Part shown: positions 1 through 63,050 of the stretch, one piece after another
Layout of the letters: each line of letters begins with the position of its first letter
How positions within the stretch are numbered: position 1 is the first letter of the stretch
DNA from: Chloroflexota bacterium
Lineage (GTDB): Bacteria > Chloroflexota > Anaerolineae > Aggregatilineales > Phototrophicaceae
DNA: 63,050 nt
Assembly: GCA_026706455.1 (NCBI GenBank)
Contig: JAPOYS010000090.1
Location: 1 to 63,050 of the forward strand
Direction of reading: 5' to 3'
Program-made: the position numbers and the translations under genes
Notes under the pieces: generated by a model
The model's database searches: none
Told to the model about the DNA's origin: nothing
Seen by the model: the letters and a program-made list of their open reading frames with translations, nothing else

Positions 1-79
1 CAGCGGCAGCGGGCGACCAGATTGGTCGCCCCTACGAGGCTCGCTTCTTTCGCATGACTAACTTGGTACTGCCTCTGTC
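1..79 (+). repeat. R1 repeat, right part (window edge)
   Basis: This matches positions 15488-15562 almost base for base and, reversed, 16691-16760. It begins in the middle of the repeat with a GGGCGACC-AGATT-GGTCGCCC palindrome. The missing left part of the same repeat is found at the other end of the window (62949-63050). Confidence 0.85.
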
Positions 80-125
80 CCAATGCGCGCGGTTCTGGCT
101 CGCTGCCATGCGCCGACTGTTTCGT

Positions 126-131
126 TATAAT
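126..131 (+). promoter_or_regulatory. -10 box upstream of phosphofructokinase gene
   Basis: A perfect TATAAT lies 29 bases before the ATG at 161. No convincing -35 box is seen at the usual distance. Confidence 0.45.
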
Positions 132-160
132 AGAGCGAAATTGTGTCGAGGTATTTACTT

Positions 161-1336
161 ATGATCGGCAAAACAATCGGCATCCTCACCGCAGGTGGAG
201 ACAGCCCCGGCTTGAATGCCGCCATCCGCGGCGTGGGCAAGGTGGCCATTGACAAACACGGCATGCGCTTGATCGGCTTCCGCGACGGCTTCCGGGGCCT
301 GATGCAGAATCGCATGGATTGGCTGGGTCCGGACGAGCTGAGCGGGATTTTGACGCTTGGCGGCACGATCCTGGGCACCAGCCGCGACAAACCGCACAAG
401 ATGCCAATTGGCGGCAAGACGCGCAATATGACGGACGTCATGGTGGAGAATTACCACCGTCACGATTTGGAGGCGCTGGTTTGCCTGGGCGGCGGCGGCA
501 CCGCCAAAAACGCTTGGCGCTTGTCCAAGCTTGGGATCAATGTCATTTGCCTGCCCAAGACAATCGACAACGACGTCAGCGGCACCGATGTGACCTTCGG
601 CTTTGATACCGCTGTGAATATCGCGTCGGAAGCGATTGACCGGCTGCATTCGACCGCGCACAGCCATCACCGCATCATCGTCGTCGAGATCATGGGGCAT
701 AATACGGGCTGGCTGGCTTTGGGCGCGGGCTTGGCCGGCGGCGCCGATGTGATCCTGATTCCCGAGATCCCCTTCAATATCGAATATGTCGCCGATTCGA
801 TACGGGCGCGCAGCCGCGGCGGCAAACGCTTCAGCATCGTCGCCGTATCGGAGGGCGCGATGACGCAGCGCGTCGGCAAGAAGCTGCAAGATGCGCGAGC
901 GCGGGTGGCGGAAACGGAGGCGCAGATCGCGGCCGCGAGCGGCGACAAAGGCAAGCAAAAGGAAGCGCGCGGACGCCGCAAAAAGGCGCGTGCCGAGTTG
1001 GACGCGATCGAACGGGAACGCAGCGGCAGCACGCGGCTGCTGACGACTGAGTTGGAAAAACGCACCGGGCTGGAATCGCGCGTGACCATCCTGGGGCATG
1101 TGCAGCGCGGCGGCGTCCCGTCGCCGAAGGACCGCTTGCTGGCGACCCAGCTCGGCACGGCTGCGGCCAACTACATCGCCGACGGTTACACCAACATTAT
1201 GGTTGGCGTCTGCGGCGATGGCACGGCTGCGGTACCGTTGTCGGATGTGGCTGGCCTGCGCAAGAATGTCCCGCTTGATCACCCCTGGCTGGACACCGCC
1301 CGCGATTTGGAGATCTGCTTGGGGGATGCGATTTGA
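161..1336 (+). CDS. pfkA: 6-phosphofructokinase
   Basis: Phosphorylates fructose 6-phosphate to the 1,6-bisphosphate in glycolysis (cytosolic). The N-terminus carries the nucleotide/PPi loop GGDSPGLNA (about residues 10-18). The catalytic PKTIDND motif is at 132-138, with Asp136 as the expected base, and MGHNTGW and GHVQRGG motifs follow. Lys133 in PKTIDND together with a Gly at the classical position 104 (E. coli numbering) matches the mixed G104/K124 type, so the phosphoryl donor (ATP or PPi) cannot be settled from sequence. The loop that is GGDGS in E. coli reads GGGGT here (110-114), replacing the Mg-associated Asp103. A charged, probably helical insertion lies at about 240-290. The ATG at 161 is preferred to the GTG at 143 because it directly precedes the conserved first strand. 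Its own -10 box suggests a single-gene transcript. Confidence 0.93.
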
Positions 1337-1361
1337 GCGTACAAGACTTCATTTGTGGCAT

Positions 1362-1390
1362 TTGCCAATTGACCACGCATACAGTACAAT
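1362..1390 (+). promoter_or_regulatory. Promoter of the restriction-modification module
   Basis: TTGCCA (1362-1367) and TACAAT (1385-1390) are separated by 17 bases and lie 26 bases upstream of the methyltransferase ATG. The module therefore appears to have its own sigma70-type promoter. Confidence 0.45.
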
Positions 1391-1415
1391 TGTTCTAACC
1401 TCCATTGAGTGACAA

Positions 1416-2723
1416 ATGGCGTATACAACGCAGCTTCAAAACGGCAACGAACTGAATCGCCTGTACGAAAATGACCGACCGGTTCATGAGTGGTACAGGT
1501 TTGTATTGTCGTTTCCGCCACATCTAGTGCGCAACTACATAGAGGATTTCAACCTTGATAAGGGGCAGACTATTCTCGATCCGTTTTGCGGGACGGGCAC
1601 TACGCTCGTAGAGGCTAAGAAGTTGGGTATCGAGAGTGTGGGCGTCGAAGCCAACGCAGTGGCGCATTTCGCCGCCAGAGTCAAGACGGACTGGAACGTT
1701 GATCCGTTCGAGTTAGCTAGATTTGGACGCTCCGTTGCCGGCGATGTCCGCGCGCTGAGACAGGAGCTGGTGCTCATAAATGATAACGGGAAGGTAGGAA
1801 TCAGCGTCTTCACTGAGCAGCTTCGTACGCTGAGTGCTGAACAGTCACGCCTTTTGATTAAAGACTCAATAAGCCCGTTGCCCTTGCATAAAGTGCTAAC
1901 ACTGTTGAAATGTATAAATGAGCATGAAGCAACGAGACTGCAGGATCATGCGAAGTTGGCTTTGGTAAAGCAGGCAGTCAATGAAATCAGCAATCTCCGC
2001 TTCGGACCGGAGATCGGAGTAGGCAAGAAGAAGTACGACGCGCCTGTGCTCCAACCATGGATAGACGCTTTGGACAACATGGCAGACGACTTGCATTTCG
2101 TACGGCCTTTGTCTAGTATGCCCGCGGCGGTCCACCTAGCTGATGCTAGAGAAATGCAGCGTATCCTAATGCCCCGTTCAATTGACGCAATCATTACCTC
2201 TCCACCCTATCCGAATGAAAAAGACTACAGCCGGGCGACGCGTCTTGAATCGGTGTTGCTTGGATTCATTTCAAGTCGCGGAGACTTGCGTAGACAGAAG
2301 CAGCAGTTCGTACGTTCCAACACGCGCGGCGTCTACAAAGCCGACAATGACCATAGATGGGTGGAAAATGTACCAAGAATCCAGAAACTCGCTGAGTCCA
2401 TTGAAAGGCGTAGATTAGACTTGGGCAAGACGTCTGGATTTGAGAAGCAGTACGCGAACGTAGTTCGGTTGTATTTCGGAGGCATGTCGCGTCATCTGTC
2501 CGAATTGCGACCGCTGCTTCGTCCGGGCGCGAAGCTGGCATACGTCGTGGGAGATCAAGCCTCCTATTTTCGCATCATGATTCGAACCGGCCAGATTCTA
2601 GCTGAAGTAGCAGAGCGCTTGGGTTACAAGGTGCTGGATATTGAATTATTCCGCACTCGATTTTCGACGGCTACGAAAGAGCATCTGCGTGAAGAGGTTT
2701 TACTGCTGCAGTGGAATGGTTGA
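1416..2723 (+). CDS. DNA methyltransferase of a type II restriction-modification system
   Basis: Transfers a methyl group from S-adenosylmethionine to DNA. The SAM-binding motif DPFCGTGTT is at residues 55-63 and the catalytic motif TSPPY at 261-265. An SPPY motif is typical of N4-cytosine enzymes and some N6-adenine ones, so the base modified is uncertain. Motif I precedes motif IV by about 200 residues, giving an alpha-like order with the presumed target-recognition region between them. The gene is clearly more AT-rich than the flanking pfkA and aldolase genes, which suggests horizontal transfer. The next gene starts 9 bases after its stop codon and has nuclease-like motifs, so the two form a compact modification-restriction pair. 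Confidence 0.85.
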   Translation: MAYTTQLQNGNELNRLYENDRPVHEWYRFVLSFPPHLVRNYIEDFNLDKGQTILDPFCGTGTTLVEAKKLGIESVGVEANAVAHFAARVKTDWNVDPFELARFGRSVAGDVRALRQELVLINDNGKVGISVFTEQLRTLSAEQSRLLIKDSISPLPLHKVLTLLKCINEHEATRLQDHAKLALVKQAVNEISNLRFGPEIGVGKKKYDAPVLQPWIDALDNMADDLHFVRPLSSMPAAVHLADAREMQRILMPRSIDAIITSPPYPNEKDYSRATRLESVLLGFISSRGDLRRQKQQFVRSNTRGVYKADNDHRWVENVPRIQKLAESIERRRLDLGKTSGFEKQYANVVRLYFGGMSRHLSELRPLLRPGAKLAYVVGDQASYFRIMIRTGQILAEVAERLGYKVLDIELFRTRFSTATKEHLREEVLLLQWNG

Positions 2724-2732
2724 ACCCGTCAA

Positions 2733-3533
2733 GTGCCAAAACCAAACCGATACTCACGAATAATTGAGAACATCTTTTTTCTGCACTTTAGCGAAGGGGA
2801 TTCGGCCGTTGCGTTTACGCGCGACGATATTGTACGTTCAGCGGAGCGCCTTGATATTCCCCTGCCGAAAAATCTAGGCGATGTTGTTTATTCTTTCCGA
2901 CACAGGAGCCCGCTGCCAGACGCGATTGTTCAGGCGGCTCCAGCGGGACTGTCTTGGGTCATCGTTGGCAAAGGGCAAGCAAAGTATGCGTTTGAACTTA
3001 AGTCAGTTTCAAAGATACAGCCAGACGCGATGCTTCCGGTCATAAAGGTGCCGGACGCCACGCCAGGAATCGTATCCCGGTATGCCCTTTCTGATGAACA
3101 GGCTCTCTTGGCCAAGCTCAGATATAACAGACTCGTTGACATCTTTACTGGCGTAACCTGTTATTCAATTCAGAACCACTTGCGCACGACAGTGCAAGCC
3201 ATTGGCCAAATTGAGACCGACGAAATATACGTTGGCGTGGACAAGAGAGGGGCGCATTTTATCTTGCCGGTACAAGCCAAAGGCACGACAGACCAGATTG
3301 GAGTTGTTCAAATAGAGCAGGACCTGGCATTGTGTGAAGAAAAGTTTCCCGAGTTGGTTGCGCGTCCGATTGCGGCTCAATTCATGGATGACAATAGCAT
3401 TGCGCTGTTTGAGTTTGGAACTGACTCGGAAGGGCACGTGGTAAAGCTCGCCGAACGCCACTATCGCCTTGTGCTCGAACGTGAATTGACGAGCAAAGAG
3501 CTTCAGTTATATCGCAGACGTCGTGCCGACTGA
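2733..3533 (+). CDS. Putative type II restriction endonuclease
   Basis: A 266-residue protein that I do not recognise as a named family. It lies directly downstream of the methyltransferase with a 9-base gap and starts with GTG. A possible PD-(D/E)XK core is visible: acidic residues in the stretch ETDEIYVGVD (161-170), then a strand ending in QAKG with Lys183. This resembles the D-x(n)-(E/Q)xK pattern of restriction enzymes with Gln in place of Glu. The N-terminal part (about 20-110) contains basic and aromatic residues that could contact DNA. The genomic position, the AT-rich composition shared with the methyltransferase and the nuclease-like motif all point to the cognate restriction enzyme. 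The recognition site cannot be predicted. Confidence 0.6.
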   Translation: MPKPNRYSRIIENIFFLHFSEGDSAVAFTRDDIVRSAERLDIPLPKNLGDVVYSFRHRSPLPDAIVQAAPAGLSWVIVGKGQAKYAFELKSVSKIQPDAMLPVIKVPDATPGIVSRYALSDEQALLAKLRYNRLVDIFTGVTCYSIQNHLRTTVQAIGQIETDEIYVGVDKRGAHFILPVQAKGTTDQIGVVQIEQDLALCEEKFPELVARPIAAQFMDDNSIALFEFGTDSEGHVVKLAERHYRLVLERELTSKELQLYRRRRAD

Positions 3534-3538
3534 CCAGC

Positions 3539-4306
3539 CTAATCCATATTTTCCCGCAGCGTGCTCACCGCCGCGGCCGCCGCGCTCGCCATTAGCGACA
3601 CATCATTCCCGACGGTCACGAGTTCATAACCGCGCTTCATCATGTCGATCGCGTGATCGGTATCCGCCGCGAACAACCCGGCTTTGACGCCATGCGCCCG
3701 CGCCGACTCGAGGATATCGTCCAGCGCCGCATCCACAGTCGCGTCCGCCGATGAAAGCCCGGCTTCGCCCGTCAGCGTCAAGCGCAAATCGCCAATGCCG
3801 ACGAAGACGCAATCCAAGCCCGGGACGCTCAAGATCTCATCGCGATTGTCGAAGCCGGTTTTCGTCTCGATCATGGCCAGCGTGAGCACGGTGTCGTTGG
3901 CATGCGCGGCGTAGTCTTCGCCGGCGTAGACGCGGGCGCGTGTTGGACCGAGGCTGCGATAGCCGAGCGGCGGGAAGCGGCAGGCGCCGACGAAGGCTTC
4001 GCATTCTGCGCGCGTTTCAATCATCGGGCAGATGACGCCGTAAGCGCCGGCATCGAGCAGGCGCATGATATCGCCGGGCGTGTTCCAATTGACGCGCACC
4101 AGCGGCACGGTGTCCGTGGTCGAGATGACCTGCAGCATTTGTATCGCCGTCTCGATGCCCATCAGACCATGCTGCATATCGACGACCAGGCTGTCCCAGC
4201 CTTGATGCGCCATTACTTCAGCCGACCAGGTGCTGGGGCTGTGCAGCCAGCCATTGATCACTGCCGCGCCCTCCGCCCATAGCGTTCGCACTCGATTCTC
4301 GCGCAT
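3539..4306 (-). CDS. HpcH/HpaI-type aldolase
   Basis: A member of the class II, metal-dependent HpcH/HpaI aldolase/citrate lyase superfamily. These enzymes cleave or form C-C bonds in 2-keto-3-deoxy or 4-hydroxy-2-oxo acids, usually releasing pyruvate. The VVDMQHG motif (His46 as catalytic base), the PLVRVNW strand carrying the substrate Arg, the CPMIET strand and the LAMIETKTG segment with the metal-binding Glu are all present. The usual GPNDLS loop reads GIGDLRL, keeping the metal-binding Asp. Length (255) is normal. The substrate is unknown. The gene converges on the restriction gene with only a 5-base gap and is divergent from the MFS gene. Confidence 0.88.
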   Translation of the reverse strand: MRENRVRTLWAEGAAVINGWLHSPSTWSAEVMAHQGWDSLVVDMQHGLMGIETAIQMLQVISTTDTVPLVRVNWNTPGDIMRLLDAGAYGVICPMIETRAECEAFVGACRFPPLGYRSLGPTRARVYAGEDYAAHANDTVLTLAMIETKTGFDNRDEILSVPGLDCVFVGIGDLRLTLTGEAGLSSADATVDAALDDILESARAHGVKAGLFAADTDHAIDMMKRGYELVTVGNDVSLMASAAAAAVSTLRENMD

Positions 4307-4402
4307 GTTTGCCCTCTTCGCCCGTGTGATTTCAGGCGCGGATTATAACGAAGCGCGCGGCGCTTTCCCATAGGCGGGCGATACATCGAGAGGGGACGCT
4401 GC

Positions 4403-4408
4403 TATAAT
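4403..4408 (+). promoter_or_regulatory. -10 box upstream of MFS transporter
   Basis: TATAAT 34 bases before the ATG at 4443; no clear -35 partner. Confidence 0.35.
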
Positions 4409-4442
4409 TGCCGCGCTTTACTCAGTCGCGCAGGCTACCGTC

Positions 4443-5624
4443 ATGTACGCAGCCAACATCAACAAAGTCATCCTCATAAGCTTTTGCCAGCACTTTCATC
4501 TTTACATTCACGCTTACGCGCTGCTGCTGCTAGGGCGCGGCTTGACGCTGGTGCAAATCAGCCTGATCGAATCGATTCTGATTGGCACGATCTTTCTGAT
4601 GGAGGTTCCGACCGGCATGTTGGCGGATCGCGTCGGGCGCAAGTGGTCAATTTTCTGCTCGACCTTTTTGCTGATGTGCGCCGAATTCATCTTCATATTC
4701 GCCCGCGATTACGAATGGTACGTTTTGGTGGCTTTCTTGGCTGGCGCGGGATACGCCTTCGCCTCGGGCGCAATGGAGGCGCTGGTCTATGACAGCTTGC
4801 CGCCGGACAACCGTGAAGAAGCGATGAAACGGGCGATGGGGCGGGTGAACAGCTACAGCATGATCGCCTTTGTCATCGCCCCCATCGTCGGCGGTCTGAT
4901 CATCGGTGACGCCGCCGTAGAGAATTTCATCCCCGCCATCGCGCTGACCGTGGTCGCGTTGCTCATTGGTTTGCTTGTGTGCTTGACGCTGCGCGAGCCA
5001 CCGATCGAGGCGTCGGAGAAATCAGAGGGCAGCGCGACGCTGCTGCGCGCAGGCCTCTCTCTCTTGGTTCGCAATCGGCGCTTGCGCCGGCTGGTTCTGC
5101 TAGCCGTCTTCACATTGCCCTTTACCGACGCCTTGGCGGTCACGTTGGGTCCCCCCTACCTGGTGCAGAATGATGTCTCGCCCTTTGCCATCGGCGCAGT
5201 TCTGTCGGCGGGCAGTCTGCTGGCGGCAATCACGCAGCGCTACGCCTACAAGGTGGAAGAATGGCTGGGGCAGGCGCGGGCGATTGCCCTGCTCATATTG
5301 CTGCCCGGTCTGTTGTACTGGCTTCTGGCGCTGGCAGCCGGTCCCATCGCCCCCGCCCTGATCATGATCCTGATGTACGGGACGAGCGATATGAAGGCGC
5401 CGCTCTTTTCCGCGTATCAGAATGCGCTGATCGAGAGCAAAAATCGCGCTACCGCGCTCTCGCTTATTAATATGTTCGTCAGTCTGTTTGTGGCGATTGG
5501 CGCGCCGATTTACGCGGCATTGGCGGAACAGTCGCTGGCTGCGGCATTCATGGTGATTGGCGCGGTGATTGTGGCCGCGGCGACTGTGCTGCGCGTCCAT
5601 CGGCTGCCGGAAACTAGTCGATAA
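4443..5624 (+). CDS. MFS transporter
   Basis: A 393-residue major facilitator superfamily carrier with about 12 hydrophobic helices. The diagnostic loop between helices 2 and 3 is present as GMLADRVGRKWS (about residues 59-70), following the MEVPTG turn often seen in small-drug exporters of the family. A second conserved acidic/aromatic region occurs after helix 4. A charged central loop at about 190-205 separates the two six-helix halves. There is no substrate-specific motif, so the cargo is unknown. It is a single gene with its own -10 box and is not obviously part of an operon. Confidence 0.88.
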   Translation: MYAANINKVILISFCQHFHLYIHAYALLLLGRGLTLVQISLIESILIGTIFLMEVPTGMLADRVGRKWSIFCSTFLLMCAEFIFIFARDYEWYVLVAFLAGAGYAFASGAMEALVYDSLPPDNREEAMKRAMGRVNSYSMIAFVIAPIVGGLIIGDAAVENFIPAIALTVVALLIGLLVCLTLREPPIEASEKSEGSATLLRAGLSLLVRNRRLRRLVLLAVFTLPFTDALAVTLGPPYLVQNDVSPFAIGAVLSAGSLLAAITQRYAYKVEEWLGQARAIALLILLPGLLYWLLALAAGPIAPALIMILMYGTSDMKAPLFSAYQNALIESKNRATALSLINMFVSLFVAIGAPIYAALAEQSLAAAFMVIGAVIVAAATVLRVHRLPETSR

Positions 5625-5668
5625 ATAGGGACGGCTCTGTGAATCGCCCGATTATGCGCGGCGACGTG

Positions 5669-5695
5669 GCGGGCTACCAGATTGGTCGCCCCTAC
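5669..5695 (+). repeat. REP-like palindrome
   Basis: GGGCTACC-AGATT-GGTCGCCC followed by CTAC; the same unit as in R1, with one mismatch in the stem. It lies between the convergent MFS and thpR genes. Confidence 0.7.
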
Positions 5696-6249
5696 ATCAT
5701 ATCTACCCTGTTCAGCTTGTAGACAGCGCGTTTGGTGTACACGGCGCCGCTCGGCTGCAGGTCGCTCTCGTAAAGGGTGAAGCCGCGGACGCGAAAAGGC
5801 TCGGCGTAAAAGTCGATATGCGCGTTCAGCCACCGGCTGGCGGGACCTCGGCGGATCGGTTTTCGGAAGCGCATCAGGGTGATATGCGGATGGAAGCGCC
5901 GCCGCTCGCGCCGGAAGCCTTCGCGCTCCAGCGCCTCCCCGACCGCCCCGTGCAGCGCGCGCAGAGCCGGGGTATTCTGCACGCCAGCCCAGATGACGCG
6001 CGGCCGATCGTTGATGGGAAACTGACCCACGCCCTGAATTTGCAGGTCGAAGGCGGGCGCGGCAACCTGCGCCAAGGCGCCTTGATAAGCGCGCGCGACC
6101 GCCTCTGGCACATCGCCGATGAAATGCAGCGTCAGGTGCAGAGCCTCGCGCCGCGACCAACGCCCGGGCGGCAGGTCGTCCTCGCGCAGGCCGAGGAGCC
6201 GGTCCTTGCTGTCTCCCGGCAAGTCGATGGCGACGAATAGACGGGGCAT
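5692..6249 (-). CDS. thpR: RNA 2',3'-cyclic phosphodiesterase (2H family)
   Basis: A LigT/ThpR-type 2H phosphoesterase that opens 2',3'-cyclic phosphates on RNA ends in the cytosol. Both catalytic HxTx motifs are present: HLTL (residues 38-41) and HITL (122-125), about 80 residues apart as expected. The N-terminus MPRLFVAIDLP is the typical first strand of the family. The length (185) is normal. Its final codons touch a REP-like palindrome at 5669-5695, so the last few residues may lie in repeat DNA. Confidence 0.9.
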   Translation of the reverse strand: MPRLFVAIDLPGDSKDRLLGLREDDLPPGRWSRREALHLTLHFIGDVPEAVARAYQGALAQVAAPAFDLQIQGVGQFPINDRPRVIWAGVQNTPALRALHGAVGEALEREGFRRERRRFHPHITLMRFRKPIRRGPASRWLNAHIDFYAEPFRVRGFTLYESDLQPSGAVYTKRAVYKLNRVDMM

Positions 6250-6356
6250 TCGGTTCTCCTTATCGCTGTGGTTAAGCCGTCTTGTATCTGGCTATTGAAG
6301 GCCGCAAAGCTGTACTCTAACATAGCGGCGACGCGTTTACTCTGAGTGGGAAAAAC

Positions 6357-7685
6357 ATGCGGAAATATCTGTTGTCACGCGCTGCTGTCGTTGCGCTATT
6401 GATCGCTTTGTTCCTGTCTGGCGCCGCGCAAGCCGATAGCCACTGCGACTTCGCCGACGAAACGATTCGCATTGGCGGCGTCGTGCCCTTGTCGGCGCCG
6501 GGCTCAGTGGTGGGCGGCATCGGCATGGACTGGGGCTTCCAGCAAGCGGTGGCCGATATCAATGCCGATTGCGGCGTTCGCATCGACGGCGCTAATCATC
6601 GCGTCAAGGTCATCACGGCAGATTCGGAAGGCGTCTCCGAATATGGTCAGTTGGTCCTTGAGCGCTTGATCTTTCAGGACGAAGTGCATGGCATCGTCGG
6701 CTTCTATCACAGCGCCGTTGGCTTGGCGACCATGGGCATGGCGCAGCGCTACAAGATGCCGACCATTTACGCCCATCCGCGCAACGACAATATCAGCGCG
6801 GCCGGCTACATCGAATATGAGGGCGTTCCGCCGCGCCGGAGCGAAGGCGTCGACTATGTGTTCCGCACCTCGCCGCCCAGCTCCATCGTGGGCAAGATCG
6901 TCACCGATTGGCTGGTCGAGCAAGGCGTCGAAGATGTCGTCTTGATCCTGGAGAATACCGATTATGGGCATCCGGCGGCGGCGGCTGAACGGGCGCATCT
7001 GGAGCGAGCCGGCGTCCAGGTCGACCAACTGGAGATCGAATTGGGCACCGAGGATTTCCTGCCTATCTTGACGCGCCTGTTCGCGAAGCCCCAGCTGCCA
7101 GACGCTATTCGCATCCTGGTCAGCGGCGAGACCTCGCTCAACCTCACGCAGCAGATGGCTGAATTGGGCATCGCCCCGACCGCCGATACGATCTGCGTCA
7201 CCAATCATCTCGCCTTCCAATCGGAACAGTATTGGAAAGGCGCGCCCGATGGCAACTATTGCGCTTTCGACCGCGTCGGCACGATCCCGAGTTTGTACAA
7301 TGACATGGCGGCTGAGTTGGATGCGCGTTATCAAGCGGACTTCGGCGATATCATCGTCAGTTTCGTCATGGAAGCCTATGACAGCGTTTGGCTGATGGCC
7401 GACGCGATGGAACGGGCTGGCAGCTTCACCGACCCCGACGCCATCGTCGCCGCGCTCGAAACGACCGACATCGACTTGTCGCAGGGCCGCTATTATTTCG
7501 ATTACGGAAGTCACAATCCCGTGATACCCGAGGGGACGCCCGCTTATATGTGGCATCAGTGGCCCGTGCCGGTGGTGACGGTGATGCAGTATTTCGAGCC
7601 AGGGCAGAGCGGGCTGGACGCCGCGGTCGTCTACCCCGAGGTCTATCAAACGCACGGCAGGTCATACTTCAAGCCCGGCGGTTAG
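6357..7685 (+). CDS. Branched-chain-type ABC transporter substrate-binding protein (copy 1)
   Basis: An extracytoplasmic type I periplasmic-binding-fold protein (Leu/Ile/Val or amide family). It has a signal peptide of about 26 residues (basic start, hydrophobic core, AQA-type cleavage site) followed by the family opening IRIGGVVPLS. The VHGIVGFYHS and TDYGHPAA strands of the two-lobed fold and a conserved C-terminal DYGSHNP segment are visible. The next gene is a close paralogue, roughly 60% similar by eye. No permease or ATPase lies nearby, so the partner transporter must be elsewhere, or the protein has a sensing role. The downstream nucleoside hydrolase hints at, but does not prove, a nucleoside or amide ligand. 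Confidence 0.85.
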   Translation: MRKYLLSRAAVVALLIALFLSGAAQADSHCDFADETIRIGGVVPLSAPGSVVGGIGMDWGFQQAVADINADCGVRIDGANHRVKVITADSEGVSEYGQLVLERLIFQDEVHGIVGFYHSAVGLATMGMAQRYKMPTIYAHPRNDNISAAGYIEYEGVPPRRSEGVDYVFRTSPPSSIVGKIVTDWLVEQGVEDVVLILENTDYGHPAAAAERAHLERAGVQVDQLEIELGTEDFLPILTRLFAKPQLPDAIRILVSGETSLNLTQQMAELGIAPTADTICVTNHLAFQSEQYWKGAPDGNYCAFDRVGTIPSLYNDMAAELDARYQADFGDIIVSFVMEAYDSVWLMADAMERAGSFTDPDAIVAALETTDIDLSQGRYYFDYGSHNPVIPEGTPAYMWHQWPVPVVTVMQYFEPGQSGLDAAVVYPEVYQTHGRSYFKPGG

Positions 7686-7823
7686 CGGCGCTATGAGACC
7701 TTCGCGCTCAATCAATGTCGCTTCGGCGCCGCAGTCGTGCCTTCCGCGCTTCATTTACGTGTTACACTGGATATAAGAAATAATGAGTTGTCGCGGACAC
7801 TGAGCTGCGGCTGGGGAGGCGAC

Positions 7824-9158
7824 ATGTTGCTCAAGTCAGTTATCTTACGGATTGTGGCCGCGTCTTTGCTAGTGCTGTTGAGCGCTAGCGCCGTATATGC
7901 CGACGGACACTGCGATTTCGCGGAAGAGGCGATCAAGCTTGGCGGTATCGCGCCGCTATCGCCGCCGGGCGCGACCGGCGCCGGCGTCATCATTGATTGG
8001 GCTTACCAACAAGCCGCCGCCGACGTAAACGCCGATTGCGGCGTCGACATCGCCGGGGTGAATCACCGGCTGGAAGTCATCACCGGCGATTCCGAGGGCA
8101 TCTCCGAGCGGGGGCAGGCTCTGGCTGAGCGCTGGATCTTTGAGGACGGCGTGCGCGGCGTGGTCGGCGGCTATCACAGCGCCGTCGCCCTGGCGCTGAT
8201 GAAGATCACGCAAGAGAATCGCGTCCCCACCGTCTTCGCCGGTCCCTGGAACGACAACATCACCGCCAACGGCATCATCGAATACGAGGGGCGGCCGCCG
8301 CGCATTGAAGACGGCGTCGATTATATCTTCCGCACTTCGCCCGCCAATTCGATGGTGGCGGCGGTGGCGGCGAAATGGATTATCGATCTCGGCTTGGATG
8401 ATGTGATCATCATGACCGAAAACACCGATTACGGCATTCCGGCCGCCGCCGACGAACGGGCTCTATTGGAAGCGGCTGGCATCGCTGTCGAACAGTACAA
8501 TTTCGAACTGGGCACCGAAGACTTTGTGCCGATACTCAATCGCGTGTTGGCGCGGCCCGAACCGCCAGACGCCATTCACGTCCTGGTCACCGGCGAGACC
8601 GGCTTCAATCTCAATCAACAAATGGCCGAGTTGGGCATCACCCCCAGCGTGGACACGATCTGTCTTGCCGAATCCTTTGCCGGCGATTCCGAACAGTTTT
8701 GGGCGGCTGTGCCTGACGGCAATTACTGCGCTTTCACCCGCGTCGGCGCCACGCCCGCTCTTTTCGGCGATATCGCGACCGAGTTGAACGCGAAGTACAC
8801 AGAACAATGGGGCGGCGTCGCGCCCAGCTTCGCCTTGGAACCCTATGACAGCGTGCGCTTGTTGGCGGAGGCAATGGACCGCGCCGACACCTACACCGAC
8901 GGCGCCGCCATTGTCGCCGCGCTGGAAAGCATTGATGTCGAGCTGGCGCAAGGGCGCTACTACTTCGACTATGGCAGCCACAATCCTGACTTGCCCGAAG
9001 GCGAGCCGACATTTATGTGGCATCAGTGGCCCGATCCCATCGTGACTGTCGTGCAATACTTTGAACAGGGACAGAGCGCCCTGGATGCCGCGGTCGTCTA
9101 TCCGCCGGTATATCAAACGCATGGCACGGATTACATTGAACTCGGCGCATCGCCCTGA
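7824..9158 (+). CDS. Branched-chain-type ABC transporter substrate-binding protein (copy 2)
   Basis: A tandem paralogue of the preceding binding protein, collinear over its whole length. It has a signal peptide, CDFAEEAIKLGGIAPLS at the mature N-terminus, the TDYGIPAA segment and a DYGSHNP tail. The ATG at 7824 is preferred over upstream in-frame starts because it follows a GGGGAGG ribosome-binding site and begins the signal peptide directly. The two copies have diverged throughout, including around the ligand cleft, so they may bind different ligands. The gene ends 96 bases before the nucleoside hydrolase. Confidence 0.85.
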   Translation: MLLKSVILRIVAASLLVLLSASAVYADGHCDFAEEAIKLGGIAPLSPPGATGAGVIIDWAYQQAAADVNADCGVDIAGVNHRLEVITGDSEGISERGQALAERWIFEDGVRGVVGGYHSAVALALMKITQENRVPTVFAGPWNDNITANGIIEYEGRPPRIEDGVDYIFRTSPANSMVAAVAAKWIIDLGLDDVIIMTENTDYGIPAAADERALLEAAGIAVEQYNFELGTEDFVPILNRVLARPEPPDAIHVLVTGETGFNLNQQMAELGITPSVDTICLAESFAGDSEQFWAAVPDGNYCAFTRVGATPALFGDIATELNAKYTEQWGGVAPSFALEPYDSVRLLAEAMDRADTYTDGAAIVAALESIDVELAQGRYYFDYGSHNPDLPEGEPTFMWHQWPDPIVTVVQYFEQGQSALDAAVVYPPVYQTHGTDYIELGASP

Positions 9159-9202
9159 TTTCGCCCCAAGCGGCGCCAAGGCGCTATAATCGCTCGCAGC
9201 GA

Positions 9203-9225
9203 CGGGCGGGTATAATGCCCGCCCG
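9203..9225. promoter_or_regulatory. Perfect hairpin with TATAAT in its loop
   Basis: An 8-bp perfect inverted repeat (CGGGCGGG/CCCGCCCG) encloses a TATAATG loop. It lies between the second binding protein and the nucleoside hydrolase, 30 bases before the latter's ATG, and is followed by a T-rich stretch. It could be the upstream gene's terminator, or an operator covering the -10 box of the downstream gene. Confidence 0.4.
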
Positions 9226-9254
9226 CTTTCGTTTGGACTGTATGGGATCACATT

Positions 9255-10184
9255 ATGATGACCTTTCCCACGCTTGACGAGACCTTCCGCATCAGCCGCT
9301 TGCAGCATTCAGGCTCCAAGGCGCGCATGGTGTTGGACACGGATACTTACAACGAGATCGACGACCAGTTCGCCTTGACCTACGCGCTGCTCTCGCCCGA
9401 TCAATTGAGCGTGGAAGCCATCTACGCCGCGCCCTTTCACAACACGCGCTCGGCTGGTCCCGCCGACGGCATGGAAAAGAGCTATGAGGAGATCCTGCGT
9501 CTATTGGATTTCCTGGGCTGGTCGGCCGACGGCTTCGCCTATCGCGGCTCGACCGCCTACCTGGGCGCGGAGCGGGCGCCGCAAGACAACGAGGCCGTGC
9601 GCGATCTGATCGACAAGGCGCTGGCCAGCGCGGATGACGACCCGCTATACGTCGTCGCCATCGGCGCGATCACAAACGTAGCGTCGGCGCTGCTGCTGGC
9701 GCCTGAGATCATCGAGAAGATTGTGGTCGTCTGGCTGGGCGGGCACAATCTGAACTGGCCCCACAGTCGCGAATTCAATCTGGTGCAGGATGTGCCGGCC
9801 GCCCAGGTCCTGCTCGACAGCGGCGCGCCCCTCGTGCTAGTGCCTTGCTACGGCGTCACGTCACATCTGCTGACGACGCTGGCGGAATTGAACGAATTCA
9901 TCGGCGGGACCAGCCCGGTCGGCGATTATCTCTGCCAGATCTTCAAGGAATATCGACCGGATTCTTTCGGCGCCTCCAGCGTCATTTGGGATATCTCGAC
10001 CATCGCCTGGCTGATCAACTCCGACTGGGTCCCGAGCGACCTTGTCCATAGTCCACTGCTGACCGATCAAGTGACCTGGAGCGTCGACGCGTCGCGTCAC
10101 TTCGTCCGCGCCGCCAACTTCGTGCATCGCGATCCGATCTTCCGCGATCTCTTCGGCAAGATCCGCGCGTATGGCGGCGCTTAG
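9255..10184 (+). CDS. Nucleoside hydrolase (IUNH family)
   Basis: Hydrolyses the N-glycosidic bond of ribonucleosides, giving base plus ribose for purine and pyrimidine salvage. The calcium-binding signature DTDTYNEIDDQFAL is present, with Asp28, Asp30, Asp36 and Asp37. This is followed by the VVWLGGHNLNWPHSREFNLVQD-type region, in which the family's N-x-x-x-D substrate loop is recognisable, and by the C-terminal DISTIAW. The family signature is DTDxGxDDA-like; here the spacing between the Asp pairs is slightly longer, as in the less studied IUNH subgroups. The ATG at 9255 is followed immediately by a second Met. Confidence 0.86.
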   Translation: MMTFPTLDETFRISRLQHSGSKARMVLDTDTYNEIDDQFALTYALLSPDQLSVEAIYAAPFHNTRSAGPADGMEKSYEEILRLLDFLGWSADGFAYRGSTAYLGAERAPQDNEAVRDLIDKALASADDDPLYVVAIGAITNVASALLLAPEIIEKIVVVWLGGHNLNWPHSREFNLVQDVPAAQVLLDSGAPLVLVPCYGVTSHLLTTLAELNEFIGGTSPVGDYLCQIFKEYRPDSFGASSVIWDISTIAWLINSDWVPSDLVHSPLLTDQVTWSVDASRHFVRAANFVHRDPIFRDLFGKIRAYGGA

Positions 10185-10190
10185 AGCCAG

Positions 10191-10634
10191 TCAAATGCCT
10201 CGTGCGTTCGGCGCAGGCGCGCGCGCACCGATGGCGCCGTGCAGGCTCCAGGCGCGGATGAAGGTGTTGGCGCCCCTGGCTTGAGCGGCCAGCGCCTCCA
10301 TCAAGCGCGCCGCCAGTGAGCGCGGCAGGACCAGCGCATCCATCATTTGCAGCACGTGAATGCGGGAAAGCCAACTGGTCTCCCGCAGCAGCAATCGCAG
10401 CAGCGTTTCACTTTGTCCAGTCGAAAGCTCGGCGCCGGTCACGCCGTAGCGCTTCAGCAGCCAAGTCGCGGCCGCCTGTACATTGCGGTCGTCGCCCGCG
10501 GCGAAATCGCATAAGTCGGCCACCAAACGCGCGTCCGCTTGATAATCGGCAGCAAAGCGTTCGAGCGCTTCGGTGCTTCTGCCATTGAAGTCGAGCAGCG
10601 CCTGCGTGAGAGCGTCTGACCGGGCGCGCGTCAT
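10191..10634 (-). CDS. HEAT-like helical protein, unknown function
   Basis: A 147-residue, all-helical protein with repeating alanine/leucine helices such as VQAAATWLLKRYG and LAARLMEALAAQA, resembling two to three HEAT/ARM-type repeats. No catalytic motif is seen. It starts inside the stop codon of the upstream DUF1801 gene (ATGA overlap at 10631-10634), so the two are translationally coupled and probably act together. The stop lies 6 bases from the convergent nucleoside hydrolase gene. Confidence 0.7.
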   Translation of the reverse strand: MTRARSDALTQALLDFNGRSTEALERFAADYQADARLVADLCDFAAGDDRNVQAAATWLLKRYGVTGAELSTGQSETLLRLLLRETSWLSRIHVLQMMDALVLPRSLAARLMEALAAQARGANTFIRAWSLHGAIGARAPAPNARGI

Positions 10635-11032
10635 TTCAGCTTGGGCAGGGTACGGCTGGCTTCTTCGATTAGAACGCGCAATGCTGGGCGCTCCAGGTCG
10701 GCGGGTTTGCGAATCTTGACATGCCGCAGATCGGCGCCCTTGCCTTCCAGCAGGTTTTCCAGATCGGGCAGATGCGCGCCGTACATGAAGCCGAGATTGA
10801 GGTGTTTCTTGAAAGGCGCGATATAACAGAAATGCTGCGACATTTTTTTCGGACCGACGCCATAACCGGCGATCTTCTGCCGCGCCCAGGGCACCTCGGT
10901 GATGCCGGGCATGACATCAGCCAGCAGCGCGCGCGCCGCTCGGGCGAGACTCTGAATCTCTGGCGGCGCCTGCGCGATGACGTCTTCAAAGCTGCCGTTG
11001 CCGCCGACCGTCTTGATATGCAGTTCGGGCAT
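10631..11032 (-). CDS. DUF1801 domain protein
   Basis: A 133-residue YdhG-like/DUF1801 protein. The conserved core is visible: an N-terminal helix that packs against the fold, the GYGV segment, HFCYIAPFKKHLNLGFMYG, and the closing region with paired basic and acidic residues. The biochemical function of this family is not established. It overlaps the downstream HEAT-like gene by four bases. Confidence 0.75.
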   Translation of the reverse strand: MPELHIKTVGGNGSFEDVIAQAPPEIQSLARAARALLADVMPGITEVPWARQKIAGYGVGPKKMSQHFCYIAPFKKHLNLGFMYGAHLPDLENLLEGKGADLRHVKIRKPADLERPALRVLIEEASRTLPKLK

Positions 11033-11166
11033 GTCCGTCCTCCAATTGCGCGCTCCATCGGATTCTAGCCGCGCTTGAGCCGGGCTGTCAACGAGCGCGA
11101 TTCAAGCCGGGCGCATCAATGCTACAATCCAGGTGACCCGTCCGCCGTCGACATCGAGGCGCAACC

Positions 11167-12123
11167 ATGCCGCTCGTTTCCGTCATCATGCCCGTCTTCA
11201 ATCGCGAGAAGTATGTCGGCGCGGCGATTGAAAGCATCCTCGCCCAGACCTTCGCCGACTTCGAATTGCTGATCGTCGATGACGCCTCGCAGGATCGCTC
11301 GCCCGAGATTATCCGCTCGTACGCGGCGCGCGATGAACGCATCCGCTTTTTCCAGCTGGAGCGCAACCTGAGCCAAGCCGGCGCGCGCAATCATGCCTTG
11401 TCGTTGGCGCAAGGCGCGTATATCGCTATGATGGACAGCGATGACCTGAGCTTGCCCGAGCGATTGGAGAAGCAGGTCGACTTTCTGCGCGCCAATCCCG
11501 GCATCGGCTGCGTCGGCGTCGGCGCGCGCATGGTTGATGAAGAGTTGACCCCCGGCTTCACTTATCGGTTGCCGCTCGCCCATCCCCTCATCCTGCTTTC
11601 CATGTTTGTTGGCGGCTCAGCCATGCTCTATGCGACTATTCTGGCGCGGCGCGAGTTTCTCAGTGAACCTTGCCCCTACGATCCGGCTCTGCTGCCCACG
11701 CCGGATTTCGACTTGTTCCTGCGGCTGGTTTGGGAGAAGCGCGTCAAATACGCCAATCTGCCGGCGCTCCTGTATTTGTATCGCCAGCACCAGTCGTCTA
11801 TCAGCAGCCAGTTTGAAGAATGGCCGCCGGCGCAGCATACGGCTTCCAGGCGGCGCGCGCTCAAGCGACTGTGGGGCGAGGCGCCGGACGAGACGCTCGA
11901 CCGCTTCATTAAGGTCCGACCAGGCATCAAGCTCGGCTGGGGCGAACGGCGCTTGGCTCGCCGAGACATCAGCCGGCTGATTGAGTCGATGGTCGCCGCC
12001 GGCTGGGTTGAACCGGGTGATCAAGCGCTGATGCTGGAGGATATGGAGCGGCGCCTGGAGGGGACGATGCCGCGCTTCTGGCAAATGTTCCGTCATTGGG
12101 GGCGGAATCATTTCGGGCGCTGA
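11167..12123 (+). CDS. Glycosyltransferase family 2
   Basis: A cytosolic or membrane-associated inverting glycosyltransferase with a GT-A fold. The N-terminal nucleotide-sugar region VSVIMPVFNREKYV is followed by VDDASQDRS. The metal-binding DxD motif appears as MDSDD (about residues 90-94). The acceptor region contains DFDLFLRL, the usual D-x-D/E-W-like position. The C-terminal 80 residues are basic and may contact membrane or acceptor. There are no neighbouring polysaccharide genes, so donor and acceptor remain unknown. Confidence 0.88.
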   Translation: MPLVSVIMPVFNREKYVGAAIESILAQTFADFELLIVDDASQDRSPEIIRSYAARDERIRFFQLERNLSQAGARNHALSLAQGAYIAMMDSDDLSLPERLEKQVDFLRANPGIGCVGVGARMVDEELTPGFTYRLPLAHPLILLSMFVGGSAMLYATILARREFLSEPCPYDPALLPTPDFDLFLRLVWEKRVKYANLPALLYLYRQHQSSISSQFEEWPPAQHTASRRRALKRLWGEAPDETLDRFIKVRPGIKLGWGERRLARRDISRLIESMVAAGWVEPGDQALMLEDMERRLEGTMPRFWQMFRHWGRNHFGR

Positions 12124-12185
12124 TTCTTGAAGCGATTGCTTTACAATGCGGTGCAGAGACCGATTGACTAGCCGAAAGCAATAAC

Positions 12186-13397
12186 ATGACCGCCGACCCG
12201 CTTCTGAAGTGGCGCGCTGAATTCCCGATTCTGAGCCGCTGCAATTATCTCATCAGCAATTCGCTCGGCGCTATGCCGCGCGGCGTCTATGACAGCTTGC
12301 AAGTCTACGCCGATACCTGGGCGGAGCAGGGCGTCTCCGCCTGGGGCAGCGGTTGGTTTGAGCTGCCGGCGACCGTCGGCGACAAGATCGCTCCTTTGAT
12401 GGGCGCGGAACCGAATACGGTGCTCGTGCATCAGAACGCCAGCATCGCCAATAGCATCCTCTTCGGCGCGCTGGATTTCAGTGATCCGCGGCGCGACAAG
12501 GTGGTCATCACCGAACTGGATTTCCCCAGCGATGTTTACGCTCTGCGCAGCTGGCTGCCCGATCACATGCGCGTCCACATGATCCGCTCGCGCGACGGCG
12601 TACACATCGATATCGACGAGCTGCTCGCCGCCATCGACGAATCGACGCGCTTGGTCAGCACCTCGCATGTTCTCTTCCGCAGCGCCTTCATCATGCCGGC
12701 GCGGGCGATCACGGAAAAGGCGCACAGCGTCGGCGCGCAGGTCCTCTTCAACGGCTACCACAGCGTCGGCGTCATTCCCGTCGATGTCGGCGCCTGGGAT
12801 GTCGATTATTACATCGGCGGCGTGCTTAAATGGCTCTGCGGCGGACCGGGCGGCGTATTCATGTATGTGCGGCCCGATCTGCTGCCGACGCTCAAGCCCA
12901 AGGTGACCGGCTGGTTCGCCAGCGCATCGCCCTTCGATTTTGACGTCGAGAAGCTCGACCTGCGCGAAGACGCCTATCGCATGATGAACGGCACGCCGGG
13001 CATCGCTTCGCTGCACGCCATCCAGCCGGGCGTCGATATCATCGCCCAGGTTGGCGTCGCCGCCATCCGCGAGAAGTCGATGCGGCAGACGGCGCTGATC
13101 ATCGACCTCGCCGATGAACTGGGCTACGAAGTCGTCTCGCCGCGCAATCCCAAATGGCGCGCTGGCACCGTGACCATCAATCCGCCAAATGCCTATGAAG
13201 TGTCGCAGGAGCTGCTGGCGCGCGATATCATGATCGACTTTCGTCCCAAAGCCGGCATCCGCATCGCGCCGCATTTTTACAATACCGATGACGAGATTCG
13301 GTGGGCAATGCAAGCCATCCGAGAAATCCTGGCTGATGGATTCACCACAGAGGAAATGAGGATACACAGAGGTCACAGAGGGAGGAAGGGCAGGTGA
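12186..13397 (+). CDS. Class V aminotransferase / kynureninase-like PLP enzyme
   Basis: A pyridoxal-phosphate enzyme of fold type I. The cofactor Lys is Lys215 in GGVLKWLCGGPGG, a pattern close to kynureninase and cysteine-desulfurase-like enzymes. DVDYYIG just before it supplies the Asp that contacts the pyridine ring region. The exact reaction is unknown. The last 17 or so residues are encoded by the left inverted repeat of the GxxExxY element (13344-13383), giving an arginine/histidine-rich tail that is not part of the fold. The element seems to have inserted at the 3' end and replaced the native stop codon. The gene overlaps the GxxExxY start by 4 bases. Confidence 0.84.
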   Translation: MTADPLLKWRAEFPILSRCNYLISNSLGAMPRGVYDSLQVYADTWAEQGVSAWGSGWFELPATVGDKIAPLMGAEPNTVLVHQNASIANSILFGALDFSDPRRDKVVITELDFPSDVYALRSWLPDHMRVHMIRSRDGVHIDIDELLAAIDESTRLVSTSHVLFRSAFIMPARAITEKAHSVGAQVLFNGYHSVGVIPVDVGAWDVDYYIGGVLKWLCGGPGGVFMYVRPDLLPTLKPKVTGWFASASPFDFDVEKLDLREDAYRMMNGTPGIASLHAIQPGVDIIAQVGVAAIREKSMRQTALIIDLADELGYEVVSPRNPKWRAGTVTINPPNAYEVSQELLARDIMIDFRPKAGIRIAPHFYNTDDEIRWAMQAIREILADGFTTEEMRIHRGHRGRKGR

Positions 13398-13852
13398 CTC
13401 AAGTTGTTGAACGAGATCCATTAACGCGCCGAATTATTGGGGCGGCAATGAATGTGCACAGCGAGTTTGGCGCCGGCCTGCTCGAGAGCGTATATCAGAA
13501 TGCCCTGTGCATCGAATTACGGACGCAAGGCATTCGCTTTCAGGCGCAGCACGCGATTGACATCAAATATCGCGACCAGCATGTCGGCCATTTGATAGCC
13601 GATATCGTGGTCGAAGGGCGCGTAATTCTTGAAATAAAGTCGGTGGAAAAGCTGCAGCCGGTGCACACCGCTCAGTTGATCACCTATCTCAAAGCTACCG
13701 GCATAAGCACGGGGCTGCTCATAAACTTCAATGTTCGTCACTTGCGCGAGGGCATAAAACGCGTAGTGAACTAGATGGTCAAGCAGCCACTCTTTCTCTG
13801 CGCCATTCATCGTCTCTCTGTGCCCTCTGTGTACCCTCGTTTCCTCTGTGGT
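13344..13852 (+). mobile_element. GxxExxY element, copy 1
   Basis: A 509-bp unit bounded by about 40-bp inverted repeats built from repeated CACAGAG words: left arm 13344-13383, right arm 13813-13852. The left arm, read in reverse, matches the right arm at most positions, including the terminal ACCACAGAGG. The GxxExxY gene nearly fills the interior, and the left arm supplies its purine-rich ribosome-binding site. No target-site duplication is evident. The right arm has a related solitary copy at 15349-15381. Confidence 0.7.
13394..13774 (+). CDS. GxxExxY protein (PD-(D/E)XK nuclease fold), copy 1
   Basis: A 126-residue protein of the GxxExxY family, which belongs to the PD-(D/E)XK nuclease superfamily. 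The name-giving motif is present as GAGLLESVY. The nuclease core is intact: Asp in HLIADIVVEG and the ExK motif in ILEIKSVEKL. It ends in the family's GLLINFNV strand and a short basic tail. It starts with GTG after GGAGGAAGGG provided by the inverted repeat. It is clearly homologous to the gene at 34684-35082, which sits in a similar enclosure. The biological role of the family is unknown. Confidence 0.85.
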   Translation: MTQVVERDPLTRRIIGAAMNVHSEFGAGLLESVYQNALCIELRTQGIRFQAQHAIDIKYRDQHVGHLIADIVVEGRVILEIKSVEKLQPVHTAQLITYLKATGISTGLLINFNVRHLREGIKRVVN

Positions 13853-14037
13853 AAGGCTTTTACGTCCTCGACAAAATCTCAAGCCCGGGACCGGATAACC
13901 CAGCTCGGGCTGGATCTTGGTCAAAGGACGACCGCCGCTTGTCCCACGCTACTTGACAGCCGCGCCTCGTTCCAAGTACGCTATGTGTAGCTTTGCGCCC
14001 AGACCGAGCATCGACAAAGGGCAAAAGCGAAGTTCGC

Positions 14038-14664
14038 ATGAAGACGAAGAATGACGAGAAAGTCCGCTCGTGCCGGCTAGCAAGACTCGCGATAGCGCTT
14101 ACCGGTTTCGCGCTGCTTGCTCCACTCTTGCTGGTATCTTCCCTCCTCGCTCTGCATGATGCTGAAGACATGCGTAAAACGCTGGAGGATCTGCTTGTCA
14201 GCCAGCGGTACGAGAATACAGACAGCTACATCATTCTGAATGAACAGTTGATCGAAGAACCTCGGGGCATGCTTTTCGTGGTCGGCTGGCATGACCGCGA
14301 AGCCGCTAGCTGCATCGGCCTCATCTGGATAGCGGCGCCCAGTCATTTGTTGGGTCACTATCGCGTGGGCCGCGCGAACGCAAACTGCATCTCCGAGCCG
14401 TATTCGATTGATCAATACTGGGGCATGCGCAGCTGGCCCCGCATTCCTTTCAGCGTCGCCTATGGCTTTAGCCGGGAGGCGGCGCGCGTCACGGTCACCT
14501 GGCAAGACGACTCCATTACCGAAGCGCAGCCCGTCAACGGCAGCTATCTGGCGGTCAACAGCGCCAAGTCGCGCGTCATTGAATCGGTCGATTTCTTCGA
14601 CGAATCGGGCGGGCTGCTTCACCGCTTCCCGGACAGCGCCGGGCATTGGAGAGCGGACTCATGA
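14038..14664 (+). CDS. Membrane-anchored protein of unknown function (paralogue 1)
   Basis: A protein of 208 residues with a basic start (MKTKNDEK) and one hydrophobic segment at about 17-40, so probably a single N-terminal anchor with an extracytoplasmic domain. The domain pattern is shared with the next gene: R-G-hydrophobic-GW, a Cys followed by Ile, a second Cys about 40 residues later, then VTVTW, QPVNGSYLAV and a DxxG-L ending. The two cysteines could form a disulphide. I do not recognise the family. The ATG at 14038 is chosen because it opens the basic and hydrophobic signal region. The gene overlaps the following paralogue by ATGA. Confidence 0.72.
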   Translation: MKTKNDEKVRSCRLARLAIALTGFALLAPLLLVSSLLALHDAEDMRKTLEDLLVSQRYENTDSYIILNEQLIEEPRGMLFVVGWHDREAASCIGLIWIAAPSHLLGHYRVGRANANCISEPYSIDQYWGMRSWPRIPFSVAYGFSREAARVTVTWQDDSITEAQPVNGSYLAVNSAKSRVIESVDFFDESGGLLHRFPDSAGHWRADS

Positions 14665-15287
14665 AAGGGCGCGCTGGCTGGCGAAGGTGGTCACGGCGTA
14701 TCCTGCTTGCGCTATTGATCGCCGTCGCCGTGATGGCGACGCCGTTCTTCGCTCTGCGCCTTATGGGCAGGCTGGCGCTCGCATTGGACGGCCGGCAAGC
14801 CAAGGCTGAGGACGCGCTCCGCTCGCTGACCGTCTATCCGCATGGCGGGTTCAGCGCGTTGAAGCCAGAAGATTATGGCTACGAGATTCTGCAGCGTCAA
14901 GTCTTGCGTCATCCTTCGGGCCTGCTCTACGCCCTGGGCTGGCGCGATGGGGCGGGCAAAGCCTGCATCGCCAACGCCTTCGTGGAAAAGATCTGGGACA
15001 GCTTCGGCGGCTGGAAAGGGCGCGGCGCTTGGGGCCATTGCAGCGTGAGCGACTACAGCGCCTGGATCAGCGGACATGGCGAGTACCAGGGCCTGTCGGT
15101 CACCACCGGCTTGAGCGGGGCGGCCGCGCTCGTCAAGGTCACCTGGCTAACGGGTGATGTGACCTTCGTTCAACCGATCAACGGCGCTTATATGTCCGTC
15201 CTCTTTCGACACGGCGCGCGCGCCAGCACGGTCGAATTCCTCGACGTAGCCGGAAGCGTCCTGGCCAGCATCCAACCCTACGGCTGA
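14661..15287 (+). CDS. Membrane-anchored protein of unknown function (paralogue 2)
   Basis: A protein of 208 residues, the same length as its neighbour, with a basic N-terminus, one transmembrane segment (about 11-35) and an outer domain with matching landmarks: PSGLLYALGW, Cys-Ile, a second Cys in HCSVSDYS, VKVTW and QPINGAYMSV. It starts at the ATG overlapping the stop codon of paralogue 1 (ATGA), so the pair arose by tandem duplication and is translationally coupled. Function unknown. A repeat-rich gap follows. Confidence 0.72.
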   Translation: MKGRAGWRRWSRRILLALLIAVAVMATPFFALRLMGRLALALDGRQAKAEDALRSLTVYPHGGFSALKPEDYGYEILQRQVLRHPSGLLYALGWRDGAGKACIANAFVEKIWDSFGGWKGRGAWGHCSVSDYSAWISGHGEYQGLSVTTGLSGAAALVKVTWLTGDVTFVQPINGAYMSVLFRHGARASTVEFLDVAGSVLASIQPYG

Positions 15288-15348
15288 GCGAATCCTTGCT
15301 GGCAACATCACATGCGCGCCCGGCTGCTTAGCCGCGCCATTTGAACCT

Positions 15349-15381
15349 TCCCTCTGCACCCTCTGTGTACCTCGTTTCCTC
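15349..15381. repeat. Solitary CACAGAG-type repeat end
   Basis: CCTCTGTGTACCTCGTTTCC closely matches the right arm of GxxExxY element copy 1 (13813-13852), but no gene is attached. R1 copy A begins exactly where the match stops, and TTCTGTGGTAA resumes after R1. It appears that R1 landed inside an older repeat arm. Confidence 0.55.
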
Positions 15382-15562
15382 AGTAGAACCAATAAAGTAA
15401 TGCAAATTTCACTAAAGCAACGACTTGTAGGGGCGACAGGCGGGCTGTGTCTACGCGCCCTACCATGTCGCCCAAAACCACAAGTCGCAGCGGCAGCGGG
15501 CGACCAGATTGGCCGCCCCTACGGGCTCGCTTCTTTTGCATGACTAACTTGGAACTACTTCT
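15381..15562 (+). repeat. R1 repeat, copy A
   Basis: About 180 bp, starting AGTAGAACC and ending GGAACTACT, which are short imperfect terminal inverted repeats. The interior carries two palindromes of the GGGCGAC...GTCGCCC type and no reading frame. It is nearly identical, in inverted orientation, to copy B (16691-16870) and also to the two window ends. Confidence 0.85.
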
Positions 15563-15593
15563 GTGGTAATGCTTTTGCCACTTCGCCGCAATC

Positions 15594-16121
15594 TCAAGCC
15601 TTGGGTCGGAAAGCTTTAACCCGACTCTCGTCAGTCGTTAGGTAGGCGCCCTCAATGAGGTCGACGCAGTAAGGAATCGCCGGCATGACCGCGTCCAGGC
15701 AGTCGCGGATGGCGCTGGGCTTGCCGGGCAGATTGACGATCAGCGCCTGGCCGCGCACCCCGGCTGTCTGCCGCGAGAGGATGGCGGTCGGCACATATTG
15801 CAGCGAGACCTGCCGCATGAGCTCGCCGAAGCCGGGCAGCATCTTCTCGCAGACGGCCTCGGTCGCTTCCGGCGTGATGTCGCGCACGGCTGGTCCGGTG
15901 CCGCCGGTCGTCACCACCAGGCTGCAGCCGCGCACGTCGATCATCTCAATCAGCGCCGACTGAATCGCCTCCATTTCATCGGGCACGACCTGAGCGACCG
16001 CTTCCCAATCGTTGGTCAGCGCCTCGCTCATGTAATCCCGAATCGCCGGTCCGCCGAGGTCTTCATAGACGCCGCGATGGGCGCGGTCGGAAACGGTCAA
16101 TATGCCAATTCTCGCGGTCAT
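15594..16121 (-). CDS. mogA: Molybdopterin adenylyltransferase (MogA/MoaB family)
   Basis: Activates molybdopterin by adenylylation before molybdenum insertion (cytosolic, molybdenum-cofactor pathway). The first strand RIGILTVSDRA, the TTGGTGPAVRDITPEA substrate loop (about residues 70-86) and the NLPGKPSA motif are all intact. The length (175) is typical. No other moa or moe genes are in the window. The gene and the divergent cupin gene are bracketed by the inverted R1 copies A and B. Confidence 0.93.
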   Translation of the reverse strand: MTARIGILTVSDRAHRGVYEDLGGPAIRDYMSEALTNDWEAVAQVVPDEMEAIQSALIEMIDVRGCSLVVTTGGTGPAVRDITPEATEAVCEKMLPGFGELMRQVSLQYVPTAILSRQTAGVRGQALIVNLPGKPSAIRDCLDAVMPAIPYCVDLIEGAYLTTDESRVKAFRPKA

Positions 16122-16199
16122 GTCGCCAGCCTTTCGTATGGAATGACGGCTCTATCTTAGCTATACTGGCGGCCTTTGAGCAATAGGAGCGCAAGAGAA

Positions 16200-16634
16200 A
16201 TGAGCGAAGATCGTGACCTAAGAGCGCTGGTCGAAGGCGATGACGGCATCAGCGTATTGCGCGGCGGCGGGAAGAAGCGCGATTGGAACGGTATCCACTA
16301 TAAGACGGGCTTGTCGAGCAAGAACGTCAACGCCAAGCAACTGTCGATCAATGTCGCCACCATCCCGCCCGGCGGCGTCGCCTACGCCCATATCCACGTC
16401 GACTTTGAGGTCATGCTCTACATCGTCGAAGGCGAGGTGCGGCATGAATACGGCGACGGCTGCAAGCAAGTGGTGGACAATAGCGCTGGCGATTTCATCT
16501 TCATTGAGCCGGGTATCCCGCACGAGGTCTTCAACTTAAGCGAAAGCGAGCCGGTAGTCGCTTTTGTGGCGCGCTCGACCGCCGATGAATGGGACCAGAT
16601 CATCCCTTATGACCGAGAGGCTGCCGGGAGCTAG
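16200..16634 (+). CDS. Cupin domain protein
   Basis: A 144-residue single-domain cupin. Cupin motif 1 is recognisable as PPGGVAYAHIHVDFEVMLYIVEGEV, with two His and one Glu as metal ligands. Motif 2 is around GDFIFIEPGIPHEVFN, with the third His. The fold binds a metal and often catalyses dioxygenation, isomerisation or small-molecule binding; the specific role is unknown. The ATG at 16200 follows AGGAG by 10 bases and is preferred over upstream in-frame codons. It is divergent from mogA across a 78-base gap. Confidence 0.82.
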   Translation: MSEDRDLRALVEGDDGISVLRGGGKKRDWNGIHYKTGLSSKNVNAKQLSINVATIPPGGVAYAHIHVDFEVMLYIVEGEVRHEYGDGCKQVVDNSAGDFIFIEPGIPHEVFNLSESEPVVAFVARSTADEWDQIIPYDREAAGS

Positions 16635-16690
16635 TTCGTCCTCTCCGATTTCCGCGCCGACAAATTGCCTTATTCTCGCATTACCTTCTC

Positions 16691-16870
16691 AGTAGTTCCA
16701 AGTTAGTCATGCGAAAGAAGCGAGCCTCGTAGGGGCGACCAATCTGGTCGCCCGCTGCCGCTGCGACTTGTGGTTTTGGGCGACATGGTAGGGCGCGTAG
16801 ACACAGCCCGCCTGTCGCCCCTACAAATCGTTGCTTTAGTGAAATTTGCATTACTTTCTTGGTGTTACTT
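16691..16870 (-). repeat. R1 repeat, copy B (inverted)
   Basis: The reverse complement of copy A, differing at scattered bases, with the same internal palindromes. A and B are about 1.1 kb apart and face each other around mogA and the cupin gene. Confidence 0.85.
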
Positions 16871-16907
16871 CTGTGCCTCAGTACTTCTTACAAAATTATT
16901 TGAAATT

Positions 16908-16980
16908 GTAGGGGCGACTGACCCGCAGTGTCGGCGGTCGGTGTCTACGCGACCTACGCGCGGCGGTGAGTCGCCCCTAC
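16908..16980. repeat. REP-like unit with long arms
   Basis: GTAGGGGCGACT at 16908-16919 and its exact reverse complement at 16969-16980 enclose a GC-rich middle. It belongs to the same palindrome family as in R1 but has a longer loop. It abuts the stop of the cysteine-synthase-like gene. Confidence 0.65.
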
Positions 16981-17000
16981 AGCAGGCTGTTTGGGCGGCG

Positions 17001-17966
17001 TCAAGCCCGCCAGAAGGCCTCGCTCAGGTACTTGTAGGCGTTATCGGGGAAAAGCGTGACCACCGTGCCGCTTTGCTCGCGCTCGGCCAGACCCTCAGCC
17101 ACGCGCAAGGCACCGATCATAGCGGCCGCCGAGCTGATGCCCACCAGGTAGCCCTCTTCGCGCGCCAGCCGCAGCGCCATCGCATGCGCCTCTTCCGTGC
17201 GCACGGACAGCGCCGCATCGGCGAAGCCAGCGTCAAAGATGCCCGGCTTGATCGCCGACTCCATGTGCTTCAAGCCTTCGAGACCGTGGAAGGGCGAATC
17301 CGGCTCGACTGACACAATCCGTACAGCGGCGCTGTATTCCTTGAGGCGGCGGCCCGCGCCCATCAGGGTGCCGCTCGTGCCCAAGCCAGCCACAAAATGC
17401 GTCGCCGCGCCGGCCGTCTGCCGCCAGATCTCAGCGCCTGTGCCTTGATAATGCGCGCGCCAATTGGCTGGATTGCCGTACTGATCGGCGTAAAAGTAAC
17501 GGTCGGGCTCGCGAGCGGCCAGCGCTTGCACCGCTTCCAGCGCGCCGTCCGAGCCTTCCAGCGGGTCGGTGAAAACCAGCTCGACATCGTAGGCGCGTAA
17601 TATGGCGACGCGCTCGGGACTGACGTTCTCCGGCAGGAAGAGCTTGACCGGGTAGTCTTTGGCCGCGCCGATCATGGCGTAGGCGATGCCGGTATTGCCG
17701 CTGGTGCTATCGAGGATGGTCTTGCCGGCAAGCAGTTCGCCTGCCGCTTCAGCGCTGCGGATGATGCTGTAGGCGGCGCGGTCCTTGACGCTGCCGCCCG
17801 GGTTCTGCCACTCCGCCTTCGCCAGCACGCGAACATCAGCCGGCAGATGTTTGGTCACGCGCCGGAAGCTGAGCAGGGGCGTATTGCCGATCTGTCGCTC
17901 AATATCACTCGCGGCGTCGACGGGCGCGTTCTGAGCCTCACGCTCGTAATCGGCGACGATGTTCAT
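17001..17966 (-). CDS. Cysteine synthase family protein
   Basis: A PLP-dependent beta-replacing enzyme of the O-acetylserine sulfhydrylase / cystathionine beta-synthase group. The PLP lysine is Lys61 in NPGGSVKDR, and the substrate loop STSGNTGIA follows. The phosphate loop GLGTSGTLMG and the C-terminal ISSAAA motif are also present. It is closer in style to CysM-like enzymes than to CysK, but this cannot be fixed by eye. The start chosen is the ATG at 17966, which gives 321 residues; the extra upstream in-frame sequence is not conserved-looking. Confidence 0.88.
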   Translation of the reverse strand: MNIVADYEREAQNAPVDAASDIERQIGNTPLLSFRRVTKHLPADVRVLAKAEWQNPGGSVKDRAAYSIIRSAEAAGELLAGKTILDSTSGNTGIAYAMIGAAKDYPVKLFLPENVSPERVAILRAYDVELVFTDPLEGSDGALEAVQALAAREPDRYFYADQYGNPANWRAHYQGTGAEIWRQTAGAATHFVAGLGTSGTLMGAGRRLKEYSAAVRIVSVEPDSPFHGLEGLKHMESAIKPGIFDAGFADAALSVRTEEAHAMALRLAREEGYLVGISSAAAMIGALRVAEGLAEREQSGTVVTLFPDNAYKYLSEAFWRA

Positions 17967-18011
17967 ACTTGCCTCGAAAGATGTCCAATGCTGTCTCAAC
18001 AAAAAAGCCAA

Positions 18012-18437
18012 CCTGCATTGGCGCGCGCCTGCCCGGCTTCCGTTGCAGGGCGCCGCGCCTTGATGCCAGTTGACTTCGATCTCGGTCTCGATTGCTGTTG
18101 GCTGTTACTTCAGGCGGCTAGGCTCCCGTCCATTCGCAACAACAACAGCAGCAGTTGCGCTTTCGCATCTGGCTTGCCAGTCTCATCCGCTACGCAGAAA
18201 GAGCATAGCGACTAACTTGCGCTCTGTCAACTTCGCGTCCCTTTTGGGAGCGGCTAACTTGGCGGCCATGATTTACACAAGGATTGTGTGTAGAGGCGAC
18301 ACTGGTGTCGCCCTCAATTGCCAAGACAGGTTTAGGGCGAGCCTTGGCTCGGCCCTACAAATCGTTAGGGGCGGGCACATCCTTCACAGTAGACACTCCC
18401 TCCCTTTTGGCTGCATTCGGCGCGGAAGTCTTGCGCC
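18012..18437. other. Intergenic stretch, no gene seen
   Basis: This 426-base gap has no supported reading frame. Two REP-like palindromes (GGCGACACTGGTGTCGCC and GGGCGAGCCTTGGCTCGGCCC) lie between 18295 and 18357. The rest shows nothing recognisable. Confidence 0.5.
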
Positions 18438-20645
18438 TCAAGCGTCGTCCCGCTGAGCCGGCGCAGCGAAGCGGAGGCCCGGCAACTCCAGCATGTTTTC
18501 GGGGTGGGCAATAGCCAGGCGCTGCCCAAGGCTCTCGTCATACCAGCCGATGTAAATGCTGTGTTCCTTTGTATAACCGGGCGGCAACTGGAACTCATGC
18601 CGCGTGATGAAGTTCTCGCCCGCTTTGAAGAAATCGAGGCGCGCCGGCGGATTGCCATCGGCTTGTGCTACGATCTCAAAGGGCGCGTTGGGCTGGTAGG
18701 GTTCAGCAAGCGCGATGGCGAAGACGCGCAGATCGCCCGCGATTTCCCGCCGCAGTTGCCATTCCAGTTCCAGAATATGCCCGTCGCTGAAACGCCAGGC
18801 GGCGAGGCGGATGGCGTCGCCGAAAACGGCGTCGGCTCTGCGGGCCTCCGCGCCCAGCGACACTGGCGCCTCGGCATCAATGAAGGCGCCTATGGGAATG
18901 ATATAGGCTTTGACCTGCTCGCCCGACTCCAGAATTGGGCGAATGTCGGCGCCCTTGGGAAAGGCATGCCAGCCGATGTGCAGCCGAACAGCGGAGGCGC
19001 CCTCCGCGGCTGCCGGTATCTGCAAAATGTAATCGTCTTTGTAGATGGCGCTCGGCCGCCACCAGGTCGTGGGCAGGCTGCCCCAGCCGGGAAAACTGTC
19101 GATGGTCGCCAGCGCTCCGCCTGAGCTGTCGAGAAGGGTGATGAACAAGGCATGCGGCTCGCTTGATTGCGCTGAGGGCTGCCAATACAGCGTAAGCGGG
19201 ATCTCATCGCCGGGGGACCAGCGCCGCGGCGGTGGCAGCTCGTAGCCGATCAAGCGGATCTCGCCCCAGTGGACATCGACGCGATGCGCTGACGCGGGAA
19301 GACCCTCGACCTGCGGCGGGTGATCGTACTGCGGAATGATGTACAGAATGGGCGCGGCGATACTGAATGCCAACATGAGCAGGGCGATTAAGGGAGCGGG
19401 CAGCCGAATTGCGCAAATCCCCAGCGCCAGGAGCAGGCTGATAGCGGCGATGGTTGGGAAGAGCAAGCGCCCTTGAGAAGCCGTCGTTTGCAGCGAATAC
19501 CATATCAGCGAGGCGCCTCCGAGAGCCACCAGCAGACTGAGGGTCATGAATGCGCCCAGGGCAAAGCGGTCACGTCTGATTCGCAGCAGGTGGATGACGA
19601 GCCCGACGACCGCGACGATCGACAAGCTGTCCATCGCCTGATAATGCAGCGGGCTGGTAAAGATGCTGAACCAGCCGAACAAGCCCCAATAACTGTAGCG
19701 GAAGCCCTCCGATTCATCGGTCAGCAGCTGCAACAAGGACGAGTTGCGGCCGCCATAGTGGTCAATTAGCGCGTTCGTTCCGAATAGCTCGCCGTATAGC
19801 ATGACGTTGCGCAGATACCACCAGCTGGCGATGACCAGCCAAAACAGCAGCATTGATAAAGCCAAGACGACGAATCCGCGCCGATCTCCTTTGCGCCGCG
19901 CCGTGAAAAATGCAGCCGCGCCCACAGCCAATATCGGCGCCAGACCGCTTAATTTCGACAGCGACGCCAGCGCAATCAGCAGGCTGATGAGCAGGCTGCG
20001 CCGCGTTTCGAAGCCATCGCGCAGCATCAGAAGCGTTTGCCAGGTGATCAGCGAGACCAGCATGGTCACCAAATTGTCGTTGCTTATGGAAGACGAGACA
20101 AACAGGAATTGCGGATTGAAGGCGGCGAGCGCTGTCGCCAAAAGCGCGAACCCGGCCGAACGCGGCTGGATCGTCCTGGCCGATTTGTAAACAGCGTAGA
20201 CCGTCACCGCGCTCATACTTAGCGTGAGCAGCCGAATGATGGTTAGCGCCAGCGATGTGCCCTCCAGATTTGGCGGATGGGGCTGGCGGTAAAACACTTG
20301 ATTGCGATTGCCGAGACGCGCCGGATGACCGGCGATGACGAGCGGATTCCGCTGGAAAAAGTCAACAAAATCGGCGGTGTCGATGGCTTGCCAGATCGGC
20401 GTCATCAACAAGTAATAGAGTGGAGGTTGGCTGCCTTCGTGGGCAAATAGCTCATCGTGGTCCGGCGATTGGACCGGCAGCGCGCCCCCATGATCCGCTA
20501 TCCATTTGATGAAGCCGACGTGGTAAATGCTGTCTGGCGATTCAAAATGCGGCGAGGCGTACAGATATGTCAAGCCGACGCAGAAAAACGCCAGCGGCAG
20601 CAGCCAGTGGAGCGGCAGCTTTTGCCATGACAACAGACGGCGCAT
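18438..20645 (-). CDS. Large GT-C-type integral membrane protein
   Basis: A 735-residue protein with about ten transmembrane helices in the first 430 residues, followed by an extracytoplasmic, beta-rich region. The first loop contains ESPDSIYHVGFIKWI, an acidic motif like the D/E-x-D/E of lipid-linked sugar transferases (GT39/ArnT-like). The GSQPPLYYLLM motif matches the family's second loop. The C-terminal 300 residues have repeated short strands (HWGEIRLIGYELP, DEIPLTLYWQP, HIGWHAFPKGADI), suggesting two beta-sandwich modules. Probably a polyprenyl-phosphate-sugar transferase acting outside the cell membrane; substrate unknown. The ATG at 20645 is preferred because the upstream residues are not hydrophobic or conserved-looking. 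Confidence 0.7.
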   Translation of the reverse strand: MRRLLSWQKLPLHWLLPLAFFCVGLTYLYASPHFESPDSIYHVGFIKWIADHGGALPVQSPDHDELFAHEGSQPPLYYLLMTPIWQAIDTADFVDFFQRNPLVIAGHPARLGNRNQVFYRQPHPPNLEGTSLALTIIRLLTLSMSAVTVYAVYKSARTIQPRSAGFALLATALAAFNPQFLFVSSSISNDNLVTMLVSLITWQTLLMLRDGFETRRSLLISLLIALASLSKLSGLAPILAVGAAAFFTARRKGDRRGFVVLALSMLLFWLVIASWWYLRNVMLYGELFGTNALIDHYGGRNSSLLQLLTDESEGFRYSYWGLFGWFSIFTSPLHYQAMDSLSIVAVVGLVIHLLRIRRDRFALGAFMTLSLLVALGGASLIWYSLQTTASQGRLLFPTIAAISLLLALGICAIRLPAPLIALLMLAFSIAAPILYIIPQYDHPPQVEGLPASAHRVDVHWGEIRLIGYELPPPRRWSPGDEIPLTLYWQPSAQSSEPHALFITLLDSSGGALATIDSFPGWGSLPTTWWRPSAIYKDDYILQIPAAAEGASAVRLHIGWHAFPKGADIRPILESGEQVKAYIIPIGAFIDAEAPVSLGAEARRADAVFGDAIRLAAWRFSDGHILELEWQLRREIAGDLRVFAIALAEPYQPNAPFEIVAQADGNPPARLDFFKAGENFITRHEFQLPPGYTKEHSIYIGWYDESLGQRLAIAHPENMLELPGLRFAAPAQRDDA

Positions 20646-20779
20646 GCCTGCTTTAAGGCCTCGCCAAGTTGAAGTAATCCAATTTGCGCATGGGCTGCTC
20701 CGGCGCGAGACTGCCATTCACCAGCATCCATGTTACACTCTGTGGACTTCTAAAGCTATCGTAAGGAAGCGATCTCAAC

Positions 20780-21550
20780 ATGCGTCTGGCGATAATCTCG
20801 GACATCCACGGGAACTTCCCCGCGCTGCAAGCGGTCCTCGCTGATATGGAGCGCTGCGGCGGCATCGACCTGATCTGGTGCCTGGGCGATCTGGCCGCGC
20901 TGGGCGGGCAGCCTCACGAGTGCGTGCAAGCGCTCTTGGCGCTGCGCGAGCGGCACGGCGAGGACAAGTGCAAAATTATCGGCGGCAACACCGATCGCTA
21001 TCTCGTGACCGGCGCGCGCATCGCCTTCTCCCCGCCAACGGAAGCGGAAGATTTCCCAGCCTATCGCGACAATATCCTGAGCATGAGCGCCATCAATGCC
21101 TGGAACATGGAGGCCCTGAGCTGGGACGACTTTAGCTTGCTGCGCGAAATCCTAGGGCGCGAACTGAAGCTGCCGGTCGCAGGCTATGGTTCAGTGATTG
21201 GCTTCCATGCCATACCCGGCGACGATGAGTCGACGGCGCTGATGCCCGAGAGCGCGGACGAAGAAGCGGCTGACGCGCTGCTCGATCGCGGCGGGCGGCT
21301 GGCGCTCGCGGGTCACACGCATCTGGCGATGGATCGTCAGGTCGGCGGCTGGCGCGTGATCAACCCGGGCAGCGTGGGTCTGTCGTTCGGGAATCCGGGC
21401 GTCGCCGAATGGGCGCTGCTGGAGTGGCGCGAGGGCGCGCTGCATGTCGATCTGCGGCGCCTGCCCTACGATGTGGCTGGAACGCTGCAAGAGTGGGGGC
21501 GCTTGGGTCATCCTGAAATCGACTGGATAGGCTCGAAACTGACCGGTTGA
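20780..21550 (+). CDS. Metallophosphoesterase, YfcE-like
   Basis: A calcineurin-type phosphodiesterase with a two-metal centre. Motifs in order: SDIHGN (Asp8, His10), LGD (Asp37), GGNTD with the catalytic Asn at about residue 71, and GHTH near residue 178, followed by NPGSVG. The layout fits the small YfcE/MJ0936 group acting on phosphodiesters; the natural substrate is unknown. A paralogue with the same domain order lies at 46489-47220. Confidence 0.88.
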   Translation: MRLAIISDIHGNFPALQAVLADMERCGGIDLIWCLGDLAALGGQPHECVQALLALRERHGEDKCKIIGGNTDRYLVTGARIAFSPPTEAEDFPAYRDNILSMSAINAWNMEALSWDDFSLLREILGRELKLPVAGYGSVIGFHAIPGDDESTALMPESADEEAADALLDRGGRLALAGHTHLAMDRQVGGWRVINPGSVGLSFGNPGVAEWALLEWREGALHVDLRRLPYDVAGTLQEWGRLGHPEIDWIGSKLTG

Positions 21551-21688
21551 GGCAAAGCGAAGCTCGTGAACCGGAAGCTATTCTTCGCCTTCGGATTTTG
21601 CCTGTGGCTGCTGGCGACAGTCCTGTTTCGCTTGGCTGCTGTTCGCCTAGGCCAGTGTGCTGGCGGCCGCCTTCGCGCTCTTCAGCGA

Positions 21689-22930
21689 TTAGTCATCAAT
21701 CAGGATTATCCGGGGCTTGCGCAGCCAAAAGCCGAGCGCATAGGTCAATATCCCGGCCGCGACCGCTAGCAGGCAGATGATCCAAACGACGGTAAGCGGC
21801 AGCAGCAGCTCCCGCAGAGCCTCCGCGTCTACGATGCCGACTCGGCGCAGGTAGATTTCCACGACGCCGCGGCCTGCTTGCGTGATAGCCGCCAGACCGA
21901 CGCCAAAGACCATCAGCCAGAGCGGCGTATAACCGGTCACGCGCTGGTTGTCGCCGCGCAGGGTCGACGCCGCCTCATTGACAAACCCCAACACGATCGC
22001 CAGCAGCGCCCAGCGAGCCAGCCAATCCTGAGCGGCAGCCAGGTCGGTCCCGCGCATCGCCGCATTGATCGCCGGCTGGCTGCTGAGCGTTCCCAGGAAG
22101 CCGCCGCCGACCAGCCAGAACAGGGTCGCCAGCGCGATCCAGTGGGTCGCCAGCGTCGCGTTCTCGTTCCGGCTAGCGAGCGCGCGGTAGCTGTGCCCAG
22201 CCAGGATCATATAGCAGAGCGGGACGAGCGCAGCCGCGCCGACGGCGATGACCGGCGGCAGTCCCAGGCGTCCCAGGCTGATCAGCCCGCCGGCGAGGAA
22301 TACCAGCACTGCCACAATACGCAGGCCCTCTTGCAACCATTCGTCATCGACCCGGCTATAGCGCCGCATCAGCCAAAACATGACGCTCAGCCCGGCGATG
22401 GGGTAGGCGACCTGGATGCGAAAAGCGCGCGCCGCGTCGAGCGCCTGGCCCGCGAGCGGCTGCGCCCCGAGAAAGCTGACGGCGATGAGCAGCAAGCCAA
22501 TCTGCCAGACGCGCAAAAAAACGGATGTCTCTCCACGGCGGTAGCTGGCCGCCAGCGCAATGAGCGCGAGAAACGCGGCTGCCAACTCCAGCGCTCCCGC
22601 AAAATCAAAGGGAGTGAGGGTGAGCGATGCGATGACCAGCGCCGTCCAGAGCCGCCCCAGCCACGGCGCCCGTTCGACGCTCAGTTCGGCGCCCGCCAGC
22701 ATGATGCCAGCGCTGATCAACCCGCCGAGCGTGACCAGCTCGAATAGTCGCCGCGTGGCTTGGCTAAGCGTCGACTGCTCGGCGACATCCGCGAGCGGAC
22801 TCGCCGGCAACTGGGTTAATGCGGAGAAGCAGAAGCCGACGCCAACGATGACGAGCAGCAGCACGATTCGCGTCAGCAGGCGATAGAGCGCCAGCCCCCG
22901 CCGCGATAGCTGAATACCGCCGCGCCTCAT
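21689..22930 (-). CDS. Polytopic membrane protein of unknown function
   Basis: A 413-residue protein with about twelve hydrophobic segments and short charged loops. The arrangement, with a GTLSSQPAIN segment followed by WLARWALLAIVLGFVNEA, faintly resembles haem-copper oxidase subunit I-like proteins. I cannot identify the histidine ligands, so no function is assigned. It starts inside the stop codon of the upstream GT-C gene (overlap 22927-22930), so the two are co-translated. Confidence 0.65.
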   Translation of the reverse strand: MRRGGIQLSRRGLALYRLLTRIVLLLVIVGVGFCFSALTQLPASPLADVAEQSTLSQATRRLFELVTLGGLISAGIMLAGAELSVERAPWLGRLWTALVIASLTLTPFDFAGALELAAAFLALIALAASYRRGETSVFLRVWQIGLLLIAVSFLGAQPLAGQALDAARAFRIQVAYPIAGLSVMFWLMRRYSRVDDEWLQEGLRIVAVLVFLAGGLISLGRLGLPPVIAVGAAALVPLCYMILAGHSYRALASRNENATLATHWIALATLFWLVGGGFLGTLSSQPAINAAMRGTDLAAAQDWLARWALLAIVLGFVNEAASTLRGDNQRVTGYTPLWLMVFGVGLAAITQAGRGVVEIYLRRVGIVDAEALRELLLPLTVVWIICLLAVAAGILTYALGFWLRKPRIILIDD

Positions 22931-24396
22931 TCGCTTCCGCGCTTCAGCCGATAAACCGCCGCCGCGCCATGATCGAAGATCTCGGCCGTCTCGAAAGCCA
23001 ATTCATAGCGCGCCTCGACAATTGCTAGCAAGCGCCCGATGCCCGGCTGTCCCGCCGGCGTCAAGTCGGGGAAGACGATGATCCAGGTCGGCGGCGCGTC
23101 TTCCCATTCCTCCGTCAGCGTCCGCAGCACGCGATCGGGCCTAAAATACCAGCGCCAGCCTTTGACCCAGAGGCCCGGCGGGAGCAGGCCCGTCAGCGGA
23201 TGCAGTTGCGGCGTGCTGTCGGTTTCGGGCAGGACGAAAAGCGTATCACCGGCGTCCGCTCGCTTGCGGAGCTCAGCCGCCAGCGGACGGAACTCGTCGT
23301 AGGCGAGGATTGCGCCCGCGCCCACCGGCGTCGGCAAATAACTGACGGCGCCCGTCCAAAGCCAGCCGAGACCGCCGGCAAAGAGCAAACCGGCCAGGGC
23401 GGCGCGAGGCGCGTCCCAAGCCGGGCGATCGGCGAGCGGCGGCAATATCCGCGCCAGAACGACGCCCGACATGGCGGCCGCCAAGGGCAGGTGCGCCATG
23501 ACGTGGTTTTCGCCGACGCGCGGATAAAGCAGCGCCAGCGTCGACAGCCAGAATGCAACAAGGATGAGCTGCCGCCTATCGCCCCGCAGCGCGAGCGCGG
23601 CGAAGGGGAAGACGAGCGCGTTGCTCACCAGCAGCTTGCGGAACAAATCGCCATCGAGCGGCACGCCCTCCATCGCGCCGCTGAGATTGAAAGTCCAATT
23701 CCAGAATATGTAGCTTTCGAGCAGCCCCGCCCCCCATAAGGCGATCCATTGCAGCAGCGGCAGGGCGAGCGCGGCGGCTGCGTAAATCAGGACCGAGCGC
23801 CGCCCTTCGCTCAGAAGCAGCCAGGCGCCCATCAATACGAGGGGCAGCCAAGCATGTTGCTTGAATAGCGTCGCCGCGCCCATCAGCAAGCCGGCGACTG
23901 CGATATGCCCCGCGGTTCGGCGCTCATGATCGCGGCAATACGCGACAAGCGCGCCCAAAACGCAGAGCGCCAGCAGCGTGTCGAAATAGAGCAGCACATT
24001 GCCATAGACCGGCACCCACCAGGCATAGGCGGCCGCGCCGAGCAAACCCGCCCATTCATCGTCCGCCACTTGCTTCGCAAGCAGAAACACCAGCGCGGTT
24101 GATGCGATTACCAGCAGGATGTTGAGCATCTTGACGAGGGCGCCCGGGTCGATGTCGATGAGCGCGATGGCGGCCGCCGCCAGCAGCGAGCTGCCGGGAG
24201 CGTGCTGTTCCCAGATGTCGCCGAAGAGCGTCATGCCCTGATTCATCATCCAGGGGATGGCGACTTGACCCGAATGGGCGGCCGGCGCCAGCCAAAACAG
24301 GTGCGTGAGGATTTGCAGGTTGAGCAGGGCGACAAGCAGGCGGCGCGGCAAGGCGGCCTCCCCTTTGTGGCAATGCGAGCGTCGAGCCTGGTTCAT
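22927..24396 (-). CDS. GT39/ArnT-like membrane glycosyltransferase
   Basis: A 489-residue membrane protein with a GT-C architecture: N-terminal helix, a first outer loop with DIWEQHAPGSSLL (the family's acidic D/E plus Q-x-P-G pattern), then about ten helices and a soluble C-terminal domain of about 130 residues. Such enzymes move a sugar from a polyprenyl-phosphate carrier to lipid or protein outside the membrane. First gene of a two-gene unit with the polytopic protein downstream. Donor and acceptor unknown. Confidence 0.75.
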   Translation of the reverse strand: MNQARRSHCHKGEAALPRRLLVALLNLQILTHLFWLAPAAHSGQVAIPWMMNQGMTLFGDIWEQHAPGSSLLAAAAIALIDIDPGALVKMLNILLVIASTALVFLLAKQVADDEWAGLLGAAAYAWWVPVYGNVLLYFDTLLALCVLGALVAYCRDHERRTAGHIAVAGLLMGAATLFKQHAWLPLVLMGAWLLLSEGRRSVLIYAAAALALPLLQWIALWGAGLLESYIFWNWTFNLSGAMEGVPLDGDLFRKLLVSNALVFPFAALALRGDRRQLILVAFWLSTLALLYPRVGENHVMAHLPLAAAMSGVVLARILPPLADRPAWDAPRAALAGLLFAGGLGWLWTGAVSYLPTPVGAGAILAYDEFRPLAAELRKRADAGDTLFVLPETDSTPQLHPLTGLLPPGLWVKGWRWYFRPDRVLRTLTEEWEDAPPTWIIVFPDLTPAGQPGIGRLLAIVEARYELAFETAEIFDHGAAAVYRLKRGSE

Positions 24397-24503
24397 CGTA
24401 GCAGACGCGGATAAAACCTGTCTAGCATTAAGGGTCGCTTGCGGGCGCGCCGAAAACCGTTACAGTAGCAGTGATGACTGGTCTCACAGCTTGAGCTTGG
24501 ACA

Positions 24504-25127
24504 TTGGCTGCCTTTGAAGACAACTACTTCGAACAGGGCTTGCGGCTGCTGGATGGCGGCGACTTTGACGAAGCGGTCGCCATGTTTGACCGCGCCATCA
24601 AGCTGGGTCTGGGCGATTTGGCTGCCATCCATGTTTGTCGCGGCGAGGCGCTGGCGGGGCTAGGTCGTTGGGAAGCCGCCATCGAAAGCGTCAACGCCGC
24701 GCTTGCGATCGAGCCCTATCTGGCGGCCGCCTATTATGAGCGCGGGCTAATCCGCAGCCAGCAAGGCGACTTCGACCTGGCGATAAACGACTACACGATG
24801 GCGATTCATATCGAGCCCGATTTCGCGGAAGCCTATTTCAGTCGGGCGCTGGCTTACGAAGAGCGCAAGCGCTACGCCGAAGCCGAAGCCGATCTGACGC
24901 GAGCGCTGGACTTGAATCCGCAGGAGTTGGGCGCCTATGAAGCGCGCGGGCGCGTCCGGGCGGCGCACTTCAATTTCGACGGCGCCATCGCCGATTTAAG
25001 CGCCTACCTGCGCAGCGGCGGCGGCAAGCAGTTCGACAACCACAGCGAGACGCAGGGTTACCTGCTGATCTTGCGCGCGCAGCGGCTGCTGTGGCGGCTG
25101 ATTCCGAAGCGGGGGCGGGGCGGGTAA
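24504..25127 (+). CDS. Tetratricopeptide repeat protein
   Basis: A 207-residue protein with about five TPR units, each 34 residues. Consensus residues such as G-x-x-x-x-A and A-x-x-x-x-x-x-A-L are visible (for example AYYERGLIRSQQGDFDLAI and AYFSRALAYEERKRYAEA). No catalytic domain; a protein-protein interaction scaffold. TTG is taken as the start because no in-frame ATG lies upstream of the first repeat. Confidence 0.82.
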   Translation: MAAFEDNYFEQGLRLLDGGDFDEAVAMFDRAIKLGLGDLAAIHVCRGEALAGLGRWEAAIESVNAALAIEPYLAAAYYERGLIRSQQGDFDLAINDYTMAIHIEPDFAEAYFSRALAYEERKRYAEAEADLTRALDLNPQELGAYEARGRVRAAHFNFDGAIADLSAYLRSGGGKQFDNHSETQGYLLILRAQRLLWRLIPKRGRGG

Positions 25128-25135
25128 GCGAAACG

Positions 25136-25164
25136 TTGCAATAGTCATGTCAGTAGAGTATTGT
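25136..25164 (+). promoter_or_regulatory. Promoter of toxin-antitoxin pair
   Basis: TTGCAA (25136-25141), 17-base spacer, TATTGT (25159-25164), about 47 bases before the antitoxin ATG. Confidence 0.45.
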
Positions 25165-25210
25165 TTGCTTGAAGCCGACCCTCAAGCAGCCGAGTCTGGA
25201 GAGCAAATCA

Positions 25211-25408
25211 ATGGAAGCTAAACCGCGAATCAAGGAGCGCGCGCAGGCATCCGAAGCGGACATGGCCGCCCAAGCGGAGTTTCTCGAAGATATCCAGGTC
25301 AGCTTGAAAGAAATGCAAGAGGGCAAAGTCCTGCCGGCCGAAGAGGCGCTGAATCTGATTGAACTGGGCTCGGACGACGATGAGCTTGAAAGTCGTCTTC
25401 CCCAATAG
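25211..25408 (+). CDS. Putative antitoxin
   Basis: A 65-residue acidic protein beginning MEAKPRIKERAQ. It lies immediately upstream of, and overlaps, a RelE/ParE-type toxin gene (overlap 25380-25408), the usual antitoxin-first order. No DNA-binding motif is obvious. The helical, acidic C-terminus could mask the basic toxin. The ATG at 25211 follows GGAGAG. The identity as an antitoxin rests mainly on position. Confidence 0.65.
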   Translation: MEAKPRIKERAQASEADMAAQAEFLEDIQVSLKEMQEGKVLPAEEALNLIELGSDDDELESRLPQ

Positions 25409-25715
25409 GTTTACGAGGAAAGCAAATCGTCTCGCCCGCAAGCATCGGTCGTTAACTGAGGGACTTCGCGCCTTACATGAGCAACTTTCCACAGGAGAAA
25501 GACCCGGCGACCGGTTGGTTGGCGTGGGCGTCGAAGTATATAAAACTCGCCTGGCGAATCCCTCTGGGCGTAGAGGGAAGTCCGGAGGATTTCGTGTTGC
25601 CTATCATATTGGGCTCAATCAGATAACTCTGCTAGCGGTTTGCCTTAAGCCCAAGTGCGATGAAGTTAGACCGCAGCAAACCCGCCAAATCCTTAGAGAA
25701 CTCGGCTTGAGTTAA
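25380..25715 (+). CDS. RelE/ParE-family toxin
   Basis: A 111-residue basic protein with the RelE/ParE layout: an N-terminal helix with many Arg/Lys residues (FTRKANRLARKHRS), then strands around VYKTRLANPSGRRGKSGGFRVAYHI and a short C-terminal helix. In RelE-type toxins this surface cleaves mRNA on the ribosome; ParE-type members inhibit gyrase. Which activity applies is not clear. The start at 25380 overlaps the antitoxin gene, implying translational coupling. Confidence 0.75.
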   Translation: MSLKVVFPNRFTRKANRLARKHRSLTEGLRALHEQLSTGERPGDRLVGVGVEVYKTRLANPSGRRGKSGGFRVAYHIGLNQITLLAVCLKPKCDEVRPQQTRQILRELGLS

Positions 25716-25784
25716 CGGGTTCAGGTCTCTGCTATAAAAGCTTCAAACATGACAAGCGATGGCGGCGAAACGCCGGGCTACATC

Positions 25785-27698
25785 CTAGTCCTGCGGGATA
25801 TGGTCGCGCCAGACCTTGAGAAACTCGCGCTTGAGCAGTTCGAAGCGGTCCAATAGAAATTCTTCAAAGCTATCCTTGGTTACAGGTCGGGGCAACATGC
25901 TAGCGGGACAGAGCAACATGATTTCATATTCGAGTAGCTGACGCGCTTGCTCTTCCTGCGTAATCTCCCCGCGTCGGCGCTTGTCCTGCAATAGCACGTC
26001 AAAGGTTTGTACATTGTGCCTCAACTCGCCGGCTTGCTTTAGCAGAGCCAGATTGCCAACAGTGTTTATCGGCCATTCGTCGCCTTCGACCATCTGCGAT
26101 TGAAGCAGCGCGACTGGCAGGATGTGCTCAACGTGATAAGACTTGGCTTTCGCCATCTTGTTTACAAAGATGTACTTCAGCAACAGATATTCAGGGCGCG
26201 AGTCTCGAATATGCCGTTTCGCCTCCTTTGAATGTACCAAGCTGACCTGGCTGTCGTAATACCAGTCGTCCAGCACTTGCTCCCACCGTTGTACTGTGGG
26301 TGGCGCGGCGTCCACATATCGCAGGCTTCTAACGGCGTCGAAGAGCTTGCTGTCGCCCGAGCCGCGCCAGTCATCATGCAGAATTTCGTATAGATAGAAC
26401 ATCGGTAGCTTCCGCTTCAGCTTGCGCCGGTCGGCTCGCCAATCGTCGTTGTCAGAAAGATCGCGTTTGCCATATTTCACCTGGAATGCGGTCGCAATCA
26501 TGGAAACAATCATCATCTCGCTGTGGTAGATTGGTCCTAGTTTGCGCCCATATTGCGGCATAGCGAGGACTGGCTTTAGTATGCCGTCAACGAAGCGAGT
26601 CGATTCCAGCAGGCAACGCTCCAATTCCGCCCAAGGCAAGTCGCCGATCTCTTGCGGCAGATTGGCCATCTCTTGCAGTCGTAGCCCCATGCAGGCCGTC
26701 AGCAGGTTGAATCCCGCCGAGCTCGGTCGGTCATCCTTGACCGGTTTGAAAAGCCTCGGGAATTTCTCCGCTAGATACTGGCCCAGCCCAAACAGATAAT
26801 CAAAAAGGGTGTAGGTTCGATTGCGACGCGACTCGTCGTCCGGCGCTTCTTCCGAGACGTCCAAAGTGAAGCCTTCATCTTCGAGCGTCTCATATTTTTT
26901 CCAGATTGCCTCGATTACTTCGGTGTTGGCAATAAGCTGACGATGATCTATCCATTGAGCAGCGTAGATCTCGTATCGGCTCAGCACAGTTCCTTTCGAG
27001 TTGAGCAATTCAAATACAGTTGGAAGCTCGGAAGAAGAGCCGCCGTAGATGAGAACCGGAATTTTCGCATTCAGCACCAATTTGACTTCGTTGCTGACGG
27101 CATCGAGAAAACCGCCAAGATAAGTCGTGAATTCTTGATTGCGGTTGAGTTCAAAGTAGAGGTCTCGATACAGAATAGAATCGGGCGAATATTTGAGTAC
27201 CTTCTCAATAAGCGCTTCTACCAAGTTTTCCGTTCGCCAGCCGTCACGGGCGTCGTAGCTCTTATTTCCCTTGACCCAGTCGACAATGGTCTGTCGAATT
27301 CTGTCTTTGTAGTCATCGCTTGATTTACTCAGGTGTTTGGCAATCGCGTCGACAAAATCATCTTCCAGGTCCGCCCGTGTGAAATACCCGTTCTGATATT
27401 CGACGTAGCTCTTGAGAGCTTGCGTTCGCTGCAAGCCGTCTATCAGGTTGTAGTATCGCATGCCGTCGGCGGCCGCCTGTCCTCGAGCGACATCCTCGTA
27501 AATTAGAATAGAACCAAATGGGAAGCCCTTCTTTATGGAGTCAATCAGATTCTTGCGTGTTGCTTGGCTCCATACCAGACGACGCTGAAACTCCGGGATT
27601 GTTACCCGGCTGTTGCCGGAAGGATTACTCGACACAGCGTCCATCAGTTTGCTTACAGGCCAAATGTCGATATCAACTGCATTTCGATAGGCGGGCAT
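25785..27698 (-). CDS. DUF262/HNH (GmrSD-like) nuclease
   Basis: A 637-residue two-domain protein. The N-terminal DUF262 domain shows IPEFQRRLVW and the nucleotide-handling motif DGLQRT (the usual DGQQR). The C-terminal DUF1524 domain carries the HNH-type motif HVEHILPVAL, followed by the WPINTVGNLALL segment that completes the metal site. This arrangement matches GmrSD-type type IV enzymes, which cut modified (for example glucosylated) phage DNA using NTP. It lies near a toxin-antitoxin pair, so this stretch resembles a small defence patch. It could instead target another modification. Confidence 0.83.
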   Translation of the reverse strand: MPAYRNAVDIDIWPVSKLMDAVSSNPSGNSRVTIPEFQRRLVWSQATRKNLIDSIKKGFPFGSILIYEDVARGQAAADGMRYYNLIDGLQRTQALKSYVEYQNGYFTRADLEDDFVDAIAKHLSKSSDDYKDRIRQTIVDWVKGNKSYDARDGWRTENLVEALIEKVLKYSPDSILYRDLYFELNRNQEFTTYLGGFLDAVSNEVKLVLNAKIPVLIYGGSSSELPTVFELLNSKGTVLSRYEIYAAQWIDHRQLIANTEVIEAIWKKYETLEDEGFTLDVSEEAPDDESRRNRTYTLFDYLFGLGQYLAEKFPRLFKPVKDDRPSSAGFNLLTACMGLRLQEMANLPQEIGDLPWAELERCLLESTRFVDGILKPVLAMPQYGRKLGPIYHSEMMIVSMIATAFQVKYGKRDLSDNDDWRADRRKLKRKLPMFYLYEILHDDWRGSGDSKLFDAVRSLRYVDAAPPTVQRWEQVLDDWYYDSQVSLVHSKEAKRHIRDSRPEYLLLKYIFVNKMAKAKSYHVEHILPVALLQSQMVEGDEWPINTVGNLALLKQAGELRHNVQTFDVLLQDKRRRGEITQEEQARQLLEYEIMLLCPASMLPRPVTKDSFEEFLLDRFELLKREFLKVWRDHIPQD

Positions 27699-27797
27699 TC
27701 GATAAACTCCAATAGCTCCGATCCAAAGAACGCGAGAACACGTCTCGCGCTCAACTCATTCAATTGGATCAGATCATTCGCGGCTTGTCAAACCTCT

Positions 27798-27893
27798 CGG
27801 GAGTGCATGGGAGTCGAACCCACCAGCGCCTGCGCTGCGCAACCGCTCACCGATTTTGAAGACCGGGGCGTCCACCGGGACACATCCACCCCC
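27798..27893 (-). tRNA. selC: tRNA-Sec (UCA)
   Basis: Read on the minus strand, the anticodon loop is CTTCAAA with anticodon TCA, on a 5-bp stem CCGGT/ATCGG. The D-arm has a 6-bp stem (GTGTCC/GGACGC) with a tight loop, a feature special to tRNA-Sec. There is a long variable arm with AGCG/CGCT pairing, and a T-arm GTGGG-TTCGACT-CCCAT. The acceptor stem GGGGGTGG/GCACTCCC pairs at seven positions with one G-T wobble, but the eighth is G-G. A G73 discriminator is present and CCA is not encoded. Length is 96 nt. It decodes UGA as selenocysteine together with SelB, which is not in this window. Confidence 0.88.
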
Positions 27894-27931
27894 TCGCACG
27901 CCGATTATAGTTCCATGCCCTGAGGAGTCAA

Positions 27932-27971
27932 AGTCCCTCCCTCATTTTGGGGGAGGGATTTAGGGTAGGGG
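27932..27971. repeat. GGGGGAGGGATTTAGGGT hairpin repeat
   Basis: CCCTCCCTC and GGGGGAGGG arms around a short loop, followed by ATTTAGGGTAGGGG. The same unit recurs at 29108-29147 and inside both 205-bp elements. Confidence 0.6.
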
Positions 27972-28047
27972 GCGAGCGAAGCCCCTACTTCAAGTCGGCG
28001 ATAGGCGCTATCATGTGAGCAAAGCCAGCCCAGCAAAGGAGAAGCCC

Positions 28048-28338
28048 ATGCCCGCCTACCTCTTGGTGCGCGCCACGGTGACCGACATGCAGCAGTATCA
28101 GCAATACATGAAGCGGACGCCCGCCATCGTCGAGAAGTACGGCGGGACCTTTCTCGTGCGCGGCGGCGACAAAGTCATCCTCGAAGGACCCGAGTCGCCC
28201 GAGCGCATCGTCCTGCTCAAGTTCGACAGCGTCGAGGCGGCGCAGCGCATGTACAATTCGGCGGAATACCAGGCGGCTATCCAAGTGCGCGCGGACGCTG
28301 CCGAAGCCTCCTTCATCGTCCTGGACGGCGTCCATTAG
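28048..28338 (+). CDS. DUF1330 family protein
   Basis: A 96-residue ferredoxin-like fold protein of the DUF1330 family, which is related to dimeric alpha/beta-barrel proteins. The typical segments AYLLVRATVTD, a YGGTFLVRGG strand and FDSVEAAQRMYNS are present. No catalytic residues are known for the family. The ATG at 28048 follows AAAGGAG. Confidence 0.82.
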   Translation: MPAYLLVRATVTDMQQYQQYMKRTPAIVEKYGGTFLVRGGDKVILEGPESPERIVLLKFDSVEAAQRMYNSAEYQAAIQVRADAAEASFIVLDGVH

Positions 28339-28360
28339 TTTAGGTGGTTTTTATGACAAC

Positions 28361-28385
28361 GGGCGACTCACCGAGGCGCCCCTAC
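28361..28385. repeat. REP-like palindrome
   Basis: GGGCGACTCACCGAGGCGCCCCTAC, an imperfect member of the GTAGGGGCGAC family. Confidence 0.55.
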
Positions 28386-28406
28386 AGATTCCTCTAAGGA
28401 TCGGGG

Positions 28407-29093
28407 GTGGGCGCTTTGAAACTCGTCCTATTCGACATTGACGGCACGCTGCTCATCAGCCGCGGCATCGGGCGCGAAGCCAAGCGGCGCGCCATGCTGG
28501 AATGCTTCGGCAGGACCGGCGACCTGGACAATCACGTCTTCGGCGGCAAGACCGATTGGGGCATTGCCGCCGAGCTGCTTGCGCCCTACGGCATCACATC
28601 AGCCGAGGTCGGTCGGGCGATGCCAGGCTACGAGGCGCTGATGGCGCGCCACATGCGCGAGATCCGCGGCGACTACCGCGCCGACGCCCTCCCGCAGGCT
28701 TTGGAGCTGGTCTGCGCGCTGCGCGACCGCGAAGACGCCCTCGTCGGTTTGGTCACCGGCAATACGGGCAAGACGGCCGCCATCAAGTTGGAGATGGCCG
28801 GCTTCGATCCCGAATGGTTCGCGGTCGGCGCCTTTGGGCATGAATCGGCCGAGCGCGCGCATCTGACGCGGCTGGCGCTGGCGCGGGCGCAGGAGATTGC
28901 CGGGCGCGCGTTCAAAGCCGCGGACGTGATCGTGATCGGCGATACGCCGGCCGATATTGAGGCGGCGCGCGCGATTGACGCGGTCGCAGTCGCCGTCTGC
29001 ACCGGCTACGTTTCGCGCGAAGAATTGAGTTGCAGCGATCCTGATTTCTTGCTGGCCGATTTGAGCGCCTTTTTCGAACTGATTCAGATATGA
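28407..29093 (+). CDS. HAD-family hydrolase (phosphoglycolate phosphatase-like)
   Basis: A haloacid-dehalogenase-superfamily phosphatase with cap type I. Motif 1 is LFDIDGTLL with the nucleophile and acid Asp pair, motif 2 is GLVTGNTG (Thr), and the motif 4 acidic pair appears in VIVIGDTPADIEAA. The size (228) and motif spacing match phosphoglycolate phosphatase-like or beta-phosphoglucomutase-like enzymes. Substrate unknown. Confidence 0.86.
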   Translation: MGALKLVLFDIDGTLLISRGIGREAKRRAMLECFGRTGDLDNHVFGGKTDWGIAAELLAPYGITSAEVGRAMPGYEALMARHMREIRGDYRADALPQALELVCALRDREDALVGLVTGNTGKTAAIKLEMAGFDPEWFAVGAFGHESAERAHLTRLALARAQEIAGRAFKAADVIVIGDTPADIEAARAIDAVAVAVCTGYVSREELSCSDPDFLLADLSAFFELIQI

Positions 29094-29107
29094 CAGGCGC
29101 GAAAAAA

Positions 29108-29147
29108 GTCCTTCTCTCTTGATGGGGGAGGGATTTAGGGTGGGGGT
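29108..29147. repeat. GGGGGAGGGATTTAGGGT hairpin repeat
   Basis: A second free copy of the unit at 27932-27971, ending 9 bases before the TPR gene start, so its G-rich part lies in the ribosome-binding region. Confidence 0.6.
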
Positions 29148-29155
29148 TTCCGCGC

Positions 29156-30400
29156 ATGCAGATTCGGACGCCGAAGAAATATCGCGGGGTGCAGCGGCGC
29201 AGTGTGATCGGCTGCCGCCGCATCGCCTTTTTCCTCCTCATGCTTGCCTTGATCGCGGCTGGGATCGGTATCGCCCTCAACCGCGCGACCCTGGCGCCCA
29301 TCGTGCAAGCCGTCGTCTTCGATTTCATTCGTCAACTCGAAGAGAGCGCGGCGACAATGGCGGCGCCCGCGCCAACGCCAAGTCCCGACCCGCGCAACAG
29401 CCTGGTCGAAGCCAACAACTATTGGCTTAGCGGCGCGCTCGACCAAGCGACCGATATCTACCTCGAAGTCGCGGACGCAATGCCCAATTCTGTTGAGATC
29501 TTTCGCCGCATCGCCATCGGCCTTATCAACGAAAGCCGCTACGACGAAGCGGTGGCTTATGGCGCGCGAGCCATCAGCGCCGATCCCTTCAACGCCGACG
29601 CCTGGGCGATAACCGCTTGGGCGCTGGACTGGAACCAAAGCGCGCTCGACGCCTTGGCCTATGCCATGCACGCGCTCAAGTTGGCGCCGGATAGCAGCCG
29701 CGCGAGCGCCTATCTGGCTGAGGTGTACAATAGCCTGGGCCAGCCGGAGCGCGCCGCTCTGCTCGTGGACGACTTGCTGGAGGCCGATCCCGACAGCGCC
29801 GAAGGCATTCGCGCGCGCGGCTTAATCCGTTGGACCCGCAACGACTTCGCCGGCGCGCTGGACGATTTCAAGACCGCCTACCGTCTGGCGGACAATATGA
29901 ATCTCATCGCCATCGACATCGCTATCATTGAAAAAGATCTCGGCAATTTCGAGACGGCAAAGGACTTTTTGCAGCAGGTTGTGGACGCCAATCCCTACAA
30001 TCCGCGCGCGCTCTTTCGCCTGGGCGAAATCGCCGTGAGCTTTGAAGGCAATCCGGCGCAGGCTTTGCGATATCTGCAAGACTGCGTCGACTTGAACCCG
30101 AGCTATCTATATTGCCACTTCATGCTGGGGCGCGCGCAGGAGCGGCTCGGTTCGATTGAAGAAGCGGCGGCTTCCTTTGAAAAAGCTATCGAATTGGGAA
30201 GCGACAATCCCCAGCACTACTATTGGGCTGGCTATTCCCAGATCCTGCTCGGCAATTGCGCGCGCGCCATGGCCTACCTCGAGCCGGGCTTGCGTCTGGC
30301 GTTGCGAAGCAACCCGCCCAGATTCGCCGCCGATATTGAAGCGGTGATCACCGACTGCGATCCCGCCTTCATAGGGCGGGCCGCCTCCGAGGGAGGGTAG
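29156..30400 (+). CDS. Membrane-anchored TPR protein
   Basis: A 414-residue protein with a hydrophobic N-terminal segment (about residues 22-42), a proline/alanine linker, then about ten TPR units (for example AEVYNSLGQPERAALLVDD, FRLGEIAVSFEGNPAQALRYL). The repeats run to near the C-terminus. A scaffold displayed outside the membrane is likely. The glycosyltransferase gene starts 5 bases after the stop, so the two form an operon. Confidence 0.82.
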   Translation: MQIRTPKKYRGVQRRSVIGCRRIAFFLLMLALIAAGIGIALNRATLAPIVQAVVFDFIRQLEESAATMAAPAPTPSPDPRNSLVEANNYWLSGALDQATDIYLEVADAMPNSVEIFRRIAIGLINESRYDEAVAYGARAISADPFNADAWAITAWALDWNQSALDALAYAMHALKLAPDSSRASAYLAEVYNSLGQPERAALLVDDLLEADPDSAEGIRARGLIRWTRNDFAGALDDFKTAYRLADNMNLIAIDIAIIEKDLGNFETAKDFLQQVVDANPYNPRALFRLGEIAVSFEGNPAQALRYLQDCVDLNPSYLYCHFMLGRAQERLGSIEEAAASFEKAIELGSDNPQHYYWAGYSQILLGNCARAMAYLEPGLRLALRSNPPRFAADIEAVITDCDPAFIGRAASEGG

Positions 30401-30404
30401 TTGG

Positions 30405-31121
30405 TTGAACTCCGCGCGCATCCTGGTGATATTGCCGGCGCTGAATGAAGAGCGCAACATCGCCCGTACCGTGCGCGGCATTCGGCAACAACTGCCCGGC
30501 GCCGATCTCCTGGTCGTGAATGACGGCTCCAGCGACGACACGGCGGCGGTGGCGCGGGCGGCTGGCGCGCAATCGCTGGATCTCCCCTACAACCTGGGCA
30601 TTGGGGCGGCCGTGCAAGCCGGCTTCCAATTCGCTCGCGCGCATCAGTACGACATTGTGCTGCGCAATGACGGCGATGGCCAGCATGAGCCCGAAGCCAA
30701 TGCCGACCTGCTCCGCTGTCTGGAATCGACGGATGTCGATGTGGTCATCGGCTCCCGCTTCATTGACGCGCGCGGAGATTACGGCACGCCTCTACTGCGG
30801 CGGCTGGGCAGTGCCATCCTGGCGCGCTTGCTCACTCGGATCATCGGCCAGCGCGTCACCGACCCGACCTCGGGCTGCGCCGCCTTCAATCGCCGCGCCA
30901 TCGACCTATTCGCCCAGGCCTATCCCCACGATTATCCCGAGCCGGAAGCGATTCTGATGCTGCATCGCAGCGGTCTGCGCCAAATGGAAGCGCCCGTGCG
31001 CATGATCCCGCGTCAACATGGCGACTCGTCGATTACGCCCTTGCGCTCGGTCTATTACATGGTCAAAGTCATCCTGGCGATCTTGATTAACGTATTGCGC
31101 CGGAGCCGCGTAGATCAATAG
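30405..31121 (+). CDS. Glycosyltransferase family 2, polyprenyl-phosphate type
   Basis: A 238-residue DPM1/dolichol-phosphate-mannose-synthase-like GT2. ARILVILPALNEERNIARTV, the VNDGSSDDT segment and the metal motif DGDGQ (about residues 89-93) are all visible. A C-terminal hydrophobic helix may touch the membrane. Such enzymes load a sugar on a polyprenyl phosphate for GT-C transferases like those at 18438-24396. The TTG start lies 8 bases after GGGAGGG. Confidence 0.85.
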   Translation: MNSARILVILPALNEERNIARTVRGIRQQLPGADLLVVNDGSSDDTAAVARAAGAQSLDLPYNLGIGAAVQAGFQFARAHQYDIVLRNDGDGQHEPEANADLLRCLESTDVDVVIGSRFIDARGDYGTPLLRRLGSAILARLLTRIIGQRVTDPTSGCAAFNRRAIDLFAQAYPHDYPEPEAILMLHRSGLRQMEAPVRMIPRQHGDSSITPLRSVYYMVKVILAILINVLRRSRVDQ

Positions 31122-31165
31122 GGCAGGCGCGCCATTCCAAAATCAGTTATCGAACGAAGATTAGA

Positions 31166-31195
31166 TTGTACATTCCCAACGTCGACGAGTATAAT
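31166..31195 (+). promoter_or_regulatory. Promoter of binding-protein gene (copy 1)
   Basis: TTGTAC (31166-31171), 18-base spacer, TATAAT (31190-31195). The expected start point is near 31202, so the transcript would contain the ATG at 31249 but not the in-frame TTG at 31200. Confidence 0.55.
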
Positions 31196-31199
31196 CCCG

Positions 31200-32672
31200 T
31201 TGCCAAATCTACAAATGTGGCAATTCACAACTTTAGAAAGGAAGCGACATGAGAGTCAAACTCACCCATTAGCTGTCTTGTTCATTCTCAGCACGCTCTT
31301 CGGCGGCGCTGCGATGGCGCAAGACATGAGCGAAGTCACCATTCTCTATTGGCAGGCTAGCTCAATCCTCAATCCCTATTTGTCCAGCGGCACCAAAGAC
31401 ATAGACGCCTCGTCCATCGTGCTTGAGCCGCTCGCCAACATCTCGCCTGCTGGCACGATGGTGCCGGTGCTGGCGGCCGAAATCCCGACGCTGGATAACG
31501 GCGGCGTCTCCGAAGACCTGACCTCGATCACCTGGACGCTGAAGGATGGCGTCCTCTGGTCGGATGGCAGTCCCGTCACGGCTGAGGACGTCATCTTCAC
31601 CTGGGAATACTGCACGCATCCCGACGCCGGCTGCACCTATGACGACTCTTTTGACGGCGTCGTCAGCGTCGAAGACGCCGGCATGAACCAGGTCAAGATC
31701 ACCTTTGACGCTCCCAAGCCCTATCCCTACCTGCCCTTCGTCACGCAGACGACCCCGATCATTCAGAAGGCGCAGTTTGGCGACTGCCTGGGCGCCAACA
31801 TGTCCGCCTGCAGCGACGCCAACTTCGGTCCCATCGGCACTGGTCCCTTCATGGTTGAGGACTTCCGCCCCAACGATGTCGTGACTTACGTTCGCAACCC
31901 GAACTTCCGTGACGCCGATATGGGCAAGCCCGCCTTCGACCGCGTCGTCTTCAAGGGCGGCGGCGATGCCGAATCGGCCGCGCGCGCCGTATTGGAAACG
32001 GGCGAAGCCGATTACGCCTGGAACTTGCAGGTATCGCCGGCTGTTCTGAACGCCATGGAAGCGGCCGGCAACGGCACGGTCATCGTCGCTTACGGGCAGG
32101 CGATGGAGCGCATCCTGATCAACTTCACCGATCCCAGCCCGGACAATCCGAATCGTTCGGTTTGGATGCCCGATGGCGCCAACGCCCATCCCTTCCTCAG
32201 CAACAAGACGATTCGCCAGGCGATGTCGATGGCGATTGACCGCAATATCAGCGCGTCGGTATTCTTCGGCGGCGACCCGGCCAGCCCCGACACCTTCCAG
32301 AAGTTTTACTCCGATGTTCAGATGTACACGAGCGGTTCATCAAGCACGGATATGGAAGGCCAGATGCAGAATTACCGCTGCGGCGAATGGCCCTCGCCGG
32401 ATAACAACTGGCTCGGCTCGAATATCCTGCGCTGGTGCAACGAGGAATACGACGCCGTATTCGAGGAATATGTCAGCACTGGCGGCGTTGAAGCGCGCGC
32501 TGAATATGTCATTCGCTTGAATGACATCATGATCCAGGACTACGCGCAGCTGCCCTTGGTCTATCGTTCCTCGGCCGCCTCCGCGGTTTCCAACAGCCTC
32601 GGCGGCGTGGAGATCAACGGCTGGGATTCGGAGATGTGGAATATCGAAGACTGGTACCGCGCCGATATGTAA
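31200..32672 (+). CDS. Peptide-type ABC binding protein, probably degraded copy
   Basis: An extracytoplasmic solute-binding protein of family 5 (oligopeptide/dipeptide type), closely related to the gene at 32873. Two defects are visible. The well-placed ATG at 31249, behind GAAAGGAAG, runs into TAG after seven codons. The signal peptide and mature protein are in another frame, so one base appears to be missing between 31249 and 31272. Relative to the paralogue, about 100 residues are absent between the IDR and NIxAxVFFGGD segments, an in-frame internal deletion. The remaining frame is open from 31200 and could be translated from a weak start, but a functional protein is doubtful. A one-base assembly error cannot be excluded for the frameshift. 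Confidence 0.7.
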   Translation: MPNLQMWQFTTLERKRHESQTHPLAVLFILSTLFGGAAMAQDMSEVTILYWQASSILNPYLSSGTKDIDASSIVLEPLANISPAGTMVPVLAAEIPTLDNGGVSEDLTSITWTLKDGVLWSDGSPVTAEDVIFTWEYCTHPDAGCTYDDSFDGVVSVEDAGMNQVKITFDAPKPYPYLPFVTQTTPIIQKAQFGDCLGANMSACSDANFGPIGTGPFMVEDFRPNDVVTYVRNPNFRDADMGKPAFDRVVFKGGGDAESAARAVLETGEADYAWNLQVSPAVLNAMEAAGNGTVIVAYGQAMERILINFTDPSPDNPNRSVWMPDGANAHPFLSNKTIRQAMSMAIDRNISASVFFGGDPASPDTFQKFYSDVQMYTSGSSSTDMEGQMQNYRCGEWPSPDNNWLGSNILRWCNEEYDAVFEEYVSTGGVEARAEYVIRLNDIMIQDYAQLPLVYRSSAASAVSNSLGGVEINGWDSEMWNIEDWYRADM

Positions 32673-32698
32673 TCGGCTCTGGTCGACAATCTTCAAGG

Positions 32699-32727
32699 AG
32701 AGGCGTAGCCATGCTGCGCCTCTTTTC
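32699..32727 (+). terminator. Rho-independent terminator
   Basis: An 11-pair hairpin (AGAGGCG-AGC / GCT-CGCCTCT with one mismatch) around CAT, followed by TTTT, 27 bases after the stop of the first binding protein. Confidence 0.75.
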
Positions 32728-32739
32728 AATACCAGTATC

Positions 32740-32764
32740 GTAGGGGCGAGGCGCTAACTCGCCC
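32740..32764. repeat. REP-like palindrome
   Basis: GTAGGGGCGAG-GCGCTAA-CTCGCCC; arms match as GGGCGAG/CTCGCCC. Confidence 0.6.
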
Positions 32765-32794
32765 TTGCGGATTTCCACAAATTGGCCTTGGGAT

Positions 32795-32824
32795 TTGCCT
32801 AATCGAATCATTATTCGGTATAAT
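32795..32824 (+). promoter_or_regulatory. Promoter of binding-protein gene (copy 2)
   Basis: TTGCCT (32795-32800), 18-base spacer, TATAAT (32819-32824), 49 bases before the ATG. The organisation resembles the promoter of copy 1. Confidence 0.6.
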
Positions 32825-32872
32825 TCGCGCGTTGCACAATCGGTAATCGTGAAATCTATCTGTGAGGACGAA

Positions 32873-34588
32873 ATGAAGACGAAACTATCCCTTGTATTGA
32901 TCATAGTGATGGCGCTTGCGGCATTTGCCGGCGCGTCCATCGCCCAAAGCGAAGACACCGTGAATATCCTGTTTTGGCAGGCGGCGTCTCACCTCAACCC
33001 GTATCTCGGCAACGGCACCAAAGAGTTTGAGGCGGCGGCGCTCGTGCTTGAGCCATTAGCGCGTTATGACCCGGACGGCGTCATGGTGCCCTGGCTGGTG
33101 GACGAGATCCCGACAGTCGCCAATGGTGGGGTGGCCGAAGACTTGACCTCAATCATCTGGACATTGAGCGAAGGCATTACCTGGTCCGATGGCAGTCCCT
33201 TGACTGCCCACGATGTCGTGTTCAGCGGTGAATTCTGCATGAACCCGGACACGGGCTGCACTGTTCTATCGCAATTCGCCAATGTGGAATCCATCGAAGC
33301 CTTGGATGACTTGACGGTCCGCATCAACTTTGACGCGCCCAAGCCCTTCGCCTACGGCGCATTTGTCGGTTACTTCACACCCATCATCCAAAAGGCGCAG
33401 TTTGAGGGCTGCATGGGCGCGGCCGCTTTGGGCTGCAACGAGCAGAACTTCGCTCCGATTGGCACTGGACCCTTCGTGGTCGAGGACTTCCGCACCAACG
33501 ATGTTGTAACGTACACCGCCAACCCCAACTTCCGCGTTGAGGGGCAGCCATACTTCTCGCGCGCGGTATTCAAGGGCGGCGGCGACGCCGAATCAGCGGC
33601 GCGCGCAGTCTTGGAGACGGGCGAAGCCGATTACGCCTGGAACTTGCAGATTTCGCCCCAGGTCTTGAACGCGATGGAAGCGGCCGGTGAAGGCACGGTC
33701 ATCGTCGCCTTCGCCACCGATGTCGAGCGCTTGATCATAAACCACACGAATCCAGACCCGATGCTGGGCGAGGATATGCGCTCGGTATGGATGGAAGACG
33801 GCAGCAACGGCCACCCCTTCTTGCAGGTTCCGGCGGTCTGGCAAGCGATGTCGAAAGCCATCGACCGCAGCGTCATCGCTGGTCAGCTCTATGGCGCCGG
33901 CGGCACGCCGACTTGCAATGTCCTGCCGGGCCCCCCCATTTACGCATCGCCAAACAATGACGATTGCCTGACGCAGGATGTCGATGCCGCCAATGCCATG
34001 CTGGATGAAGCCGGCATCGTCGACAGCGATGGCGATGGCATCCGCGAATACATGGGTACCCCGTTGATGGTCTCCTACCAGACCTCGACCAACGCCGTGC
34101 GCCAGAACACACAGGCGCTGATCAAGCAATGGTGGTCCGAAATCGGCATCGATACTGAGCTGCGCAACATCGACGCCGCCGTCTTCTTCGGTGGCGATAT
34201 CGCCAGCCCCGATACCTACTCGAAGTTTTACACCGATATCGAGATGTACACCAATGGCTCCAACGGCACCGATCCGGAAACCTACATGGGCAACTGGCGC
34301 ACCACCGAAATCGTGGGACCGCACAACAGTTGGAATGGCTCGAACATCCCGCGTTGGTACAACGAGGATTACGATGCCCTGCTCGAGCAGATAGCGCAGA
34401 CGGCCGTCCTCGAAGAGCGCGCTTCCCTGGCCATCCAGATGAACGACATGCTGGTGCAGAACGGCGTCATGATCCCGCTGGTCTATCGCGGCAGCGTCTC
34501 AGCCTATCACAACAGCGTCAGCGGCGTCGCCATGAACGCCTGGGATTCCGAGCTTTGGAATATCGCCGATTGGACGCGCAGCATGTAG
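32873..34588 (+). CDS. Peptide-type ABC transporter substrate-binding protein
   Basis: A 571-residue family 5 solute-binding protein that captures peptides or similar solutes outside the membrane and passes them to the DppB/DppC-type permeases downstream. It has a signal peptide of about 22 residues ending in ASIAQ, followed by TVNILFWQAASHLNPYL. The family hallmark region DGSPLTAHDVVFSGEF is present, as are the inter-lobe NPNFR and the C-terminal EELWNIADW-like end. The ATG at 32873 is chosen because it follows AGGACGA and starts the signal peptide. A strong terminator 17 bases after the stop separates it from the permeases, which are further divided by an inserted GxxExxY element. Confidence 0.9.
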   Translation: MKTKLSLVLIIVMALAAFAGASIAQSEDTVNILFWQAASHLNPYLGNGTKEFEAAALVLEPLARYDPDGVMVPWLVDEIPTVANGGVAEDLTSIIWTLSEGITWSDGSPLTAHDVVFSGEFCMNPDTGCTVLSQFANVESIEALDDLTVRINFDAPKPFAYGAFVGYFTPIIQKAQFEGCMGAAALGCNEQNFAPIGTGPFVVEDFRTNDVVTYTANPNFRVEGQPYFSRAVFKGGGDAESAARAVLETGEADYAWNLQISPQVLNAMEAAGEGTVIVAFATDVERLIINHTNPDPMLGEDMRSVWMEDGSNGHPFLQVPAVWQAMSKAIDRSVIAGQLYGAGGTPTCNVLPGPPIYASPNNDDCLTQDVDAANAMLDEAGIVDSDGDGIREYMGTPLMVSYQTSTNAVRQNTQALIKQWWSEIGIDTELRNIDAAVFFGGDIASPDTYSKFYTDIEMYTNGSNGTDPETYMGNWRTTEIVGPHNSWNGSNIPRWYNEDYDALLEQIAQTAVLEERASLAIQMNDMLVQNGVMIPLVYRGSVSAYHNSVSGVAMNAWDSELWNIADWTRSM

Positions 34589-34604
34589 CGTCATACGCAG
34601 GCAA

Positions 34605-34647
34605 TGTCGCCTTTCTCCCTTAGCCAGGAGAAGGGCGACACTTTTTT
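34605..34647 (+). terminator. Rho-independent terminator
   Basis: A strong hairpin TGTCGCC-TTTCTCC / GGAGAA-GGGCGACA around a short loop, followed by C and TTTTTT. It ends the binding-protein transcript; the GxxExxY element starts 4 bases later. Confidence 0.8.
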
Positions 34648-34650
34648 CTT

Positions 34651-35114
34651 TTGAACTACAGAGAACGCAGAGAGCGCAGAGAATTGAATGAAGGGAGCGC
34701 GGCGGAGGAGCAGGACCCGCTCACGTACAAGATTATTGGCGCTGCCATTGAAGTGCGCAGCCGGATTGGCGCTGGTCTCTTGGAGAGCCTGTATGAAGAG
34801 GCTTACTGCGTTGAATTGGAACACAGACATCTACAGTACGAAAGGCAGAAACCGCTCGCGGTTCGCTATCGCGGCCGCAAAATCGGTACATTCAGAATAG
34901 ACCTCGTCGTAGAAAATGAGGTTATTGTAGAATTGAAGTCAGTAAAGGAACTTGCTCCCATACATTCGACGCAAATTATTTCGTATATGAAGATTACGGG
35001 TTTAACCAGGGGGCTGCTAATCAATTTTAATGTGAAGCAATTGACAAAGGGCGGCATAAAGCGCTTCGTAAATCTTGAATAATCTCTGTGATCTCTGCGG
35101 TCTCTGTAGTTCAA
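34651..35114 (+). mobile_element. GxxExxY element, copy 2
   Basis: A 464-bp unit whose ends are inverted repeats: TTGAACTACAGAGAACGCAG... (34651-34685) and ...CTCTGTAGTTCAA (35081-35114). The last 16 bases are exactly complementary and the rest follow the same CGCAGAG-type wording. The gene fills nearly the whole interior and its stop codon overlaps the right arm. It lies between a binding protein with terminator and the permease gene, so it interrupts the ABC operon. No target-site duplication is obvious. Confidence 0.75.
34684..35082 (+). CDS. GxxExxY protein (PD-(D/E)XK nuclease fold), copy 2
   Basis: A protein of about 132 residues, homologous to the gene at 13394-13774. The motif GAGLLESLY is followed by a conserved Asp in TFRIDLVVEN and the ExK motif in IVELKSVKEL, then GLLINFNV. 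TTG 34684 is a conservative start. The frame is open to 34651, in which case the inverted repeat itself would encode an Arg/Glu-rich leader (NYRERRERRE). The gene is AT-richer than the flanking transporter genes, supporting a foreign origin. Confidence 0.83.
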   Translation: MNEGSAAEEQDPLTYKIIGAAIEVRSRIGAGLLESLYEEAYCVELEHRHLQYERQKPLAVRYRGRKIGTFRIDLVVENEVIVELKSVKELAPIHSTQIISYMKITGLTRGLLINFNVKQLTKGGIKRFVNLE

Positions 35115-35145
35115 TAGTTTTCGCAGAGATGGGCAAGGCAATCTC

Positions 35146-36159
35146 ATGGGCAAATACATCGTTCGAAGGCTCCTGACCGCCATACCAACGATACTAGTGA
35201 TTAGTTTTATTATCTTCGCTATTTTAGAATTATCCCCCAGCGACCCGACCGGCAACCTGCCGCTGACCATTCCGCCTGAAGTGCGCGCCAAGATCCGCGA
35301 AGCGCTCGGCGCGGACGACCCCTTCGTGGTCAAGTACGTGAAGTGGCTGAATCAATTCTTCATCGCCGAGCCGCTGAACTTCGCCGAAACGGTCTTCGGC
35401 ATTACCTTGCCCGGCTCGGAAGAGCGCACGCGCGTCATCTCCTGGGCGACGCGGGGACCCGTCATCGACATCATCGCCGAGCGCCTGCCGCAGACGCTCT
35501 GGGTGGTGGGCTCTTCTTATATCCTCGGCGTCATGATCGCGGTGCCGGTCGGCGTTTTTTCCGCTTATCGGCAGTATTCCATCTTCGACCAGGTCGGCAC
35601 CTTCTTGATGATGGTCGGCTTCTCCGTGCCGACCTTCTTCACCGGCTTGATGTTCATCATCATCTTCAGCGTCAATCTCAAATGGTTCCCATCGGTCTAC
35701 GACACAACACTGGTGGTGACCGATATCGAGACGCTCAAGCGGCAGCTGCTGCAGATGATCATGCCGGTCACTGTGCTGACGCTCTACACCACCGCGCAGA
35801 TGAGCCGCTACACGCGCGCCTCGACGCTGGAGAACTTGCAGCAGGATTACATCCGCACGGCGCGCTCCAAGGGCTTGACTGAACGGACGGTGGTGACCCG
35901 CCATGCCGTGCGCAACAGCCTGATACCGGTCGTCACGTTGATCGCCCTGGGCATCCCCGGCATCTTCGCCGGCGCCTTGATTACCGAGCAGATTTTCCGC
36001 GTGAACGGCATCGGGCAATATCTGATCATCGCGATTCAAGGCGGCGACCTGCCCACCGTGCAGACGGTGACATTCATATTCGCTGTGCTGGTCGTGCTCT
36101 TCAACATCGTCGCCGATGTGCTATACGGGATCCTTGATCCCCGCGTCAGCTATACATAG
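35146..36159 (+). CDS. Peptide-type ABC transporter permease, DppB-like
   Basis: A 337-residue inner-membrane permease with six helices. The N-terminal MGKYIVRRLLTAIPTILVISFIIF is the family hallmark. The EAA loop that docks to the ATPase is present as YIRTARSKGLTERTVVTRHAVRNSLIPVV. The C-terminal GRLxDPRVxY-type ending reads LYGILDPRVSYT. An extra loop of about 50 residues (80-125) between helix 1 and helix 2 is longer than in E. coli DppB. The partner permease follows 21 bases later; no ATPase genes are in the window. Confidence 0.92.
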   Translation: MGKYIVRRLLTAIPTILVISFIIFAILELSPSDPTGNLPLTIPPEVRAKIREALGADDPFVVKYVKWLNQFFIAEPLNFAETVFGITLPGSEERTRVISWATRGPVIDIIAERLPQTLWVVGSSYILGVMIAVPVGVFSAYRQYSIFDQVGTFLMMVGFSVPTFFTGLMFIIIFSVNLKWFPSVYDTTLVVTDIETLKRQLLQMIMPVTVLTLYTTAQMSRYTRASTLENLQQDYIRTARSKGLTERTVVTRHAVRNSLIPVVTLIALGIPGIFAGALITEQIFRVNGIGQYLIIAIQGGDLPTVQTVTFIFAVLVVLFNIVADVLYGILDPRVSYT

Positions 36160-36180
36160 ACGGAATGATGGGCTGCGATT

Positions 36181-37110
36181 ATGACCGCAAAAGCCAAGGC
36201 GAAACCGGTCCAACTCGAAGCGGCTGATATGGTCAAGGCGCGGACTTTCGTCGGCGACGCCTGGAATCAGTTCCGCAAACACAAGCTGGCGATGATCGCC
36301 ATCGGCGTGCTGGCGGTGATCATCCTGGGTGTCCTGATCGGACCCCTTATCTGGACCTTGGATCCCGAGTACATTGACATCATCGACGCCTATCAGCTGT
36401 CGTCGCCGGAGCATCCCTGGGGCACGGACAGCCTGGGGCGCGATACGCTGGCGCGCGCGCTGCAGGGCGGGCGGGTCTCGCTGATGATCGGCGTGTCGGC
36501 CATGCTCGTATCGATCACCATCGGTACGGTCATCGGCTTGGCGTCGGGTTACTTCCGGCGTCTCGACAATCCGCTGATGCGCATGACCGATATTTTTATC
36601 GCCTTGCCGCAGTTGCCGCTGCTGCTGGTCTTGATGATGCTCTTCCGCGAGCCGCTGAAAGCTTCCTTCGGCGTTGAAGGCGGCGTCTTCATTTTGATGG
36701 TCTCCGTCATCGGCGGGCTGCAGTGGATGCCGACGGCGCGTCTCGTGCGCGGCGAAGTGCTGACCGTGAAATCGCGCGAGTTCATCACCGCCGCCACCGC
36801 GGTCGGCTCGCAGGACGGTCGGATTCTCGCCAGCCATATCCTGCCCAATGTGATGAGCCCGGTCATCGTCGCCGCCACCTTCAGCATCGCCAGCGCCATT
36901 ATCACCGAATCGGCGTTGTCCTTCCTCGGCTTGGGCTTCCCGCCCGACTTCCCGACCTGGGGGCGCCTGCTCTTTGACGGCAAGGATTACCTGACGATCA
37001 CCTGGACGCTGGTGTTCTGGCCCGGGCTCTTGATCTCGCTGACGGTGCTCTGCGTCAATTTCATCGGCGATGGTTTGCGCGACGCGCTGGATCCAAGGTT
37101 GCGGAAGTAA
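36181..37110 (+). CDS. Peptide-type ABC transporter permease, DppC-like
   Basis: A 309-residue permease of the DppC type: N-terminal cytosolic helix, first membrane helix, then the HPWGTDSLGRDTLARALQGGRVSL signature near residue 80. The EAA-type loop REFITAATAVGSQDGRILASHILPN is present. The C-terminus GDGLRDALDPRLRK is classic for the family. It forms the transport channel with the DppB-like protein. The selenoprotein gene begins 34 bases after its stop. Confidence 0.92.
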   Translation: MTAKAKAKPVQLEAADMVKARTFVGDAWNQFRKHKLAMIAIGVLAVIILGVLIGPLIWTLDPEYIDIIDAYQLSSPEHPWGTDSLGRDTLARALQGGRVSLMIGVSAMLVSITIGTVIGLASGYFRRLDNPLMRMTDIFIALPQLPLLLVLMMLFREPLKASFGVEGGVFILMVSVIGGLQWMPTARLVRGEVLTVKSREFITAATAVGSQDGRILASHILPNVMSPVIVAATFSIASAIITESALSFLGLGFPPDFPTWGRLLFDGKDYLTITWTLVFWPGLLISLTVLCVNFIGDGLRDALDPRLRK

Positions 37111-37144
37111 GCGCCGCTGCGAAGCATGTAGGCGAGGTCCGCCC

Positions 37145-37720
37145 ATGCCCTATATCAAACAGATCACAATCGACCAAGCCACGGGCTTGGTAAAGAAAGA
37201 ACTGGAAAAAGCGATTCAGCGCGCGGGCCGCGTCTGGAATATCGTGCAGATCATGTCGCTGAACGGGCGCGTGATGAAGTCCTCGATGGAGATGTACGGC
37301 GCGACCATGTTCGCCGAATCGCCCTTGACGCGCCGGCAACGCGAGATGCTGGCTGTCGTCGTCAGCAAAGTCAATCACTGCGTCTACTGAATTCGCTCTC
37401 ATGCGCAGGACCTCCGGGCTGAGGTTGACGAGTTGCCGGACGACGAGGCCGACGCCCTCGTCGAAGCCATCGCGCGCGATTGGCGGACGGCGTCGTTGAG
37501 CGCGGTCGATCGCGCCCTTTGCGCCTACGCCGAGAAGCTGACGCTCGCGCCCGCGGGCATGGGCGAGTCGGATGTGAAGGCGCTACGGGCGGCAGGCTTG
37601 GACGATATCGCCATTCACGACGCGACGCAGATCATCGGCTTCTTCAATTACATCAATCGCGTGGCCGATGCCTTGGGCGTGCAACCCGAGGATTTCGTCC
37701 GCCCCTGGGGCGAAGGCTGA
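37145..37720 (+). CDS. AhpD-like selenoprotein (CxxU)
   Basis: A 191-residue alkylhydroperoxidase/carboxymuconolactone-decarboxylase-fold protein containing selenocysteine. Reading from the ATG at 37145, the frame reaches the family's active-site region SKVNHCVY, meets an in-frame TGA at 37388-37390, and continues without interruption to 37720 as IRSHAQDLRAEV. This is exactly the AhpD motif CxxC-x3-H with the second Cys replaced by Sec: Cys79 and Sec82, with His86 after it. The C-terminal part (ALCAYAEKLT, ATQIIGFFNYINRVADALG) is the normal peroxidase-related domain end. A SECIS-like hairpin follows the TGA, and tRNA-Sec is in the window. Annotated naively, it would appear as two broken genes. 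The role is probably thiol-dependent peroxide reduction. It follows the DppC-like gene by 34 bases and may be cotranscribed. Confidence 0.93.
37388..37426 (+). promoter_or_regulatory. Selenocysteine codon and bacterial SECIS-like hairpin
   Basis: TGA at 37388-37390, then after 18 bases a 6-bp stem GACCTC (37409-37414) / GAGGTT (37421-37426, one G-U pair) with the loop CGGGCT. The loop lies 25-30 bases after the TGA and carries G in its second position, as expected for SelB-binding bacterial elements. Confidence 0.7.
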
Positions 37721-37823
37721 AACGGCAGCGTCTCGCAAATCGAAATTCGCGCAAGAATCAGAGTGTTCCGCCGGCCGGCTATGATTACGATGCAATCATT
37801 GGATTCTTTGGCGAGGGCGAGCC

Positions 37824-38702
37824 ATGAACTGCGGAGAAGTCAGCCAGAGTCAGGCGCAATTGGTCACGCGAATCTGCGCATACTTGCGAGAGATCCACCC
37901 GCAGGCGGAGGGCTTGGCGGCTTTGGGCGCGCGCTTCCATATCAGCCCGTATCATTTGCAGCGCACCTTCAAACGCGCAACCGGCATTTCGCCAAGGCAG
38001 TACGCCGCCGAATTGCGACTCAAGGAATTCAAGACGCAGCTGCGCGGCGGCCAGCGAGTCACGAAGGCCATCTACGGCGCCGGCTACAGCTCGTCGAGCC
38101 GGCTGTACGAAATGAGCGACCAAAAACTGGGCATGACACCGTCGACCTACAAGAAACTTGGCGCCGGCATGACCATCTTCTACAGCGCCGTGCCCTGCGT
38201 CATCGGGTATCTGCTGGTTGCTGTGACCGAGCGCGGCATCTGCAAGCTCAGCCTGGGCGACGCCCCGGAGCCGCTGATCGCCGATCTGGACGCCGAGTTC
38301 TCCCGTGCCGAGCGCATCCTCGATGACGATGGCGTCGGCTATTGGGTGGAGCGCATCATCGCTTTTCTCGAGGGCTGGCAGCCGGACTTGGATCTGCCGC
38401 TTGATATCCGCGCTACCGCCTTTCAACTGCGTGTCTGGGGCGAGCTGCAGGCGATTCCCGTTGGTGAGACGCGCAGCTACAGCGAGATCGCGTCCGCAAT
38501 CAGCCAGCCGAGCGCCGCGCGCGCCGTCGCCAATGCCTGCGCCAAAAATCCGGTCGCGCTCGTCATCCCCTGCCATCGCGTGATTCGCCTGGACAAGAGC
38601 CTGGGTGGCTACCGCTGGGGCGTCGAACGCAAGCGCGCCATCCTCGAGCGCGAACGCGTTTACCAGCGGCAGGATCGGTCGGCGGCCGAGTCCGATCGCT
38701 GA
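37824..38702 (+). CDS. AraC-HTH / O6-alkylguanine-DNA alkyltransferase fusion (Ada-like)
   Basis: A 292-residue protein combining an AraC-type helix-turn-helix (about residues 10-115, containing ARFHISPYHLQRTFKRATGIS and YGAGYSSSSRLYE) with a C-terminal alkyltransferase that repairs O6-methylguanine in DNA. The acceptor is Cys250 in IPCHRV, with the preceding helix NPVALV and the following LGGYRWGVERK loop intact. The N-terminal zinc methylphosphotriester domain of E. coli Ada is absent, so activation by self-methylation at that site is not possible. This is a common shorter Ada form. Confidence 0.88.
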   Translation: MNCGEVSQSQAQLVTRICAYLREIHPQAEGLAALGARFHISPYHLQRTFKRATGISPRQYAAELRLKEFKTQLRGGQRVTKAIYGAGYSSSSRLYEMSDQKLGMTPSTYKKLGAGMTIFYSAVPCVIGYLLVAVTERGICKLSLGDAPEPLIADLDAEFSRAERILDDDGVGYWVERIIAFLEGWQPDLDLPLDIRATAFQLRVWGELQAIPVGETRSYSEIASAISQPSAARAVANACAKNPVALVIPCHRVIRLDKSLGGYRWGVERKRAILERERVYQRQDRSAAESDR

Positions 38703-38816
38703 GTCTCGCGCCTGATAGCCTGTTGGTGGCTCACATCCCGCAGACGCGCGGCTTGCGTCCCGTGTTGCGCTTCTTGTAAGATAAAGCATAAGCAATCGGC
38801 TGCTAGGGGGAGAACT

Positions 38817-39497
38817 ATGTCCATCCGCAATCTGCACGTGCTGATACTCGTCAGCGTCGCCTATGTAGCCGCGCAGATGGTCGCGGACATTTCCAGCCTG
38901 CGCGATGTTGCGCTCTTCGGATTTAGCGTCAGCGCCTTCTCGATCGCCTATCCGCTGACTTTTACCTTGCGCGATATGGCGCATAAGCTGGCTGGACCGC
39001 AGGTCGCGCGGACGCTCATCATCGCCGCCGCCGCCGTCTACTTGATCGTGCAAGCGTTCTTCGCTCTCATCGCGGGCTTGCCGCCGGAAGTGACGCCGGA
39101 GGAGAGCGCCGCCCTCGGTCAATTGCTGACGCCTGAGTGGCGCTTCCTGCTGGCGGCTGTGGTCGCCTCGGTCTTGTCTCAGTTGGTCGACACCGAAGTC
39201 TACACGCGCTGGGTGAATCGCTTCGGGGGCGAGCATCAATGGGGGCGCGTGCTGGTCAGCAATCTGATCGGCATTCCGCTGGATCGCATCCTCTTCCTGC
39301 TGATCGCCTTCCTCGGCGCCAGGACGGGCGATGAGCTTGTCGCCGCCTTCATCGGCACGTCTATCGTGCGCCTCGTCTTCGGCATCATTTCGATACCGGG
39401 CATCTACCTGGTCGAGGAGCACTCGGAAGACTGGGTCCATATCACCGAAATTCGCCACAGCGATCCGCCGTCCTTCTCGCGGAAAAGGGAGGGGTAG
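38817..39497 (+). CDS. Queuosine precursor transporter (VUT/YhhQ family)
   Basis: A 226-residue integral membrane protein with about six helices. Members of the VUT family (E. coli YhhQ) import preQ0/preQ1, the base precursors of the tRNA modification queuosine. Family segments seen: FPLTF-like IAYPLTFTLRDMAHKLAG (the conserved D-x-x-x-x-x-G after helix 2), SQLVDTEVYTRW and NLIGIPLDRILFLLIAFLG. The position next to a DNA methyltransferase may be coincidence. A T-rich/G-rich junction follows. Confidence 0.85.
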   Translation: MSIRNLHVLILVSVAYVAAQMVADISSLRDVALFGFSVSAFSIAYPLTFTLRDMAHKLAGPQVARTLIIAAAAVYLIVQAFFALIAGLPPEVTPEESAALGQLLTPEWRFLLAAVVASVLSQLVDTEVYTRWVNRFGGEHQWGRVLVSNLIGIPLDRILFLLIAFLGARTGDELVAAFIGTSIVRLVFGIISIPGIYLVEEHSEDWVHITEIRHSDPPSFSRKREG

Positions 39498-39575
39498 ACT
39501 GGCGATTTGGGCCGGAATTAAACGAAGCGCGCGTAGGCGCCCTTGCGCGCCTGCTCAAGAGACTTGCCCTCGATG

Positions 39576-40280
39576 TCACTCAGTCGCGCCATCACGCGCC
39601 TCAATGTCACAGCCAAGGAAGTTCCGCCTTTGCTCGCGGCAAGCATGTAGGACCGAGAATGAACCGGCTGCGGGATCTAGTACCAAGTCACCTGAGGATG
39701 TTGTCGCCGCGATAAGCTCACCCTGAAGTCGTATGGGCTTACTGTGAGGATGAGTTTTCTTAATTTTTTCTCGCCATACGTCGGGAATGTTGCGAATTGT
39801 CCAGACCCCCTTAGCTCGACGTGGCTCTTTCTGGATAATCACACAGAATTCCGTCTGGTGCCGCGTACGGTAGCCCAATCCCATTTTTCCCTTGTCCCAT
39901 GTCACCATGTCAACAACGCTGAGAGTTGTACCGTTGATCCAGTTGCGGAAATCTGTGCATAGGTGAAACTTGTCCATCCAAAGAAATAAGTGGCCAGAGG
40001 GAATCAAGACTCGCCCGATTTCCTTCGTGAACTTGATAATGACTTCTTCCGACATTTGTGGCAGCTTCACGCGGACGTGGTTTCGGCTCGTGTCCTCGTT
40101 GCCATACTTCATCTTGTCATAAACCCCGCGAAATTGCGGGTCAAAAAATGCGGCCGGAATAATATTATCATCAAGCATGCCAAGAAGTTCCAAACCGTCC
40201 ATTTTGATGCGTTCGTTGAGTGTTAAAGCAGAAGGCAAAGTCGGATGTGGGCAATTTAGAGTGCGCACGTTTGAAAACAC
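39576..40280 (-). CDS. DNA methyltransferase with DPQF catalytic motif
   Basis: A 234-residue DNA methylase of the N4/N6 (MT-A70-unlike, beta-order) group. The catalytic motif, usually DPPY or SPPY, reads DPQF (in AAFFDPQFRG, about residue 45). The SAM motif is in the C-terminal half as VLDPAAGSFSVLHACREQRRNFLGCDI, and the HPHSKP segment preceding it is typical of the family. No restriction enzyme is adjacent. The gene is distinctly AT-rich compared with its neighbours, indicating recent transfer, perhaps from a phage. The start codon is uncertain (GTG at 40280; an ATG at 40202 is an alternative). Confidence 0.75.
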   Translation of the reverse strand: MFSNVRTLNCPHPTLPSALTLNERIKMDGLELLGMLDDNIIPAAFFDPQFRGVYDKMKYGNEDTSRNHVRVKLPQMSEEVIIKFTKEIGRVLIPSGHLFLWMDKFHLCTDFRNWINGTTLSVVDMVTWDKGKMGLGYRTRHQTEFCVIIQKEPRRAKGVWTIRNIPDVWREKIKKTHPHSKPIRLQGELIAATTSSGDLVLDPAAGSFSVLHACREQRRNFLGCDIEARDGATE

Positions 40281-40419
40281 GCCGTTTGACTCTTGACTAA
40301 TCGAAGCGCCGTTTGTGCTGTTATGGAATGCCCCTTGTCAACGCCAACGCATAATAGAAATATATCGCATAACCAGATGTTTTGAAATTCGGCGCGACGA
40401 TGACCAGAGTTACTTTTGT
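40281..40419. other. AT-rich intergenic stretch
   Basis: 139 bases between the methyltransferase and the propeller gene, with the same low GC content as the methyltransferase. No gene or clear regulatory motif is seen. It probably belongs to the transferred segment. Confidence 0.4.
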
Positions 40420-41301
40420 TTACCCCGGCGCCCAAGCCAGCGCGTCGGCATCGACATCGCCTAGATCCAGTCGGCTGACAACCCCGGTCGCCACATCGAC
40501 GCGCATGATCCGCGAAACGCCATCCATTGAGCGAGCGAATGTGACCGCCGCGCCATCGGGCGTCCACTTGGGCAGGCTGTCATAACGCGATTCCACCACC
40601 AGGGGCGACGCCTCGCCCGTCTCCAAATGGAGCAGATAGATCGCCGACGCGCCATGCCGCCCAGAGGCGAAGACAATGCGCTGGCCATCGGGCGACCAGG
40701 CGGGCGATGTATCGGGCGCGCGATCATCCGTCAGCCGTTCGACCGCGCGCGTGGACAGGTCGATGCGGTAGAGATCCCAGCCGCCGCCTCGATTTGAGGT
40801 GAAGGCGATCGAATCGCTGTCGGGCGACCAGGCTGGCTGTCGATCGCCGGCGCGGTGGGCGGTGACGCGCTTCCGATCAGCGCCATCGGGGCGAATGATG
40901 TAGATGTTGTTGTCGCCTTGGCGATTACTGGCGTAGGCGATCCACTCGCCATTCGGCGACCAGGCGGGCGCTTCCGCGATGGCCACCGAATCCGTCAGTC
41001 TTACCGTCTTGCCGCTGCGCAAGTCATAGGTGACGATATCGCTGCCGAAGCGCAAATAAGAGGTCAGCGCCAGGCGCGCGCCATCAGGCGAAAAAGATGG
41101 CTCGGTGAAGAACTCGAAGTCCAGGCGCTTCACGAGATTGTGCTTGAGGTCCTGGACCACCACCACCGGCAAGCCGCTCTCCAGGCTCATGTAGGCGACG
41201 ACAGCCGACGGCATCGCCGTCTCCAGCAGGAAACGCGCCAGCATCAAAAGCAATGCGCAAGTGAGAATCAGCCCGGCCAGAAGCAGGAGGCTGCGGCGCA
41301 T
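40420..41301 (-). CDS. Membrane-anchored TolB-like beta-propeller protein
   Basis: A 293-residue protein with an N-terminal membrane helix (about 4-27) followed by a WD40-like/PD40 beta-propeller. At least five blades show the SPDG/SPNG-type signature: SFSPDGARL, AWSPNGEWIAYASNR, AWSPDSDSIAFTSNR, AWSPDGQRIVFASGR and KWTPDGAAVTF. The same modules occur in TolB and in enzyme-associated propellers. Third gene of an operon with the flavin monooxygenase and TIR-like genes (TAATG overlap at 41301). Role unknown; perhaps sensing or scaffolding outside the membrane. Confidence 0.82.
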   Translation of the reverse strand: MRRSLLLLAGLILTCALLLMLARFLLETAMPSAVVAYMSLESGLPVVVVQDLKHNLVKRLDFEFFTEPSFSPDGARLALTSYLRFGSDIVTYDLRSGKTVRLTDSVAIAEAPAWSPNGEWIAYASNRQGDNNIYIIRPDGADRKRVTAHRAGDRQPAWSPDSDSIAFTSNRGGGWDLYRIDLSTRAVERLTDDRAPDTSPAWSPDGQRIVFASGRHGASAIYLLHLETGEASPLVVESRYDSLPKWTPDGAAVTFARSMDGVSRIMRVDVATGVVSRLDLGDVDADALAWAPG

Positions 41302-42512
41302 TAGGCGGCGGCCGCCAGAAATTGACGCCGCGATAGATAAGCGGAGATTTGCTGGGCGGCGATGGCCGCTTCTACGCGCATATTGTAGAAAGCGCCGCGG
41401 CCCTTGTAAAAGACCCCCACCAGATACAAGCCCTCATGACCCAGCACGCCGCGGCCATTGGGGTGCTCGCTGACATCGCGCAGGGGCCAACCGCGGATGC
41501 CGTTGGGTCCGATGTCCCAGTCGCAACTGGTCTCAGGATAAAACATCTCACGGCTGAATTGCATTTTGATATCCATGTACTGATGCAGCACGGGCTGGAA
41601 ACCGGTCGCCATGATCACCGTGTCCAGCTCGATATAGGCGCCGTCAGCCAAGGTGACGCCGCGCGCGTCAAAGTTTACGGGATGCCGAACCGGCCGGACA
41701 TGCCCCTCCCGCAGCGCGTTGAGCAGTTCGGGTCCGCGATAGCCGACGCCGCTGCTCGTTCGGGGCGGCGCTTCCCATACGCCGAATTCCTTCAAGTTAT
41801 ACTTGAGCGCGCCCGTCGTCTCTTGCAGCCAAACGCAGGCGCGCTCGGGCAGATGACTCCCCAGCATCATCCAGACGTGCCGCGGCAGGCCGTAGGGATA
41901 ACGCGGTCGCAAGTCAACGCCGCTGCGAATCGCCAGATGGACATGCCCGCCGGCCGCCACCGGACCCGCTGACACGGCGATATCGGCGCCGCTCGGACCC
42001 ACGCCCACGACCAGCGTCCGCTTGCCGCGAACCTGATCGGGATGGCGGTAAGCGCGCGAGTGCATAATCTCGCCGGCGAAGCTGTCCATGCCGGGGATAT
42101 CGGGCAGCTGTGGATTGTTGAAGACGCCGGTCGCCGGGATGACCGCGCGGTAGGTCTCGACGCCCTGGCTCGTCTCCACCTGCCAGAGGCCGTCGGCGCG
42201 CGGCGCGGCGCGATGCACAACGATGCCCGGCTCGATCGGCAGCTGCTGCTCGGCGACCCAGTCGACGAGATAGCGGTAATACTGCCTCGCTGTCGGGTGG
42301 ATGCCCCAATGGAGTGGAAAATTGCGCCCGGGCAACTGGCTGAAAAAGCGCGAGGTATTCAGCCGCAGTGACGGATAAAGGCTGTTCCAGGTGACGGCGA
42401 CGGTTTGCGAGCGGTCAATGATGCGGTACTCGAGGCCCGCTTCGCGCAGCGCGTAGGCGGCGTTTAAGCCCGCCGGACCCGAGCCGATAACTAGCACATC
42501 CGCCGTTGGCAT
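41301..42512 (-). CDS. Flavin-containing monooxygenase-like protein
   Basis: A 403-residue FAD/NADPH-dependent oxidoreductase. The FAD-binding Rossmann motif is VIGSGPAGLNAAYAL (residues 6-20). The NADPH-binding motif is VGVGPSGADIAV (about 170-181), and the connecting ATGVFNNPQLPDIPG is typical of flavin monooxygenases and related YUC/CzcO-like enzymes. The expected acidic residue is present in the first motif's helix end (IIDRS). Substrate unknown. Both ends overlap the neighbouring genes by one base (TAATG), so it is the middle gene of a tight three-gene unit. Confidence 0.88.
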   Translation of the reverse strand: MPTADVLVIGSGPAGLNAAYALREAGLEYRIIDRSQTVAVTWNSLYPSLRLNTSRFFSQLPGRNFPLHWGIHPTARQYYRYLVDWVAEQQLPIEPGIVVHRAAPRADGLWQVETSQGVETYRAVIPATGVFNNPQLPDIPGMDSFAGEIMHSRAYRHPDQVRGKRTLVVGVGPSGADIAVSAGPVAAGGHVHLAIRSGVDLRPRYPYGLPRHVWMMLGSHLPERACVWLQETTGALKYNLKEFGVWEAPPRTSSGVGYRGPELLNALREGHVRPVRHPVNFDARGVTLADGAYIELDTVIMATGFQPVLHQYMDIKMQFSREMFYPETSCDWDIGPNGIRGWPLRDVSEHPNGRGVLGHEGLYLVGVFYKGRGAFYNMRVEAAIAAQQISAYLSRRQFLAAAA

Positions 42513-43123
42513 TAGGCGCTGCCTTTCGCGAGAGCCGTCGCCGTGCCTCGGATGTAATAGTGGAGGCGCGTGGGCGCGGCTTCATAGGTGGCGGCGAAGC
42601 GCAGCGCGTCTTCCGTGCCGTGCGGCTGAACATGAGCAAGCGTCTCGCGGATCAAGCCATCTACCCATTGCGCCTGGAATGTGGCTTCTTCGTTGTATTC
42701 AGCCACGGGAAAGGCGACGCCTCCGCTAACAATCGCGACGACGGCGATGCCGAAAATCAGCGCGGCGATGCCCGCGATGAGGGTAAAGGCGCGGCGATTG
42801 GCGCGGCGTATATCGGCGGGCGTCATCGCTGCCTGCGCCAGACGCTGTAACAGGCGCTCGCGTTCGTAGCCGCGGCTGAAGTCCAGCGCTCGCGCTGCTG
42901 CCAGGGCGACGGGCCGGGCGCTGCTGTCCGTGAGTATAGGCAGGATATGCGCGCGTTCGCGCCGCGCGCTTTCGATCTCGGCTTGCACATGCGGGTCGGC
43001 GTTTGACTGCTTCGAGACAAGAACGATCAGAATGGGAACTGACACCTGAAAAGTGTCGGCGAGATCATCGCGAATCATCTCGGCAAGCGGCTGTCTATCG
43101 CGCGAGTAGGTGATGCGGATCAT
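42512..43123 (-). CDS. TIR-like domain membrane protein
   Basis: A 203-residue protein. The N-terminal region (about 1-80) resembles a shortened TIR domain: ITYSRDRQPLAEMIRDDL corresponds to the first strand and helix, PILIVLVSKQSNADPHVQAEIESARRERAHILPIL to the second half. The glutamate Glu49 in HVQAEIESA sits where the catalytic Glu of NAD-cleaving TIR domains lies. The middle part of a normal TIR (about 40 residues including the BB loop) is missing. A transmembrane helix at about 112-135 and an unrecognised C-terminal domain of 65 residues follow. First gene of the three-gene unit with the monooxygenase and propeller. Possible immune or signalling role. Confidence 0.6.
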   Translation of the reverse strand: MIRITYSRDRQPLAEMIRDDLADTFQVSVPILIVLVSKQSNADPHVQAEIESARRERAHILPILTDSSARPVALAAARALDFSRGYERERLLQRLAQAAMTPADIRRANRRAFTLIAGIAALIFGIAVVAIVSGGVAFPVAEYNEEATFQAQWVDGLIRETLAHVQPHGTEDALRFAATYEAAPTRLHYYIRGTATALAKGSA

Positions 43124-43263
43124 CGGCGCTTGTTTCTCTCGCTATTGTGAAAATATGTACAAGCCATTGTTCCATTCTCGGAACGGCTTGCCAAGTATCG
43201 CATTTGGCTGGAGGACTATCAAGCGCGCGCCGTCGGCCGCCTATACGACCCGTCAACGTCATC

Positions 43264-43332
43264 TGTAGGGGCTACCTGTCAGATCGCCCGCGCCTATTCG
43301 AAACTGCAAAAGGGCGACCCAGGGGTCGCCCA
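43264..43332. repeat. REP-like palindromes (two units)
   Basis: Degenerate GTAGGGG...CGCCCG unit at 43264-43290 and a clean GGGCGACCCAGGGGTCGCCC at 43312-43331, just downstream of the nucleotidyltransferase stop. Confidence 0.6.
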
Positions 43333-43358
43333 CAAATCTTCTGTGCCGACGCTGACCG

Positions 43359-44081
43359 TCAGGCAGGGCTTTGGGGCGCTGGTATCCACCGCGCGACATC
43401 GACCGATTGCGCCGCTTCCAGCGCGGCCGGATCGCCGATGGGCAGCCAGAACGGCGTCTCGACCACGGCGACGCTTCGGTCGCGGGCGGCCGCCGAAACA
43501 TAATCCGTGATCTCAAACTCGCCCCGCGCCGATCTGCCAGGCTGATATTGGAAGACCGCGCGCGTGAATTTGTAGGCGCCACTGTTGCAGGCGGCGGGCG
43601 CGGCATATTTGCCCGGCGGCGGCTTTTCGTCGATGCATAGGAAAGCGCCAGTCCCAGCCCGCCGGACGACGCCAAAGTCGGCGTAATCTCGGCGCGGGCT
43701 GGCAAGCAGGCCGAATTCGTGCAGGCTGAGCGCGCCCAGCGCCGATGCCGCGTACAAATCATCGCCATTGATAACCAGAAAGTCCTCGCTGGCCAAATGC
43801 TCGCGACAGCAGCGCAAGGCGTGACCGGTGCCCTGCGGGGCCGGGCGCTGCTCGATGAGCCTGTATTCGGCGAAAATCGTCTGCTCGCGCATGTATGCGG
43901 CGATCTGTTCCTTCAAGTAGTGGACGACCACCAACACGCGCTCGACGATGCCGCGCAGGCTGAGCAGCGACCAGGCGAGAATCGGTCTGTCATTCAGCTT
44001 TAAGAGGGGTTTCGGCTTTGTTAGCGTCAGCGGACGCATGCGCGTTCCCGCGCCGCCCGCCAGGATAATGCCGTCCATCAA
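43359..44081 (-). CDS. Sugar-phosphate nucleotidyltransferase
   Basis: A 240-residue NTP-transferase that makes an NDP-sugar from a sugar 1-phosphate and NTP. The nucleotide-binding signature GIILAGGAGTRMRPLTLTKPKPLL (about residues 4-27) is complete, and the strand FLVINGDDLYA supplies the metal-binding Asp. The protein is shorter than RmlA and lacks a C-terminal hexapeptide domain, like mannose-1-phosphate guanylyltransferase-type short forms. Which sugar is unknown. It lies 9 bases from the acidic protein gene, possibly in the same transcript. Confidence 0.87.
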   Translation of the reverse strand: MMDGIILAGGAGTRMRPLTLTKPKPLLKLNDRPILAWSLLSLRGIVERVLVVVHYLKEQIAAYMREQTIFAEYRLIEQRPAPQGTGHALRCCREHLASEDFLVINGDDLYAASALGALSLHEFGLLASPRRDYADFGVVRRAGTGAFLCIDEKPPPGKYAAPAACNSGAYKFTRAVFQYQPGRSARGEFEITDYVSAAARDRSVAVVETPFWLPIGDPAALEAAQSVDVARWIPAPQSPA

Positions 44082-44090
44082 TAGGGGCGC

Positions 44091-44633
44091 TTAGCGCAGG
44101 TCATCGTAGTACTCGGCGTCGCCTTCTTCTTCTTCGGCGAACTCGCCTTCGCGGAAAGACGGGATGATCGCATCGTCATCGCCGTAGAGATCGTGGTAGC
44201 TGCTGATGTCCTCATCGTCCAGGTCGTAGCCTTCATCGTCGAGATCATCGTCTTCCAGGTCGATATCGATGTAATCTTCGATCAAGGATTCAACATCTTC
44301 CAGCAATTCCTCGACATCCTCCAAATCTTCAGCGGATGATTCCGTCTCGTCGACATCCTCCAGACTTTCGAGCGAGACCAGCTCCGGCTCTTCTGGCTCG
44401 GCCAGCAGCGCGAGCGCTGGCTGCAATTCAAGCGCTTCATCCAGCGCCACATCGAAATCGCTCGGATCCTCAAGTTCGTCAAGCGCCGCCAAATCGGCCG
44501 CTGTTGGTTCTTGAATGCTGTCCAGATTGGCTTGGGCGCCCCGCATCAGCAAATCGAGTATGGATGGAGGGCCCTTGTCTTCAGCGCCCTCGCGCGGACC
44601 CGCGTCGCCTGGACCTGGCGAAATGCCTGACAT
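44091..44633 (-). CDS. Highly acidic low-complexity protein
   Basis: A 180-residue protein rich in Asp and Glu, with runs such as DLEDVEELLEDVESLIEDY and DLEDDDLDDEGYDLDDED. There is a short Pro/Gly-rich N-terminus and no cysteines, transmembrane segments or motifs. Predicted to be intrinsically disordered, possibly binding basic proteins, calcium or DNA-binding partners. The reading frame is uninterrupted and lies between two conserved genes on the same strand with short gaps (9 and 24 bases), which supports it as real. I do not recognise it. Confidence 0.65.
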   Translation of the reverse strand: MSGISPGPGDAGPREGAEDKGPPSILDLLMRGAQANLDSIQEPTAADLAALDELEDPSDFDVALDEALELQPALALLAEPEEPELVSLESLEDVDETESSAEDLEDVEELLEDVESLIEDYIDIDLEDDDLDDEGYDLDDEDISSYHDLYGDDDAIIPSFREGEFAEEEEGDAEYYDDLR

Positions 44634-44657
44634 GATCTCCCGCTCCCTTGGCCGGGC

Positions 44658-45236
44658 TCAAGCCATCGTCAATTCAACTATAGCGCAAAAATATGAATGT
44701 AGCCGCAAATCGCCGGTTAATTCGGGGTGGAAGGCGGTCGCCAGCAGACGCCCTTGACGGACGGCGACGATGCGCCCGTCAGCCAGCCGCCCCAGCACAT
44801 CGACTTGCGGCTCGACAGCGGTGACAACCGGCGCGCGAATGAAGACGGCGTGGAATGGCTCGCCCGCCAGCCCGGCAATCGGCAAGTCGGTTTCGAAGCT
44901 GTCAATCTGCCGGCCGAATGCGTTGCGGTCGACGGTGATATCCATCGCGCCCAGGATCGGCTGTTCGTCAATGCCGATATCCTTCGCCAGGAAGATCATG
45001 CCGGCGCAGGTGCCCCAAGTCGGTTTCGTCTTGGCGAAGCGCCGCAGCGGCTCGATCAAGCCGTAGGTGGCCGCCAGTTTGCCGATGGTCGTGCTTTCGC
45101 CGCCAGGGATGATCAAGCCGTCCAGGTCGGCCAGTTGCTGCGGCAGGCGCGCCTCGACCGCTTCGACGCCGAGCTGGCGCAGCATCTTGATATGCTCGAT
45201 GAAGGCGCCCTGCAGCGCGAGTACGCCGATCTTCAC
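44658..45236 (-). CDS. pdxT: Pyridoxal 5'-phosphate synthase glutaminase subunit
   Basis: Releases ammonia from glutamine and delivers it to PdxS for vitamin B6 synthesis. The triad residues are Cys77 in WGTCAGMIFLA and the His/Glu pair in the C-terminal AFHPELTGD; the GGESTT loop (45-50) is also diagnostic. The GTG at 45236 is the natural start, as it directly opens the first strand KIGVLALQGAF; an upstream in-frame ATG would add unconserved residues. The partner pdxS is not in the window. Confidence 0.92.
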   Translation of the reverse strand: MKIGVLALQGAFIEHIKMLRQLGVEAVEARLPQQLADLDGLIIPGGESTTIGKLAATYGLIEPLRRFAKTKPTWGTCAGMIFLAKDIGIDEQPILGAMDITVDRNAFGRQIDSFETDLPIAGLAGEPFHAVFIRAPVVTAVEPQVDVLGRLADGRIVAVRQGRLLATAFHPELTGDLRLHSYFCAIVELTMA

Positions 45237-45345
45237 TTCTGACCGCCAAGGTTGCGAACCGCAAAGCAACTATTATCGGCGCTAAGCTCGCTCGCGCCAA
45301 TACCGCATCCCGCCAATACGACCGTTCCCGCCGCCAACGAACTGT

Positions 45346-45549
45346 AAGGCTTGTCCGCTACTGGGAGGTTGACGCACAATTCTACCCCCATCCCCCGGCC
45401 CCTTCCCCCACAAGGAGGGAAGGGGAGCTAGAAACTCCGAAATCTGCGAAAAAGCCCCTCCCTCTTTATGGGGGAGGGGTTTGGGGTGGGGGTATGGAGA
45501 CATAAACTACTCAAACAACCGCACTTTGACGCACTATCGGACAAGCTTT
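45346..45549. mobile_element. MITE-like 205-bp element, copy 1
   Basis: Ends are AAGGCTTGTCCG and its inverse CGGACAAGCTTT, about 18 bp of imperfect terminal inverted repeat in total. The interior contains a C-rich half, a G-rich GGGGGAGGGG hairpin and no gene. The copy at 58251-58455 is nearly identical over its whole length, differing by one inserted G and a few substitutions. No transposase is in the window. Confidence 0.75.
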
Positions 45550-45688
45550 GTAGGGGCGACATGCCATGTCGCTCCCGCGCCAACGAATCGCGCATCCAAA
45601 GGGCGAGTCACCGCCCGCCCCTGCGAGATGCTGGCCCGTCGCGCGTACGGGCGGTTGGCAGGTTGGCCGCCAGTCAATCTGGAAGGAT
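45550..45688. repeat. Repeat-rich stretch with REP-like units
   Basis: GTAGGGGCGACATGCCATGTCGCTCCC (45551-45577) is a stem GGGCGACAT/ATGTCGC; further degenerate units follow to about 45625. The remainder up to the DtxR gene shows nothing else. Confidence 0.55.
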
Positions 45689-46366
45689 TTACTCAATGAC
45701 TTCCGCGCGTATCAGCTGCGCCAAGCTATTGCCGATGATGCGAAACTCCTGCCCCAGCTTGAGCTGCATGGGACCGTCGAAGGGCGCGATATGGATGACC
45801 TCGCATTCCTGACCGGGTACCAGCCCCAACGCCTCCATATATTGCAGGCGGTCGTATTCGCGCGTGATCAAGCGGCTGATGCGGATTCTCTTGCCAGCCT
45901 CAATCTGCGATAGCGCGACGTCATTGCTCGGCGCTAACGCCCCCTGCGCGTCCGGAATCGGCTCTCCGTGCGGGCAGGCGGTCGGCTCGCCGGTCATCTC
46001 GTACATGCGCTGCACGACCGCGTCGCTCAAGCCGTCGCTGAGGCGCTGCGCCTCTTCATGCACCGAAAGCCAATCGATGTTCATCACCTGCACAAGAAAG
46101 GCTTCAGCGATGCGCTGGCGGCGGATAAACTTTAGCGCTTCGGTCCGCCCCCGCTCAGTGATGCTGATGCCTTGATAGCGTTGGTGAACCAGCAGACCAA
46201 GTTCGCTCATGCGGTTGACCATGCGGTTGACGGCTGGCGGACTGACGAGCAGCCATTCAGCCAACTGCGAGCTGGTGACATATTCCGCTGGTTCCGGCTG
46301 GCGGTCAATGAGCCGATAAATCTCGGCTATATTGGCGCGCATCTTGCTGCTGAGCTCGCCGGGCAT
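45689..46366 (-). CDS. DtxR/MntR-family metal-dependent repressor with FeoA domain
   Basis: A 225-residue regulator with the DtxR layout: an N-terminal winged helix-turn-helix (about 5-65, with SSQLAEWLLVSPPAVNRMVNRMSELGLL), a dimerisation and metal-binding domain with the characteristic acidic/His/Cys residues around HEEAQRLSDGLSD and CPHGEPIPD, and a C-terminal FeoA/SH3-like domain (about 150-225). It should bind Mn2+ or Fe2+ and repress transport or oxidative-stress genes. No metal transporter is adjacent. Confidence 0.9.
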   Translation of the reverse strand: MPGELSSKMRANIAEIYRLIDRQPEPAEYVTSSQLAEWLLVSPPAVNRMVNRMSELGLLVHQRYQGISITERGRTEALKFIRRQRIAEAFLVQVMNIDWLSVHEEAQRLSDGLSDAVVQRMYEMTGEPTACPHGEPIPDAQGALAPSNDVALSQIEAGKRIRISRLITREYDRLQYMEALGLVPGQECEVIHIAPFDGPMQLKLGQEFRIIGNSLAQLIRAEVIE

Positions 46367-46488
46367 AGGCTACTCACAACTTCCGAACAGGGTTTGCTAT
46401 GGACTGAATTGGACTAAACCGGCTCATTTGATTGGCGCATTGTGGGGAGCGTGACGGTGGCTCGCCCGCCCGTCCATCGCGCCGCCGC

Positions 46489-47220
46489 CTACAAACCATG
46501 TTCGAGACGCGTGATCAGACGCTCGGGCATGTTGAGATCGAGCATGCGGCGCTGCACGGCTTTGACATTGTAGGGGATGCGGCGGTGCTCAAAAACGCCC
46601 GTCGTCATGTTGAGGATGCCGTAGGCGGCGTCTGGATTCTGGTCGCGCGGCTGCCCAATGCTGCCCGGATTGATGATTTGCCGCTGGCCGTTGAGCGTCC
46701 GCGGCGCGTTGTATTCGGGCTGCGCCGAGGCCGCGTCGCCGCTCTCGTCAGCAATTGTGTAGATCACCGGCTGATGCGTATGCCCGACGAAACAATAAGG
46801 CGTCTCAAAATGCGGGAAGTTCAAGGCGGCGATGCTTGGCTCGAGGATGTACTCCCAGATCGGCTCGCGCGGGCTGGCGTGCACCAGCGTGTACTCGCCG
46901 ATGACAAAGGTGACCGGCAGCGCTTCGAGCCAGCGGGTATTCTCGTCAGTCAGCGTTTTTTGCGTCCATTCGACGGCGCGGCGCGCGTCCGGGTTGAAGG
47001 TGCGCGCGTCCAGCCGATTCAGCGCCGCCCAGTCATGATTGCCAGCCAAGCACAACTGCGGCAATTCCTTCAAACGCTCGACGCATTCGTTGGGGTCGGG
47101 ACCATAACCGACGACATCGCCCAAACACCAGACAAAATCCCACTCGCCCTGGCAGTGCTCCAGCACCGCTTCAAACGCGGTGTAATTGGCGTGAATGTCG
47201 GAGATGACGAGGATGCGCAT
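46489..47220 (-). CDS. Metallophosphoesterase, YfcE-like (second)
   Basis: A 243-residue calcineurin-like phosphoesterase. Motifs: SDIHAN (Asp7, His9 by position), GDVVGYGPDP, GNHDW with the catalytic Asn and His, and GHTHQP, with NPGSIGQPRD at the end. It differs from the gene at 20780 in having a true GNHD (versus GNTD) motif. The ATG at 47220 begins the first strand. Substrate unknown. Confidence 0.88.
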   Translation of the reverse strand: MRILVISDIHANYTAFEAVLEHCQGEWDFVWCLGDVVGYGPDPNECVERLKELPQLCLAGNHDWAALNRLDARTFNPDARRAVEWTQKTLTDENTRWLEALPVTFVIGEYTLVHASPREPIWEYILEPSIAALNFPHFETPYCFVGHTHQPVIYTIADESGDAASAQPEYNAPRTLNGQRQIINPGSIGQPRDQNPDAAYGILNMTTGVFEHRRIPYNVKAVQRRMLDLNMPERLITRLEHGL

Positions 47221-47331
47221 GGATTCCTCTCTTGCTGCCAATTTCAGCTTGCATCTTATCATGCTTTAGGGGCGCGCGCACCTGACGGTTTCGCGCCGTT
47301 TGGCTGTCGCTCCGCCCACTGACGAGTGGTG

Positions 47332-47402
47332 TAGGGACGCGCCTTGGCTCGCCCTCCACGATTGCGACGGTCGGGCGGGCAATTCACAGAATCGCCCCTA
47401 CA
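47332..47402. repeat. REP-like units
   Basis: GTAGGGACGCGCCTTGGCTCGCCC (47332-47355) and GGGCGGGCAATTCACAGAATCGCCCCTAC (47374-47402). Confidence 0.55.
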
Positions 47403-47508
47403 ATTGGCGTTGACGCGCGGGCTTGCCGGCGGCTCGCCCCAGCATTTGATTGCCGCCCGCGGGAACGTGTTATTATGGACTCATTCAGATCAGCAAAGGA
47501 GCAATGCG

Positions 47509-47826
47509 ATGTTTTTTGAATTGCGCGTTTATGCCATGCAGCCCGGTAAAGGACCTGAATTCGTCAAATACATGGATGAAGAGCTTATCCCCTATCAGCG
47601 CTCTAGGGGCATGACCATATTGGCCTCCTTTCTCAACGACGCCGAAGACACCTATGTCTGGATTCGCCGTTTCAAAGATGAAGCGGAAAAGGAAGCGCTT
47701 TACGATGCCGTATATAACAATGACTACTGGCGGGATGAGATCGCGCCGAAGCTGCCCGCGCTGATGGATGTCGACAATCTGGATGTGACCATCCTGCGAG
47801 CGACGCCGCGCTCTTATATGCAGTAG
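47509..47826 (+). CDS. NIPSNAP family protein
   Basis: A 105-residue NIPSNAP/dimeric alpha-beta barrel protein. It starts MFFELRVYAMQPGKGPEFVKYM, the family's typical first strand and helix, and has the YVWIRRFKDEAEKEALYDAVY segment. Function of bacterial members is not established. The ATG at 47509 follows AAAGGAG. The formamidase gene starts about 20 bases after its stop, so they are probably cotranscribed. Confidence 0.82.
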   Translation: MFFELRVYAMQPGKGPEFVKYMDEELIPYQRSRGMTILASFLNDAEDTYVWIRRFKDEAEKEALYDAVYNNDYWRDEIAPKLPALMDVDNLDVTILRATPRSYMQ

Positions 47827-47846
47827 GGCGAAAAAGGTGCATGTGC

Positions 47847-48773
47847 ATGACTGAACATTACCTTGACGACAGCGTCATCCAGCCCTATTGGGACAACTCC
47901 ATCGAGCCGCGTCTGGAGATCAAGGGGGGCGACACGGTCGTCTTCGATTGCCTGGAGGCGAATGGACAGATCGAGCCGCATTGGACGGTCGCCGATTACG
48001 AGCATGTAGACCGCAGCAAGATCCACGCCTTGAACGGATCGGTCTGGATCAAGGGCGCCGAGCCGGGCGACGCGCTTGAGATCGATATCCTCGACATGCG
48101 GCACAAGGGCTGGGGCTGGTCAGCGCATCGGCCCGGCATGGGTTTGCTGCCGGAAGATTTCGATACCAGCTATCTGCATCATTGGCGCATCGACGGCGAT
48201 ACTTGCTATTCGACCGAGCTCGATCATATCAGTCTGCCCTTTGAGCCACACCCGGGCGTGGTTGGCGTGGCGCCGCGGGAGAAGGGCAGGTTCAACACCT
48301 TTCCGCCGCGGGCAAACGGCGGCAACCTTGATGTGCGTGATATGGTCATTGGTTCGACGGTCTGGCTGCCGGTGCTGGTGGAAGGCGCTCTCTTCGCGAC
48401 CGGCGATTGCCACGCGGCGCAAGGGCAGGGCGAGGTCTGCGTCACTGGCATCGAAGCGCCGATGACGATCACGTTGCGCTTCAAGCTGCTAAAGGGCGTC
48501 AACCTGCCGGAAGTACAACTGCGCCGCCCCAGCCCAATGAGCAAGCTCGATACGCTGGGTTATCACATCACCACCGCGCACGGGCCCGACCTGATGACGA
48601 ACGCCAAAAACGCCGTCCGCTACATGATCGATTGGCTGGAAGCGAATCAGCGCATGAGCCGCAGCCAAGCCTATATCTTGTGCAGCGTCGCCGGCGATTT
48701 GAAGATCAGCGAGATCGTCGACGCGCCCAATTGGGTAGTGTCCTTCCACATGCCTCTGGCGGTGTTCCGTTAG
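47847..48773 (+). CDS. Acetamidase/formamidase family protein
   Basis: A 308-residue amide hydrolase of the FmdA/AmdA group, which releases ammonia from formamide or acetamide. The core shows GGDTVVFDCLEANGQIEPHW, GAEPGDALEIDILDM, and the conserved region FNTFPPRANGGNLDVRDMVIGSTVWLPV with a metal-binding Asp/His arrangement, plus ATGDCHAAQGQGEV. The second Met (47847) is preferred over 47841 because of spacing from AAAAAGG. Preceded by the NIPSNAP gene. Confidence 0.88.
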   Translation: MTEHYLDDSVIQPYWDNSIEPRLEIKGGDTVVFDCLEANGQIEPHWTVADYEHVDRSKIHALNGSVWIKGAEPGDALEIDILDMRHKGWGWSAHRPGMGLLPEDFDTSYLHHWRIDGDTCYSTELDHISLPFEPHPGVVGVAPREKGRFNTFPPRANGGNLDVRDMVIGSTVWLPVLVEGALFATGDCHAAQGQGEVCVTGIEAPMTITLRFKLLKGVNLPEVQLRRPSPMSKLDTLGYHITTAHGPDLMTNAKNAVRYMIDWLEANQRMSRSQAYILCSVAGDLKISEIVDAPNWVVSFHMPLAVFR

Positions 48774-48780
48774 GCTGAGG

Positions 48781-49596
48781 CTACCGATTCTTCAGCCACA
48801 TCAGCCAATAAACGGGCCGGCTCAACGTCCACAGCAGCAGCATCCTCGCGGCGCCGTGATGCTTGCGCGTATAAACCAGCAGGTCGCGGAAGAAGATGCT
48901 GGTGGCGAACCAGCTGCGCGTTGACGACTTCTCATGATGCGTGACGCGCGCCGCCGCCACAAAGCGCATCGGCTTTTGCAAGCGCCGCGCCAAGGTCTCT
49001 TCGGGAAAGTAGAGCAGCAAGTCATCATCCAGCCACAGATCCGCGCGCCGCATCAGCGTGCAGGAGCCGGGGATGACCGCCACATCGCGGTCGCTGCGCC
49101 GGTCCCAATCGCCGTAAGTGAGCTCGCTCGCCAGCGCGCGCTTTTGCCTCGGCAGCAAGTAGCCGAGCGCGGTGTAGCTCATGAGCAGATGCTTGAAGCT
49201 CGGGATCCGCGCGCATGTGTTTTGGATCTCGCCATTGGGATAAACCAGTTGGGCGGTCGCGCCGACATAGTCCGGATTGTCCAGCAGGAAGCGATGCATC
49301 AGCGCCAGGGCATCGGGCGCTGCTTCCGTGTCGGGATTGAGCAGCAGCGCGAAGTCGGCGCTGGCCTCCGCCAAGCCGATATTGTTGCCGCCGCAAAACC
49401 AGGAATTGAGCGACTGCGCCAGCAGCTTGACTTCGGGGAATTCGGCGCGCGTCATTTCGGCGCTGCCATCGGCGGAGGCGTTGTCGACCACGATGACTTC
49501 GAGATCTAGCCCGACGCTGTCTCGCAGCGATAGCAGGCACTTCCGCAGCAGATCGCGCGTGTTGTAACTGACGATGACGACCGACAAGTCGGGCAT
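48781..49596 (-). CDS. Glycosyltransferase family 2, rhamnosyltransferase-like
   Basis: A 271-residue GT2 with SVVIVSYNTRDLL, VDNASADGS and the donor-binding LLNPDTE motif (about residues 86-92), the layout of rhamnosyltransferases such as WbbL. A C-terminal hydrophobic stretch (LLLWTLSRPVYWLMWL) may associate with the membrane. The ATG at 49596 opens the first strand. Acceptor unknown. Confidence 0.85.
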   Translation of the reverse strand: MPDLSVVIVSYNTRDLLRKCLLSLRDSVGLDLEVIVVDNASADGSAEMTRAEFPEVKLLAQSLNSWFCGGNNIGLAEASADFALLLNPDTEAAPDALALMHRFLLDNPDYVGATAQLVYPNGEIQNTCARIPSFKHLLMSYTALGYLLPRQKRALASELTYGDWDRRSDRDVAVIPGSCTLMRRADLWLDDDLLLYFPEETLARRLQKPMRFVAAARVTHHEKSSTRSWFATSIFFRDLLVYTRKHHGAARMLLLWTLSRPVYWLMWLKNR

Positions 49597-49690
49597 GATT
49601 GGCTTTCCCTGTGGCTTCATCCGTCAACTTAGCACAAAGCGCGCAGGATGCAAGCGAGCGTGTATGCCGGCGCGCAGGCCAAACGATGGT

Positions 49691-49768
49691 GTAGGGGCGA
49701 TCCACCAGGTCGCCCGCTGATAGCGTAGATGTAAAGCGGCTGCGGGCGACAAATCTTGTCGCCCCTAC
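49691..49768. repeat. REP-like palindromes (head-to-head pair)
   Basis: GTAGGGGCGATCCACCAGGTCGCCC at 49691-49715 and the opposite orientation GGGCGACAAATCTTGTCGCCCCTAC at 49744-49768, with arms GGGCGACA/TGTCGCCC (one mismatch). Confidence 0.65.
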
Positions 49769-49877
49769 AGCACGCGATGTTCCGCGGACACGGGCGCTGG
49801 GCTTGCCGCGTCTGGTTTTATCGCCCTAACTCCGCTAGCATTTGCATGACAAGGCAAGCGATTATGGGAGACGGATA

Positions 49878-50738
49878 ATGAAATTTGGAGTTGTATTTCC
49901 GCAGACGCAGATCGGCGCGGATCCGATTGTATTGCGCGATTTTGTCCAAGCGGCTGAGGGCATGGGTTACCATCATCTGCTGGCTTATGACCACGTGCTG
50001 GGCGCCAACCCCGAGCGGCTCGGCTGGGAGGCGGGCCGACCCTACAATTACCATGACATGTTCCACGAGCCTTTCACGCTCTTCTCGTGGATGGCCGGCT
50101 TCACCGAGACGATCGGCTTCATGACCGGCGTCCTAATCCTGCCGCAGCGGCAGACGGCGCTGGTGGCGAAGCAGGCGACCCAGCTCGATTTGCTCTCCGG
50201 CGGGCGCTTCCGCCTGGGCATCGGCATCGGCTGGAATGAAGTCGAGTACACCTCGCTGGGCTGCGATTTCAGCACGCGCGGCGCCCGCTGTGAAGAACAG
50301 ATCGCCGTATTGCGCGAATTGTGGACGAAGGAATTGGTGACCTATGACGGACAATTCGACCAGATCGACGAGGCTGGCATCAACCCCTTGCCGCCGCAGC
50401 CGATACCGATCTGGATCGGCGGCTATGCTGATGTCGTCTTGCGCCGCGCCGGGCGCTTGAGCGATGGCTATCTGGCGCAGGAAGGTCCGGTGGAAGATGC
50501 CAAGCCGATGATTGAGGCTTTCTTCGCCTATGCCGAAGAAGCGGGCCGCGCCGGGCAGGTCGGCTTGCATACGCGTCTGCGGACAGAACATACACCCGAA
50601 AGCGAATGGGAAGCGCTTGTCGCCGGCTGGCAGGCGATCGGCGCGACTGAGCTGGCTGTCTATCCCCACGGCGAAGTTCTCGACGAATACCTCGCCCGCC
50701 TTCAGCGCTTCAAGGACATGTTTGGCGTTTCCAATTGA
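49878..50738 (+). CDS. LLM-class F420-dependent oxidoreductase
   Basis: A 286-residue TIM-barrel protein of the luciferase-like group, usually using coenzyme F420 or FMN. MKFGVVFPQTQIGADP, the substrate/cofactor region GVLILPQRQTALVAKQ and the LGIGIGWNEVEYTSLG motif are typical, as is PIWIGGYADVVLRRAG. The substrate is unknown. The ATG at 49878 follows GGGAG. F420-type enzymes fit the proposed Chloroflexota origin but do not prove it. Confidence 0.88.
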   Translation: MKFGVVFPQTQIGADPIVLRDFVQAAEGMGYHHLLAYDHVLGANPERLGWEAGRPYNYHDMFHEPFTLFSWMAGFTETIGFMTGVLILPQRQTALVAKQATQLDLLSGGRFRLGIGIGWNEVEYTSLGCDFSTRGARCEEQIAVLRELWTKELVTYDGQFDQIDEAGINPLPPQPIPIWIGGYADVVLRRAGRLSDGYLAQEGPVEDAKPMIEAFFAYAEEAGRAGQVGLHTRLRTEHTPESEWEALVAGWQAIGATELAVYPHGEVLDEYLARLQRFKDMFGVSN

Positions 50739-50760
50739 CCAATGAATTGTTTGCGGCGGC

Positions 50761-50833
50761 GGGCGACATGATATGTCGCCCCTACATACATCTACGCGCA
50801 AGAGACCTGTAGGGGCGACCAACCTGGTCGCCC
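50761..50833. repeat. REP-like palindromes (two units)
   Basis: GGGCGACATGATATGTCGCCCCTAC (50761-50785) and GTAGGGGCGACCAACCTGGTCGCCC (50809-50833). The two have different arm endings (ACAT versus ACC), each matched in its partner arm. Confidence 0.75.
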
Positions 50834-50859
50834 GTCGCGCGATGGATTGAGAGGGACCC

Positions 50860-53406
50860 ATGCCCTCAATCGTTGTCCGCCTCGTCTTTCGCTACATTAG
50901 CCGCCGCCTTTTTCAGAGCAGCATGTTTGTCCTGGGCGTCGCCCTGGGCGTGGCTCTGGTGGTCGCCATCGATATCGCCAATGCTTCCGCCAGCCGCGCC
51001 TTCACTCTCAGCGGCGAGAGCCTGGTCGGCCGCGCGACCCACCAGATCGTCGGCGGACCCACCGGCTTCGATTCCGCCCTGTATGCGCGCCTTCGCATCG
51101 AATGGGGCTACAGGCGGAGCGCGCCGGTCGTGACCGAGTTCGTCCGCGTCGCCGGCGGCGATCAAGCCTTGCGCTTGTTGGGAATTGATCCCATCGCCGA
51201 GCCGCCCTTCCGCTCCTATCTGGCGGGCGAAGCCGAACAGGTCGATTTCGACGCCGTGAATCGCCTAATCACCGAGCCGGGCGCGGTGGTCATCAGCGAG
51301 GCCCTGGCTGCGCGGCTTGGCTTAGGGCTTGATGATGAACTGTGGATCAGCGCCGCTGGCCGCTTCCACGCCGCGCGGGTCGCCGGCATCTTGCGCCCGG
51401 CAGACAGCGCCAGCCGACAGGCGCTGGATGATCTGATCATCAGCGACATCGCCAGCGCGCAAGAGCTAGTTGGCTTGAGCGGGCGCCTCAGCCGCATCGA
51501 TCTCATCCTCGCCGAGGACGAAATCGCCCGCCTAAGCGCCGCGCTGCCCACGGGCCTCCGGCTGGTGGATGTCAAGGAAGAGAACGCGCTGGATCAGATG
51601 ATCGCCGCCTTCGAGCTCAACTTGCAGGCGATGAGCTTGCTGGCGCTGGTGGTTGGGCTCTTCCTGATTTACAACACGGTGAGCTTCAGCGTCGTGCAGC
51701 GCCGCGGCGCCCTCGGCATCCTGCGCTCGCTCGGCACGACCCGCGGGCAGATCTTTCGTTTCATCCTGCTGGAAGCCTGCATCCTGGGCGTGATTGGCGC
51801 TGTCCTCGGCTTGGCGCTGGGCATCATATTGGGGCGTGGCGCGGTCGCCTTCGTTTCGCAGACGATCAGCGATCTTTACTTCAGCCTGGACGTGCAGCGC
51901 ATCAATGTCTCGCTCGGGACGCTGCTGAAGGGCGCGCTCATCGGCTTGGGGGCGAGTTTGCTGGCGGCTCTCATCCCCGCCTGGGACGCCACCCGTACGC
52001 CGCCGGCCGGCGTCATGCGGCGCTCGGACGAGGAGGCGGGCGCGCGCCGGATGCTGCCCGTCTTCACCGGCGCCGGCGCCCTGCTCAATCTTGTCGGATT
52101 GCTCTTGCTGCTGACGCCGGGCGGGCTGGCGCTGAGCTTCGCCGCCTTGATGTGCGTCATCATCGGCGGCGCGCTGTTCACGCCTGTCGCCTTGGTGGTG
52201 TTGATGCGCCTGCTGCTGCCGCTTGCAACGGCGCTCTTCGGCGCGCTGGGCTGGCTGGCGGCGCGCGCAGTCATCCGATCGCTGAGCCGCACGGCGCTCG
52301 CCGTCGCCGCGCTGACCATCGCCGTCAGCGTCATCGTCGGCGTCAGCGTCATGATCGGCAGCTTTCGCGGCGCCGTTGACGATTGGCTGCGAGCATCGCT
52401 GGGCGCGCAGATATACGTGTCGCCGCCGCTCTTCGCTTCCAACTACGCCAGCGTCGATGTCGACCCGGCGGTGAAGCGGATCGCGCTGGCCGCGCCCGGC
52501 GTGCAGGCGGTCTCGTCCGCCCGCCACGTCAGCGTCCGCGCGCCCGATTACCCGGATATGCCGCCGGTGAATCTGCTGGCCAGCGATTTCGATATCGCCG
52601 GCCACGAGCGGCGCTTCCTCTGGTCCAGGGTTTCGGTCGCCGAGCATCAGGCGGCGCTTGATGGCGGGCAGGTGATGGTCAGCGAGCCTTTCGCTTACCG
52701 GCGCGGCATCGACGAGCGCAATCGACGCATTGTCTTGGACACTGACGCGGGCGCGCAGGAATTCGAGGTCTTCGGCGTCTACATCGATTACAGCACCGAC
52801 CAGGGCGTGCTCTATATGGCGCGCTCGGCCTACGAGCAGTACTTCGACGATCCATTTATCAGCTCGCTGGGCGTCTTCACCAAGGCGAACGCGGAAATCG
52901 CCGCGGTCATTGACGAGCTGCGGGCGCGGCTGGCTGATTATGATTTGCTGGTGCAGGACAACGCCGGCTTGCGCGCGGGCGCGCTGGAAGTATTCGACCG
53001 CACCTTCGCCATCACGGTCGCGCTGCGACTGCTGACGACGCTGGTGGCTTTCATCGGCATCCTCTCAGCACTGATGGCGCTGCAGCTGGAGCGCGCGCGC
53101 GAATACGGCGTCATGCGCGCGACCGGCATGACCGCGCGCCAGCTCACGCAGTACGCCATGATCCAGACTGGGCTGATGGGCTTTGCCGCCGGGCTGCTGG
53201 CTTTGCCCATCGGCATCGTCACATCCCTCGTCCTCACGCATGTGATCAACCTGCGCTCCTTCGGCTGGACGATGCAAGTCGAGCTGCAGCCGTCGTACTT
53301 CGGCGAAGCGCTGCTGGTGGCGCTGCTGGCGGCGCTGCTGGCCGGGTTCTATCCGGCGCTGCTGCTGGGTCGGCTCAAGCCGGCGCAGGCGCTGCGCAGC
53401 GAGTGA
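50860..53406 (+). CDS. FtsX-type ABC transporter permease (two FtsX domains)
   Basis: An 848-residue integral membrane protein. An N-terminal helix and an extracytoplasmic MacB-like domain are followed by an FtsX region of three helices (about 255-375, with VGLFLIYNTVSFSVVQRRGALGILRSLG as its start). A further three-helix region and a second FtsX block lie at the C-terminus (about 725-845, with REYGVMRATGMTARQL). This is the fused architecture of LolC/LolE/MacB-like exporters with ten or so helices. No ATPase gene is adjacent. Confidence 0.87.
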   Translation: MPSIVVRLVFRYISRRLFQSSMFVLGVALGVALVVAIDIANASASRAFTLSGESLVGRATHQIVGGPTGFDSALYARLRIEWGYRRSAPVVTEFVRVAGGDQALRLLGIDPIAEPPFRSYLAGEAEQVDFDAVNRLITEPGAVVISEALAARLGLGLDDELWISAAGRFHAARVAGILRPADSASRQALDDLIISDIASAQELVGLSGRLSRIDLILAEDEIARLSAALPTGLRLVDVKEENALDQMIAAFELNLQAMSLLALVVGLFLIYNTVSFSVVQRRGALGILRSLGTTRGQIFRFILLEACILGVIGAVLGLALGIILGRGAVAFVSQTISDLYFSLDVQRINVSLGTLLKGALIGLGASLLAALIPAWDATRTPPAGVMRRSDEEAGARRMLPVFTGAGALLNLVGLLLLLTPGGLALSFAALMCVIIGGALFTPVALVVLMRLLLPLATALFGALGWLAARAVIRSLSRTALAVAALTIAVSVIVGVSVMIGSFRGAVDDWLRASLGAQIYVSPPLFASNYASVDVDPAVKRIALAAPGVQAVSSARHVSVRAPDYPDMPPVNLLASDFDIAGHERRFLWSRVSVAEHQAALDGGQVMVSEPFAYRRGIDERNRRIVLDTDAGAQEFEVFGVYIDYSTDQGVLYMARSAYEQYFDDPFISSLGVFTKANAEIAAVIDELRARLADYDLLVQDNAGLRAGALEVFDRTFAITVALRLLTTLVAFIGILSALMALQLERAREYGVMRATGMTARQLTQYAMIQTGLMGFAAGLLALPIGIVTSLVLTHVINLRSFGWTMQVELQPSYFGEALLVALLAALLAGFYPALLLGRLKPAQALRSE

Positions 53407-53439
53407 TGGCGTTCCGCGCAATCGAAAAGACTAGGAGGC

Positions 53440-53925
53440 ATGAATATGCAAGGTCTTCCGCATGAATGGCTGACCGACGGCTTGGAGAAATCGGCTCAAA
53501 TCCTGGCTCTGGTCTTGGCTGGAGTGTCGCAAGAGCAGTCGCGGCAGGTGAAGGACGGCGATGACGGCTGGAGCGTGCTGGAGATCGTTTGTCATCTACG
53601 CGATTATCAAGATATCTTCGCCGAGCGCATCAGACGGATGCTGGAAGAGGAGCGTCCGGCATTCCAGCTCTATGACGAAGAAGCGCGCCTGGCGCTGGTC
53701 AGCGACAACGACTATGCCAATCAGGATTTGCGCGCAGTCTTCGAAAGCTATCGCGCAAAGCGGCGCTGGCTGATCGAGCGGCTGGCAGCGGCGCCCGCGG
53801 GCCATTGGCTGCGCCAGGGCCGCTTCGCCGTCGATGATGTGGTGGACGTCGAAATGGCGGTCGTGCATACCTTGCTTCACGACGCCGATCACGGCGAGCA
53901 GATCGCGCGGATTCTGAGGGCATAG
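53440..53925 (+). CDS. DinB family protein
   Basis: A 161-residue four-helix bundle of the DinB/YfiT group with metal-binding His residues (His in VCHLRDYQ, and the C-terminal LLHDADHGEQI pair). Family members are metal-dependent thiol-S-transferases or related enzymes using bacillithiol or mycothiol. The actual substrate is unknown. ATG at 53440 is used; a second Met is two codons later. Confidence 0.8.
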   Translation: MNMQGLPHEWLTDGLEKSAQILALVLAGVSQEQSRQVKDGDDGWSVLEIVCHLRDYQDIFAERIRRMLEEERPAFQLYDEEARLALVSDNDYANQDLRAVFESYRAKRRWLIERLAAAPAGHWLRQGRFAVDDVVDVEMAVVHTLLHDADHGEQIARILRA

Positions 53926-53933
53926 CGCGACGC

Positions 53934-54024
53934 GGGCGACATATCATGTCGCCCCTACAATTCGTATCGTGGCGGGCGGATGATTCGAAACGTGTATGTA
54001 CGGGCGAGCCCCGGCTCGCCCTAC
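53934..54024. repeat. REP-like palindromes (two units)
   Basis: GGGCGACATATCATGTCGCCCCTAC (53934-53958) and GTACGGGCGAGCCCCGGCTCGCCCTAC (53999-54025), with arms GGGCGACAT/ATGTCGCCC and GGGCGAGCC/GGCTCGCCC. Confidence 0.7.
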
Positions 54025-54057
54025 AGATTGATGCCGTACCCGTTTACAATCGACTCC

Positions 54058-54888
54058 ATGCCGACGCCCTTCACCCACCTCCGAATCGCCCAGGACCTTC
54101 TCCGCGACGAGCGCTTGCCCCGGCTCTACCGCGACCTGCTGACGCGGCAGTTGCCCGCATTTCAGCTTGGCAGCATCGTGGCCGATGCGCGGGTTTCCAG
54201 CGGCGTCGGGCGCGAAGTGACGCATTTCTACGCCTACGGCCGTCCGATCAGCGCGCGGCCCTGGCGCGCGATGCTGCGTCAGCATGGCTCGCTGGCGCAG
54301 GCGCAAGATGAAGCGCATCTCGCCTTTCTGGCCGGCTACGTGGCGCATCTGGCGACCGACGAAGCCTGGGCGCTCAAGATGGTCCGTCCGCAGTTTTGGG
54401 GACGCGATTGGCAGGGGCTTGAGCGGCGTGATAAATTCCTGGCGCTGCACCTCATCCTCACGGTTATGGACGAGCGCGACGAAAAAGAGTTGGCGCCCTG
54501 GCAGGCGCAGTCGCTGAGTCGCTGCGAGCCAAATGGCTGGCTTCCCTTCATGTCTGATGATGCGCTGCGCGGCTGGCGCGATCTCGTCGCGCGTCAGATT
54601 ATGCCGGGCGGCGCAAGCGAAACGCTGGCGATCTTCGGGCGCCGCTTGCAGCGTGATCCGGCCGAGATCCGCGCCGTCCTTGATGATCCCGCGCGAATGA
54701 ATTTCTACCTCTGGCGGCAGGTTCCGCATTCGCTGCTGGCCGCAGTCGAGCGGCAAGCCTACGCCTTCACGCGCGACCAGTTGTCTGTCTATCTCACCGA
54801 ATTCATGCCTGAGCCCGTAGATTTGAATTGTGGTCGAGTCAGCGCCTCGCCCCTACAAGCGCCGCGCCCACCTCAGCATGAAATGTAG
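54058..54888 (+). CDS. Zinc-dependent phospholipase C-like protein
   Basis: A 276-residue helical protein of the zinc-dependent phospholipase C/S1-P1 nuclease-like fold. Possible ligand His/Asp residues occur in the order THLRIAQDL, VTHFYAY, HLAFLAGYVAHLATDEAW (a tight H-x3-D arrangement) and further on. Members hydrolyse phospholipids or nucleic acids; the substrate is unknown. The last ~15 residues are read out of a dispersed repeat (CTCGCCCCTAC at 54846-54856), so the native C-terminus may be shorter. The ATG at 54058 is chosen because it opens the conserved THLRIA-type first helix. Confidence 0.75.
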   Translation: MPTPFTHLRIAQDLLRDERLPRLYRDLLTRQLPAFQLGSIVADARVSSGVGREVTHFYAYGRPISARPWRAMLRQHGSLAQAQDEAHLAFLAGYVAHLATDEAWALKMVRPQFWGRDWQGLERRDKFLALHLILTVMDERDEKELAPWQAQSLSRCEPNGWLPFMSDDALRGWRDLVARQIMPGGASETLAIFGRRLQRDPAEIRAVLDDPARMNFYLWRQVPHSLLAAVERQAYAFTRDQLSVYLTEFMPEPVDLNCGRVSASPLQAPRPPQHEM

Positions 54889-54907
54889 GGGCGACCCTTG
54901 GGTCGCC
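54885..54907. repeat. REP-like palindrome
   Basis: GTAGGGGCGACCCTTGGGTCGCC; stem GGCGACCC/GGGTCGCC. It covers the end of the phospholipase-like gene. Confidence 0.65.
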
Positions 54908-55074
54908 TATTATAGCCCAGAACGTAGTTTGGGCGAGCCACCGTCTTGCCCCTGCGCCAAGAATGGATATGGTGGTGTATCCAGGCAAGTTGCCACCGCC
55001 CGAATCGCCTCCAATTGAGCTTGTCGCCGATACTTGGTACACTTGTGTTGCAGCCAGTTGAAGGGATGCCAGCC

Positions 55075-55617
55075 ATGCGGCGCGTAACTGCGCAGGTCAT
55101 CGCCGCCTCGCCCAAGGACCTCAAGAACAACCGACTGGGGCTCATGAGCCAGGCGCAGGTGCTGACGCTGCGCGAGCAGATCGACCATTTTGAGACACGC
55201 ATGACCCGGTGGACGCGGCGCGCGCTGAAACTGGCGATCATCGTGACCATCGTGGTGGTGATTCTGACCTTCGTTCGCGTAATTGCGCTGCCGGCGGCGC
55301 TGGCGATTGAAGTGCTGGCTGTGGGCCTCATGCTCTACTTGACGACCGACTACAGCCGCTTCGTGCAGCAGCTCGCGCTGGACCGCGATGCCGAGACCGT
55401 CCGCATCGTGAAGGGACGCACCAGCCCCTACACCCTGCGCGTCCATCCGCTCTACACGACATTGCGCGTCGAATTGCAGACCTACAGACTCTTGGATGGC
55501 GCATTGGCCAAGCAGTTCGTCACTGGCGAACTCTACCAGTACTATGTCTTGCCGCAGTCTAGCGTGATCATCGCTGCCGAGAGTATTGGCGAGAAGAATT
55601 CGGTTTACCTGGTCTAG
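55075..55617 (+). CDS. Small membrane protein of unknown function
   Basis: A 180-residue protein with two adjacent hydrophobic segments (about 57-95, LAIIVTIVVVILTFVRVIALPAALAIEVLAVGLMLYL), a charged N-terminal region and a C-terminal soluble part of about 80 residues. No family recognised. The ATG at 55075 sits 10 bases after AAGGG. It converges on the LexA-like gene, with the last 50 bases overlapping on opposite strands. Confidence 0.6.
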   Translation: MRRVTAQVIAASPKDLKNNRLGLMSQAQVLTLREQIDHFETRMTRWTRRALKLAIIVTIVVVILTFVRVIALPAALAIEVLAVGLMLYLTTDYSRFVQQLALDRDAETVRIVKGRTSPYTLRVHPLYTTLRVELQTYRLLDGALAKQFVTGELYQYYVLPQSSVIIAAESIGEKNSVYLV

Positions 55618-55846
55618 CCTGCGCGCCGTCGCATGGGCGCAGAATCCGGATGCTGCGCGCGTTGCCATGATAACGCTCAATCCAACCCCATTTCTCCAAC
55701 TTGTCCAAATGCCGGATGACGCCGGAATTCGACTTGAATCCCTCGTCTTTGGCGATCTCGCCCATGGTCGGCGGGAAGCCATGCTCGCGCGTATAATGGC
55801 AGATGAAAGCGAAGATGCGCCGGCTGCGCTGGTCACGATATTTCAT
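55568..55846 (-). CDS. LexA-type DNA-binding domain protein without peptidase domain
   Basis: A 92-residue protein that matches only the N-terminal winged helix of LexA: RRIFAFICHYTREHGFPPTMGEIAKDEGFKSNSGVIRHLDKLEKWGWIERYHGNARSIRIL aligns along the whole E. coli LexA DNA-binding domain (PPTxxEIA...GxxS...HLxxLxxxGxIE...R.IRIL). After residue 68 a basic tail of 24 residues follows instead of the self-cleaving serine peptidase domain with its Ala-Gly cleavage site. The protein therefore cannot be inactivated by RecA-stimulated self-cleavage in the usual way. An SOS box lies 60 bases upstream. It may be a natural single-domain repressor or a truncated lexA. Confidence 0.82.
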   Translation of the reverse strand: MKYRDQRSRRIFAFICHYTREHGFPPTMGEIAKDEGFKSNSGVIRHLDKLEKWGWIERYHGNARSIRILRPCDGAQARPGKPNSSRQYSRQR

Positions 55847-55888
55847 GATAAGGCGCCTTTCGAGTGCTGAATGTGTAAAGACCGCCTC

Positions 55889-55918
55889 ATTATATCACAA
55901 ACTTAGAACAAACGTTCT
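55889..55918 (-). promoter_or_regulatory. SOS (LexA/Cheo-type) box and -10 box of LexA-like gene
   Basis: AGAACAAACGTTCT (55905-55918) fits GAAC-N4-GTTC, the SOS operator of Gram-positive-type LexA. On the minus strand a TATAAT (55894 to 55889) follows about 10 bases later, so the operator overlaps the -35/spacer region of the gene's promoter. This is the usual position for autorepression. Confidence 0.75.
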
Positions 55919-56012
55919 TTATTATAAGGCGAATCTTTGCCTATTTCTCCCGTCAGGCTTTTGCGCTACACTTGCGCCGTCATGAAAGGCTCAAGCCACG
56001 GAGAGTTGCGCG

Positions 56013-56417
56013 ATGGCTAATACCGCCCGCCAGTGGTTTTATTCGACGCCCGAGCCGCGCCCTTACTACATTGAAGAGCGTGTGAACCACAGCCTATGGA
56101 ATAATAGGCTGCAGAATGTCTTCATGAGTTGCACCCAGGCGCAGGCGCCCGTGCAAATGGAAGGCAGCCTCGAGGGGATGCCGCTGTATTTTGAATTTGT
56201 CTCGGGCCAGTATTTCACGCTGCGCATGGGCGAGGAGCGCAAGGACGTCATCGGCACGATCAGACAGATTCTGCTCGGATTGAAGCCGAGCTTCACCTAC
56301 CAGGACAGCGAGGGCCTGTTCGTCGTCGAATGGCATACCGATGGCGGCGAGGCGCGCTGGAAAGAGATTCAAGGGGATCCGGCATATCAGGGTCTGCGCC
56401 GGATGCGGCTGAACTAA
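56013..56417 (+). CDS. Protein of unknown function
   Basis: A 134-residue soluble protein, mixed alpha/beta, with a short hydrophobic-aromatic N-terminus (WFYSTPEPRPYYIEE). No family recognised. It lies divergently from the LexA-like gene, whose SOS box is between them, so it may share that control. The MutS-like gene starts 14 bases after its stop. Confidence 0.65.
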   Translation: MANTARQWFYSTPEPRPYYIEERVNHSLWNNRLQNVFMSCTQAQAPVQMEGSLEGMPLYFEFVSGQYFTLRMGEERKDVIGTIRQILLGLKPSFTYQDSEGLFVVEWHTDGGEARWKEIQGDPAYQGLRRMRLN

Positions 56418-56431
56418 GCCGCGTCTTCCGC

Positions 56432-58144
56432 ATGTCATCCGCAAGCGCAAGCGAAGCCCAGACGATCAGCCTGCTCTGGCGCGACCCGGCGGAGTCTCCG
56501 GATGCGCCCGCCGCCAGCGCTGCCGCCGATGACCTGCGCGTCAAGGTGATCGCCGACGCGATCGCGCCCCATGTCGATTACCGGCGCCCGATAGAAAACC
56601 TGCTCGCGACCCTGCTGACGGACGCGGAGACGCTGCGCTATCGGCAAGCTGTCGTCGAAGATTGCTTGCGGAATCCGGCTTTCACCGATGGCTTGCGCGA
56701 GCTGCTGCCTCTGATCCGCGGGCTGCACAACACCGTCCGCGATATTCGCGCGCGCCGCAACCAGGTCTCGCTCGTGCTCTCCCGCTTGACCGAGCTGGAG
56801 AATTATGTCGAATGCGTAAGCGCGCTGCAGGCGCTGCTGGCGCGGCATCGGGATCAGCTTGAGGCGGTCGCCTGGCTGGCGCTGGCCGATGAGCTCGAGC
56901 GAATCGTCGCTGAGCCGGACTTCGTCCAGATGGCGGAGGAATTGCCGCGGCTGCGCGCCGAAATCCGCCAGGTTGTCAGCGTGACCATCGGCGTCAATCT
57001 GTCGCCCGATCTGAAGCCGGTGGCGGCCACCTTGCTCTCGCTGAACAGAGAGCGCTTCCGCGGTCCGCGCTTCTTCCGCAAGCTATGGGGCATCGACGAA
57101 TATGAAGATCGGCGCGGCATCAGCCCGCTGCGCGAATCGCCCGAAGCCACGCGCTTTCGCAATGGCAGCGTCCTGGCTGAGCGGCGCGAAATGCTCGACC
57201 GGCTGGCGGCCAATGCCCTCTTCAGCGATCTCGGCAAAGTGCTTGACGATGTGATCCGCCCCATCGCCCGCGCCCTCGAACGCTACACGCGCGTCCATAG
57301 CGGCTTGCTGCGCGCGCTCGAAGCGGAGATCGCCTTTTATGTCGGCGGCGCGAAACTGATTGAAGGCTTGCGCGCTCGCGGGCTGCCGATGTGCGCGCCC
57401 CAGCTGCTGCCGCTGGACGAGCGGCGCCTGGAAGCGCGCGCGCTCTACAATCTCGATCTGGCGCTGCGCCTTGCGCGGCAGCAAAAGGTGGGCGACCTCG
57501 GCGAGCAAATCGTCAGCAATGATGCGTCCTTTGATGAGGCGGGGCGCATCCACATCCTGACGGGTCCCAACCGCGGCGGCAAGACCACCCATATTCAGGC
57601 GGTCGGCTTGCTGCATGTGCTGGCGCAAGCCGGTCTCTACGTCCCGGCTCAGTCGGCGGCGCTGAGCCCGGTGGATGCGGTCTTACTGCACTTCCCGGCG
57701 GAAGAAAAGCCCAATATGGAGAGCGGCCGCCTGGGCGAGGAAGCCGGGCGCCTGCGTGATGTATTCAGCCGCGCGACCCGCCATAGTTTGCTGCTGCTCA
57801 ACGAGTCGCTGGCCAGCACGAGCGCGACCGAGAGTTACTTCCTGGCGCGCGATGTCGTCAGCTGCCTGCGGATGCTCGGCGCGCGCGCCCTCTTCGTCAC
57901 ACATCTGCACGAGCTGGCGGCCGCCTGCGAATCCATCAACAGCGAGGTCGATGGCGACAGCCGCGTGCAGAGCCTGGTCTCGACGGTTGAGGATGGCGCG
58001 GGCGGCTTGCGGCGGACCTATAAGGTGATTCCAGCGCCGCCGCGCGGGCAGAGCTATGCGCGCGAGATCGCCCGTCAATACGGCATCAGCTTCGAGCAGT
58101 TGGGGGCGCTGCTGACAAAAGGGCAGGGGAGCGGCACAGCCTGA
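56432..58144 (+). CDS. MutS-like ATPase (MutS domain V protein)
   Basis: A 570-residue ABC-type ATPase related to the core and ATPase domains of MutS. The Walker A reads GPNRGGKTT (about residues 378-386; MutS has GPNMGGKST). The Walker B region is LLLLNESLASTS, with Asn in place of the usual Asp before Glu, followed by the STS/ST motif and FVTHLHEL. N-terminal mismatch-binding (Phe-x-Glu) and connector domains are absent. The start is the ATG at 56432; upstream in-frame sequence overlaps the previous gene. Probably a DNA-structure-handling protein of unknown specificity. Confidence 0.85.
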   Translation: MSSASASEAQTISLLWRDPAESPDAPAASAAADDLRVKVIADAIAPHVDYRRPIENLLATLLTDAETLRYRQAVVEDCLRNPAFTDGLRELLPLIRGLHNTVRDIRARRNQVSLVLSRLTELENYVECVSALQALLARHRDQLEAVAWLALADELERIVAEPDFVQMAEELPRLRAEIRQVVSVTIGVNLSPDLKPVAATLLSLNRERFRGPRFFRKLWGIDEYEDRRGISPLRESPEATRFRNGSVLAERREMLDRLAANALFSDLGKVLDDVIRPIARALERYTRVHSGLLRALEAEIAFYVGGAKLIEGLRARGLPMCAPQLLPLDERRLEARALYNLDLALRLARQQKVGDLGEQIVSNDASFDEAGRIHILTGPNRGGKTTHIQAVGLLHVLAQAGLYVPAQSAALSPVDAVLLHFPAEEKPNMESGRLGEEAGRLRDVFSRATRHSLLLLNESLASTSATESYFLARDVVSCLRMLGARALFVTHLHELAAACESINSEVDGDSRVQSLVSTVEDGAGGLRRTYKVIPAPPRGQSYAREIARQYGISFEQLGALLTKGQGSGTA

Positions 58145-58250
58145 GGCGCTATCGCCCGGGCGGGGAGTGGCTAATGTTGAGGATTTAAGCTGCCTGCGAT
58201 CTTGTCAAAAATCTCTGCGCCTTCTGTGTTCTCCCTATTTTGGAGCCTGT

Positions 58251-58455
58251 AAGGCTTGTCCGCTACTGGGAGGTTGACGCACAATTCTACCCCCATCCCC
58301 CGGCCCCTTCCCCCACAAGGAGGGAAGGGGAGCTAGAAACTCCGAAATCTGCGAAAAAGCCCCTCCCTCTTTATGGGGGAGGGGTTTGGGGTGGGGGGTA
58401 TGGAGACATAAACTACTCAAACAACCGCACTTTGACACACTACCGGACAAGCCTT
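58251..58455. mobile_element. MITE-like 205-bp element, copy 2
   Basis: Nearly identical to 45346-45549. Ends AAGGCTTGTCCG and CGGACAAGCCTT are perfect 12-bp inverted repeats. It lies between the MutS-like gene and the small membrane protein, next to a CTCTGCGCCTTCTGTGTTCTCC string (58213-58234) of the CACAGAG family. Confidence 0.8.
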
Positions 58456-58479
58456 GTCGGGGCGAGCCTTGGCTCGCCC
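58456..58479. repeat. REP-like palindrome
   Basis: GTCGGGGCGAGCCTTGGCTCGCCC; stem GGCGAGCC/GGCTCGCC. It starts directly after the MITE copy. Confidence 0.7.
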
Positions 58480-58600
58480 GTTTCACTCGACGCAGAGACA
58501 TATCCACCTAGTTAGCCACTCCCCCGGGCGGCGCTTGAAAGCAGCGCCCGATTCTGTGATAATGGTAAGAGAGTTGGTCGATTCCTAAGGTGGCGCGCCG

Positions 58601-58981
58601 ATGGCCAAGCGCAGACGCAGAAAACCCAATATCTCGCAAGCGGTGCTCGAGCAGGCGCGTCAAGGCGCTATCGACGGGAGTTCTCCGGCGGATGACCGGG
58701 CGCCCGAAGCGAGCGCGCCCGCCGCGGTCCCGGCGGCCGCGCCCAAGCCACTGCCGCGCCGGCGCCGTGCGTTGCAAGCGGCTCAACTGGAGCGGCGCAA
58801 AGACGAAGGCACGCTGGATGGCGAATACGTGGCCGAACTGCTGGCCAATCCGACCAAAGTCGTCAGCGAAGACGACCTGCGCGCCGACTACGGCTTTGTC
58901 ATCCGAGACTTGCGCAATATGGGCATCCTGGCGGCCGCGCTCTTCATAGCCTTGATCATCGTCTCCCTCGTCCTGCTTTGA
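58601..58981 (+). CDS. Small membrane protein of unknown function
   Basis: A 126-residue protein: a very basic N-terminus (MAKRRRRKPN), a proline/alanine-rich linker, then one hydrophobic segment at the C-terminus (about 103-125, MGILAAALFIALIIVSLVLL). It is probably a tail-anchored protein with its bulk in the cytosol. The gene that follows starts 24 bases later and they may be cotranscribed. Confidence 0.65.
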   Translation: MAKRRRRKPNISQAVLEQARQGAIDGSSPADDRAPEASAPAAVPAAAPKPLPRRRRALQAAQLERRKDEGTLDGEYVAELLANPTKVVSEDDLRADYGFVIRDLRNMGILAAALFIALIIVSLVLL

Positions 58982-59005
58982 GCGTGTACGCCGCCTGAGA
59001 CCGCC

Positions 59006-60133
59006 ATGCCCTGGTCAAGCCTGCAGAGCTTTCTGCGCCGCATTGCCACACCGCTCCGTCATTTGATTTCGCTCTACGCCAGCCTGCTCGCGCTCTTCAC
59101 GCTGCTGCGGCTGCTGCGCGTCAGCGGTCCCCCGCTCATCGACCTGGCAAATGCCTTCGCTCCATTTCTGTTTATGCCCTTGGTCGTCAGTTTTCCCTTG
59201 TCGATCCTCGTCACGCGCGGTAGCTATGGCGCCGAGCACGCGCGCAAGCGGCTCTCGCGCTTGAGCAAGCCCGCGGAGGCCGCCGCGGAGCCTTCTCATC
59301 CGCCTCGCTGGAGCGTGCTGCTGCAGATCTGCTTGATCGCCATCGGCTTGTATTCTTTCGCCGCGCCCGGCATGTACCAGCCGGTTGAGCCGCCGGCCGG
59401 CGCAACCTTCTCAGTAGTGACCTTCAACGTGCAGGGCAGCAATGCGGAACTTGAGCGAGCGACCAACTGGCTGCTGGAGACAGCGCCCGATCTGATCGTG
59501 CTGCAGGAGACCGCTCAAGGCTACGATCAGCGCTTGGCGCCGCTCTATGACGTCTATGCGCATGAGGATCACATCGAGGGCAGCGCGCGTATCTTCTCGC
59601 GTTACGCCATTCTCGAGCGCGACATCCTGATTATTGAAGACGAGCCTGGGCGCGAGGCTCTGCGCCTGCTGCTCAACTTGGACGGGCCTGAGTTGGCGGT
59701 CTACGCCTTGCACTTTACCTTGCCGCTGAACCCGCGCGCCCAAGTCGACCCCGATGCCGATATCGGGCCCGAAGCGCTCTTCCGTTACAACGAAGCCCGC
59801 CGCAATGCCCAGATCCGCCGATTCCTGGATATCGTGGCGCGGGAAGAGTCTCCCTATATTGTCGCCGGCGACTTCAACATGAGCGACTCGTCGCTGATCT
59901 ATGACGAGGTCGCGGCGCTGATGGCGGATGCCTGGCGCGGCGCGGGCAACGGGGCGGGAAGGACTTGGCCCGTGGCCGAAGCGATCGGATTGCCGCGCGT
60001 CATCCAGCCCTTGCTGCGCATCGATTACATCTGGCACAGTCCGGCGCTGCGCCCGGCATCGGCGACGGTCGGCGAACCTATCGGCTCCGACCATCTGCCG
60101 GTCACGGTGGAATTCGAGTGGCGTCGCAGCTAG
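59006..60133 (+). CDS. Endonuclease/exonuclease/phosphatase family protein, membrane-bound
   Basis: A 375-residue protein. The N-terminal part has three hydrophobic segments (about 20-40, 48-68, 110-125), then an EEP (DNase I-like) domain. The catalytic landmarks are VTFNVQGSN (Asn), LIVLQE (metal Glu), VAGDFNMSDSS (Asp and Asn) and SDHLPVTVEF with the final Asp-His pair. Such domains cut nucleic acids or phosphoinositide-like esters, and here would act outside the membrane. Substrate unknown. Confidence 0.85.
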   Translation: MPWSSLQSFLRRIATPLRHLISLYASLLALFTLLRLLRVSGPPLIDLANAFAPFLFMPLVVSFPLSILVTRGSYGAEHARKRLSRLSKPAEAAAEPSHPPRWSVLLQICLIAIGLYSFAAPGMYQPVEPPAGATFSVVTFNVQGSNAELERATNWLLETAPDLIVLQETAQGYDQRLAPLYDVYAHEDHIEGSARIFSRYAILERDILIIEDEPGREALRLLLNLDGPELAVYALHFTLPLNPRAQVDPDADIGPEALFRYNEARRNAQIRRFLDIVAREESPYIVAGDFNMSDSSLIYDEVAALMADAWRGAGNGAGRTWPVAEAIGLPRVIQPLLRIDYIWHSPALRPASATVGEPIGSDHLPVTVEFEWRRS

Positions 60134-60184
60134 CCAATTGGGCGCGCGTACTGTCAACGGGGGCGACCAATTTCTACGTCATTT

Positions 60185-60211
60185 GTACGGGCGAGCCGGT
60201 GGCTCGTCCCC
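60185..60211. repeat. REP-like palindrome
   Basis: GTACGGGCGAGCCGGTGGCTCGTCCCC; arms GGGCGAGCC/GGCTCGTCC. Confidence 0.6.
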
Positions 60212-60278
60212 CTTTTAGGGCCAATGTGAAACTTCGCCCGGACTTCCGCCACAGCGCGTTCGCTCTTATACTAGAGGC

Positions 60279-61313
60279 ATGGACGCGCGGCTGCAATTCA
60301 TCCCCATCATGATCGTTGGCTTTGGCGCCGCCCTCTGCTTGACGCCCCTCACGCGCCAAATCGCTATGCGCCTCGGCGTGACCGCATCGCCAAGCAAACG
60401 CAACATCCACAGCCGCCACATGCCTTTGATGGGCGGCGCGGCAATTTATCTGGCTTTCGTTCTGTCCGTCTTGCTCTTCAGCCCGCCGGATCATTTGATT
60501 GAACTCGGCGCCATTGTGGCCGGGGCGACGCTGCTGGCTTTGATCGGCTATCTGGATGATCGGCGTCATCTCAGTCCGCGGATCCGTCTTCTTGTGATGA
60601 CGGTCGCCGCGGCCGTCGCGATTTTGTCCGGCGTGCAGATCCGCCTGTTCAATACGCCGCTGGTGGATATCCCACTGACCTTGTTTTGGATCGTCGCGCT
60701 GATCAACGCCGTCAACTGGATCGACAATATGGATGGGCTGGCGGCCGGCACGGCGGCCATCACGGCCGGCTTCTTTCTCCTGCTGGCGCTGAGCCAGGGG
60801 CAGATTCTCGTCAGCATGTTGGCGGCCGCCATCTTCGGCAGCGCGCTCGGCTTCTTGATCTACAACTACAATCCTTCGAGCACATTCATGGGCGATATGG
60901 GCGCTTACACCCTCGGTTTTGTGCTGGCGATCCTGGCTATCAAGCTCAAGTTCGCCGCCCAGCCGCTCAACGTCACCTGGATGGCGCCCGTGCTTGTGCT
61001 GGCGCTGCCCATTCTTGATATCAATCTGGCGATCTTCACACGCCTGCTGGAACGGCGCCCCCTGATGCAAGGGGGAACAGACCACGTGTCCCATCGCCTG
61101 CTGCGCCTGGGTTTGACGCAGCGGCAAACGCTCACCTTGCTCTATCTATTCTCGGGCGCCTATGGCTTGGTCGCGCTGGCGATCAGTCAGGCGGCTGTTG
61201 AACGGGCGCTTGTGATCGGGGGCGGCGCGCTGGCAACGCTCGTCTTCATCTTTTGTCTGCTGGTTATCCTCCGCTGGCGCGACCGCCACGCGAGCGCCAA
61301 TCCTCAAGGTTGA
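60279..61313 (+). CDS. Polyprenyl-phosphate sugar-1-phosphate transferase (MraY/WecA-like)
   Basis: A 344-residue integral membrane enzyme with about 10 helices. It transfers a sugar 1-phosphate, most often GlcNAc-1-P, to undecaprenyl phosphate. Diagnostic segments are present: GYLDDRRHLS (Asp pair), NAVNWIDNMDGLAAG and the NPSSTFMGDMGAYTLGF region. The cytosolic C-terminal loop reads GGTDHVSHRLLRLGLTQRQ with the catalytic histidines (H-x-x-H), a WecA/TagO-like form rather than MraY. The role is the first lipid-linked step of a cell-wall polymer. Confidence 0.9.
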   Translation: MDARLQFIPIMIVGFGAALCLTPLTRQIAMRLGVTASPSKRNIHSRHMPLMGGAAIYLAFVLSVLLFSPPDHLIELGAIVAGATLLALIGYLDDRRHLSPRIRLLVMTVAAAVAILSGVQIRLFNTPLVDIPLTLFWIVALINAVNWIDNMDGLAAGTAAITAGFFLLLALSQGQILVSMLAAAIFGSALGFLIYNYNPSSTFMGDMGAYTLGFVLAILAIKLKFAAQPLNVTWMAPVLVLALPILDINLAIFTRLLERRPLMQGGTDHVSHRLLRLGLTQRQTLTLLYLFSGAYGLVALAISQAAVERALVIGGGALATLVFIFCLLVILRWRDRHASANPQG

Positions 61314-61341
61314 GTAAGAGCCCGCAGCCTCCCACCGCCTT

Positions 61342-62691
61342 TCACTGGGGCGCCGCCACGCCGCCGCAAGCCGACAACTCGCCCGTCGACTGGAACCGTC
61401 TGAGACAGTCACTCAGCATTTTGCCGATCTTCTGATGCCCGGCTGTATTCCAATGGACATCGTTTGATGGCGCGTAATCGGCCTTCACATCCAGCGCATC
61501 GATCGGATTCAGGTAGGCAATTGACAGCTCCTCGAAGAGCTTGACGGCCGTGCGATGGCGCAAACCGGGACCGGCGCGCAGATCGTCTTTGCTCGGTATC
61601 AGGAGCAGGAGCAAGGTCGTATCGAGCGCTGCCGCTCGATCGCGCATGGCGGTGAGCAGTTCGCGCGTTACCGCCAGCCGCTTCTCGTGGCGCGCGTTCA
61701 GCGACAGCCCCGAGGCGTTGGCCAGGGTCTCGACGGCGTTCAGCGCCAGCGAACCCAGGCGCGTCAGACCCAAAAGGCGCTCGATGGCGCTGCTGGGCGG
61801 GTCCACGCCGTGCTCGTGATAGAAGAGGGCGGTCGCCTGATTCAGCTTCGTCACATTCCCCCATTTGTCAACGCGGTGATTCCGGATGCCAATCGGGCGT
61901 CCCGCCTCATCGACGCCGACGAAGTAGCCATTGATGGGCAGCAGGTTGTCATCGAAGTCGTTCACATAGAAGCCGTAAATGGCGATTTGTGGTTTCAGAA
62001 TCGGGGCGAATGCCTCAAAGGACGCCAGCGCCTGGCGCGTGCCGATGCCGGAGACGCCGGTGTTCCAGACGATGCTGTTGGGCACATCCGCTTCGATGAC
62101 CTCGATATAGGACTTGCCGGCGTCGGCGCTCAGACCAAAGGTGAATGAGTCGCCCATGGCGATGACGCGCAGCTTCGATTCAAGCTCATCGCTGTAGACG
62201 AAGTCCTGTGAATCGTAAAAGCCTTGCTGATTGACAACGCAGGGCCAGACAGTATGTTGAGTCCCATCGCAGACTTCGTGAATATGCGCGGCGACATAGT
62301 GGCAGCCGCTCGCGTCGCAGGTCCACCATGGCGCGGGTTCATAAGCGCGCTCGGGTACAGTCGCCGGGTATTGGGGCGCGACGCCCAGCGCCGTCAACAG
62401 AAGCTCCAGGAGGATCAGCGAAACCAGGGTGACGCTGAGGCTGGCCAGCAGATTCCGGCGCAAAGTCGTCAGCAGCGCCCGGCGCGTCGAAGTCCGCCGC
62501 AGGACGAACGAGGCCGGCGTCAAGATCAAGCCAGCGACGAGGAGAAGTATCTGAAAGGAGTTGAAGCCGGCGCCAGCCTCGGGCAGCAGATCCACCGCGA
62601 CGCTGCCGATGATGAGGACGACGCCCAGGCACATGAACGCGGTCCACAATTGCCGCGCCCGCGAGCTTTGGCTCCTCGAATCGTCAGACAC
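61342..62691 (-). CDS. Membrane-anchored SGNH/GDSL hydrolase
   Basis: A 449-residue protein with two hydrophobic segments near the N-terminus (about 13-45 and 80-100), then an SGNH hydrolase domain. The block I catalytic Ser is in VIAMGDSFTFGLS, the oxyanion-associated Asn is in IYGFYVNDFDDNL, and the block V Asp-His pair is in SNDVHWNTAGHQ. It resembles the acyltransferase-associated or deacetylating SGNH proteins of cell-surface polymers. The GTG at 62691 follows AAAGG by 7 bases; upstream Met codons lie too close to, or before, the probable -10 box at 62770-62775. Confidence 0.78.
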   Translation of the reverse strand: MSDDSRSQSSRARQLWTAFMCLGVVLIIGSVAVDLLPEAGAGFNSFQILLLVAGLILTPASFVLRRTSTRRALLTTLRRNLLASLSVTLVSLILLELLLTALGVAPQYPATVPERAYEPAPWWTCDASGCHYVAAHIHEVCDGTQHTVWPCVVNQQGFYDSQDFVYSDELESKLRVIAMGDSFTFGLSADAGKSYIEVIEADVPNSIVWNTGVSGIGTRQALASFEAFAPILKPQIAIYGFYVNDFDDNLLPINGYFVGVDEAGRPIGIRNHRVDKWGNVTKLNQATALFYHEHGVDPPSSAIERLLGLTRLGSLALNAVETLANASGLSLNARHEKRLAVTRELLTAMRDRAAALDTTLLLLLIPSKDDLRAGPGLRHRTAVKLFEELSIAYLNPIDALDVKADYAPSNDVHWNTAGHQKIGKMLSDCLRRFQSTGELSACGGVAAPQ

Positions 62692-62769
62692 ATCGGGACC
62701 TTTCGTCTGGACGCCGCATCCGCCGTGAAGATCTCCTCCGCAGGAAATGATTGCCTCAGCACATAGCAT

Positions 62770-62775
62770 ATTATA
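62770..62775 (-). promoter_or_regulatory. -10 box of SGNH hydrolase gene
   Basis: TATAAT on the minus strand, 79 bases before the GTG start at 62691. It argues against start codons further upstream. Confidence 0.4.
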
Positions 62776-62814
62776 ATGTCCGCTATCATTTGGCGGCGCC
62801 GCCAGCGGGCGCAA

Positions 62815-62948
62815 TCGGCGCGTACTTTGGCGGCGCCTATCGATCCCGAATGCGGCCTTACTTCATCCTGCTTATTCGCCAAGCAAGCCGTATTGGAAAT
62901 GCAGATTGCGCTTCTCCAATTGTCGCGTGAGGCAGCGTGGAAGAATCT
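62815..62948. other. Intergenic stretch, nothing recognised
   Basis: 134 bases between the SGNH gene promoter and R1 copy C, without a supported gene or repeat. Confidence 0.5.
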
Positions 62949-63050
62949 CAGTAGAACCAATAAAGTAATGCAAATTTCACTAAAGCAACGATTTGCAGGG
63001 GCGACAGGCGGGCTGTGTCTACGCGCCCTACCATGTCGCCCAAAACCACA
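62949..63050 (+). repeat. R1 repeat, left part (window edge)
   Basis: Identical in order to 15381-15482 except at a few bases. It ends at ...CCAAAACCACA, the base before the five (AGTCG) that in copy A link to the sequence found at window position 1. Confidence 0.85.

Follow-up and report, generated by a model that had tools for sequence, protein, structure and literature searches.

Positions 37145–37720 on the forward strand of the window, the 63,050-nucleotide stretch of Chloroflexota DNA that was analysed as a whole, very probably constitute one gene of the TIGR01926 family in which an in-frame TGA specifies selenocysteine and whose product is likely to be a selenium-dependent, peroxide-reducing enzyme. 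The frame begins with ATG at 37145, ends with a terminal TGA at 37718–37720 and encodes an AhpD-like protein of 191 residues when its single in-frame TGA is read through. This internal codon, codon 82 (37388–37390, forward strand), occupies the second-Cys position of a CxxC motif and, judged from the sequence, is predicted with near certainty to be read as selenocysteine. Selenocysteine is a well-supported reading because the family score, the selenocysteine machinery of the host, the conservation of the TGA, the restriction of this codon to TGA or Cys codons across the family and a constrained hairpin behind it all point the same way.

Because its active site contains a stop-type codon, the gene is divided into two pieces by standard gene calling; the mechanical list of open reading frames breaks it into 37070–37390 and 37433–37720. 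In a profile search, the read-through protein matched TIGR01926 with 151.1 bits over residues 3–183 (cut-off 81.8), whereas the separate halves scored 52.5 and 80.3 bits, both below the cut-off. Together with a TGA at the same codon in 32 of 32 orthologues, these scores bear out the claim of an earlier note on this DNA that one gene runs across the in-frame TGA. The joined protein also matched the Pfam CMD family (46.9 bits). Its match to the sestrin family PA26 fell below the cut-off of that family, and its score against NF041238 (AhpD-related (seleno)protein CFYUT) was 65.2 bits, under the 175-bit threshold. When the window was scanned by composition for in-frame TGA codons, four candidates emerged, and the three besides the AhpD-like gene lie antisense to other open reading frames.

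The earlier note had also held that standard annotation would truncate the gene, and the protein databases agree. Among the 120 relatives listed (of 167), 94 align solely with the part past residue 82. The 26 listed relatives that cover residue 82 carry Trp (15), Cys (4), Ser (3), Arg, Ala or Leu (one each) or a gap (one). Automated gene calls thus lose this family, since most of the listed relatives are pieces that start past the selenocysteine or have Trp in its place.

Around codon 82 the protein reads H-C79-V-Y-[82]-I-R-S-H86, and Glu67 stands 12 residues ahead of Cys79. The C-x-x-U motif with a His four residues on, as the earlier note had described it, is therefore made up of Cys79, codon 82 and His86. 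Glu67, Cys79, Sec82 and His86 fit Glu-x11-Cys-x2-Cys/Sec-x3-His, which we take to be the AhpD-type active-site pattern. Conservation was read from 102 further loci of the family, comprising 26 TGA-bearing loci of the phylum, 44 loci in which no internal stop occurs, 13 named loci and 19 paralogues. Cys79 (37379–37381, forward strand), the predicted resolving residue, is Cys in 98 of these 102 loci and in all 58 with TGA. Glu67 (37343–37345, forward strand) and His86 (37400–37402, forward strand), the predicted members of an active-site relay, are conserved as Glu in 100 and as His in 101 of the 102 loci.

By analogy with characterized relatives, the enzyme itself probably reduces peroxides, at Sec82 with Cys79 resolving. 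The selenolate of Sec82, aided by Glu67 and His86, would attack the O–O bond of a peroxide; the resulting selenenic acid would be resolved by Cys79 to give a selenylsulfide, and the enzyme would then be reset by a thioredoxin- or lipoamide-type reductase. We infer both the substrate and the reductant of the predicted enzyme. Thioredoxin reductase and lipoamide dehydrogenase, candidate partners in this scheme, both score above cut-off in the source genome. Selenium usually gives higher reactivity at such a site. In the portions of the report on Deinococcus radiodurans that are available, a mutant lacking the AhpD-like protein DR1765 is sensitive to H2O2 and is complemented much less well by variants of the two cysteines of CxxC (PMC8945050).

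A different main job for the selenoprotein is possible, at a clearly lower probability: it may serve chiefly as a thiol or selenol reductase that feeds a peroxiredoxin or an Ohr/OsmC protein, in the way that AhpD serves AhpC. AhpD is described, in sources available in part, as an electron donor to AhpC (and to OsmC in C. glutamicum) that is itself reduced via lipoamide proteins; the source genome holds nine AhpC-TSA matches in addition to the two reductases above cut-off. Against this role, none of the nine matches lies on the contig of the window, and the joined protein scores 21.9 bits with the AhpD family TIGR00777, far under its cut-off of 191.95. DR1765, too, is only 12% identical to the AhpD of Mycobacterium tuberculosis, according to the accessible part of the same report (PMC8945050). 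Direct peroxide reduction is retained as the proposed function. It is quite unlikely that the two selenocysteine-containing AhpD paralogues of the genus are specialized for a substrate other than simple peroxides, for example in a selenium-dependent reductive dehalogenation as in Bmp8; if they were, selenocysteine would have been kept for a reaction that Cys carries out too slowly.

The TGA itself is conserved well beyond the window. An orthologue with exactly one internal TGA was found in 32 of the 34 genomes of the genus that were searched, which excludes a chance in-frame TGA, and codon 82, read from the DNA, is TGA in 32 of 32. These orthologues are 72–87% identical to the gene over the read-through. 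A separate scan of named genomes, many of them the same assemblies as in the genus set, gave 40 loci, of which 39 cover codon 82 and all 39 have TGA there; the remaining one (L070) lies at the end of a contig and holds residues 1–53 only. Named loci that are 72–86% identical to the gene bear the titles Chloroflexi, Chloroflexota, Anaerolineae or Anaerolineales, and the titles among the 40 also include Latescibacterota, Gemmatimonadota, Planctomycetota and Acidobacteria. One Acidobacteria-titled contig (L069) carries two AhpD-like TGA copies on opposite strands.

Family members with Cys in place of selenocysteine are common. The in-frame TGA aligns with the Cys of homologues, and codon 82 in the 102 further loci is TGA (58), TGC (36) or TGT (8), with no other codon; among the listed database relatives that cover the residue, Cys occurs in the 4 of 26 given above. 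The presence of TGC or TGT in 44 of 102 loci, and of a Cys relative (P0009) that is 52% identical to the read-through protein, would suit a reading in which the TGA either is a real stop in a pseudogene or stands for a mis-sequenced TGC or TGT in an ordinary Cys enzyme. This reading is highly improbable in view of the TGA in all 32 genus orthologues and all 39 covering named loci. A sequencing error is already refuted because the TGA recurs in independent assemblies, and a pseudogene is very unlikely given that 72–87% identity is kept over the read-through and that the codons of the hairpin are synonymously constrained. None of the three outcomes that the earlier note named as refuting its claim was seen: selA, selB and selD are present in the genome (see below), the homologues in close relatives do not all end at the TGA, and the TGA is no error. 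That this lineage decodes TGA as tryptophan, or as some other amino acid, is barely credible, because the Trp at residue 82 in 15 of the 26 covering relatives among the matches listed is best read as a TGA=Trp table applied by gene callers, the AhpD-like gene and three family-supported genes of the window (37824–38702, 22927–24396 and 28407–29093) end in TGA, the alternatives to TGA in the 102 loci are TGC and TGT and never TGG, and the genome has selA, selB, selD and tRNA-Sec.

Selenocysteine at codon 82 is further consistent with the distribution of the family. A second TIGR01926 paralogue, 38–47% identical to the first and with one TGA in each copy, was found in 33 of the 34 genus genomes; the copy of the source genome itself (L071, G000:C42:62168-62716, reverse strand) is a likely selenoprotein gene. 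In a survey of 400 genomes sampled from the larger group of the phylum, at least 107 rows scored above the TIGR01926 cut-off, and by hand counts among the matches listed 57 have one internal TGA and 50 have none; one of the 57 carries a TAA as well. A tree of 93 rows, which has an arbitrary root and several long branches that meet, needs 8 changes of the Sec/Cys label, 7 of which well-supported branches make unavoidable; none of 500 label shuffles gave a number as low as 8. The clade of the window gene holds 30 rows, 29 with selenocysteine and one, P0009, with Cys. On this tree, selenocysteine and cysteine forms have replaced one another several times, for the most part inside a single phylum. 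Such exchange would make the family a suitable natural collection in which to ask what advantage an AhpD-type enzyme draws from selenium.

The machinery for selenocysteine insertion was looked for in the source genome (3.86 Mb in 189 contigs, 90.85% complete), as the earlier note had proposed, and selA (547.8 bits), selB (344.9 bits) and selD (375.6 bits) are all present, each above its cut-off. The selD gene (L030, G000:C158:6834-7769) is itself likely to be a selenoprotein gene, with an in-frame TGA in the motif CAGUASK. A tRNA-Sec gene with anticodon TCA lies in the window at 27799–27893 on the reverse strand (Rfam RF01852, 68.1 bits; also called by ARAGORN). Across the genus, selB scored above cut-off in all 22 genomes searched for it, and tRNA-Sec reached at least 64 bits in 31 of 34. 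The other three (G004, G005 and G009) gave weaker tRNA-Sec matches only, yet they contain TGA copies of the family and selB; because all three have selB, the weak matches are read as gaps in draft genomes. The tRNA-Sec gene is 9.3 kb from the AhpD-like gene in the window, and the two share a contig at a distance of 9–15 kb in 14 genus genomes including the source. This proximity apparently reflects a stable stretch of chromosome and not a selenium operon.

Behind the TGA lies a predicted bacterial SECIS hairpin (37409–37426, forward strand), with the stem halves GACCTC and GAGGTT around the loop CGGGCT, which starts 24 nt past the TGA. SelB carrying Sec-tRNA(Sec) would bind this hairpin and decode the UGA. 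The sequence is near-invariant as GACCTC-CGKGCY-GAGGTY, with the loop 24 nt from the TGA. Codons +7 to +12 show the lowest synonymous diversity of 161 six-codon windows, at 0.191 where the median is 0.391. In a cruder count they rank sixth of 194 (0.191); the four windows at the ragged beginning of the alignment and window −5, which covers the CxxU motif (0.189), come before them. In 31 of 31 rows Leu+8 is CTC and Glu+11 is GAG, the only conserved Leu and Glu columns with a fixed codon; Val−9 is likewise fixed to one codon. All 42 rows have CGT (30) or CGG (12) at Arg+9, whereas the commonest Arg codon in these genes is CGC (298 of 458) and CGT makes up 36 of 458, a bias in the direction that the published loop preference G[G/U] suggests.

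A 6-bp stem occurs at the fixed place in 32 of 32 genus rows and in 41 of 42 rows overall, against 13% of random synonymous recodings, or 3.9% when a G[G/U] loop is required as well; the row counts overstate the number of separate tests because the rows are related. When the placement is left loose, at least 6 bp arise in 59% of random synonymous recodings, so that such a search is not discriminating. The one row that breaks a stem pair is L066. The Acidobacteria-titled L069, which was left out of the 42-row alignment, is without this stem, and each of its two copies has a different strong hairpin with the loop 16–17 nt after the TGA.

A published SECIS model, as given in the accessible part of a 2026 review, specifies a loop of 3–9 nt whose first two places include a G, a stem length of 4–16 bp, a spacing of 16–37 nt from the TGA and an energy of −7.5 kcal/mol or lower (PMC13188914). 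The hairpin of the window agrees with the loop, stem and spacing rules (6-nt loop CGGGCT, 6-bp stem, spacing 24). Stem energy alone reaches −7.5 kcal/mol in 37 of 42 rows, and the copy in the window, at −7.0, is just short of it. In a 48-nt fold of that copy a competing structure wins over the hairpin; among all rows the hairpin helix dominates 36 of 42 folds of this length, and with a 24-nt piece it dominates in all 42. When stretches of 66 and 45 nt after the TGA of the window copy were folded, they did not outdo shuffled sequences (z 0.66 and 0.08), and nine other rows gave z values of −0.14 to −2.06. Compensatory changes were absent from the six stem pairs, four of which never vary and two of which vary on one side; an outer seventh pair shows a single two-sided change and is disrupted in four rows. 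Counting covariation is uninformative here, since the stem hardly varies. The hairpin of the paralogue L071 differs in shape (CTCCGTC-AGTT-GAC-T-GGAG). Alignment columns 25–38 of the paralogue, counted with the TGA as 1–3, are invariant in the 19 of 19 copies fetched, and the GUC-AGUU-GAC helix dominates all 19 folds; 17 of these 19 hairpins fail a search that allows no bulge, because they contain a one-base bulge.

The gene stands between an OppC-type ABC permease gene (36181–37110, forward strand), which ends 34 nt ahead of the AhpD-like start, and an Ada-like gene (37824–38702, forward strand) for an AraC-type regulator/O6-methylguanine-DNA methyltransferase, its usual downstream neighbour in the genus. 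The placement after a peptide transporter operon that the earlier note described thus holds for the window, but operon linkage proved loose when compared across relatives: OppC is upstream in 7 of the 8 genus loci with 20 kb of flank, and the gap between OppC and the AhpD-like gene widens to about 3 kb in several. In one relative examined, the gap is filled by an MmeI-like restriction-modification methylase gene (L103:13988-16864). The Ada-like gene is the more constant neighbour, being downstream in 31 of 32 genus orthologue loci. None of twelve neighbours was found at the locus of G033 (L110) or at the loci compared from outside the genus. Elsewhere in the window, the protein encoded beside the tRNA-Sec gene (25785–27698, reverse strand) bears a GmrSD restriction endonuclease N-terminal domain, a family 2 glycosyltransferase gene occupies 30405–31121, and a queuosine-precursor-transporter-like gene (38817–39497) scores above its NCBIfam cut-off.

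The read-through protein is predicted with high confidence to adopt the AhpD fold (pLDDT 97.4), in a model built from a 27-row alignment with Cys substituted for selenocysteine. The best PDB match of the model is 6k40, AhpD of D. radiodurans (TM 0.86, 43% identity), which has the same fold and a Cys where the window protein has selenocysteine; position 82 falls on the CxxC motif's second Cys both in 6k40 and in D. geothermalis 2oyo, another protein with Cys instead of selenocysteine. The entry 6k40, a code that the accessible text of PMC8945050 does not print, is presumably DR1765. The resemblance to M. tuberculosis AhpD (1gu9) is confined to the AhpD core. Profile positions 60–102 correspond to chain residues 111–154, an offset of about 51 that would place Glu67, Cys79, Sec82 and His86 near residues 118, 130, 133 and 137. 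Residues 133 and 130 of that enzyme are presumably the attacking and resolving residues. The overall match to 1gu9 is poor (TM 0.46, E 0.032), 1gu9 has Cys and no selenocysteine, and the window protein falls below the TIGR00777 cut-off. The debrominase Bmp8 (6ohi) has a related fold (TM 0.71, 18% identity, profile E 3.3e-6) and, in the available part of its description, takes bromine off a pyrrole intermediate (PMC7918430).

AhpD-like selenoproteins with CxxU are already a known kind, because they appear in the surveys of 2005, 2006 and 2008 and in a 2026 review, each available in part. The Sargasso Sea paper of 2005 described 27 such sequences in COG2128 (PMC1088965), the 2006 genome survey two (PMC1794560), and the GOS paper of 2008 299 AhpD-like 1 and 70 AhpD-like 2 selenoproteins (PMC2398784); a table in the 2026 review names TIGR01926 with CxxU (PMC13188914). 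The description of the enzyme as unrecognized in the earlier note therefore has to be withdrawn for the kind. Among the matches listed, the open-licence literature held no mention of the window gene, its paralogue or their genus-wide spread, and the literature on selenoproteins of Chloroflexota and sponge bacteria held nothing on the window gene; a search of the open-licence literature for the TIGR01926 'peroxidase-related enzyme' with selenocysteine found no paper. Compared through their descriptions, the published proteins (COG2128/TIGR01926) share the family and the CxxU motif with the window protein. In contrast to that published set, the present one comes from one genus, with a defined hairpin, two selenocysteine paralogues and the selenocysteine machinery in the same genome. 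What is new here is the occurrence of two selenocysteine paralogues throughout a genus, together with the repeated exchange of selenocysteine and cysteine that the tree suggests.
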